DNA of 37,603 nucleotides. Source: Candidatus Bathyarchaeota archaeon (GTDB taxonomy: Archaea; Thermoproteota; Bathyarchaeia; Bathyarchaeales; Bathycorpusculaceae). The notes below the pieces were generated by a model. That model saw only the letters and a program-made list of their open reading frames with translations. It searched no databases and was not told the origin of the DNA. The stretch is taken from assembly GCA_003589585.1 (NCBI GenBank), contig QYYE01000004.1, forward strand, positions 1-37,603, given 5' to 3'. The translations under genes and the position numbers were made by a program. This document shows, piece by piece, positions 1 to 37,603 of this stretch; position 1 is the stretch's first letter, and each line of letters starts with the position of its first letter.

Positions 1-132
1 ATATCAGCGGTTTCAGGTGTCCTTTTGGCTGACTATTTGAATGTGCATCCTGGTCCTGTTGTGGTCTTTTCAGGAATCGCCATCTTTGCGGTTACAGTAC
101 TAATAAATTGGAGGTTGAAGTTATCAGCTTAA
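1..132 (+). CDS. C-terminal fragment of a metal-ion ABC transporter permease (ZnuB/MntB-like, ABC-3 family)
   Basis: Frame 1 is open from the first base to a TAA at 130-132 and encodes the last 43 residues of a protein that starts outside the window. The residues form hydrophobic helices broken by a Gly/Pro turn (LNVHPGPVVV) and end in a short basic tail. This resembles the C-terminus of ABC-3 family zinc/manganese permeases, where a short periplasmic loop (YLDLPPGA type) precedes the last helix. Such permeases import divalent metal with a binding protein and an ATPase, neither of which is visible here. The assignment rests on a short tail only; another multi-pass membrane protein is possible. 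Confidence 0.5.
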   Translation: MSAVSGVLLADYLNVHPGPVVVFSGIAIFAVTVLINWRLKLSA

Positions 133-150
133 CCGAGGCGTAAATAGACC

Positions 151-561
151 TTGAAACGATACACCGGTAAAACTGCAACCGCAATCATACCCTACTCAAA
201 TGACCAGATTTTGCTTATCAAAAGAGACACCATACCCTTCAAAGGCTACTGGGCACTGCCAGGAGGAAGAGCAGACCCCGGCGAAACAATCGAGCAAACC
301 ATCGTCCGGGAAGTGAAAGAGGAAACAGGCCTTGACGTTGAGGTAGTGCGGGTAATCGGCGAGTACGTTGAGCAGGGCATAAAAGACGGTGTGGAGTACG
401 AGTATTACCCAACTTGTTTTGTGGTTAAACCTGTCGGCGGAGACATCAAAAAGCAAGAGGGCGAAATTCAAGAAATCGCTCTGTTTAGCCTAAAAGCGTT
501 GCCGTCTCCTTTAGCGTTTGAGCATGACAAGATGGTACAGGACTACCTTCAAACGCTCTAA
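151..561 (+). CDS. Nudix hydrolase
   Basis: A 136-residue single-domain Nudix protein that hydrolyses nucleoside-diphosphate-linked compounds. The Nudix box G-x5-E-x7-REVKEE-x-GL is complete at about residues 39-61, including the REx2EE metal-binding core. The N-terminal strand (TATAIIPYSNDQILLIKR) and the following WALPGG stretch are typical of the MutT/ADP-ribose pyrophosphatase group. The start is TTG at 151, 18 bases after the upstream permease stop, so the two may be cotranscribed. The substrate (8-oxo-dGTP, ADP-ribose, NADH or another) cannot be told from sequence. Family assignment is firm. Confidence 0.9.
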   Translation: MKRYTGKTATAIIPYSNDQILLIKRDTIPFKGYWALPGGRADPGETIEQTIVREVKEETGLDVEVVRVIGEYVEQGIKDGVEYEYYPTCFVVKPVGGDIKKQEGEIQEIALFSLKALPSPLAFEHDKMVQDYLQTL

Positions 562-700
562 ATTTCTGACGCTTTTCTGCCTGTTAAAAACGTAACCTCC
601 TCTACATAGACATAAATTTTTCTTCATGGTAGTTATTACTGGTAGAGTTTTTCAGAAACAATAACAGCGCCATTTTTCTTAGGCTGAGGAGGATGAAGGG

Positions 701-3469
701 TTGGCTCAGGAAGACCGCTGGCATGCCCTAAATGTTGAGGAAGTTTTTAGTCGACTTGAAACAAGCGAGTTGGGGTTAACATCCGCTGAGGTACAAGAGA
801 GGCTTGATAAGTACGGTGCAAACGAGATAGCTGAAGAAAAACAGGTGACCCGGCTGGCGCTGTTTTTACGGCAGCTAACTAATCCTCTCATCGGCGTTTT
901 GCTTGTGGCAGCCTTGATTTCTTTGTTTGTTGACCACCTGATTGATGCAGTGGTAATCGCAGTTGTAGTCATCCTTAACACAACCATAGGCTTTTTCCAG
1001 GAATACAAGGCTGAAAATGCCCTTCGCGCCTTAAAATCAATGGCGGCGCCTGAAGCCAAAGTCATCAGAGAATGCATTCAACCACATGGCTGCTTTAAGA
1101 CAAATGTCAAAGCCAGAGACATCGTTCCAGGCGACATAATAATTTTCGAGGCAGGCGACAAAATCTCAGCAGACGCCAGAGTTTTCGAGACGGCAAGCCT
1201 TGAACTGGATGAGTCTATGTTAACTGGTGAATCAACGCCTGTTGTAAAAACCATTGTTACTCTTGCTGCTGAGTTGCCGGTTGCGGATAGGGCTAACATG
1301 GTTTTTTCAGGAACCATTGTTACTCAAGGCCGAGGAAAAGCGGTGGTTGTAGCCACAGCATTTAGAACGGAAATTGGGAAAATCGCTGAGTTAATCAAGA
1401 AAACCGAAAGGGTTGAGACGCCTATTCAAAAACGAACCAAGGACCTGAGTAGAAAACTCGGGCTGTTCGCTTTGCTCGCCAGCAGCATTGTCTTCTTTAT
1501 CGCAGTTTTCCGCGGTTTTGACTTGTTTGAGACCTTTTTGTTTGCTCTAGCGACTGCTGTTTCAGCCATTCCTGAAGGCTTGCCGGCGGTGCTTACCATT
1601 ACGCTTGCTATTGGAGTAGACAGAATGGCGCGGCGCAATGCCCTGATAAGGAAGTTGCAGGCAGTGGACACGTTAGGCTCAGCCACAGCGATTTGTACGG
1701 ACAAGACTGGAACTTTGACGACCAATCAAATGACCGTTAGAAAGGTCTACGTTGACCAAAAAATAATTGCGGTTTCAGGTGAAGGGTTTACTCCCAAAGG
1801 GTCTTTTGAGTTCGAAGGTAGACCGCTTGATGTTGAGCAGAATAGCTCGCTCAAACTTCTGCTTGAGATTGGAGCGTTATGTAATAATTCTCGACTGCGG
1901 CACCTGTATGAAGGGGAAATTGAGCGGTGGGAAATCAAAGGCGACCCAACTGAAGGCGCATTGGTTGTTGCTGCGGCAAAAGCAGATATTCATAAGGACA
2001 TGCTTGAGCGAGAACACCCACGAGTTGATGAGATACCGTTTGACCCTCAAGAGCGATACATGGTTACGTTTCACAAAGAACCTGACAAGAGCTTGAGAGT
2101 TTACGTTAAAGGTGCCCCTGAAGCCATGTTGCCGCTTTGCTCTAAAATAATAGAAAATGAGCAGGCAAGAGCGCTGTCATCACAAGAAAGAGAGGACATT
2201 CTTGCTGTTGGCACCCAAATGGCAAGTGAAGCTTTAAGAATGCTTGCCCTAGCCTATCAAACAATAACGCCAGAAGAGCTCGCAGAATACAAAAAGGCGC
2301 TTAAAGAAAAAAAGAAGGCAAAGCTGGTATTTGTTGGGCTTGCAGGCATGATTGACCCACCTAGGCATGAAGCAAAAGCCGCTGTCTCACTCAGCAAGAG
2401 AGCGGGAATCAGGGTAATCATGGCGACGGGAGACCACAAGTTAACTGCAGAAGCTATTGCAAAAGAGCTAGGCATTATGAGTTCAAACTCTCAGGTCTTA
2501 ACTGGCGTCGAGTTAGATGAAATCAGCGATGACCAGCTAGATGAGCTAATTGCTAAAACCTCGGTGTTTGCACGTGTTTCTCCATCTCACAAGTACCGAA
2601 TTGTTGAATCCTTGAGGCGCAAAGGGCATATTGTGGCTATGACGGGCGATGGAGTTAACGATGCTCCCGCTTTGAAGGCGGCTGAGATTGGCATAGCCAT
2701 GGGGATAACCGGAACGGATGTTACAAAAGAGGCTGCTGACATGGTTTTGACCGATGACAATTTTGCAAGCATTGTTAGCGCAGTCGAGGAGGGGCGGGTG
2801 ATTTTTGATAATATAAGGAAAGTGGTGAAGTATCTGGTTAGCACCAATACGGGAGAAATAATCACTATTCTCGCAGCGCTACTTCTTCTGCCTGCTGCTC
2901 CGCTGATATTTACGGCTGTGCAGATTTTATGGATAAACCTTGTCACTGACGGTCTTCTGGTTGTTACTTTAGCCATGGAGCCTAAAGAAGAGGACGTTAT
3001 GCATCGACCTCCAAGAAAGCCTAAAGAACGCATAATTAACCGAGAAATAATTTGGAGCATAATCTTTGTCGGGTTATTTATGGCAACAGGAACCTTGGGG
3101 CTATTTGCAATGGGTTGGACTGCTGGCGATGTGGCTCGGGCTCAAACTCTTGCTTTTTCAGTTATCGCGCTCTTTCAGGTTTTTAACGCTTTAAATTGCC
3201 GTTCACAACGAAAATCCGTTTTCAAACTTGGCTTACTGTCAAACAAGTACTTGCTGGTGTCTTTGGTCGCTTCGTTCATCCTGCAGTTTGCCGCAACACA
3301 AGTGCCTTTTCTTCAAACTGCTTTGGGAACAACTAGTCTCTCAATTGTAGATTGGCTTGTTGTTATCTTGATTTCTAGCTCGGTTTTCATCGCCGATGAG
3401 ATTAGAAAGCTAGTAGCAAGGGCGTATTTCCGTAAACGAAAGTTAAGTGACCGATTAAAGAAAAAATAA
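701..3469 (+). CDS. Cation-transporting P-type ATPase, P2A (SERCA-like Ca2+ pump) type
   Basis: A full-length 922-residue P2-type ATPase that exports a cation, most likely Ca2+, using ATP. Visible in order: N-terminal cation-ATPase domain (WHAL, about 7-75); TGES actuator motif (175-178); PEGLP in M4 (291-295); phosphorylation motif DKTGT (Asp334); nucleotide-domain KGDPTEG and KGAPE; GDGVND hinge; then M5-M10. Ca2+-site residues known from SERCA are conserved: Glu in PEGLP, Asn and Glu in M5 (STNTGE), and NLVTDG in M6. The start is TTG at 701 behind a strong GAGGAGGA ribosome site at 686-693. The ATG at 693 is out of frame. It converges on mch with only 5 bases between stops. Ca2+ is favoured over Na+ or Mn2+, but specificity is inferred. 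Confidence 0.93.
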   Translation: MAQEDRWHALNVEEVFSRLETSELGLTSAEVQERLDKYGANEIAEEKQVTRLALFLRQLTNPLIGVLLVAALISLFVDHLIDAVVIAVVVILNTTIGFFQEYKAENALRALKSMAAPEAKVIRECIQPHGCFKTNVKARDIVPGDIIIFEAGDKISADARVFETASLELDESMLTGESTPVVKTIVTLAAELPVADRANMVFSGTIVTQGRGKAVVVATAFRTEIGKIAELIKKTERVETPIQKRTKDLSRKLGLFALLASSIVFFIAVFRGFDLFETFLFALATAVSAIPEGLPAVLTITLAIGVDRMARRNALIRKLQAVDTLGSATAICTDKTGTLTTNQMTVRKVYVDQKIIAVSGEGFTPKGSFEFEGRPLDVEQNSSLKLLLEIGALCNNSRLRHLYEGEIERWEIKGDPTEGALVVAAAKADIHKDMLEREHPRVDEIPFDPQERYMVTFHKEPDKSLRVYVKGAPEAMLPLCSKIIENEQARALSSQEREDILAVGTQMASEALRMLALAYQTITPEELAEYKKALKEKKKAKLVFVGLAGMIDPPRHEAKAAVSLSKRAGIRVIMATGDHKLTAEAIAKELGIMSSNSQVLTGVELDEISDDQLDELIAKTSVFARVSPSHKYRIVESLRRKGHIVAMTGDGVNDAPALKAAEIGIAMGITGTDVTKEAADMVLTDDNFASIVSAVEEGRVIFDNIRKVVKYLVSTNTGEIITILAALLLLPAAPLIFTAVQILWINLVTDGLLVVTLAMEPKEEDVMHRPPRKPKERIINREIIWSIIFVGLFMATGTLGLFAMGWTAGDVARAQTLAFSVIALFQVFNALNCRSQRKSVFKLGLLSNKYLLVSLVASFILQFAATQVPFLQTALGTTSLSIVDWLVVILISSSVFIADEIRKLVARAYFRKRKLSDRLKKK

Positions 3470-3474
3470 GGGGC

Positions 3475-4440
3475 TTACTGAAAGCCTAAGGATTCTTTGA
3501 GAATTCCAGGGTTGATTTCTCCAGCTTTGAAGACTCTGCCAGTTTTAGCGTTGTTTATCATTAGCAATGCAGGAGCAAACAAGCCATGGTCAATCTTGTA
3601 GAAATCCTTGTCAGCTTCACGGAAAATCTGCAAGAATGGTTTGCCATAATCCTTTGAGGCTTTAGAAGGGGCTTGTTCCACTATCTTTTGCAGTGCAGCC
3701 TCATCATCATAATCAACGGTGCAGTAAACGGTTCCGCCGTAAAGTATAGCATCATTGGTGCGCGCCATGGCAACCTCAAAGTCTATGCCAACTGGAGGAA
3801 TCGGCGCATAACCCATTGCATAACGAATGACCTTGGGGCTCAAGCCCAGGGTTCTTAGCTTGTGGATGCCTACTTCAACAACTCTACCCGCGACTTGAGT
3901 TAAGCCGGCGATGCTTGCGGTTGGAGCAACAACGATGATTAAGTTCTCAGCAGAAACGCCGCTAGCAGACGTCACCTTTTCAACCAACGCATCTGAAGGC
4001 AAAGTATTGCTCTCTAGTGTAAGCACAGCTTTGTCGCTTTGGTCTTTATAGCCAATCTCCTCAAAAACATCCTTAGGCTTCAGAGCTAAAGCGCGGACAG
4101 GACCAGAACCGATGGCTATGGAGTTACCGTCTTTTATACGCCAGCCAGCAAACTGAGAACCCAACGCTGCAACTGCAGGGTGGTCAGTGCTGACGGTAAT
4201 TGATGGAAAGGTTAAGTCACCATAGGTTTTGAAGCCTAACTGTGCTTTACCAGCGCCGCCTAGGCATAGTTCGGTTAGTTTTTTGCCTGCTTGAAAACCA
4301 CCTGGAGCCTTCACGCCTGCATCAACGATTATGGTTCCAGCAGTTGATTTTGAGATGGTTACGCCGTAAAAATCCGGGTTATCGATAAATTTTTGAGCTT
4401 TTACCCAAGCCATCTGGTTTACGCTTAAAGTTTTAACCAT
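3475..4440 (-). CDS. mch: Methenyltetrahydromethanopterin cyclohydrolase
   Basis: A 321-residue protein matching archaeal Mch along its length. The enzyme interconverts 5,10-methenyl-H4MPT and 5-formyl-H4MPT in the cytoplasm, a step of the archaeal C1 (Wood-Ljungdahl methyl branch or methanogenic) pathway. Recognisable stretches are the N-terminal LSVNQMAW, the Gly-rich LCLGGAGKAQLG, GSGPVRAL, the VEVGIHKL segment, GYAPIPPVG and the C-terminal DHGLFAPA. Start ATG at 4440 has an AAGGTGA ribosome site just upstream. It is monocistronic here: its neighbours are the convergent P-type ATPase and a separate small gene upstream. Its presence says the host carries H4MPT-linked C1 chemistry but does not by itself prove methanogenesis; no mcr, mtr or ftr gene is in the window. 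Confidence 0.93.
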   Translation of the reverse strand: MVKTLSVNQMAWVKAQKFIDNPDFYGVTISKSTAGTIIVDAGVKAPGGFQAGKKLTELCLGGAGKAQLGFKTYGDLTFPSITVSTDHPAVAALGSQFAGWRIKDGNSIAIGSGPVRALALKPKDVFEEIGYKDQSDKAVLTLESNTLPSDALVEKVTSASGVSAENLIIVVAPTASIAGLTQVAGRVVEVGIHKLRTLGLSPKVIRYAMGYAPIPPVGIDFEVAMARTNDAILYGGTVYCTVDYDDEAALQKIVEQAPSKASKDYGKPFLQIFREADKDFYKIDHGLFAPALLMINNAKTGRVFKAGEINPGILKESLGFQ

Positions 4441-4476
4441 GACACTTCACCTTAAAGGTAATTTATCTTAAGATCG

Positions 4477-4489
4477 TTAAATATTAAAG
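4477..4489 (-). promoter_or_regulatory. TATA-like promoter element of mch
   Basis: On the minus strand this reads CTTTAATATTTAA, a good archaeal TATA box. It lies about 40 bases upstream of the mch ATG, so a transcript starting about 25 bases downstream would have a short leader carrying the AAGGTGA ribosome site. This is a consensus match by eye, not mapped. Confidence 0.5.
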
Positions 4490-4588
4490 TTAATGCCTTC
4501 CAGCAAACAATAGCGATTGTTGCCCAAAAGAGAAAGTTATGCGCCATTTTCACTTAATGACTTTATTTTTTACGCCCAAATACTTTCT

Positions 4589-4840
4589 TTAGTACTTCTT
4601 ACCTAAGTTAAGCTTCCTTTGAATTTCCGCAACATCCGCTTCGTCGTCAGCTAAAACATTCAGCCACAGCTCAAACTCAGCTCCTGAAATTTCCTTCTGG
4701 ATAATGCCTTGCTGATCCCCTGAGAAAAACTGCGGTTTACCGGAGGAAAACAGTTTAACGTAAAAAATTCTGTCAGCAATAACCAGTTTGGAGGAGCATC
4801 CCACTCTTTCGCCGCCAGAGTAATCAACTTCATAGACCAT
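4589..4840 (-). CDS. Small hypothetical protein (83 aa)
   Basis: I do not recognise this family. The 83-residue product is soluble and acidic in its C-terminal half, with one Cys near residue 15 and a predicted beta-rich N-terminal half (KLVIADRIFYVKLF) followed by an alpha-helical end (ADDEADVAEIQRKLNL). The ATG at 4840 is preceded on the minus strand by GGAAGG and, further up, by an AT-rich stretch that could be a TATA box, which supports a real gene. It is transcribed in the same direction as mch but separated by about 150 bases with its own promoter-like sequence, so a functional link to mch is not implied. Confidence 0.55.
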   Translation of the reverse strand: MVYEVDYSGGERVGCSSKLVIADRIFYVKLFSSGKPQFFSGDQQGIIQKEISGAEFELWLNVLADDEADVAEIQRKLNLGKKY

Positions 4841-5006
4841 TGGCTGTGACCTTCCCTGAAAGCGTTGGTTTTATAGTTACTTAAATTTTCCCATCAAACT
4901 CGCCATCTGTTGCTATCTCTATACAACCACAAAGACTTAAACATCCAGTTAACACTTGGCAGTTTAGAGAAAACCTTTTGCCTAATGCTTTCAAGGAGTC
5001 AACTTA

Positions 5007-5333
5007 GTGATGACAACATTATCGTACGCAGGCTATATCCTAGCCTTAATTGGCGGTTTAGTGCTGGTGATTTTGGGATTACTAAGCATTCTCGGTTCAC
5101 CGTTTCTCGCTTTCTCACCTCTAACGGCTCTTGGAGGATTAGTTGAAGGCGTAGTAGGCGTCATAATCGGCATTATCTGCATGATAGGTGCAAAATACGT
5201 TGCAAACCTCGCATGGGCGATTGTACTGTTAATTCTGGGGATTGTTGGAGGTGGACCCGGTGGATTGCTTGTTGTTCTCGGAGCATTGTTGGGGCTGATT
5301 TCAAGCCTTGCACGTGGGAGGCACTTACCATAA
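5007..5333 (+). CDS. Small multi-pass membrane protein (108 aa)
   Basis: Almost entirely hydrophobic: about four membrane segments can be drawn from residues 8 to 103, separated by Gly/Pro-rich turns (GGPGG). There is no signal-peptide cleavage pattern and no catalytic motif. A GTG (5007) is immediately followed by ATG (5010); AAGGAG at 4993-4998 gives 8 bases of spacing to the GTG and 11 to the ATG, so either start works. Similar Gly-rich membrane proteins are common in archaeal genomes without assigned function. It converges on the Kelch surface protein, so no operon partner is evident. Confidence 0.7.
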   Translation: MMTTLSYAGYILALIGGLVLVILGLLSILGSPFLAFSPLTALGGLVEGVVGVIIGIICMIGAKYVANLAWAIVLLILGIVGGGPGGLLVVLGALLGLISSLARGRHLP

Positions 5334-5368
5334 TCAATTTTCCCTCAATAAGCGTGTACTTCGGCAAG

Positions 5369-6982
5369 CTATTTTCTGCGTTTAAAAAACAGGTATCCTG
5401 CTGCTAAAGCGATGGTTATGGTGGCTGAAGCTGCGACAACGGCAATCATGGGGAAAGGTGCAATGTTAAAGTGAACGGTTTCTGATGCTGAGTTGCCAAG
5501 TTCATCGGTGGCGTAAACCGTTAACATGTGCGGGCCATCAGATAGCGCTGGCAGAGTGACGTTCCCGATTATTAGAATACGTTCTTTTCCGTCTAAGCTA
5601 TAGGCTAACTCCCTAACAGCCTCATTTACCCAAAAAGTTAACTGGATGTCTGTAATGTCATAGGATTGGTTTTGCGGAAGAAGTATTATGATGGTTGGAG
5701 CCCTCTTATCAATAGAGAAGTAGACGGTCTCGGATACGCCCATGTTGCCCCTGCTGTCATTGGCATAGACAACTATGTTATGCGACCCATCCGACAAATC
5801 TGTTAATAGCGTCTCTCCCTTGATTGTTATGTTTGCTTGATTATCTAAACTGTAACCTGCCCATTCTGTGCCCCTGTTTGTGTTAAAGGCTAATGATGTG
5901 TCTATGTAGGTTTTGTTTTCCGGAGAAGTAATCCGCACTTTTGGAGGGATGGTTCCATAGCCTACTGGGCTGTACTGCTCATTTGTGCTAAGCCAGTTGG
6001 TTCCATCAAACCCTCCGATGGCATACTGCATATCATTAATGACGGCGATGCTCAGGTACGCCCGAGCAGTAGGCATCAAGGCGCCATCACTCCAAGTGTT
6101 TGTTTCAGGATTATAAACTTGGGTTTTACCGCTGAAATCTTTAGCAAAATATCCGCCAACAAAATGCAACCGTGTAGGAGCCATAAAACCAACCGTTGCG
6201 CCTGCCGCACCATAGCTGGCTATGGCTGGGAGATTTGCGGCTAAACTCCACTGGTCATTTTGAGTATCATACACTTGGTTAGAATTTACGATCACTGGGT
6301 TTCCCTGCGCGTTGGGTGCCCTTTGGCCTCCGATAACGTAAATTTTATTATCGATTGCCGCTGATGCGTAACCTTGAACGGCTGTGGGTAAGGCGGTTTT
6401 GGTCTCCCATGTGTCGGTAGCCGGGTCATAAATTTCATTCACGTCGGTTTCGCTGTAGTAGGGTGCTGTGCTTGAATATATTTTTCCACCGATTAGGTAG
6501 ATTTTATCATTAACCACACAAGCGGTTAAATCTGCTCTCGGTATCCGCATGGACGTCTTCTGTTCCCAAGTGTTTGTTACCGGGTCATATACTTCTGTAT
6601 TCGAAGTATAGCCGTGGCCAATGGTTCCGCCGAAAACATAAATTTTGTTTTGATAGGTTGCTATGGCAAAGCCGCTTCTTGCCGTGGGCATTGCTGTTTT
6701 TGTGCTCCAACGATTGGTGTTGGGGTTATATTCCTCGTTAGTATTTAGCGGTAGGCTACTGCCGTTTAAGCCTCCGATAGCATAAATCTTGCCGTTAGCC
6801 ACTGCAACTCCTAGTCCGCCCCGTGCTGTAGGCATAGGCTCTAAAGTGGTCCAAGAGGAGTTATCTTTTGCTTCGGATGCAATTATGCTTGGCAGATGGA
6901 GTGTTGATAAGGCTATTGAAGCAATGAGCAGGATGATTATCGTTTGGACGATTTTCTTTATCGACGAGCCCCCAGTTGCCAT
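5369..6982 (-). CDS. Secreted, membrane-anchored Kelch-repeat protein with two Ig-like domains
   Basis: A 537-residue surface protein. An N-terminal hydrophobic segment (about residues 11-34) is a signal peptide or anchor. Residues about 45-340 hold six Kelch motifs, each with IY-(A/V)-IGG and N-x-W signatures, predicting a six-bladed beta-propeller. Two tandem Ig/Fn3-like beta domains follow, with repeated LSDG-x-H and VYA-x-D signatures (about 345-425 and 430-510). The C-terminus is one membrane helix and a basic FFKRRK tail, so the propeller should be displayed outside the cell. The ligand is unknown; adhesion or glycan binding is a guess. An AT-rich TATA-like stretch lies about 30 bases upstream (minus strand, near 7010-7023), leaving a very short leader. 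Confidence 0.88.
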   Translation of the reverse strand: MATGGSSIKKIVQTIIILLIASIALSTLHLPSIIASEAKDNSSWTTLEPMPTARGGLGVAVANGKIYAIGGLNGSSLPLNTNEEYNPNTNRWSTKTAMPTARSGFAIATYQNKIYVFGGTIGHGYTSNTEVYDPVTNTWEQKTSMRIPRADLTACVVNDKIYLIGGKIYSSTAPYYSETDVNEIYDPATDTWETKTALPTAVQGYASAAIDNKIYVIGGQRAPNAQGNPVIVNSNQVYDTQNDQWSLAANLPAIASYGAAGATVGFMAPTRLHFVGGYFAKDFSGKTQVYNPETNTWSDGALMPTARAYLSIAVINDMQYAIGGFDGTNWLSTNEQYSPVGYGTIPPKVRITSPENKTYIDTSLAFNTNRGTEWAGYSLDNQANITIKGETLLTDLSDGSHNIVVYANDSRGNMGVSETVYFSIDKRAPTIIILLPQNQSYDITDIQLTFWVNEAVRELAYSLDGKERILIIGNVTLPALSDGPHMLTVYATDELGNSASETVHFNIAPFPMIAVVAASATITIALAAGYLFFKRRK

Positions 6983-7094
6983 CTCTTTAGCTAATTAAGT
7001 ATGACCTTACCTTTATATTTTTAAGGGGGTTAGCTCGCCAAATTGAGAAAAGCTTAACCATTCTCGAAGCCTATTCTTTAAGTGAGGCTTAGGA

Positions 7095-7541
7095 TTGATT
7101 GAAAAGATTTTGGTGGCGGTTGACGGCTCAGAAAACTCAAACAGGGCGTTGGATTTTGCACTTGACCTAGCGGAGAAGTACCGTGCGTCAGTTTTGGTTC
7201 TGAATGTTTTTCAGTTGCCGCCCAGCACCAGAGTTCCTGAGGATGCCATGACAGCATTCCCAAGCACTCTGATTGTGCCTAAGGATTTTCAAAAAATTCA
7301 TGAAGAAATTTTAACAAAAGCTCTTGCCCGAGCCCGAGAGGTTAAGCCCAACGTTACAGTAGAATCCAAGCTAAGAGAAGGCGAGCCTGCGCTTGAAATT
7401 GTTGACGAAGCCAAAACAGGCGGTTTCGGCGTGGTTGTGGTTGGGCATAAGGGGATGGGGCGAGTGAGGGAGATTTTCATGGGCAACATCAGCGAGAAGG
7501 TTGCGCATTTAGCGCCGTGTCCAGTGATAATTGTTAAGTAG
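7095..7541 (+). CDS. Universal stress protein (UspA family)
   Basis: A single 148-residue Usp domain, a Rossmann-like fold that binds ATP in many members. The N-terminus (KILVAVDGSENS) and C-terminus (CPVIIVK) are classic. The nucleotide-binding motif G-x2-G-x9-G-(S/T) is nearly intact: GHKG, nine residues, then GN, so the terminal Ser/Thr is Asn here. The start is TTG at 7095 with GTGAGG eight bases or so upstream. The gene stands alone, divergent from the Kelch gene. The precise role is unknown; stress-linked signalling or survival is usual for the family. Confidence 0.9.
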   Translation: MIEKILVAVDGSENSNRALDFALDLAEKYRASVLVLNVFQLPPSTRVPEDAMTAFPSTLIVPKDFQKIHEEILTKALARAREVKPNVTVESKLREGEPALEIVDEAKTGGFGVVVVGHKGMGRVREIFMGNISEKVAHLAPCPVIIVK

Positions 7542-7644
7542 CTCTCGGTGGTGCTTTGCATTTTGGTGCAGAGCCATCCTTGTTCTTTGATATTCGTGTT
7601 ACGAAATAGGCGAGCTAGCTCTTGGCGTTAAAAAGAGGGGGTTC

Positions 7645-7833
7645 TTAGGGTTTTGCTTTGGCACAGTAAAAGTTGCCGTTTTGGCGTACGAATGCAGGAC
7701 ACTTGCCGTCATAGCAGTGTTCTAGCCACTGGCATGGTAAGCGAACTTCATATACTCGGGGCATATATCGATACGAGCTTGTGGTTTGTTTTCGGTTTTC
7801 TTTTTTGGGTAGTTGTTCCAATACAGTTCCCAC
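7645..7833 (-). CDS. Small Cys-containing hypothetical protein (62 aa)
   Basis: A short open frame with four Cys in the last 30 residues (C-x5-C-x4-C-x11-C within QWLEHCYDGKCPAF and FYCAKAKP), a pattern suggesting metal binding or a small Fe-S/zinc fold. The start is GTG at 7833, preceded on the minus strand by GAGGTG at a five-base spacing, which favours a real gene over the overlapping plus-strand frame, which has no such signal and looks like low-complexity hydrophobic noise. I do not recognise the family. Translation might begin at the internal Met24 instead. Confidence 0.5.
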   Translation of the reverse strand: MGTVLEQLPKKENRKQTTSSYRYMPRVYEVRLPCQWLEHCYDGKCPAFVRQNGNFYCAKAKP

Positions 7834-7913
7834 AAAAACACCTCAAAATTTTTCTTTTTGTTGTGAGAACTTATTGCTTGATTCACGTTATTAAAAGTGT
7901 GTTGCAGTCATAA

Positions 7914-9176
<1,263 letters not shown>

Positions 9177-9179
9177 CTG

Positions 9180-11399
9180 CTATGTTGATGTGAAGCGGTC
9201 GAATGTTGCCAGTGTGCTCATGGAGCCGCAGGAACGGCATTTGTGAAGTTTTCCAAACCAGCTTTTGTTGCAGTTGTCGCAGAAGCTGATGGCTCGGTTA
9301 TAAGTGAAAAACTCCACCTGCTGCCCTTCGATTAGGCGCAAGGTTAAATCTAACAGTGCTTGCGGCGTGTACTCGGTTTCTTGCAGCTCAATGATATCTA
9401 AGGTTCCGCCCGTGGTTAAGCCTTTGATTTTCTGCGCTGTCTCTATGGCTTCAAAGGGCACAGCCAAGGTTTCGCCTGCAGCTTTGACTTGAAGCCTCTT
9501 GGCGGTGGAGTAGTAGGGTTTGTCTCTTGAGCCCGAGAACTTGACCTTGGCGACCCCGTACTTCTCAATGTCCAACTGCGCCAACCGCTCAGACGCTTCA
9601 GGACTGCTTAACAGGACAATGTAGAGGCGTTTTCCATGTTTTCTGCCGACTTTCTGCTTAAACGCCAAAATGTTCTGGGCAACCTCTTCGGCAAATTCTC
9701 GTCCTTCTTTTGAGTGCAAGCTTTTTTCTGTGAAAGCCTCCACGGCTTCCCGAAATCCCGCCAAATTTATAACTCGTGAGCAGTTTTCGAGCCTAAAGTA
9801 GGTGTCTTCCTTGACGCTTTTTAGCAGGAATGGCAAGGCATTTTTCCCGTTTTGCTTTAGAGCGTTGCTTTTTATTCCCAGAGCACGGGCTGCCAACTCG
9901 CACCTTTCTTTGGCGAGGTCAAAGAACTTGTTTTTGTCTCTCTCGCTTTCCAGTACGATTCTGGGCAGGTTGATGGTGACGCAGCCGAGGCAGCCTGTTC
10001 TTAAAGTGTCAGTTTCCCAGTCCTCGGTTAAATCGGGCAACAGCTTGATTCCTGACGCTGAATAGGCAACGTGCTCGTTGTCTTTTTTGGTCATGTTGGC
10101 AAAGTAAACCATGCCCTTCTCAGCTGCCAAGAAGTGGGCTTTTTGCAGGATTGCTTTGGCGTTCTGGTCTGCCAAAGCTTCTTTGTTGATTTTTATAACC
10201 AGTTTGGGGTTAAGCAGAGGCTTTACCGAGCCCTCTTCAGCGTAAACCTCAAGAACAAGCTGGGCTAAAAGCTGGCTCTCTTGGACGTAGTCGCCGTATG
10301 TGCCGAATGTTTTGCCTTCATTGCCGATTGCTTGTTTCTCAGAGAACTGTTTGGGTGTCGAAAGCTCGAGCCCCAAGGTGGCGTCTGCATGCTGGTTTAC
10401 GTTTAATATGAATATGCGCAGGGCTTCCTTCAGCCGCCAGGTTTCCACACCTCTGGCAAATGGGGCAAGGAAAACGTTGAAGTAATTGCAGGTTTGCATT
10501 CCGTTGATTTCTCGGCTGGCATTTAAGAGAACGCCAAAAACCACTGAGAGCGCCGATTCAAGATTGTTTGGCGGTCGCATTGAACTGCGGTGCTTGTTTT
10601 CCAGTTTTAAGCCGTTTCGGAAGAAGAAGCGGAGGTCATGGATAACTTCGCTGGGTTTTAGAACCCAAGTGCCTAAATCATCAATATGGATGGCGCCTGC
10701 GAGGTGAGCGTCAGCTATGTCACGAGGGAAAATGTTGAGAAGCGTGTACTCGCCAAGAACTGTTTGCCCAGCTTTTGTTAGGATAACAGTTGAGTCTTGG
10801 TTTGTGTCTTTGGTTTCTATGGAAGCAGCTACTTCGTGAACGGGCATGCCGACTCTTGTAAGCTTATGGCGGTAGTCTTCATAGCCCTTCTCGACCAAGA
10901 TGCCGTTTACGACTTCGCGGATTAGGGCGGCGGTGAGGTATTTTGTTTTGGATTTGGTTAAGCGTTTTTCCGCTTCTTTGGCTGCTTTCTGCGCCAATTC
11001 AGCTGGGACTTTGGCTTCTTTTATGAGTGAATTGGCGATTTTGTTTGCGTCAAACTCTTCCATGGTTAAATGGGATGTTCGCACGAGCATGCCGCGGGGT
11101 TTGACGGCTTTTTTCTCCACCCGGTCAGCGACATCTAGGACCATTTTACCAAGGTCAGTTAGGAAGTATTTTTTTGCCTCAACATCCGCCTCAACCAAAT
11201 CGGCTTTTAGCATGAATTTTAGGTGATATGCAAATCTGCCTGCGTCTCGGCTGGGGTTCATTTTCAGCTGGTTCATAAGTTCAGAGTAGGAGAGGGCGCT
11301 TTTGTCAAAGAGCAGGTTGAGGATTTGCAGTCTGAGAGGTGAAGAAACGGCTTTAAGCACTTTTACGCCTCGTGCACGGTGCGGCGTCGGATTTACCAT
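9180..11399 (-). CDS. HTH/ATP-cone/NrdD-like protein lacking the glycyl-radical site
   Basis: A 739-residue protein with three parts: an ArsR-like winged helix (about 8-95, LRLQILNLLF), an ATP-cone (about 104-195, the allosteric nucleotide-binding module), and an anaerobic ribonucleotide reductase-like barrel (about 200-704), with the finger-loop region RTGCLGCVTINLPR and the QTCNYFNVFLAPFARG segment. The C-terminal zinc ribbon is present (Cys707, 710, 721, 724). In true class III enzymes the ribbon is followed by R-(I/V)-T-G-Y, whose Gly carries the radical. Here the chain reads R735-F-T-S738-T and stops, so the Gly position is Ser and the loop is absent. The other frames past the stop do not restore it, so this is not a recent frameshift. 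No nrdG activase is adjacent. It is commonly labelled anaerobic reductase, but it is probably not a reductase; a nucleotide-sensing regulator is my inference. Confidence 0.8.
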   Translation of the reverse strand: MVNPTPHRARGVKVLKAVSSPLRLQILNLLFDKSALSYSELMNQLKMNPSRDAGRFAYHLKFMLKADLVEADVEAKKYFLTDLGKMVLDVADRVEKKAVKPRGMLVRTSHLTMEEFDANKIANSLIKEAKVPAELAQKAAKEAEKRLTKSKTKYLTAALIREVVNGILVEKGYEDYRHKLTRVGMPVHEVAASIETKDTNQDSTVILTKAGQTVLGEYTLLNIFPRDIADAHLAGAIHIDDLGTWVLKPSEVIHDLRFFFRNGLKLENKHRSSMRPPNNLESALSVVFGVLLNASREINGMQTCNYFNVFLAPFARGVETWRLKEALRIFILNVNQHADATLGLELSTPKQFSEKQAIGNEGKTFGTYGDYVQESQLLAQLVLEVYAEEGSVKPLLNPKLVIKINKEALADQNAKAILQKAHFLAAEKGMVYFANMTKKDNEHVAYSASGIKLLPDLTEDWETDTLRTGCLGCVTINLPRIVLESERDKNKFFDLAKERCELAARALGIKSNALKQNGKNALPFLLKSVKEDTYFRLENCSRVINLAGFREAVEAFTEKSLHSKEGREFAEEVAQNILAFKQKVGRKHGKRLYIVLLSSPEASERLAQLDIEKYGVAKVKFSGSRDKPYYSTAKRLQVKAAGETLAVPFEAIETAQKIKGLTTGGTLDIIELQETEYTPQALLDLTLRLIEGQQVEFFTYNRAISFCDNCNKSWFGKLHKCRSCGSMSTLATFDRFTST

Positions 11400-11518
11400 G
11401 GTCCCTTTTTCCCCTTAGCTCTCAGATTGGTGCTCACTATTATTTCAACGGCAGAGTTTAAACTTAACTAAGAGTTTATTTATAGCAAACGCTTAATTCG
11501 TAAGAAGCCATATATTTT
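11400..11518. promoter_or_regulatory. Divergent promoter region with direct repeat AGAGTTTA
   Basis: Between the divergent NrdD-like and kinase genes. AGAGTTTA occurs at 11453-11460 and again at 11471-11478, 18 bases apart. The first overlaps the perfect palindrome GTTTAAAC (11456-11463), a TATA-like element for the minus-strand gene. The second runs into TTTATTTATA, a TATA-like element about 35-40 bases before the kinase GTG. Repeats on both promoters could be operator half-sites, possibly for the neighbouring HTH protein; this is inferred. Confidence 0.4.
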
Positions 11519-12898
11519 GTGTCTGCTCATTCTTATCAGAGCACGATTGTGCATTTTTACAGGCTTAAAGGGGTGACTTTCATAAAAGAAAAGGGAGGCA
11601 TAACTCAGGCGATAAGGAAAGCTGCCCGTGAAGCTGAGGGCGCCATACAGAGGATTTCCTATGACAACAAAGAAGACTACAGAAGTTTCTTCCTCGCCTC
11701 CGACATCTCGCAGACCCGCATAGTTGTAGTGTTGCTTGCGGTGACAATCGGGCTTTTTGCCATCAGCGATTACATGATTTTAGGCTTGACGCCAGTCTTC
11801 TATGGGCTTGTGGTTTTGAGGGCAGGGTTAATTGCATATTCCGCTTACCAGATTCGATACATCGGGCAGGTTAAAAACTACCGCTCTTATGACTCATCAA
11901 CCTTCATTTACTTATTCTCCGTTGTGGTAGGCGTATTGCTGGTAAATTTAACGCGCCCTGAAAACTTTCTGCCCCACATAATCGTAATCGACATAGCCAT
12001 CTTCGTCTTCTACTTAACCATCCCAACACGGTTTATCTACCAAGCATTGCCCTCGCTGGTTTTCTCTGGGGGTGAACTCCTGATAATTATGTTTAGTTTC
12101 GGCTCATTTGAGATGCCCGCGCTCATAACAGCCCTTCTCAGCCTAATATTTGTCAACGTTGTTGCAGCGTTAAGTTCTCTGCAGCTTCATTCTTACCGTT
12201 GGCGGATTTTTCAAAACGTTGCGGAGCGCAAAGAGACAGAGCGTTTGGTTGCTATTGGTCAAACTGCTGGCATGATTGGGCATGATATTCGCAATCCTCT
12301 GCAGGCGATTATTAACGAGTTGTTTTTGGCAAAAACGGCTATTGAAAAAACCCCTCATCTTGAGGACAAAACATTAGCATTGGAGAGCATAACCCTAATT
12401 GAGGAACAAACCGATTACATAAGCAAGATAATCTCCGACCTGCAGGATTACGCTCGCCCCTTAAAACCCGAGTACACTCAAGTCGACTTAGAGGAAATCG
12501 TTGACGATATTTTTCAAACCATCAGAATCCCAGAAGCCATCGCTGTAAGAATCCACATGAAAAACGTTCGACAGATAAAGACTGACCCAACCCTAATCAG
12601 GCGTGCCCTAACAAACCTGATTAATAACGCCATGCAAGCCATGCCAAACGGAGGCAAACTTGAGTTAACCGCCTCAAAACTTGATAACAAAGCCGTCATA
12701 AGAGTCTCCGACACGGGAGAGGGTATCCCTGAAGAAATCAAACCTAAACTTTTCACGCCACTAGTCACTACTAAAGCTAAGGGGCAAGGCTTAGGCTTAG
12801 CGGTTGTTAAGCGGCTGGTTGAAGCATTGGACGGCAAAATAACCTTTGAAAGCCAAGAAGGAAAGGGAACCGCCTTCACAATAGAACTCCCAGCCTAA
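11519..12898 (+). CDS. Membrane sensor histidine kinase
   Basis: A 459-residue kinase. The N-terminal third, after about 60 residues, has roughly six membrane helices (about 64-225) and no large extracellular sensor domain. A HisKA-type dimerisation helix follows with the phospho-acceptor His at about residue 255 in GHDIRNPLQAI. The HATPase_c domain shows the N box (NLINNAMQAM), G1 (DTGEGIP) and G2 (GLGLAVVKRL). It should autophosphorylate and pass phosphate to a response regulator, but none is encoded nearby, so it is an orphan kinase. The start could be GTG 11519 (very short leader after TTTATTTATA) or GTG 11573. The signal sensed is unknown; the 6-TM layout suggests a membrane or lipid-soluble cue. 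Confidence 0.9.
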   Translation: MSAHSYQSTIVHFYRLKGVTFIKEKGGITQAIRKAAREAEGAIQRISYDNKEDYRSFFLASDISQTRIVVVLLAVTIGLFAISDYMILGLTPVFYGLVVLRAGLIAYSAYQIRYIGQVKNYRSYDSSTFIYLFSVVVGVLLVNLTRPENFLPHIIVIDIAIFVFYLTIPTRFIYQALPSLVFSGGELLIIMFSFGSFEMPALITALLSLIFVNVVAALSSLQLHSYRWRIFQNVAERKETERLVAIGQTAGMIGHDIRNPLQAIINELFLAKTAIEKTPHLEDKTLALESITLIEEQTDYISKIISDLQDYARPLKPEYTQVDLEEIVDDIFQTIRIPEAIAVRIHMKNVRQIKTDPTLIRRALTNLINNAMQAMPNGGKLELTASKLDNKAVIRVSDTGEGIPEEIKPKLFTPLVTTKAKGQGLGLAVVKRLVEALDGKITFESQEGKGTAFTIELPA

Positions 12899-12984
12899 AA
12901 ACAAGTCAGCCCTTAAACAATAAGTGTAAAAAAGCAGCAGAGACCCTTAACAACGAAAAATGCGGTTCTTCCCAGTCTTGGGCA

Positions 12985-13002
12985 ACGAAACTATTTATTA
13001 AC
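12985..13002 (+). promoter_or_regulatory. BRE/TATA promoter of the nop5-fibrillarin operon
   Basis: ACGAAA (BRE-like) is followed directly by CTATTTATTAAC, a strong archaeal TATA box. A start about 25 bases downstream falls near 13020, which supports the ATG at 13044 rather than the in-frame GTG at 13008 as the nop5 start. Confidence 0.55.
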
Positions 13003-13043
13003 TCAGAGTGTTGACAATAGGTAGTTTATTGGGGCTTAGAAAA

Positions 13044-14381
13044 ATGAAAGCATTCATCGTTCAGTTCCCGTTCGGAGTAGCAGCCTTCGACGAAAAAAAC
13101 AGCCTAATAGAGAAAGCGCTGTTTCCCAAAAAGGCACAGGCAGCAGCAAAAAGCCTGCTGAAAACCGAAACAGGACAAATCTCCGACGAACTCTTCTCAC
13201 TAATCAGCCTGCTAAAAAACGCAGGATACGACACATTCGCTTTTGAAAACGCCAACTTGGCACAAGAAGCCAACCGCAAAATGAACATCACCGCGGAAGT
13301 GGCGAAACCAGCCGAAGTAGCAGTTCTGCGCTCCCGCATGAGCGAAGTTGCCCTTGAATTTGGCTTTGTTGTTGACGAACAAGAACTTAGCCTATGGAAC
13401 CGCAACGTCAGCTTGGAGCTTGCCAAACTGCGAATCAAAGGCGCCGCAGAAAAAAAAGACCTAATCATCGCCCAAGCAATCCAAACCCTTGATGACTTAG
13501 ACCGCACAGTCAACCTGTTCATGGGCAGACTCAGAGAATGGTATGGAGTGTATTTTCCAGAGCTTGACCGTTTGGTTGAGAAGCATGAAACTTATGCCAG
13601 ACTCGTCATGAACATCGGCGACAGAGAAAACTTTACCCTTGAAATCCTCGAAAAAGAGAACATTCCAAAGGAAAGAGCTGAACTAGTCGCTAAAGCTGCT
13701 GAGGTATCCATGGGTGCAGACGTTGCAGAACACGATCTAACCCAAATCCAAGCCCTAAGCAAAGACATCCTTGAATTTTATGAACTACGCAAGAACATGG
13801 AAAGCTACGTGGACAGAACCATGGAGGAAATGGCTCCCAACGTCCGCGCGGTTGCAGGAGCACTTCTCGGCGCACGTTTAATCGCCATCGCCGGCAGCCT
13901 GCAAAACTTGGCTATGAGACCAGCAAGCACCATACAAGTATTGGGCGCAGAAAAAGCCCTGTTCCGCTCACTGAAAACAGGCGCAAGACCCCCAAAACAC
14001 GGCTTGATTTTCCAGCACACACTGTTGCATGATGCCAAACGGTGGCAGAGAGGAAAAATCGCACGGGTAATCGCTGGCAAACTAAGCATTGCCGCTAGAG
14101 CCGACGCTTTCGGAGGCAACTATATCGGCGACAGACTTAAAGAAGACATTAACAAGAGGCTTGAGGAAATCCGGGAGAAGTACAAAGAGCCTCCGCCACC
14201 AAAAGAGCCCAAGCCAAAACCAGCCTTTGAACGCAGAGAAGAAAGAGCTGAAAGACGCGAACAACCTTTCAGAGAAGGCGAACGCCGTCCATTTAAGGAA
14301 AAACCAAGACGTGAAGGACCGCCAAGAGGCGGAAAACGCAGGCGCAAACAGTGGAGAGAAAAACGTGCCCGTCAAGGTTAA
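13044..14381 (+). CDS. Nop5 (Nop56/58-like) C/D box RNP core protein
   Basis: The scaffold of archaeal box C/D sRNPs: it binds the L7Ae-bound guide RNA and holds fibrillarin for 2'-O-methylation of rRNA and tRNA. The 445-residue chain has the N-terminal fibrillarin-binding domain, a long coiled coil (about 130-260) and the C-terminal Nop domain with the RNA-binding GSLQNLAMRPASTIQVLGAE and HGLIFQHTLL motifs. A Lys/Arg/Pro-rich tail (about the last 60 residues, ending KRRRKQWREKRARQG) is typical of the family. ATG 13044 is chosen from the promoter position and because the product then begins with the family-like MKAFIVQFPFG. The end overlaps the fibrillarin gene by 17 bases, implying coupled translation. 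Confidence 0.93.
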   Translation: MKAFIVQFPFGVAAFDEKNSLIEKALFPKKAQAAAKSLLKTETGQISDELFSLISLLKNAGYDTFAFENANLAQEANRKMNITAEVAKPAEVAVLRSRMSEVALEFGFVVDEQELSLWNRNVSLELAKLRIKGAAEKKDLIIAQAIQTLDDLDRTVNLFMGRLREWYGVYFPELDRLVEKHETYARLVMNIGDRENFTLEILEKENIPKERAELVAKAAEVSMGADVAEHDLTQIQALSKDILEFYELRKNMESYVDRTMEEMAPNVRAVAGALLGARLIAIAGSLQNLAMRPASTIQVLGAEKALFRSLKTGARPPKHGLIFQHTLLHDAKRWQRGKIARVIAGKLSIAARADAFGGNYIGDRLKEDINKRLEEIREKYKEPPPPKEPKPKPAFERREERAERREQPFREGERRPFKEKPRREGPPRGGKRRRKQWREKRARQG

Positions 14382-15063
14382 GCCCCACCAGAAATTTAGG
14401 GAAATCTACCAAGTTACACTTGAAGACGGCGCACAACGCTTAGCCACTCGCAACTTAACGCCTGGCAGAAGCGTTTACGGAGAACGACTTGTCAAGTTTA
14501 AAGGCGTTGAATACCGCGTTTGGGATGCTTTTAGAAGCAAACTTGCAGGAGCCATCATAAAAGGTGTACAAAACGTACCCATAGAGCCAGGCGACAAAGT
14601 GCTTTATTTAGGCGCTGCTTCAGGAACCACACCCAGCCACGTTTCAGACATCGTCGGAGAAACAGGGCATGTTTACTGCGTAGAGTTTGCTCAGCGGTCA
14701 ATCCGCGACTTAATAAACAACGTAGCCGCATACCGCACAAACATTTCGCCGTTTCTTGAGGATGCACGGTTCCCAGAGAAATACGCCATGTTCATCCCTG
14801 GGAAAGTCGATACCATATACTGTGATGTTGCCCAACCTGAACAAGCTAAACTTCTCGCTGATAACGCTGACGTGCTGCTTAAGCCGTCTGGCTGGGTTAT
14901 GCTGGCAGTGAAAGCCCAAAGCATCGATGTAACAATGGCGCCTGAAGCTGTTTACCAGCAGGAAGCGCGGGTTTTGAGGAAAAGAGGGTTTGATGTTAAA
15001 GAAATCGTGGCGCTAGAGCCCTTTGACAAAGCACACGCTATGATAGTTGCCCAAAAAGCTTAG
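14365..15063 (+). CDS. flpA: Fibrillarin-like rRNA/tRNA 2'-O-methyltransferase
   Basis: The SAM-dependent methyltransferase of the C/D box RNP. The 232-residue product has the fibrillarin N-terminal strand region (TRNLTPGRSVYGE, VEYRVWDAFRSKLAGAI), the SAM motif I YLGAASGTTPSHVSDIVG, motif II VYCVEFAQRS, the acidic VDTIYCDVAQPEQ strand and a final HAMIVAQK. Start GTG 14365 has GGAGAG seven bases upstream, inside the nop5 tail. The frame runs open back to 14089, but that part is the shadow of the basic nop5 C-terminus and does not look like fibrillarin. The gene order nop5-fibrillarin is conserved across archaea. Confidence 0.94.
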   Translation: MPVKVKPHQKFREIYQVTLEDGAQRLATRNLTPGRSVYGERLVKFKGVEYRVWDAFRSKLAGAIIKGVQNVPIEPGDKVLYLGAASGTTPSHVSDIVGETGHVYCVEFAQRSIRDLINNVAAYRTNISPFLEDARFPEKYAMFIPGKVDTIYCDVAQPEQAKLLADNADVLLKPSGWVMLAVKAQSIDVTMAPEAVYQQEARVLRKRGFDVKEIVALEPFDKAHAMIVAQKA

Positions 15064-15186
15064 CCATTAACAAGCTGTGCCTTACTTTTCTGCGACATCA
15101 TCTTTTTTGGCTAAAGTTGCAGTTCTTTGGAAAACCATTAAAGCTTAGTATTCCAAAGCCATTCTAAACATGGGCAGTGAACAGGC

Positions 15187-15849
15187 ATGTTGGTTGCGGG
15201 TGTTGACGAGGCAGGTCGTGGGTGCGTTATTGGTCCCTTAGTTGTCGCTGGCATCGCCATGAAAGCTGAGAATCTACCCTTGCTTGTGGAGTTAGGGGTG
15301 AAAGATTCAAAACTGCTTACCGCCAAAAAACGAGAAGCCCTATACCCCCAGATTCTAAATCTTGCCCATAACCACCAAATCATAAAAGTCCAACCCTGCC
15401 AAATCGATAAAGCTGTTGAAAGCCTCAGAAAACTGCACAAGCTAAACAGGCTTGAAGCCCAAACCATGGCGCAAGTCATAGAAGCCCTAAAGCCTGACGA
15501 AGCATACGTTGACGCTGCTGACGTGCTAGAACACCGATTCAAAAACCACATCCAAGAATGCCTAAAAATCAAAACAAGCATTGTTGCCAAACACAAAGCC
15601 GACAAGCTTTTCCCCATAGTTTCAGCAGCTTCCATTATAGCCAAGGTTGAACGTGACCAGGAAATAGCCAGTTTAAAACTTGAGTTCGGTGACTTTGGCA
15701 GCGGATACTTAACCGATGACAGAACCGTGGGATTTCTAAAGCAGCTTTTGGAAAAGAGCGATGACTACCCAAGTTGCGTGCGTAAGTCCTGGAAAACTGC
15801 TAAGCGAGCCAAAAGCGAGAAGGGCAGCGAGCAAACCAAGCTTGCCTGA
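15187..15849 (+). CDS. rnhB: Ribonuclease HII
   Basis: Cleaves RNA in RNA/DNA hybrids, removing primers and misincorporated ribonucleotides. The 220-residue chain begins with the signature GVDEAGRG (catalytic Asp7 and Glu8), continues with GPLVVAG, a third acidic residue in EAYVDAADV, and the KADKLFPIVSAASIIAKVERD segment with the fourth Asp. The C-terminus is a basic, Lys/Ser-rich tail after the KSWKTAKR segment. ATG 15187 fits the family start; there is no clear ribosome site, so translation may be nearly leaderless from an AT-rich stretch near 15137-15150. It stands alone, downstream of fibrillarin and upstream of the TrmB regulator, each with its own promoter-like sequence. Confidence 0.94.
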   Translation: MLVAGVDEAGRGCVIGPLVVAGIAMKAENLPLLVELGVKDSKLLTAKKREALYPQILNLAHNHQIIKVQPCQIDKAVESLRKLHKLNRLEAQTMAQVIEALKPDEAYVDAADVLEHRFKNHIQECLKIKTSIVAKHKADKLFPIVSAASIIAKVERDQEIASLKLEFGDFGSGYLTDDRTVGFLKQLLEKSDDYPSCVRKSWKTAKRAKSEKGSEQTKLA

Positions 15850-15894
15850 TTCTCTAGTTGTCTTTAGTTGCGTCCAAAAGGATACAAAATTTTA

Positions 15895-15912
15895 GCATTA
15901 TTTATATAATGC
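15895..15912. promoter_or_regulatory. Perfect palindrome over the TATA box of the TrmB-CBS regulator
   Basis: GCATTAT and ATAATGC flank a TTAT spacer, a perfect 7-bp inverted repeat. It contains the TATA-like TTTATATAA and lies 55 bases before the regulator start. Its symmetry and position suit an operator bound by a dimeric repressor, most simply the regulator itself. Confidence 0.5.
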
Positions 15913-15966
15913 CTCCAACATCATTAATTTATACAATTAAAGCGGGTTTTATATGGCGGTTGCTTG

Positions 15967-17652
15967 ATGAGCGAAAAGGACATAACAAAATTCCTACAAG
16001 TTCTCGGCTTATCTAAAAGAGAAATTCAAGTCTACATGTTCCTTGCCAAGAGCGGTGTTCAATCAACTAGCTTTGTGGCAAAACGGCTGAAGATGGAGAG
16101 AGTCCAGGCATACAGAACATTCAAAAAACTGCAAGAAAAAGGCTTTATAGAGGCGACTTTGGAGAGGCCAACTCGTTTCACCATTGTTCCTTTTGAGGCG
16201 TTAGTTGACTCATACATTAACGCTAAGAAAAACGAAGTTATCAACCTTAACGATCAGAAACAAAATCTTTTAACAGCTTGGCAGTCCATAAGTGCTCCAG
16301 AATCTGAGTACCCCGTAGCCAAATTCTCCATCATCACAGGCAAGAAAAAGATTCATTCAAAAATGTTAACCATGATTGAGGAAGCTAAAGAAGAAGTTAT
16401 TGTTCTCACCACTGCTCTGGGCTTAATCCAGGAAGACATCGCAGGCATCTTTGACGCTGCCGTAGCGCCCTCGCAAGAGCGCAATGTACAATTCCAAGTT
16501 ATAGCCGACATTTCGCTGGAAAACCTCAAAGTAGTTGAGAGAATAGACCGCAACATAGCCGAGGAAAAACTGAACATCAAACTCCGCCACCTGAACATGA
16601 CCTCAAAGTTTTTCCCTCGTTTCCTCATCAAAGACCAAGAAGAAGCCATACTCTATGCACCTTTTGGCAACGAAGCATCTGTATTAAACCTGGAAGATGA
16701 AGGTTTATGGATTAACGATAAAATGTTCATATCTGTTCTCAGGTCGTTCTTTGACCAGATGTGGCAGACAGGCGTCGAAGCAACCAGGCGCATAGATGAA
16801 CTGAAAAGCGGCATACCTATCGGTGAAACAGTTGTCATAAAAGGCGCTGAAGATGCGTGGGAGAAAGTTACAGAAGTTCTGGAATCAGCCAAAAAAGACG
16901 TGGTCATCATCACTTCCTCTCAGAGCATTAACAGGCTTGCCGAAGATGACCCGTTAATTGAATACTTCAAAAAAGGCTTAAAAATCCGAATCATGGCATC
17001 CATCGATTTGGACAATTTGGAACCAGCCAAAAAACTCTCCGCCCACTATGAAATCAAGCACGTCCCCATCAGCTACTTAACCATGATGGTGGTGGATGAT
17101 AAACACCTTTTCATGTTTAAGATGCCGCCCATAAGTGATTTCGGCGCTGAATCAGCATTTTACCTAGCCGACACCTTCTACTCCAGTGACCCAAGCCAAA
17201 TAGAAAGAGTAAGCGAAATGCTAAGCGACATCTGGAAGAGAGGCATCGAAATTTCAGAAATCAGCAGTCAAGCGGGTACCAAACTGCCGGCTGTCGAAAT
17301 TTCAACTACTGAAACTGTAGCTAAACTTGTGGATAGTATGCTTCAAAACGGCGTAACCTCGGTGTTGATAATGGAGCAGCGTAGACCCGTCGGCGTGATA
17401 AACGACAGAGACCTGCTGAAAGAAATCGTGGATAAACACAAAGACCCGGTAAAAACCCTGGCAAAAGACCTTGACTACACGCCGCTTATACTGCTGAAAG
17501 CTAATGAGTCGATGGTTACCGCTATGAGGGTTATGAGGGAAAAAGGCATGAAGCGGGCAGCCATGGTAAAGAATGGGCAGCTTGTTGGCATGTTAACTGA
17601 AGAGGCGGCTAAAAGAAGAACTGAGTTGCCAGTGGAAGCCCCTGTTTCCTAA
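15967..17652 (+). CDS. TrmB-family transcriptional regulator with duplicated sensor domain and CBS pair
   Basis: A 561-residue regulator. Residues about 3-80 form a TrmB winged helix (LGLSKREIQVYMFLAKSG, then VQAYRTFKKLQEKG). Two related PLD/TrmB-like sensor modules follow (about 115-275 and 285-430), each ending in a similar helix (SFFDQMWQTG and EMLSDIWKRG), which suggests an internal duplication. The C-terminus (about 445-555) is a CBS pair (VLIMEQRRPVGVINDRDLL, then MVKNGQLVGMLTEE), a module that usually binds adenine nucleotides. ATG 15967 is preferred over TTG 15964 one codon earlier. A palindrome overlaps its promoter. Downstream lie tpiA, DUF89 and the debranching enzyme, so control of sugar metabolism is likely, as for known TrmB proteins, but the effector is unknown. 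Confidence 0.85.
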   Translation: MSEKDITKFLQVLGLSKREIQVYMFLAKSGVQSTSFVAKRLKMERVQAYRTFKKLQEKGFIEATLERPTRFTIVPFEALVDSYINAKKNEVINLNDQKQNLLTAWQSISAPESEYPVAKFSIITGKKKIHSKMLTMIEEAKEEVIVLTTALGLIQEDIAGIFDAAVAPSQERNVQFQVIADISLENLKVVERIDRNIAEEKLNIKLRHLNMTSKFFPRFLIKDQEEAILYAPFGNEASVLNLEDEGLWINDKMFISVLRSFFDQMWQTGVEATRRIDELKSGIPIGETVVIKGAEDAWEKVTEVLESAKKDVVIITSSQSINRLAEDDPLIEYFKKGLKIRIMASIDLDNLEPAKKLSAHYEIKHVPISYLTMMVVDDKHLFMFKMPPISDFGAESAFYLADTFYSSDPSQIERVSEMLSDIWKRGIEISEISSQAGTKLPAVEISTTETVAKLVDSMLQNGVTSVLIMEQRRPVGVINDRDLLKEIVDKHKDPVKTLAKDLDYTPLILLKANESMVTAMRVMREKGMKRAAMVKNGQLVGMLTEEAAKRRTELPVEAPVS

Positions 17653-17658
17653 ATCTAC

Positions 17659-17666
17659 TTTTTTTT
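17659..17666 (+). terminator. Poly-T terminator after the TrmB-CBS gene
   Basis: Eight consecutive T residues begin 7 bases after the stop codon. Archaeal RNA polymerase terminates at such T tracts without needing a hairpin. It would separate the regulator from tpiA, which has its own AATATTAATAC TATA-like sequence about 40 bases upstream. Confidence 0.5.
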
Positions 17667-17749
17667 AAAAGTTGCAGTGTCAACAGCTTTTTCTGTAAAG
17701 CAAAATAATATTAATACTTCGTGTTCTAAACCCTAAACGAGAGGATTAA

Positions 17750-18433
<684 letters not shown>

Positions 18434-18447
18434 TTACGTGAGATATC

Positions 18448-19329
18448 TTGAAAGTTGAAGCTGAATGCGCCTCTTGCCTACTTGCCCGCGGAAAGATCTC
18501 AACCTACGAAGCCACTACCAACCCTGCCCTACGTTTTAGGTGCATGGCAGAAATTGTCAAACTGTTAAACCGCGAATTCAAGCCCTCCTCGGTCGCGGCT
18601 AATTTGGGAACTAAACGAGACCGCATCATAAAGAAACTAACCGGCAACAACGACCCCTACAAACGCAGTAAAAAAGCAGCCAACGAGAAGGCGCTGAAAA
18701 TGCTGCCGCACGCCAAAAAGCTGGTGGAAAGAGGTAACAATCAGCAGGAGCGCTTCAAGAAAGCCTGCCTCTGTGCGATTGTAGGCAATATTATGGAGTT
18801 CGATATTCCAGGACACAAATTTACCCTAAATGATTTAACTGGCTGTTTTAGGGCGGCAGCAAAAGATCTAGTTATCGATGACATAGACAAAGCCTACGAG
18901 TTAGCGAAAAAGGCGCAAAGCGTGCTGTATTTGGCGGATAACGCTGGAGAAATCGTTTTTGACACTTTACTGGTTGAGCAGCTCAAGAACATGGGGTTAA
19001 AAGTAACCTACGTTGTTAAGGGAGCACCAGTAATTAATGATGCTACCCTGGAGGATGTGGAGTTATCCAACATGGATAAACTGGCAGATGAGATTTTAAC
19101 CACTGGCACAGACGCGGTAGGACTGCAAAAAAAAGAGGTTTCGCCAGAGTTCCTAAAAGTCTATGATGAAGCAGAACTCGTCTTCGCCAAGGGCATGGGC
19201 TACGCAGAAACCTTAACAGAATACAAGCTGACAAAGCCCCACCTGCTCTTGTTCCGAACAAAATGTGTTCCAGTAGCAAACTATTTCTGTTCTCCAAGAG
19301 ATAAGAACATAGCCAAGTTGATGCCATAA
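18448..19329 (+). CDS. DUF89 (damage-control phosphatase) family protein
   Basis: A 293-residue protein of the DUF89/ARMT1-like fold. Key signatures are the N-terminal C-x2-C (ECASCLLARG), the metal-site motif YLADNAGEIVFD and the downstream Asp/Asn positions in VVKGAPVINDATLEDV, and FAKGMGYAETL. Studied DUF89 proteins are metal-dependent phosphatases acting on phosphometabolites such as fructose-1-phosphate or other damaged sugar phosphates. The start is TTG 18448 with GTGAGA just upstream, 14 bases after tpiA; its stop is three bases from the debranching enzyme ATG. This context suggests clean-up of a sugar phosphate made in the same pathway, but the substrate is not shown. Confidence 0.85.
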   Translation: MKVEAECASCLLARGKISTYEATTNPALRFRCMAEIVKLLNREFKPSSVAANLGTKRDRIIKKLTGNNDPYKRSKKAANEKALKMLPHAKKLVERGNNQQERFKKACLCAIVGNIMEFDIPGHKFTLNDLTGCFRAAAKDLVIDDIDKAYELAKKAQSVLYLADNAGEIVFDTLLVEQLKNMGLKVTYVVKGAPVINDATLEDVELSNMDKLADEILTTGTDAVGLQKKEVSPEFLKVYDEAELVFAKGMGYAETLTEYKLTKPHLLLFRTKCVPVANYFCSPRDKNIAKLMP

Positions 19330-19332
19330 AAA

Positions 19333-21417
19333 ATGAAGTTACCAGCCATAACCTTGACTAAAGATGCTCTTTTGCGTTTTGACGAGGTTATCGAAAAGGA
19401 ATGGCTCATAACAAACGGTTTAGGCGGTTATGCTTCTTCAACCGCTTTAGGCATCAACACGCGCAAGTATCATGGGTTGTTGGTTGCAGCGTTGCATCCG
19501 CCGGGTGACCGCACAGTTTGCCTATCCAAACTTGACGAGGACCTGCTGGTCGGCGAAGATGTTTACCGGCTGGGTGCCAACGAGTTTCATGACACCATTT
19601 ACCCTAAAGGGTACAAGTTAATCGACGAGTTTTCCGTCTCTCCTTTCCCCACCTACAAATACAACGTTGGCGGTGTCGGGGTTAGTAAAACGGTTTTTAT
19701 GCTCAAAAACAAGAACGCTGTCTCAGTAATCTACAAAGTCACAAACAAGAACAGCGCGGAGGCTAAAATCAAAATCTACCCGCTTTTAACCTGCAGATAC
19801 TTCCACAACGTCATTAACCAATCAAAGAACCCCTTGGAATTCACCCAGCAAAGCCGTTCAAACAAGCTGGAAGTTGCTTTTCAGCGCCCAGAAGCCACCA
19901 TCATATGCCGCACAACCAGTGGAACATTCAAAGAGAAAATAAATCTTGTGCCGCACCTGCATTACCGAGACGAAGCGTCAAGAGGCGAAGCAGACACTGA
20001 CGATTGTTTTCAACCAGGCTTTTTTGAGGTGCAGATTCCAGCTGAGCTGCAGAGCAAGTTTGCAGTAACAACAGCCGTGAGTCCCCAACGCAAAGTCGCC
20101 AGGGACTTAATGGATTCTTTTGGCAGCACAATCAACGACATCAAAGACGCTTATAATCAAGAGTTAAGGCTGAACAGCGACTTGCTGGTTGACTTTTTCA
20201 GTTTACAAAAAGAAGTGCCCATAAGCGATTGGCTAAACTGGATTTTGCTAGCCGCAGACTCCTTTGTAGTAAAAAACGGTGCCAACCATAAATCAATCAT
20301 TGCAGGTTACTACTGGTTTGAACCATGGGGCAGAGACACCTTCATTTCGCTGCCTGGACTTTTGCTTGTTACCGGCAGATTCACTGATGCCAGAAATATT
20401 TTGGAAAATTTTATTGGTTACTGCAGTGGTGGGCTTATTCCAAACTTAGTCGACGACAAATCCGGTGAACCTGTTTACAATACGGTCGACGGCACGCTTT
20501 GGTATGTTAACGCTGTTCTTCAGTACCTAAAGTACACGGGCGACTTCAAGTTTGTCCAAGAACAACTGTGGGAGAACCTCCAAGAAATCATTGAAAACCA
20601 CGAAAAAGGCACTTTGTTTGACATCCGCTTAGACAGCGACGGCTTGCTCTCACACGGCTCAAGGCTGACTTGGATGGATGCCGTGGTTGAAGGCGAAGAA
20701 ATTACGCCAAGAACAGGAAAAGCGGTGGACATCCAAGCCTTATGGTTCAACACTCTCAAAATCATGGAGTTGTTAGCCGTCAGGTTTGGTGAACGAGACT
20801 TAGCTGAAAAATACTCTACCATGGCAAATAAAACCCGCAAAAGCTTCAACGAAAAATACTGGAACCCCCAGCTGCACTGCCTATTTGACGTTGTGGGGGC
20901 GGAAGGGGTTGATGCGTCGCTTCGTCCAAACCAGATTTTCCCTATTTCACTGGATTTTTCAATGCTTGACATTGAGAAGAGCAGGCAGATTGTTGATGTT
21001 GTTAACCGTGAACTTGTGACCCCTTATGGCTTGCGAACCTTAGCGTTAGATGACCCAAAATTTGTGGGCAAATGCTTTGGTGACAGGCGAAGCAGAGACA
21101 CAGCTTACCATAACGGCACCATTTGGCCATGGCTGCTTGGACCCCACATAACTGCCTACCTGAAAGTGAACGAGTACAATGAGAGTGCACGCAAGTTTGC
21201 TTTCGAGAATTTTGTGGTTCCACTGTTCTCAGTGACCATTCATCAGGCTGGTTTAGGGACGGTAAGTGAAATTTTCGATTGTGACCCGCCTAATTTGCCC
21301 AGAGGCTGCATTGCGCAGGCGTGGAGTGTAGCTGAGCCGCTGAGAGCTTATGTGGAAGACGTACTACAGGTAAAGCCGAAGCATGAGAGCGACTTACTCA
21401 AAAGTATAGAGTTTTAG
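19333..21417 (+). CDS. Glycogen debranching enzyme (amylo-alpha-1,6-glucosidase type)
   Basis: A 694-residue archaeal/bacterial GDE. The N-terminal domain (about 1-250) carries the family start WLITNGLGGYASSTALG and RKYHGLL; the C-terminal (alpha/alpha)6 glucosidase domain (about 290-680) has WFEPWGRDTFISLPGL (catalytic Asp region), LIPNL, DGTLWYVNAV, LTWMDAV and HNGTIWPWLLGP. It removes alpha-1,6 branches of glycogen-like polymers in the cytoplasm, and some members also act as transferases. ATG 19333 lies three bases past the DUF89 stop with no ribosome site of its own, implying coupled translation. Its last 24 bases overlap the end of the convergent GalT-like gene. It implies that the host stores or uses glycogen. 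Confidence 0.92.
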   Translation: MKLPAITLTKDALLRFDEVIEKEWLITNGLGGYASSTALGINTRKYHGLLVAALHPPGDRTVCLSKLDEDLLVGEDVYRLGANEFHDTIYPKGYKLIDEFSVSPFPTYKYNVGGVGVSKTVFMLKNKNAVSVIYKVTNKNSAEAKIKIYPLLTCRYFHNVINQSKNPLEFTQQSRSNKLEVAFQRPEATIICRTTSGTFKEKINLVPHLHYRDEASRGEADTDDCFQPGFFEVQIPAELQSKFAVTTAVSPQRKVARDLMDSFGSTINDIKDAYNQELRLNSDLLVDFFSLQKEVPISDWLNWILLAADSFVVKNGANHKSIIAGYYWFEPWGRDTFISLPGLLLVTGRFTDARNILENFIGYCSGGLIPNLVDDKSGEPVYNTVDGTLWYVNAVLQYLKYTGDFKFVQEQLWENLQEIIENHEKGTLFDIRLDSDGLLSHGSRLTWMDAVVEGEEITPRTGKAVDIQALWFNTLKIMELLAVRFGERDLAEKYSTMANKTRKSFNEKYWNPQLHCLFDVVGAEGVDASLRPNQIFPISLDFSMLDIEKSRQIVDVVNRELVTPYGLRTLALDDPKFVGKCFGDRRSRDTAYHNGTIWPWLLGPHITAYLKVNEYNESARKFAFENFVVPLFSVTIHQAGLGTVSEIFDCDPPNLPRGCIAQAWSVAEPLRAYVEDVLQVKPKHESDLLKSIEF

Positions 21418-22446
21418 ACTTTTTCTCAGCTCTGATGCAGCGGTTTCAGGCGTGACTGTGTTGATGTAGATTCCTGTGCTTTTTTCAAAGCCTGCCCAAA
21501 TGGACAGTTTCGGGTAAACCTCCAAGTGCCAGTGATAGTAGTCTTGGGCTTCTTGGTTTATGGCTAAGTGAAAACCATAATTGTAGGGCGGGTCATTCAC
21601 CAAATCCTTCAAGGCTCGAAGGCTGGCTTTTAAGGTCTTTGCAAACGCTGCTGCCTCAGGTTTTGTTAGGCTGCGAATGTTTGACGCATGCCTTTTGGGA
21701 AGTATCCAGAACTCCAAGGGGTTGATGCTTGCATACGGCGCAAAAACTGCAAAATCAGCGTTTTCATAAATCAGCCTTGGTCCCTGCACTTCTTTTTCGA
21801 CTATGTCGCAGAAGACGCATTTTTGGTGCTTGTCATAGAAGTTTTTGCTCGCATCCAGTTCCTCTTGAATGGTTGCTGGGATGGTTGGGGTTGCGATTAT
21901 TTGGCTATGCGCGTGAGACAGCGACGCTCCTGCTTCCTGCCCGTAATTGCGAAAGATAGAAACGTACTTGACGTATGGTTTAGCGCTTAACTCGCGAAGT
22001 CTGTCCATGTAAGCATTGACTACTAGTTCAAGCTGTGGCAGCGCCGCGTCCGCTGGGTTCTCGTCATGATTAGGTGATTCAACCAAAACCTCATGCTCAC
22101 CAATTGCGTAACCAAAACAGTCACTTTGCAAAACCTGCTGTTCATCTCCAGCTTGTTTGGGCGGGGAGAAGGCGGGGTAAAGGTTTGGGATGGCTCGGAC
22201 AAGCCAGTTTCTTGGACGTTCACCAGCAGGAGGGTCTTTAGACACACGTACTTCGCCGTTTCCTTTCAAGTAAAGCATTACCGCTGGTGGAGTCATGTGC
22301 TCATTACCAACGCACAAAGGACAAACAGCGCTTTTAGCTCCTTCAGCTTTTGGCTTGGCAAAATCGGTGGGTCTGCGGCTACGTTCAGTGGCGATTACGA
22401 CCCAGCGGTTAAGTAGGTAATCTTTTCTAAGTTCGTTGTAGGGCAT
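21394..22446 (-). CDS. galT: GalT-like nucleotidyltransferase (galactose-1-phosphate uridylyltransferase family, possibly ADP-glucose phosphorylase)
   Basis: A 350-residue HIT-superfamily protein. Zinc ligands Cys42-x2-Cys45 and a second pair Cys210-x2-Cys213 are visible; the active-site loop is GASLSHAHSQ with nucleophile-position His180, and YYHWHLEVYPK (His305, His307) ends the second half. Classical GalT has His-Pro-His; here the middle residue is Ala. A non-Pro HxH with two zinc sites is known from the plant GalT-like protein that works as ADP-glucose phosphorylase. Convergence with a glycogen enzyme makes an NDP-glucose/glucose-1-phosphate role attractive, but galactose use cannot be excluded. 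The ATG at 22446 has GAGAGC upstream on the minus strand. Confidence 0.87.
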   Translation of the reverse strand: MPYNELRKDYLLNRWVVIATERSRRPTDFAKPKAEGAKSAVCPLCVGNEHMTPPAVMLYLKGNGEVRVSKDPPAGERPRNWLVRAIPNLYPAFSPPKQAGDEQQVLQSDCFGYAIGEHEVLVESPNHDENPADAALPQLELVVNAYMDRLRELSAKPYVKYVSIFRNYGQEAGASLSHAHSQIIATPTIPATIQEELDASKNFYDKHQKCVFCDIVEKEVQGPRLIYENADFAVFAPYASINPLEFWILPKRHASNIRSLTKPEAAAFAKTLKASLRALKDLVNDPPYNYGFHLAINQEAQDYYHWHLEVYPKLSIWAGFEKSTGIYINTVTPETAASELRKSLKLYTFE

Positions 22447-22615
22447 GTTTTTTAGCTCTCGAAAAACAAAAGGGCGCTGGAGCTTTTAGCATTTTCTAAT
22501 ATTGAAAGGTTTTATATCTAAAAAACAGCCATAGTTTGATTATCGGCCCAAAAAGCTGATAATGATTACTCAATCAAAACTTCGGTTAATCAGCTTAAGC
22601 CAGAGGGGTGTATGA

Positions 22616-23992
22616 ATGCTTGGCAAGGTTGAAATCAAAGAGACAGTTATCGAGAACTATCCTTTGCTGAGCGTTTTAATCGGGTTTGTGCTGGTTTCTC
22701 TTTCAATCGGACCTTACCAGAACGGGGACACAGCATGGGAACTTGACGCAGTATCAGGCATAATGAATTATGGCTTACCCTACACAAACGGTTTTTACCT
22801 GATGGACCAGCCGCCGCTGGGTTTTTACATTCAAGCAGTAAACTTCCAACTTTTCGGTTTATCCATAAACAACGGCACGTTCCTAGTAACCGTGTTTGGG
22901 CTTGGATGCATCGCCCTAGTATACGGTATTGGCAGGACTGTGTATAATAAAACGACTGGTTTTTTTGCTGCACTACTGTTTGCCTTCAGCCCTTGGCATC
23001 TTATTCTCTCCAGAACTTTCTTAATTGACGTGCTATGCCTGTTCTTTAGCCTGTTTTCTCTTTTGGTAGCAGTAATGGCTATGCATCGGCGCTCATTGAA
23101 GCTTTTTGTTGCCTCGGGATTTATTTTCGCCGCTGCATTTAACACTAAATTATACGCCGTCTTTACGCTAATTCCCCTTATACTCTATTTTTTCTATATT
23201 AGACCAGTGAACGTTAAGCGCTCAGTTATCTGGATTGCCGCCTTTGCCCTGCCGGTATTGCTGTTTTCTTTTTTGTGGTACCAAACAATATCAGGGTTAG
23301 GAATGACTTCTATCACAGGTCACGCGGACTTTTTGGTTAATAACCCCGTCAGCATTGTCCCATCATACTTTTTTGTGCCCAATTTTCTGGCAACCTATGG
23401 TTTAGGATGGTTTTTTATTGATGCAGCAATCTTGTCTTTGCTTGTAGGTTTGATTTGGAGGCGCTTCTTTGGAAAGTTCTTGTTTTTTGACTTGGTTTGC
23501 TTGTCAGTTATATTGCTTATTTTGGGCATTGATACCTACTTGGGCGCAGCCTTGAATCTTAAAGCGCCTTACCTTAACGCAATAAAGTATGATTACCACA
23601 CTTTGCCGCTTTTTAGTTTCTTGGCAGCGTCTTTGGTAACAAAGTCATTGTCACTTTTTAGCATTAGCAAGGCAAAGAAGAGGGCAAGCAAAATAGCCTT
23701 CACTCTTATGGCTTCAGCAGGGCTCGTTTTGGTGGCATCAGCAGTTTTTTACAACATGGATTACCTCAACTTGTTTTCCACATGGAACTACCTGATCTTC
23801 AGGGTTGAGCCAAACGTTAACTTTGGGTATTCGCTTTTCAACTCAGCCCCAATCGACACAGATAGTCCTCTAATGGCAGTCCAGTATTTGGGCTTCGCGA
23901 TTGCGACCTCTGGATTGGTTTGGGCTGGAAGACGAAAAATTGGCTGGTTGCGCGAGGTAATACGCCGCCAATCTCAGGGCTCTGTTATGTAA
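22616..23992 (+). CDS. GT-C membrane glycosyltransferase (GT39/PMT-ArnT-like)
   Basis: A 458-residue polytopic protein with about ten to eleven membrane segments. The first external loop carries acidic residues (DTAWELDAV), and YLMDQPPLGFYIQ matches the PPLG motif of the dolichyl-phosphate-mannose/ArnT superfamily. These enzymes move a sugar from a polyprenyl-phosphate donor to an acceptor on the outer membrane face. The ATG at 22616 is preceded by AGAGGGGTG at a good distance; the ATG at 22612 leads to a stop after six codons. It is the first of three envelope genes in the same direction, with gaps of about 145 bases, so they may be separately transcribed. Donor and acceptor are unknown. Confidence 0.82.
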   Translation: MLGKVEIKETVIENYPLLSVLIGFVLVSLSIGPYQNGDTAWELDAVSGIMNYGLPYTNGFYLMDQPPLGFYIQAVNFQLFGLSINNGTFLVTVFGLGCIALVYGIGRTVYNKTTGFFAALLFAFSPWHLILSRTFLIDVLCLFFSLFSLLVAVMAMHRRSLKLFVASGFIFAAAFNTKLYAVFTLIPLILYFFYIRPVNVKRSVIWIAAFALPVLLFSFLWYQTISGLGMTSITGHADFLVNNPVSIVPSYFFVPNFLATYGLGWFFIDAAILSLLVGLIWRRFFGKFLFFDLVCLSVILLILGIDTYLGAALNLKAPYLNAIKYDYHTLPLFSFLAASLVTKSLSLFSISKAKKRASKIAFTLMASAGLVLVASAVFYNMDYLNLFSTWNYLIFRVEPNVNFGYSLFNSAPIDTDSPLMAVQYLGFAIATSGLVWAGRRKIGWLREVIRRQSQGSVM

Positions 23993-24137
23993 CTTTCGGG
24001 TAAAAGGCAACAAAGACTAATATGGTAAAGCCTATCGAACGGCAAGTCAATCTGCTTTTTTATTGGTTTAATACGCCGATGCCTCTGCAAAGTAGTATTT
24101 TTAAACAATTACAGGCTATATATTATAGAGGCAAAAA

Positions 24138-25229
24138 ATGGGAACCGAATTGTACCCGAAAAATGAGGGCACCACTCTTCCCGTTGATTTAATCCGCACA
24201 GTAGCAATAGTCTTTGTCATTTTGCTTCACGCAGCCATTGAGCCAAATCTTAATGTTGAATTGATGTCGCCGGAAGGAGTGCAACTATGGTGGACTTCAA
24301 ACGTTTATGCTTCCCTCGCCGCCTCCGCTGTACCATTATTTGTCATGCTGACGGGCGCCCTTCTGCTTCAACCAAGCAAAGTAAATGAGCCGATAAACAT
24401 CTTCTTCAAAAAACGGTTAAGCCGAATCGGTTTACCGTTTATTTTTTGGGGGGCAGCCTTTTTCGCCTGGCGCTTCTTTGTTAACGGTGAAGCATTAACT
24501 TCAGACTCAATTTTGCAAGGCGTGCTTGCGGGTCCCTATTTCCACTTTTGGTTCCTTTACCTATTAATCGGATTATACCTCATCACACCGCTTCTACGCG
24601 TGGTCTCAGCTTACGCAGACTGGAAAATCATCAAGTACTTCTTACTCGTTTGGTTCGCAGGCACCGCCGCCATACCACTTCTTAGCCTGTATGAAAATAT
24701 CAGCCCTCAAGCGGTGTGGTTTGAGCACACAGTTTTCATAATGATTGGCATGGTGGGCTACTTTGTTGCAGGCGCTTATGTGGCTAAATTACGGGTGCGC
24801 TCTTCAATATTGATAGCTATTTTGTTTTTAGGTTTCATTTCTACAGCAATCGCTACATACTTAGTTGTTGGCAACATTGGAGAGCGATTAAATAATTTCT
24901 TTTATGATGCGTCCAGCATAACCATGATAGCAACTTCAATCGCCTTGTTCCTTGTCTTATCAACGGTTTCTTTCCAAAAGCTCGAGAACCGGTTCCCACG
25001 AGCAAATCGTCTGTTTCATTTGATAAGTGAGAACACTCTGCCAATTTACCTATTTCACGTTATGGTTTTAGAAGCTCTCCAGAAGGGCTATTTGGGTTTC
25101 AAATTAAGCGTGACAACTATGAATCCGATTGTTGCAGTTCCTTTGATTACGGTTGTAACGTTGTTTCTTTGTTTAGCCATAATTGTTCCGCTCAAGAAAA
25201 TACCGCGCGTAAAAAGCATAATCGGCTAA
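24138..25229 (+). CDS. Acyltransferase 3 family membrane protein
   Basis: A 363-residue integral membrane protein of the OafA/WecH (acyltransferase 3) family with about ten helices. The N-terminal PVDLIRTVAIVFVILLHA, containing the conserved His in the first helix, and the RLSRIGLPFIFWG loop with its conserved Arg are diagnostic; LPIYLFHVMV near the end is also typical. Members O-acetylate or otherwise acylate surface glycans. GAGG sits six bases before the ATG, and a TTTTTAAAC box lies upstream near 24098. It sits between two GT-C glycosyltransferases, so modification of the same glycan is the likely role. The target is not identifiable. Confidence 0.88.
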   Translation: MGTELYPKNEGTTLPVDLIRTVAIVFVILLHAAIEPNLNVELMSPEGVQLWWTSNVYASLAASAVPLFVMLTGALLLQPSKVNEPINIFFKKRLSRIGLPFIFWGAAFFAWRFFVNGEALTSDSILQGVLAGPYFHFWFLYLLIGLYLITPLLRVVSAYADWKIIKYFLLVWFAGTAAIPLLSLYENISPQAVWFEHTVFIMIGMVGYFVAGAYVAKLRVRSSILIAILFLGFISTAIATYLVVGNIGERLNNFFYDASSITMIATSIALFLVLSTVSFQKLENRFPRANRLFHLISENTLPIYLFHVMVLEALQKGYLGFKLSVTTMNPIVAVPLITVVTLFLCLAIIVPLKKIPRVKSIIG

Positions 25230-25373
25230 CTTTAAGATCGAATTACTCCTGAAAATTGCAAGTAATTAAACTGTTTTTTACTTAGCTAAACTAGCTTTAC
25301 CGTTTAATTTTAGAAGGTCTTATATTAGCAGAGGTTCCATACAGTTACCTACTGGCTTTAGCGCTGAGAAACC

Positions 25374-26981
25374 ATGATTGATAAATTAGATCACAGGTTA
25401 CCCTTTGCTAAACTAAAGGCAGGATTAAACAAGTGGCGACTATCTTTTCTTGTTTTTGCATTAGCCTATGCAGTTATCGTTTTTCTAACGCTAACCACTA
25501 CGCCCATGGAGTGGGACGAAGTTGCTCACCTAAACGGAGGCTCATTTCTGCTTTGGGAAGAATACGATAAATTTACCCGCAACGCCTTTTACCCACCGCT
25601 TTTCGACGTCATCACCTTTGCCTCTTTCAAACTGTTTGGCGTAAGCTTACTAGCCGCCAGGCTGGTTCCATTAGCGTTCTCTACTCTTGCGCTCTGGGCA
25701 GTTTTCGAGTTAGCATACAGCATGTACGATGGAAAAACAGCCTTACTCTCAGCCGTTCTGCTGGGTATAATGCCTGGTTACTTTTGGCTCTCACGCTTGG
25801 CGCTACTAGAAACTATGCTTCTGTTTTTTATTACAGCATCGCTTCTTTTCTTTTTCCGCTGGCTTCAAAACCGACAGGACAAAATGCTGGTTTTTGCTGG
25901 AATAGCAATAGGTTTAGGATTCTTGTCAAAGTACCAGATGCTTGTGGCTATAGCAATAATTGCCGTTAGCATGTTGTTCTTAGCTCGAAAGCAACTAAAA
26001 CTAGCAGTCAAAAAATTCTCAATAGCACTTGTTTCAGGCTTTATGGTTGTTTTACCCTGGATTATTATCGCTTACCAGATATATGCCACTAAAATCTTTA
26101 GCGAGTGGATATATGCTCTTCAAGTAGGCAATCCGGAAAGAATAGTGTACAGCGAACGCTATCCGCTGCCAATTTATTATTTTGTAGAGTTGACTTGGCC
26201 CTACAGTGACATACATCCAGTTTCCATCTTCCTCTATGTCGTCGGACTTTTAGGTTTGGGTTTGCTTTCATGGCGACGAAGAAGCGAGGACAAGTATGTC
26301 CTGATATGGTTTGCCACCGTTTTCATATTCTTTACGCTTATAGCAAATAAGCATTGGCGCTATGTGTCGCCACTGTTTCCAGCATTAGCGATTTCAGCCG
26401 CCGTCTTCATCCTGTTCATCTATGGCAGGCTGCAGAATGCTTGGAAGCTAAACCGTAGCATAAAAAGAAAGCATGCCGCAAAAGTAGCCGCTGGATTATT
26501 GATTGTTTCAATGGCTGGGGCAATGGTTTACAGTATAAACGATGCCTATTATGGTCTTGAGAAGTACCAAATTAAAATCGATATTGAAGGCGCAACCAAC
26601 TATGCTATTAAACGTATGACCGGCGACGAAGCAATAATGGTTCTTTGCCCATTCAACTTTTTCAGCCGAGACATGGTAAGATTCTACCTGTGGGCTGATG
26701 GAGACAACGAGATACTTGTCATTCAATACCCCCGATTGCCCGTCGACACCTATACCCCCAGCTTCAACATCACAGACTTCATCGCTTTGTGCAAAAGGTT
26801 TAACGTAAAATTCGTATTCACCTACGAGCACGGAGGCACAGTATCATACTTTAACACAACGCTTAATCTGCAGCAGATATACATGCAAATCTATGACTCA
26901 GGCAAATTCACCAAGATAACGCCTGAAGCAACATTTGGCACAAACCCGCGAAGAATATTCATCCTAACCTTCACCGGTTAA
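25374..26981 (+). CDS. GT-C membrane glycosyltransferase (GT39/ArnT-like)
   Basis: A 535-residue polytopic protein. After the first helix comes EWDEVAHLNGG, the acidic loop motif of GT39-like enzymes, followed by FYPPLFDVITF (the PPL motif), RLVPLAFSTLALWAVFELA and about ten further helices up to residue 390. The last 140 residues form a soluble, probably extracytoplasmic domain (KIDIEGATNYAIKRM onward) of the kind that binds acceptor in related enzymes. It differs enough from the 22616 gene to be a separate function rather than a fresh duplicate. There is a weak ribosome site and a TTTAATTTTA box near 25300. Lipid-linked sugar transfer to a protein or glycan outside the cell is the probable role. 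Confidence 0.82.
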   Translation: MIDKLDHRLPFAKLKAGLNKWRLSFLVFALAYAVIVFLTLTTTPMEWDEVAHLNGGSFLLWEEYDKFTRNAFYPPLFDVITFASFKLFGVSLLAARLVPLAFSTLALWAVFELAYSMYDGKTALLSAVLLGIMPGYFWLSRLALLETMLLFFITASLLFFFRWLQNRQDKMLVFAGIAIGLGFLSKYQMLVAIAIIAVSMLFLARKQLKLAVKKFSIALVSGFMVVLPWIIIAYQIYATKIFSEWIYALQVGNPERIVYSERYPLPIYYFVELTWPYSDIHPVSIFLYVVGLLGLGLLSWRRRSEDKYVLIWFATVFIFFTLIANKHWRYVSPLFPALAISAAVFILFIYGRLQNAWKLNRSIKRKHAAKVAAGLLIVSMAGAMVYSINDAYYGLEKYQIKIDIEGATNYAIKRMTGDEAIMVLCPFNFFSRDMVRFYLWADGDNEILVIQYPRLPVDTYTPSFNITDFIALCKRFNVKFVFTYEHGGTVSYFNTTLNLQQIYMQIYDSGKFTKITPEATFGTNPRRIFILTFTG

Positions 26982-27131
26982 ATAATGCTTCAAACCACCC
27001 ACTTAAGAAAACTTGCGGCACTTTTTCTTTATTAAGGGGAAGGGGGTCTATGGCAGAGCAACAACTGATTTTTCAAAGCGACTTCTGATGGCTAAGGAGG
27101 CTATAGAAAAGAATTTCCTTAAAAGCGTCAA

Positions 27132-27809
27132 TCAGCTTATGACTGTTCCGACGTTTTCGCCTCTGATCGCGGCTAAAATGTTTTCAGGTTGATATCCATT
27201 GACGACAATAAGCCTTAGTTTGTTGCGTTTGAGAACTTCTATGGCTATTGGATCAATAATCTGGTGCATCCCAGCCTTATGCTCGTTTAACTCCAGCACG
27301 CTAGACAGTTCTTCAAATGTTAAGCGATCAAGTTTTATGGCGTCTGGGAATTTTCTTGGATCCTTATTGTAGACGCCTTCCTGATTCGTGCCTTTAACAA
27401 GCAACTCTGCATCCAAACGCTCAGCCACCAGAGCCGCAACCGCATCCGTGGTAATTCCAGGCTTCAAACCGCCCATCACAACAATTTTGCCCTCACCCAA
27501 GCATTCAGAGGCATCATCAAGCGTGAAAGCAACCCTGCTGCAACCTGCGTCCCCAAGCGTTTTGAGAAAAAGCTGAGCATACAAGCGTGAAACAGAAATA
27601 GCAAGTTCATCCTGCGCCTGCATTTCAAGACCCAGATTTTTGGCTATGCCTATGAATTCTCTCGCCAAGGTTCCACCGCCGACAACCACAGCAACTTCGT
27701 GTCCTTGAGCTTTTACTTCTTTTAACATTTCAGCATATTTTCCCATTAACTCGGTGTTTACTGGTGAAGCTACAACTGAACCGCCGATTCGCACGACTAA
27801 ACGCATCAT
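27132..27809 (-). CDS. pyrH: Uridylate kinase, archaeal type
   Basis: Phosphorylates UMP to UDP in pyrimidine metabolism. The 225-residue amino-acid-kinase fold has the N-terminal RIGGSVVASP phosphate loop, VVVGGGTLAREFI, the KPGITTDAVAA segment and KGTNQEGVYNKDPRKFPDA near the nucleotide site, the last typical of UMP kinases. Two ATG codons in a row (27809 and 27806) follow AGGGAT, so the exact start is uncertain by one residue. The short divergent gap to alkA (27810-27891) must hold both promoters, including a TTTAATAT box near 27853-27860. Together with pyrB it covers part of pyrimidine supply, though the two are not linked. Confidence 0.93.
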   Translation of the reverse strand: MMRLVVRIGGSVVASPVNTELMGKYAEMLKEVKAQGHEVAVVVGGGTLAREFIGIAKNLGLEMQAQDELAISVSRLYAQLFLKTLGDAGCSRVAFTLDDASECLGEGKIVVMGGLKPGITTDAVAALVAERLDAELLVKGTNQEGVYNKDPRKFPDAIKLDRLTFEELSSVLELNEHKAGMHQIIDPIAIEVLKRNKLRLIVVNGYQPENILAAIRGENVGTVIS

Positions 27810-27891
27810 TATCCCTTTATTGGCTTACAATAAACGTTTAGAGTTAAAAATCTTTAATATCCCAAACAGCAGTAAAAACAACAATTCAAGG

Positions 27892-28824
27892 ATGAAACAG
27901 ATGATCTTCAACGAAACCTTCACCATTCAACCGTTGGCACCCTTCAACTTCGACTTAACCGCGCAACTATTCGCCAACGCTGACAAGCAAATCCGAACCT
28001 ACAGCAACGGCGTATTCCAGCAGGTGATAAGACTCAACGGCAACCTCGTTTTAGCCAATATAACCTCAACAGGAACCATAGAGCAACCAACACTAAACAT
28101 AGAACTAACATCAAATCATACGCTAACAAAGCGGGATTGCCAGAAAGCCCAAGAAACAATCAACTACATCTTCAACCTGAACTTTGACCTATCAGCGTTC
28201 TACAAAGAAGCACAAGCCGACCCGGTGATGCACCAGATAACAAGGCAACTTTATGGGTTAAAACTTCCAACATACCCAACCGTTTTCGAATCGCTGGTTG
28301 ACTCGATTGTGGAGCAGCAAATCTCCGTCAAAGTCGCACGCACCATTGAAGAGCGGTTAGCAAAAAAATTCGGTGACCCACTCGATCTCAACGGCGAATC
28401 CTTCTTTGCGTTCCCTACACCGCAGAACCTTGCCAGCGCCAGCATACAAGACATACGCAACTGTGGTTTAAGCCAGCGCAAAGCCGAATACATCCAGCAA
28501 GCATCCCAACTAATAGTTGACGGAAAACTGGATCTTGAGCACCTTAAAAATCACAAGAGCCCCCAACAAATCATAACAGAGCTTGATGCTATCAGGGGAA
28601 TCGGCGTTTGGACAGCGGAACTTATCATGCTTGAAGGCATGCAGAAGCTGGATGCGCTGCCAGCGGATGATTTTGGCATAAGACGCGTAATTTCAAGGTA
28701 CTACTGTAATGGAGTTCCGATTAAAAGTGAACAGGCAAGGCATATTGCTCAGGCATGGGGTATATGGAAAGGTTTAGCCGCTTACTATCTCATAGTAGCT
28801 GAAGCCAAAGACATCATTGTTTAA
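27892..28824 (+). CDS. DNA-3-methyladenine glycosylase, AlkA-like (HhH-GPD superfamily)
   Basis: A 310-residue base-excision repair glycosylase that removes alkylated purines. The N-terminal half is the AlkA-type beta domain; the C-terminal half is the HhH-GPD fold, with the hairpin IRGIGVWTAELIML (KGIG-type loop as RGIG) and the catalytic Asp in LPADDFGIRR. The PTVFESLVDSIVEQQIS stretch is characteristic of AlkA relatives. ATG 27892 is preferred: it follows an AAGGATG context and gives a normal length; the frame is open further upstream to 27754, but that part lies antisense to pyrH and is not conserved-looking. The stop overlaps the end of the convergent ABC permease by four bases. Confidence 0.9.
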   Translation: MKQMIFNETFTIQPLAPFNFDLTAQLFANADKQIRTYSNGVFQQVIRLNGNLVLANITSTGTIEQPTLNIELTSNHTLTKRDCQKAQETINYIFNLNFDLSAFYKEAQADPVMHQITRQLYGLKLPTYPTVFESLVDSIVEQQISVKVARTIEERLAKKFGDPLDLNGESFFAFPTPQNLASASIQDIRNCGLSQRKAEYIQQASQLIVDGKLDLEHLKNHKSPQQIITELDAIRGIGVWTAELIMLEGMQKLDALPADDFGIRRVISRYYCNGVPIKSEQARHIAQAWGIWKGLAAYYLIVAEAKDIIV

Positions 28825-29653
28825 CTTGTTAAGCGTTTTTTCATCAAGTTAATGCATAAGACAAAAAAGAACAAAGTAACCACTACCAACCAAACCACGC
28901 TCAAAGGCAACAACGCTTCTGGGCTAAAATTAAGAATCGGCTCAACATGGCCAGTGATGATTCCTCGTGTAACGTTTACCACATGAGTCAAAGGCAAAAG
29001 AGTTACTGCAACTCCCTGAGCAGCAGAAGGCAACGAGGTGAGGGGAAAGAAGGTTCCGCTCAGAAAGAACATCGGCGTCAAAAACAAGAAGGTGGGATAG
29101 TTAAAAAAGTCAATGTTTGGCGCTATAGCGGTAAAGCACATTGCCATGGATGCAAACATTAAGCCGCCGAAAAAAGCAATCAAGGGCACAAGCAAAAACA
29201 ATGGACTGGTAATCAAGCCGAAAACTGCAATCACCACCAGCACGATGGTGGCGTTAATCATGGCTCTTGTGGCACCCCACAAAAGCTCTCCTGCTACAAC
29301 TTCTTCAACGCTCACAGGTGTGGCAACTATGGCGTCGAAGGTTTTTTGGAAGTACATGCGCACGAAAGAGGCAAATGTGCACTCAAAAAACGACCGTTCA
29401 TAACCGCAATCGCCACTAAAGCTGGTGCTAAAAAGTTGATGTAGGGTTGACCGTTAATGTCAGGAATGAAGCCGCCAAGCCCAAAGCCAAAAGCCACCAA
29501 GTAAAGAATCGGTTCTAAAAGCGAGGGGAGAAAATTTACGCGGATGGTTTTCATAAACACGTCAAAGTTTCTTCGCCACACATGCCAAACCCTATAGGAA
29601 AGCTTAGGAATACTAAATGGTGCAGGCGACTTGCGTATGTTTACGGATGTCAT
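28821..29653 (-). pseudogene. ABC-2 type transporter permease, interrupted by a frameshift
   Basis: Two overlapping frames join into one ABC-2 permease of about 277 residues. The first part (29653 to about 29390) has the N-terminal helix region and LEPILYLVAFGFGLGG; the second (from about 29385 to 28821) carries on with FECTFASFVRMYFQKTFDAIVATP and the remaining five helices. The break is at a run of six T on the minus strand (29386-29391): one extra T would fuse the frames perfectly. The run also reads T-TTT-TTG in frame, the form of a -1 ribosomal slippery site. A lost base in the assembly is the simplest explanation; a real mutation or programmed frameshift is possible. The start overlaps the ATPase stop by ATGA, so the two are an exporter operon. 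Confidence 0.8.
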
Positions 29654-30576
29654 TCTGGTCTAAGCCCTCTTCCGGTCAGTTTAAGAAAAACATCCTCAAG
29701 GTTAGCATTTCGGATGGTCACGTTCTGCAGGGCATGCTCTTTTAGGAACCCTTCAAAAACGCCGTGTGGTTCATGGGTAAAAATCTGAAGCCTATCACCT
29801 AAACGCTCAATGCGTGCATTAGGAAAAGCCCTCTTAAGAAGAGGCTCCAGCTTCTCGTCGTAATCAACCTCCAAAACGTCTTCGCCAATGTGCTTTTTCA
29901 CAAGTTCGCCAGGGTTGCCTTCTTCTATGATTTTGCCGTGGTCAATAATTAGTATGCGGTCACAAAGAGCTGAGGCTTCATCCATGTAATGGGTAGTCAA
30001 AATGATGGTGACGCCCTGTTTTTTGAGATGGCGAATTTCATCCCAAACAAGATGCCGCGCTTGCGGGTCTAAACCTGTTGTAGGTTCATCTAACAGGAGA
30101 ATTTGCGGTTGGTTAAGTAGTGCCCTTGCAAAAATTAATCGCCGTTTCATGCCAGTTGATAGAGCCATGATAGGCACATCTCGTTTCTCTTCCAACTGAA
30201 AAAACTTCAGCTGCTCATTTGCTCGTTTTAAGGCTTCACTTTTTGGTATGTCAAAGTAGCGGGAGTACACTGTGAGGTTTTTTAGGACTGAGAAGTCTGG
30301 GTCTAAATTGTCTTCCTGAGGCGCTAAGCCGATTAGGCTTTTTATCTCTCTGCACTGCTTGTTGATGCTTAAGCCTGCAACCGTTAACTCTCCAGCTGTG
30401 GGGGGCAAGAAGCAATACATCATTCGGACAGTGGTCGTTTTTCCTGCGCCGTTTGGACCCAAAAATCCGATGCATTCCCCTTTGTAAACCTTGAAGTCTA
30501 TGTGGTCAACAGCTAAGAAATCATCAAATTTCTTTGTTAAACCATGTGCTTCGATTAGAACTTCGGAAGAAACCAT
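29650..30576 (-). CDS. ABC transporter ATP-binding protein (drug/polysaccharide exporter type)
   Basis: A 308-residue ATPase that pairs with the downstream ABC-2 permease. Walker A is GPNGAGKTT, the Q-loop lies in GLAPQEDNLD, the signature is LSTGMKRR (the usual LSGG is changed to LSTG, as in NodI/DrrA-like exporters), Walker B is LLLDEPTTGLDP and the switch His is in LTTHYMDEA. A C-terminal extension (about 225-308) resembles the DrrA/NodI regulatory tail. The ATG at 30576 lies divergent to nothing close; the gene is followed by the permease with a four-base overlap. Substrate class (drug, lipid or polysaccharide) cannot be told. The ATPase is intact although the permease is not. Confidence 0.92.
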   Translation of the reverse strand: MVSSEVLIEAHGLTKKFDDFLAVDHIDFKVYKGECIGFLGPNGAGKTTTVRMMYCFLPPTAGELTVAGLSINKQCREIKSLIGLAPQEDNLDPDFSVLKNLTVYSRYFDIPKSEALKRANEQLKFFQLEEKRDVPIMALSTGMKRRLIFARALLNQPQILLLDEPTTGLDPQARHLVWDEIRHLKKQGVTIILTTHYMDEASALCDRILIIDHGKIIEEGNPGELVKKHIGEDVLEVDYDEKLEPLLKRAFPNARIERLGDRLQIFTHEPHGVFEGFLKEHALQNVTIRNANLEDVFLKLTGRGLRPE

Positions 30577-30639
30577 GAGTATTCCATAACTAGATTTGCG
30601 ACCAACAACTTAAAACTAACTCAACCTGAATATGGAAAG

Positions 30640-30876
30640 TTATTGTTTGCCTGAAATATACTGGCAGTAACCATAGCTTATTGGTCCCTGCTTGGTGGTT
30701 TCACATGGGAACTCGCTGCATTCAAAACATAACTTCACGCCCTTGGTGAAAGCGCAATCGCAAATCTGGCAGAACTTATTCTCTCTGGCCACACAACCGA
30801 CCGCTCCATTGGGGCAAGTGTCTTTTTGCATTCGAGGGCATGTCTCGCAGGCGATGCCGCAAACTCCAACTTTCAT
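30640..30876 (-). CDS. DUF3795-like Cys-rich small protein
   Basis: A 78-residue protein with twelve Cys, opening with VGVCGIACETCP, the hallmark of DUF3795, and continuing with several C-x2-C pairs (FCQICDC, LCFECSEFPC). The pattern suggests zinc or Fe-S binding. I choose ATG 30876 because GTGAGG sits six bases upstream; the upstream GTG at 30888 is itself part of that ribosome site. The function of the family is unknown. It follows the ABC transporter in direction but is upstream of it by about 60 bases, so it could lead that operon. Confidence 0.8.
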   Translation of the reverse strand: MKVGVCGIACETCPRMQKDTCPNGAVGCVARENKFCQICDCAFTKGVKLCFECSEFPCETTKQGPISYGYCQYISGKQ

Positions 30877-30995
30877 ACTCTGCCTCACTCTAGTTGCTCT
30901 AAACTTCTACATCTCCCTATTTAAAGCAGTTTAGTTTTTTGGAATATGAATTTTGACTTAATAAGCTACTTTAAAATTGAAGGGTTAATGGTTGC

Positions 30996-32428
30996 TTGAC
31001 GAAAACTAGCATGGCAACTCAATCATCAGAAGAAAACCAGTATGCAATTTACCTCAAAGGAATCCAAGCGCCTGTATTAGCCATATACAAAGACTTTAAC
31101 ATAATTTACAAGAACCAATTTGGCAGAAAATTGCTTAACGAGAAGAAAAGCACCGTTGAAGGCAAAAAAAGCTACAACCTCTTCAACACCGGCGACTGCA
31201 AAACTGAACGCTGTGCTTGCGCTAGGATGTTTAAATCAGAAAAGCCGGAGACATCGCAGACAGTAGCAAAGTTAGCCAGCGGTCACTTGCCTATTCAGTA
31301 TACTTGCTCGCCATTATATGATGAACAGAGAACCCACATTATTGGTGCCATCGAAGTTGTAACAGACATAGCCCAGGTTAAACAGACAATGGATGAATGG
31401 ACACAATAATCAAGTCAGCCACAACCGTTTCAGAGCAGGTTGAAGCATTATCCAGCCAAGTTTTAGAAACCTCAAAAAGCGTTGGAGGAATGGGCATAAA
31501 GCTGTAACAACATGCGAGAAACTTCAAAGCAACATGAAACAACTGCACATGGCTAGCCAAATGTTTCCGTTGGCGCACAGAGCCTCAGAGCTTTCACAGA
31601 CAACCGCCAGAACAGTAGATACCTTGGTGGTGATTATGCAGCTGTTAACAGGAATACTGACCAAGTGAACGCGCTGGTTTATGATTCCAACAGTTTAGCG
31701 ACAAAACTTGAGGAAGAGGGCAAAACAACCCTTACATCGCTAAGCAATATTGGGAACTCACTAAGCAAAGCCGACAAAACAATCACCGAAGTCAACTCAG
31801 CAGTTAAAAACGTGGCAGGCTTAGCAGGTGACATTTCCGAGATTGCCGGTCAAGTAAACATGCTGGCATTAAACGCGGCTATTGAGGCAGCCCGAGCAGG
31901 TCAAGCGGGAAGAGGCTTTGCAGTTGTCGCAGACGCCGTTAAGCAGCTTGCAGCAGAACACGCTCATCCGCGGAAACAGCGGTGAGAACCATAGATGAAA
32001 TCACAAAGTCGGGAAACAAGGCAATGCAGATGACTCAGTTTGCTGAGAAAGCGGCAAGTGAAGGCAGCACCACTGTAGATAAAGCAGTTAAAGGCTCCCA
32101 GCAAGTTGCCAGCTCAATGAGTTCCATATTAGCGATAACTGGGACTATTCGGGAAAATGTTCAGAAAAGTATGCAATCACTCAACCAAGTAAACGATGCC
32201 ATCCAGCAAGTAGCAAGCGTATCAGAGGAATCAGCAGCAGCCTCAGAAGAATCAACATCAACCGTTGAAGAACAAACCATAAATGCTCAACAAGTCACCG
32301 AAGTGTTCAAAAGGGTCGAAGCGGAGAGCGAGAAAGCCATAGCATTTGCGGAAAAGATTGCGCTTGAAGCAAAGAAGCTTAAAGAGGAGCTTGCTAAAGC
32401 TAAAAAGCATCAACGCATCAGCGCTTAA
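30996..32428 (+). pseudogene. Cytoplasmic PAS / methyl-accepting chemotaxis-type signalling protein, broken in four places
   Basis: Pieces in successive frames reconstruct one protein of about 477 residues with no membrane segment. The first part (30996-31409) is a PAS domain with a Cys-rich C-x4-C-x-C insert typical of some MCP-linked PAS domains. Then come helical segments in two other frames (31391-31505; 31502-31666), and the MCP signalling hairpin [28 protein letters not shown] (given here only as its start [15 protein letters not shown]) at 31855-31960, followed by a last frame (31982-32428) ending in a Lys/Glu-rich coil. Each junction (near 31407, 31500, 31620-31645 and 31961) would be repaired by adding one base. 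The translations on both sides stay MCP-like, so loss is recent or the breaks are assembly errors. Start TTG 30996 or ATG 31011. No che genes are in the window. Confidence 0.8.
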
Positions 32429-32529
32429 CCACAGTAACCAAAAGCATGTCCATTTTTCTGTTGGCTGCATTTTATTATTTTTAAAGCTTAAAACTTAGCA
32501 TTCTCTATTTCTATTAGTGAAGGCTGCCG

Positions 32530-34911
32530 ATGAAACTTACTTTTTGGCTCTTAGACATTAACCCTAAACTGGAAAATGATATTGTTGAATTGTGGCTTTG
32601 GGGAATTGACGCCGCTGGCAACCGAGTGCTTGTTATTGAAAGAAACTTTACTGCCTACTTCTATGCACTAATTCAAGAAGGATTTGACCCATCGAACACT
32701 GCAAAAGAAATCATGAATGCGTATGCCTCATCAATTGTGAAGGCGGAAGTTGCAGAACGCAAATTCTTCGGCAAACCCGTGCAAGCAGTAAAGGTATATT
32801 GCAGAAATGCAGCTGAAACGGTGAAGATAGCAAAACTGCTTCGAACCCTCGAAGGGGTTAGAGATTGCCTCGAAGACGACATTCGTGCGGGCATGCGCTA
32901 CCTAATTGACAATAACTTGGTTCCCTGTGCATGGCATGAAGTTGAAGTAACAGAAGAAAGGAACGTTTTAGGCGCAAGAGTAGCCCAGGTTTACGTGGCA
33001 AACGCTCCTCCCATGCAGTTGGAGAGGGTAGATATGCCTTCTTTGAGGATTCTAAGTTTTTCTACCATTTATTATAGTAGAGAGGGCTCACCAAAACCTG
33101 ACAGGAACCCCATACTGATGATTTCGACCACAGCCAGCAACGGTGAAGAAAAGCAGTTCATAGCAAACGAAAACAAAAATGACAAACCAGTAATTGAGAG
33201 CTTTACCAGTTACATCGAAAGGTTTGACCCGGACATCATCGTAAGCTACGGGGCTAACACGCTGGACTGGAATTATCTTAAAGGCAGAAGCCAGCAGTAC
33301 GCATTGAAGCTTTATTTTGACAGGGCAAAAATGGAACCGCACACAAGCGTTTATGGACACGTTTCAACCACAGGTATAGTTAACGTTGATTTGGCTGACT
33401 TTATGGATTTGTTTCCCGAAGTTAAGGTTAAGACCCTTTGGAATCTGGCGAACCATCTGGGCGTTATGAAGGATGAGCAGAGCATCATTGAAGACGTTGA
33501 TGTTGCTGATTACTGGGATGACAAGCAAAAAAGAGAAAAACTAAAACAGTTTGGGCTCATTAGCGCCCGAAACGTGCAAAACACTGCAGTGCTGCTTTTG
33601 GATTTTGCCATGCAACTCTCCAGCCTAACAAGCCTGCCCTTGGACCATGTGATGACGGCGGCAGTCGGCTTTCGAGTTGAATGGTTCCTAATCAAACAGG
33701 CACCAAGAATCGGCGAGCTTATCCCCAAGCGAATCGAGCAAACATACAGGCCGTATGCTGGCGGACTTGTGCTTAGCCCCAAACCAGGCTTGCACGAGAA
33801 TATAGCAATTTTAGATTTTAAGTCGATGTACCCAAACATAATGCTGACCTACAACCTCTCACCAGACACCTACATAGCGCCCAAAGACCCAATCCCGCCC
33901 AGCGGAGTTTACGAAGCACCAGAAGTTGGGCACAAATTCCGAAAGGCTCCGCTGGGATTCTACACCGAAGCCCTCACATACCTAATCAATGTCAGAAAAG
34001 CAATTCGGCAAAAAATGAGAACACTAAATCCAAGAACCGTGGAGTACCGTGTTTGGGATGCAAGGCAAAAAGCGGTTAAAGTCATAACTAACGCTTCTTA
34101 TGGTTACGCTGGCTGGGTTGGCGCCCGATGGTACATTAAACCGGTGGCTGAAGCGGCGTCGGCATGGGGCAGACACATCATTTTGACAGCTACCAAGATG
34201 GCGGAGGCGGCTGGAATACAGGTTGTTTACGGGGATACGGACAGTTTATTTGTTTATTATGAAGAAAAAAGCGCCCGTGTACTGCAAGAAAAAATAAAAA
34301 ACGAGCTAAAGCTGGATGTTGAGATTGGCGAGGTTTACCGGCGCATATTCTTTACTGAAGCAAAGAAACGTTATGCAGGCCTGAAAGCTGACGGCAGCTT
34401 GGACATCGTGGGGTTGGAGGTTATCAGGGGTGACTGGGCGGAAGTTGCCAAAAAAGTGCAAGAGCATGTTCTTGAAATTATCCTTAAAGAGCAGTCACCC
34501 AAGAAAGCTATTGACTATGTACGGAACGTAGTAGCCGACCTTAAGCATAGAAAAGTTCCTTTCCGTGACCTTACAATTTGGAAAACGTTGACAAAGCCGC
34601 CTGAAGATTATGCGGTTAAAGCTCCTCATGTGGAGGCGGCGAAAATGCTCAAAGAGAAAGGCTGGCGTTTGACTGGCGGTGACAAGGTGGGTTATGTTGT
34701 TTTGACAGGTAGGGGGCGTTTGTACAGCCGCGTGAAGCCTTATGTCTTCGCTACTTACGAAGAGGTGGACGTTGACTATTACATTACTAATCAGGTGGTG
34801 CCTGCAGCTGTTAGAATACTCTCGTTTTTTAAAGTAACAGCGATAGAGTTACTTAAAGAAAAGAAGGAAATCCAGGAAACCAGAAGCTTGATGGATTTTA
34901 TGCGTTCTTAG
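32530..34911 (+). CDS. polB: Family B DNA polymerase with degraded 3'-5' exonuclease site
   Basis: A 793-residue B-family polymerase. The polymerase motifs are intact: DFKSMYPNI (A, Asp429), K517-x3-N521-ASYG (B) and YGDTDS (C, Asp569/Asp571). The exonuclease fold is recognisable (ADFMDLFPEVKVKTLWNLA, DPDIIVSYG) but its metal ligands are not: Exo I, normally F-D-I-E, reads F177-S-T-I180; Exo III, normally Y-x3-D, reads F341-x3-S345; Exo II keeps Asp246. Proofreading should therefore be absent. Known archaeal PolB2-type polymerases also have damaged exonuclease sites, but they usually have altered polymerase motifs too. GTGAAGG six bases before ATG 32530 and a TTATTTTTAAAGC box near 32475 support the start. 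Its stop overlaps the convergent dnaG by four bases. Confidence 0.88.
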   Translation: MKLTFWLLDINPKLENDIVELWLWGIDAAGNRVLVIERNFTAYFYALIQEGFDPSNTAKEIMNAYASSIVKAEVAERKFFGKPVQAVKVYCRNAAETVKIAKLLRTLEGVRDCLEDDIRAGMRYLIDNNLVPCAWHEVEVTEERNVLGARVAQVYVANAPPMQLERVDMPSLRILSFSTIYYSREGSPKPDRNPILMISTTASNGEEKQFIANENKNDKPVIESFTSYIERFDPDIIVSYGANTLDWNYLKGRSQQYALKLYFDRAKMEPHTSVYGHVSTTGIVNVDLADFMDLFPEVKVKTLWNLANHLGVMKDEQSIIEDVDVADYWDDKQKREKLKQFGLISARNVQNTAVLLLDFAMQLSSLTSLPLDHVMTAAVGFRVEWFLIKQAPRIGELIPKRIEQTYRPYAGGLVLSPKPGLHENIAILDFKSMYPNIMLTYNLSPDTYIAPKDPIPPSGVYEAPEVGHKFRKAPLGFYTEALTYLINVRKAIRQKMRTLNPRTVEYRVWDARQKAVKVITNASYGYAGWVGARWYIKPVAEAASAWGRHIILTATKMAEAAGIQVVYGDTDSLFVYYEEKSARVLQEKIKNELKLDVEIGEVYRRIFFTEAKKRYAGLKADGSLDIVGLEVIRGDWAEVAKKVQEHVLEIILKEQSPKKAIDYVRNVVADLKHRKVPFRDLTIWKTLTKPPEDYAVKAPHVEAAKMLKEKGWRLTGGDKVGYVVLTGRGRLYSRVKPYVFATYEEVDVDYYITNQVVPAAVRILSFFKVTAIELLKEKKEIQETRSLMDFMRS

Positions 34912-36044
34912 GCGATAGCGTCTTGGAAGGTTACTAGTTCAACGTTTAGCACGGGCTTTACAGCTTCAGAGATTCTTGAGGCAACAATGCGTCTGATGTT
35001 CTTTTCGCCAGCGACATCAACGATTCTCTGGGTAATGATGCCGTCGAAAACCACCGTGTCCACGCCTGTTACTTGCTGTAGTTTTTCTGCTAATTGGCTT
35101 ACTGGCAAACGCTCAATCAATTCAAGCTTATCGTTAAGCAGGACTGCTTCAAGGGTACCCTGCAACGCTTTTGCTGCTTGGCTTACGGTCTCTGGGACCT
35201 CAAATTTAGCGCGAGCAGGAGCCTCAGGCTTTTTAGCTTTATACATCTCGGATACTGGGAGCTTGGCTTCTAAGGCTTCAGTTATTTCTTTGCAGTTGCA
35301 TTCCTCGATTTCTTTGCCTCTGGGTGCTCTGCCGACAAAACGGATGTTTGTAACTTGCAAAAGCTCTTTTAGAATCAAGTCGCCGCCTCGGTCACCGTCT
35401 AACAATGCGGTGGCTACCTTATCCTTGGTTAGTTTCTTTATGGATTCAGGGACTTTAGCTCCTTCAAGCGCGACAGTGTTAAAGATTCCGCAGCGCATCA
35501 AGTTTATGACGTCTGCTCGACCCTCTACAACGATTATTTCTTTTGCCGTTGCGAGTTCTGGGCCGGCTGGTAAGTCTTCTGCTCCGTACTTTTCCACTTT
35601 GGCAATTTTCATGGTTTCGGATATTTCTTTGTAGACTTCGTCTACGCTGGGCATTGATTCGATGTTCCACTTGTGAAGGATTTCTTTGGCTCGGTCGATG
35701 ATTACTTTTCTGCGTGCTTCCCTGATGTCTTCGATTTTGTCAAGGTGAACTTTGGCGGAGCATGGTCCAACGCGGTTTATGCTCTCTATGCTTGCCGCGA
35801 TAAGGGCGGTTGAGACGCGGTCTAGGCTTGTGGGTATGGTTATTGAACCGTTTGTTCGGTCGTTTTTACTGTGCAAGTCAATTTCGATTCTTCCGATGCG
35901 CCCTGTTTTTTGCAGTTCTCGCAAGTCAAGTTCTGGTCCGAAAAGTCCTTCTGTTTGACCGAAAACTGCTCCTATGACATCAGGTTTTTCTACAACTCCA
36001 TCTATATCGAATCTAGCGTGTACAACGTACTTTATAGTAAATGT
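34908..36044 (-). CDS. dnaG: DnaG-type primase (Toprim), start codon not identifiable
   Basis: The archaeal DnaG-like protein, which has a Toprim domain (EIIVVEGRADVI, then LLDGDRGG) and is found with both primer synthesis and the exosome in archaea. Homology clearly extends upstream of the first TTG codon at 35924: the frame reads TIKYVVHARFDIDGVVEK, then VFGQTEGLFGPELDLRELQ, the conserved DnaG N-terminus. From the upstream in-frame stop (near 36110) to 35924 there is no ATG, GTG or TTG. AGGAG sits at 36070-36074 with TTG touching it in another frame. Either a non-canonical start (ATA at 36035 or ACG at 36059) or an indel near the 5' end is implied. The 36044 boundary marks the start of recognisable sequence only. 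Confidence 0.85.
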   Translation of the reverse strand, partial: TFTIKYVVHARFDIDGVVEKPDVIGAVFGQTEGLFGPELDLRELQKTGRIGRIEIDLHSKNDRTNGSITIPTSLDRVSTALIAASIESINRVGPCSAKVHLDKIEDIREARRKVIIDRAKEILHKWNIESMPSVDEVYKEISETMKIAKVEKYGAEDLPAGPELATAKEIIVVEGRADVINLMRCGIFNTVALEGAKVPESIKKLTKDKVATALLDGDRGGDLILKELLQVTNIRFVGRAPRGKEIEECNCKEITEALEAKLPVSEMYKAKKPEAPARAKFEVPETVSQAAKALQGTLEAVLLNDKLELIERLPVSQLAEKLQQVTGVDTVVFDGIITQRIVDVAGEKNIRRIVASRISEAVKPVLNVELVTFQDAIA

Positions 36045-36270
36045 TTGGGATGTTCCCGTAAGTGTGCAACTCCTGTAAGGTTTATTATATTTATTATTTG
36101 TTGATTATTTTTTAATCGCATAAAGCGAGCGGTTCTCGCTATGATGAGATTATAACTTTCACTGTTTAAGCATCTAAGTAAGCATACTATTTAATAAACT
36201 TGCGGTTTAAGAATCCTATTAACAAGTTCTAAACAAATCTCTTTCCCAAACATTTGGTTGGCAACTAATA

Positions 36271-36285
36271 TTTTCGAGTCGAAAA
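36271..36285. repeat. Perfect 15-bp palindrome TTTTCGAGTCGAAAA
   Basis: Two 7-bp arms around one central G, five bases before the large hairpin and about 300 bases upstream of the parB-like gene. The length and symmetry fit a protein-binding site, for instance one bound by the ParB-like product, but no second copy was noticed in the window. Confidence 0.45.
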
Positions 36286-36289
36286 GTAG

Positions 36290-36398
36290 GTTTGGCAGAA
36301 TCAAACTAGTTAACTTTAGATGCGACGACTAAAAACCTTCAGGAAGAGAGAGGAGAGACTCATTTTCGCATCTTTGTTAACTTTTGATTCTGCCAAAC
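36290..36398. ncRNA. Large imperfect hairpin (31 bp of stem), possible structured RNA or DNA element
   Basis: The arms are 36290-36325 and 36366-36398. Outer helix: 16 perfect pairs (36290-36305 with 36383-36398, starting GTTTGGCAG). A two-base bulge (CT) follows, then 7 pairs around GTTAAC, a 3x2 internal loop, and 8 pairs (AGATGCGA with TCGCATCT). The 40-base loop is purine-rich (AGGAAGAGAGAGGAGAGAC). No reading frame crosses it. TATTTAATAAAC near 36188 could drive a transcript into it. It is not a tRNA, and I found no C/D or H/ACA box arrangement. Strand of action is unknown. Confidence 0.5.
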
Positions 36399-36574
36399 GG
36401 TGCTACGCGGGTTTCATACGCATACAAAATCAACCCATGAAAAAAATAAAAGAATATGTGATTGCACAGTGAAGCAACATTTTAGGCCTCTGGTTACTTT
36501 TCGGATGCCGTATAGAAGCGCTATCATCCTTTACTTTTAAATAATAATACGAACAAAAGGAGAAGGCGGTTTCA

Positions 36575-37366
36575 ATGAGTCTCCGCCTAAACCCTGAATA
36601 CGAAAAACTGTTGCCAAAAATGCCTGAGGAAGAATTTGCTGAGCTCAAAGAATCCATAAAGGCGGAGGGACAACATTACTCAATCATCGCCAATGAAGAC
36701 CTTGAGGTTTTGGATGGGCACCACCGGTTTCGCGCCTGCACTGAACTGGGGATTGAACCGGATTTTGAGGTGCGTAAGTTTGAGGATAAGTTGCTGGAGA
36801 AAAAATTCGTTATAGAAGCAAACCTTAGGAGAAGGCACTTGAATAATTTTCAGCTTGTTGAGTTAGCGGTGCCGCTGCTTGAGATTGAAAAAGCTCTGGC
36901 GAAGAAGCGTCAGGTTAAGGGCGGTAAAGATGGGCGGAATTTGCAGTTGGGGTTAGCGTCAGATGATGCAGAGCCCAAGTTTAAGGGGAAAGCAACTGAA
37001 GCGGTGGCTAAAAAGGCTGGTGTTTCCACGCGGACTTTTGAACGGGGCAAGAGGATACTGGAGGGAGCAAGTGAGGAGGATAAGCAGAGGCTTAGGGAAG
37101 GAAAAACCAGCATCGCCAAAGTCTACCAAGAGGTTGTTTCAGCTGGAAACGTTCAGGCAAAAAAAGAGTCTGCTGAGCAGCCTATTGTGAAGCAGGAGTC
37201 TGAGCTTGACTTGCAAAACAAGGCCGAGCTGCTCTCGTTTTTGGAGCGGCTGCTTAAGCAAGAAGTGTTTTGTCCATCCTGTGGGCACTTGATGTTTGAA
37301 TGCAGCAAATGCCACCGTACGCTGCAGGAATCGTTAAAGGGCTACCGCAAAGATGCTGGGAAATAG
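36575..37366 (+). CDS. ParB-like nuclease-domain protein with C-terminal zinc ribbon
   Basis: A 263-residue protein. Residues about 1-90 are a ParB/Srx-type N-terminal domain with LDGHHRFRAC (Asp46-His50 region) and ANLRRRHLN; residues about 135-165 hold a helix-turn-helix (TEAVAKKAGVSTRTFERG); the C-terminus has a zinc ribbon Cys233-x2-Cys236 and Cys243-x2-Cys246. The ATG at 36575 is preceded by AAAAGGAG. ParB proteins bind parS-like sites and segregate DNA with ParA, but no parA is adjacent, and such orphans in archaea also occur in integrated elements or as regulators. The palindrome upstream is a natural candidate binding site. Codon and base use look like the neighbours, so recent transfer is not evident. 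Confidence 0.83.
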   Translation: MSLRLNPEYEKLLPKMPEEEFAELKESIKAEGQHYSIIANEDLEVLDGHHRFRACTELGIEPDFEVRKFEDKLLEKKFVIEANLRRRHLNNFQLVELAVPLLEIEKALAKKRQVKGGKDGRNLQLGLASDDAEPKFKGKATEAVAKKAGVSTRTFERGKRILEGASEEDKQRLREGKTSIAKVYQEVVSAGNVQAKKESAEQPIVKQESELDLQNKAELLSFLERLLKQEVFCPSCGHLMFECSKCHRTLQESLKGYRKDAGK

Positions 37367-37440
37367 TTTGCTTTTGGCTGGTTAAGCTCTCATTGTGGGC
37401 GGTCCTTTCACCATGCGAGTGGTCAATATGGGGTTTGTTG

Positions 37441-37582
37441 GCTTGTTTGCTTTTTCTGTAGTAGTTGTTGATTAGACCCTCTCCCCTCCACATCAACAAC
37501 CTGCGGTTTGCTTTGCCAATTGCTTTTTGCCTTCTGCATTTGGTTTGGGTTGCTGCCTGGTTGTGCAATCCTCCACAAGCAG
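37441..37582 (+). repeat. Copy B of the diverged GT-rich intergenic element
   Basis: Contains GCTTGTTT (37441), TAGTTGTTG (37462), TGCGGTTTGC (37502) and the 26-base block 37557-37582 in the same order as copy A at 8052-8182. Spacing between blocks differs, and the total length is 142 against 131 bases. Confidence 0.4.
37464..37500. other. Stem-loop with 9-bp perfect stem and pyrimidine-rich loop
   Basis: GTTGTTGAT pairs perfectly with ATCAACAAC; the 19-base loop is TAGACCCTCTCCCCTCCAC. It lies inside copy B of the GT-rich element. It is about 100 bases after the parB stop and could serve as a transcript-end structure or belong to a small RNA. Confidence 0.45.
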
Positions 37583-37603
37583 ATAGGAAAAGTTTTAATC
37601 ACT

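Follow-up and report, generated by a model that had tools for sequence, protein, structure and literature searches.

We propose that a gene of Candidatus Bathyarchaeota (9180..11399, minus strand), found in a contig stretch of 37,603 nucleotides that is hereafter called the window, codes for a class III ribonucleotide reductase (RNR) that is catalytically dead and equipped with a winged-helix DNA-binding head, and that this protein belongs to an ancient group of archaeal transcription regulators of RNR genes, a reading to which we assign a probability of roughly 70%. We refer to these pseudo-class III RNRs as HTH-NrdD. The regulator NrdR is described as abundant in bacteria and rare in archaea (PMC12176259), which raises the question of how the supply of DNA precursors is controlled in most archaea. 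HTH-NrdD is a concrete candidate RNR regulator, widespread in one archaeal phylum that includes ammonia oxidizers, and it is of interest for this breadth and for being linked, in aerobes, to class II RNR. As the regulator would be a dead relative of the enzyme that it regulates, it may sense the nucleotide pools through related allosteric sites. Further, class III RNR models pick up HTH-NrdD genes, which in aerobes could be mistaken for genes of an anaerobic reductase.

Domain architecture of the window protein

The gene is delimited by an ATG-started ORF, Pfam matches and homologs. The initial annotation had read a winged helix, an ATP-cone, an NrdD barrel and a zinc ribbon in one 739-residue chain, which is borne out by the ORF, by Pfam and by the cysteines C707, C710, C721 and C724. 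Based on Pfam and conservation, the winged helix spans residues 14-92 (11124..11360, on the minus strand like all features of this gene), with the recognition region RDAGRFAYHLK, and the ATP-cone residues 104-195 (10815..11090); the Pfam matches themselves cover residues 14-88 (DUF7347/HTH_5) and 105-177. The HTH_5 match, at 28.5 bits against a cut-off of 22, points to an ArsR-type winged-helix fold, and the nearest solved relative of this head by sequence is HlyU (E 5e-4). The NRDD barrel region, from which the catalytic residues are gone, occupies residues 207-735 (9195..10781; Pfam NRDD, E 8.8e-71) as judged from Pfam, alignments and structural matches, and alignments place the zinc ribbon, C707-x2-C710 ... 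C721-x2-C724, at 9228..9281. With the NCBIfam NrdD equivalog TIGR02487 the protein scores 253.5 bits, under the cut-off of 326. An AlphaFold2 model built from 43 sequences (mean pLDDT 83.6, pTM 0.75), a prediction that the initial annotation had called for, has the NrdD fold, and all 36 of its best PDB matches are class III RNRs, namely those of S. thermophilus, P. copri, T. maritima and T4.

Loss of catalytic residues under purifying selection

Active class III reductases need a glycyl radical. The tail of the window protein, TFDRFTST, ends in R735-F-T-S-T (9183..9197), with Ser738 aligned to the radical glycine of the R-x-T-G-Y found in active NrdDs. The earlier reading of this tail as lacking the radical glycine is therefore correct: in related genomes the true NrdDs have R-(I/V)-T-G-Y or R-V-V-G-Y at this position. 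In the alignments, Glu251 (codon 10647..10649) occupies the column of the first barrel cysteine, E. coli C175, and Ile451 (codon 10047..10049) that of the thiyl-radical cysteine, E. coli C384. Across the order, the glycine, the first barrel cysteine and the E-N-x-N flap motif are absent from all 47 HTH-NrdDs and from none of the 37 true NrdDs; in 39 of these 47 a glutamate replaces the first barrel cysteine, and most of them miss the GGQxVFSS segment. In a wider set of 75 HTH-NrdDs (E. coli numbering), C175 is never retained, C384 is retained in five and G681 in three, as against 17/17 true NrdDs, and the zinc-ribbon cysteines persist in about 69 of the 75. In many members from ammonia oxidizers the chain stops at or just past the zinc ribbon, so that the radical loop is wholly absent. 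HTH-bearing homologs with a C-terminal glycine, which the initial annotation had set against its own reading, do exist in the form of the three members with a glycine in the radical-loop column, but these have neither catalytic cysteine and hence are dead too. At the level of sequence, HTH-NrdD is demonstrably unable to catalyze the reaction of NrdD through the mechanism known for it.

The reading frame is nonetheless maintained. Six pairs of close relatives gave an overall dN/dS of 0.05-0.13, with values by part of 0-0.06 for the HTH, 0.015-0.06 for the cone and 0.05-0.19 for the core, which we take as the signature of strong purifying selection. A pseudogene, or an artefact of sequencing or assembly, might be suspected from the fragmented source assembly (83% complete, 227 contigs); we reject this possibility, whose probability is negligible, as dN/dS is far below 1, the protein has matches in 162 of the 163 genomes of its order, and the same full-length ORF recurs in well over a hundred genomes, some of them single-contig. 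In the phylum set, mean pairwise identity reaches 0.47 in the HTH (0.59 within its recognition region) and 0.57 in the cone, but only 0.28-0.30 in the core. Such a pattern agrees with a protein that binds DNA and senses nucleotides, and in which the former active site can drift freely. The low conservation of the core likewise makes it very improbable that HTH-NrdD uses the NrdD fold for an enzymatic reaction of another kind: the fold of the barrel has been preserved and some of its residues, for example N477, R480, D610 and Y630, are invariant, as such an enzyme would have it, but these residues are common to true NrdDs and may be structural.

Phyletic spread and origin

Most of the matches in the order are full-length relatives with 41-81% identity. 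At E<=0.001, 228 of the 257 genomes of the class have a match to the HTH-cone module, although the weak matches in the last families are probably to ATP-cones alone; at E<=1e-12, so do 254 of the 398 genomes in the phylum Thermoproteota, with several families devoid of the module. The same domain order is seen in many other families of Thermoproteota, and HTH-NrdD is present in all 19 ammonia-oxidizer genomes examined. Among the best 80 of 221 GTDB records, those with names belong to Bathyarchaeota, and Ca. Bathycorpusculum accounts for some of these. In a maximum-likelihood tree from which the HTH region was left out, 40 HTH-bearing proteins are split from 17 true NrdDs by a single branch with support 100/100; the clade uniting the HTH with loss of the glycine, for which the initial annotation had proposed a search, is thus recovered, and a single origin of the family is the simplest reading of this tree.

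Departures from the usual architecture were also observed. Shortened HTH-NrdDs of about 535-620 residues, several of them without the zinc ribbon, occur in AmoA-negative families (L289, L290, L294, L315, L316, L322), and in the ammonia oxidizer G515 (L321:3999-6076) the gene is split into two ORFs of 492 and 184 residues by either a real break or a sequencing error.

Association with RNR genes of changing type

The strongest evidence that the business of HTH-NrdD is RNR comes from its repeated pairing with non-orthologous RNR genes. In Bathyarchaeia it immediately precedes, on the same strand, intact nrdD genes of types 1, 2 and 3, and in several families the order is HTH-NrdD, in some a glutaredoxin-like gene, nrdD and then a convergent pyrB, with the nrdD slot holding either type 1, type 2 together with the glutaredoxin-like gene (PF00462), or type 3. 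One genome (G031, L067:2948-5300) has a type 3 nrdD where its congener (G028, L202) has the glutaredoxin-like gene and a type 2 nrdD; what reads as a short remnant of the glutaredoxin gene before this type 3 nrdD suggests an apparent swap of reductases in place. In ammonia oxidizers, defined by AmoA (PF12942), the next same-strand gene is nrdJ, coding for class II RNR (TIGR02504, 721 bits against a cut-off of 400), in 19 of 19 genomes from three families, at a distance of 67-435 bp except in G515 with its HTH-NrdD in two ORFs. The same order of HTH-NrdD and nrdJ is found in an AmoA-negative sister (G535, L295). An oxygen-sensitive glycyl-radical reductase would be of little use to aerobic ammonia-oxidizing archaea. 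These positions directly before working RNR genes in other lineages favor the earlier proposal of a dead reductase turned regulator independently of NrdR, which is also supported by the clade, the NrdD fold and the separate nrdR-nrdD locus described below. Extending this, we favor, at slightly better than even odds, a scenario in which a whole class III RNR was converted once, early in Thermoproteota, to a nucleotide-sensing transcription factor that became a main RNR regulator of this phylum, outlived swaps of the enzyme and controls the B12-dependent class II RNR in the aerobic ammonia oxidizers.

In all, 181 loci, not all independent, were read: the neighbor was nrdJ in 20, type 1 nrdD in 17, glutaredoxin with type 2 nrdD in eight and type 3 nrdD in two, while 96 had pyrB only, 29 none of these and nine lay at contig or locus ends. 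The majority of loci, with those of the window's entire family, therefore have no adjoining RNR gene. In this family the nrdD slot is empty and HTH-NrdD abuts the pyrB-like gene, a convergent, class-wide neighbor for aspartate carbamoyltransferase (8115..9176, plus strand, from the ORF list and loci; its true start may be further in). This raises the unlikely but tangible alternative that HTH-NrdD regulates other genes, such as itself, pyrimidine genes including pyrB, or replication genes, with the RNR neighborhood being ancestral and RNR, in the window's family at least, not the principal target. That pyrB is the commonest neighbor, and that the window's family has its nrdD elsewhere with NrdR, are consistent with it. 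However, the convergent pyrB has no promoter in common with HTH-NrdD at most loci, and the same-strand partner is repeatedly an RNR gene of changing type.

Adjacency to RNR genes, together with the dimeric nature of NrdDs, could also be construed as pointing to protein contact, with the dead NrdD forming the regulatory subunit in a pair with NrdD or NrdJ and the winged helix serving dimerization rather than DNA binding. Pseudoenzyme partners are of a known kind. Yet we regard this as improbable: the partner in ammonia oxidizers, NrdJ, belongs to a different fold family at the level of the interface, which makes an NrdD-like heterodimer unlikely, HTH-NrdD persists without an adjoining RNR, and its HTH recognition region is among the most conserved parts of the protein.

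Several RNR genes of the genomes surveyed are over-long, with about 250-360 extra residues and a match split mid-way, as inteins would give. These comprise an ORF of 959 residues (L077:3350-6229), nrdD ORFs of 1022-1034 residues (G106:C8, G107:C28) and nrdJ ORFs of 1062-1068 residues (G032, G085, G101, G121).

A separate NrdR circuit in the window genome

The initial annotation had suggested looking for a separate reductase locus in the same genome, and one is present. A true NrdR is encoded on contig 204 (G000:C204:188-610, L156), and the sequence downstream of it, MKFVLKRDSKLEPFDQERIT..., begins a type 3 nrdD, of which the end of the contig leaves the first residues. The notion that HTH-NrdD is the only reductase of the genome is accordingly rejected; a class II RNR was not found in this 83% complete assembly. 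Nearly all congeners carry the nrdR-nrdD pair, and the radical-SAM motif of an activase-like gene lies near it in 29 of 30 loci. Upstream of nrdR there are two conserved box-like sites, TAGTGT/ACACTA (L086-L114), which we take to resemble NrdR boxes. By its gene content, the window organism also has a conventional NrdR circuit. With the adjacent nrdD gone and an nrdD present elsewhere with a true NrdR, HTH-NrdD in this organism may act on its own gene, on RNR in trans or on other genes.

Predicted mechanism and relationship to known systems

ATP-cones sense ATP and dATP, in reductases as well as in the repressor NrdR. In the regulatory role that we favor, the NrdD scaffold and ATP-cones of HTH-NrdD would read ATP and dATP; dimers would place two winged helices next to paired ATP-cones, and the ATP/dATP state could alter the spacing of the winged helices or the oligomeric state, thereby changing the affinity for DNA. 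Precedents for such switching exist on both sides of the comparison, as ATP or dATP in the ATP-cone of P. copri NrdD shifts the balance between dimers and tetramers (PMC11226230), and the ATP/dATP loading of NrdR decides which oligomer can bind DNA (PMC9110341). The probable targets are the RNR promoter and the promoter of HTH-NrdD itself. HTH-NrdD is probably a dATP-dependent repressor like NrdR, the sign, namely repression at high dATP, being taken by analogy.

HTH-NrdD shares with NrdR (TIGR00244; zinc ribbon and ATP-cone) the joining of an ATP-cone to a DNA-binding domain, a gene location beside RNR genes of different classes (in many lineages, though not in the window's family) and, as proposed here, ATP/dATP-sensing repression. 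Unlike NrdR, it has an ArsR-like winged helix in place of the N-terminal zinc ribbon and carries a whole pseudoreductase, giving 700-750 residues versus about 150; moreover, the window genome encodes a true NrdR as a separate gene. Hence HTH-NrdD probably works like NrdR while being independently built and not a member of that family. From NrdD proper (PF13597, TIGR02487), with which it has the ATP-cone, the barrel fold and the C-terminal zinc ribbon in common, it differs in its N-terminal winged helix and in the loss of the radical glycine, first barrel cysteine and flap motif; by homology it is a descendant of NrdD-type proteins, but not a working member. Its head resembles the ArsR/HTH_5 winged-helix regulators, of which HlyU is the nearest solved one, but for sensing it has a cone and barrel of the RNR type. 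The match to NCBIfam HTH_metalloreg, at 30.6 bits, is under the cut-off of 55, and there is no cysteine in residues 1-100, and hence no classical ArsR/SmtB metal site.

Transcription regulators derived from enzymes, with the enzyme fold as the sensor, exist, for example NrtR and the ROK repressors. A search of the open literature found no description of HTH-NrdD, nor did we encounter such a regulator that stems from the catalytic subunit of an RNR.

Candidate DNA elements upstream of HTH-NrdD genes

The initial annotation had singled out a direct repeat, AGAGTTTA at 11453-11460 and 11471-11478, as a potential operator. This did not hold up, as the second copy is not conserved among congeners. 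Comparison of the congeners instead reveals a conserved 15-bp element, AGTTAAGTTTAAACT (11455..11469, minus strand), which overlaps the repeat and lies 55-69 bases before the start codon. The core of the element, TTTAAACT, is found again ahead of HTH-NrdD in the family and, in part, in other families. Exact matches to the element in eight congeners all lie just upstream of HTH-NrdD, and the window genome has a single match even when one mismatch is allowed. We count this conserved element, unique in the genome, in favor of a regulatory role as such, but its confinement to HTH-NrdD's own promoter in the window genome is also a point for the less likely alternative that the protein regulates itself or other genes rather than RNR. 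Since the element overlaps a TATA-like sequence, it may be a core promoter, an operator or both. A search in the window genus for an operator common to the HTH-NrdD and nrdR-nrdD promoters saw none, the nrdR promoters having TAGTGT...ACACTA instead, and no NrdR-box-like pair was seen at HTH-NrdD's own promoter.

In several ammonia-oxidizer genomes, words containing TGATC are enriched upstream of HTH-NrdD and nrdJ. ACTGATC is 22-fold enriched there over the remainder of those loci, and one genome (G267) has four copies of TGATC[TCA]AA within 300 bp upstream, compared with 0.42 per kb in sampled intergenic DNA; as the motif was chosen after looking and is absent from one genome (L320), we regard it only as a lead.

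In the window, the short intergenic region upstream of HTH-NrdD is shared with a divergent gene (11519-12898, plus strand), whose product resembles a membrane sensor histidine kinase by the motifs HDIRNP and GQGLGL.
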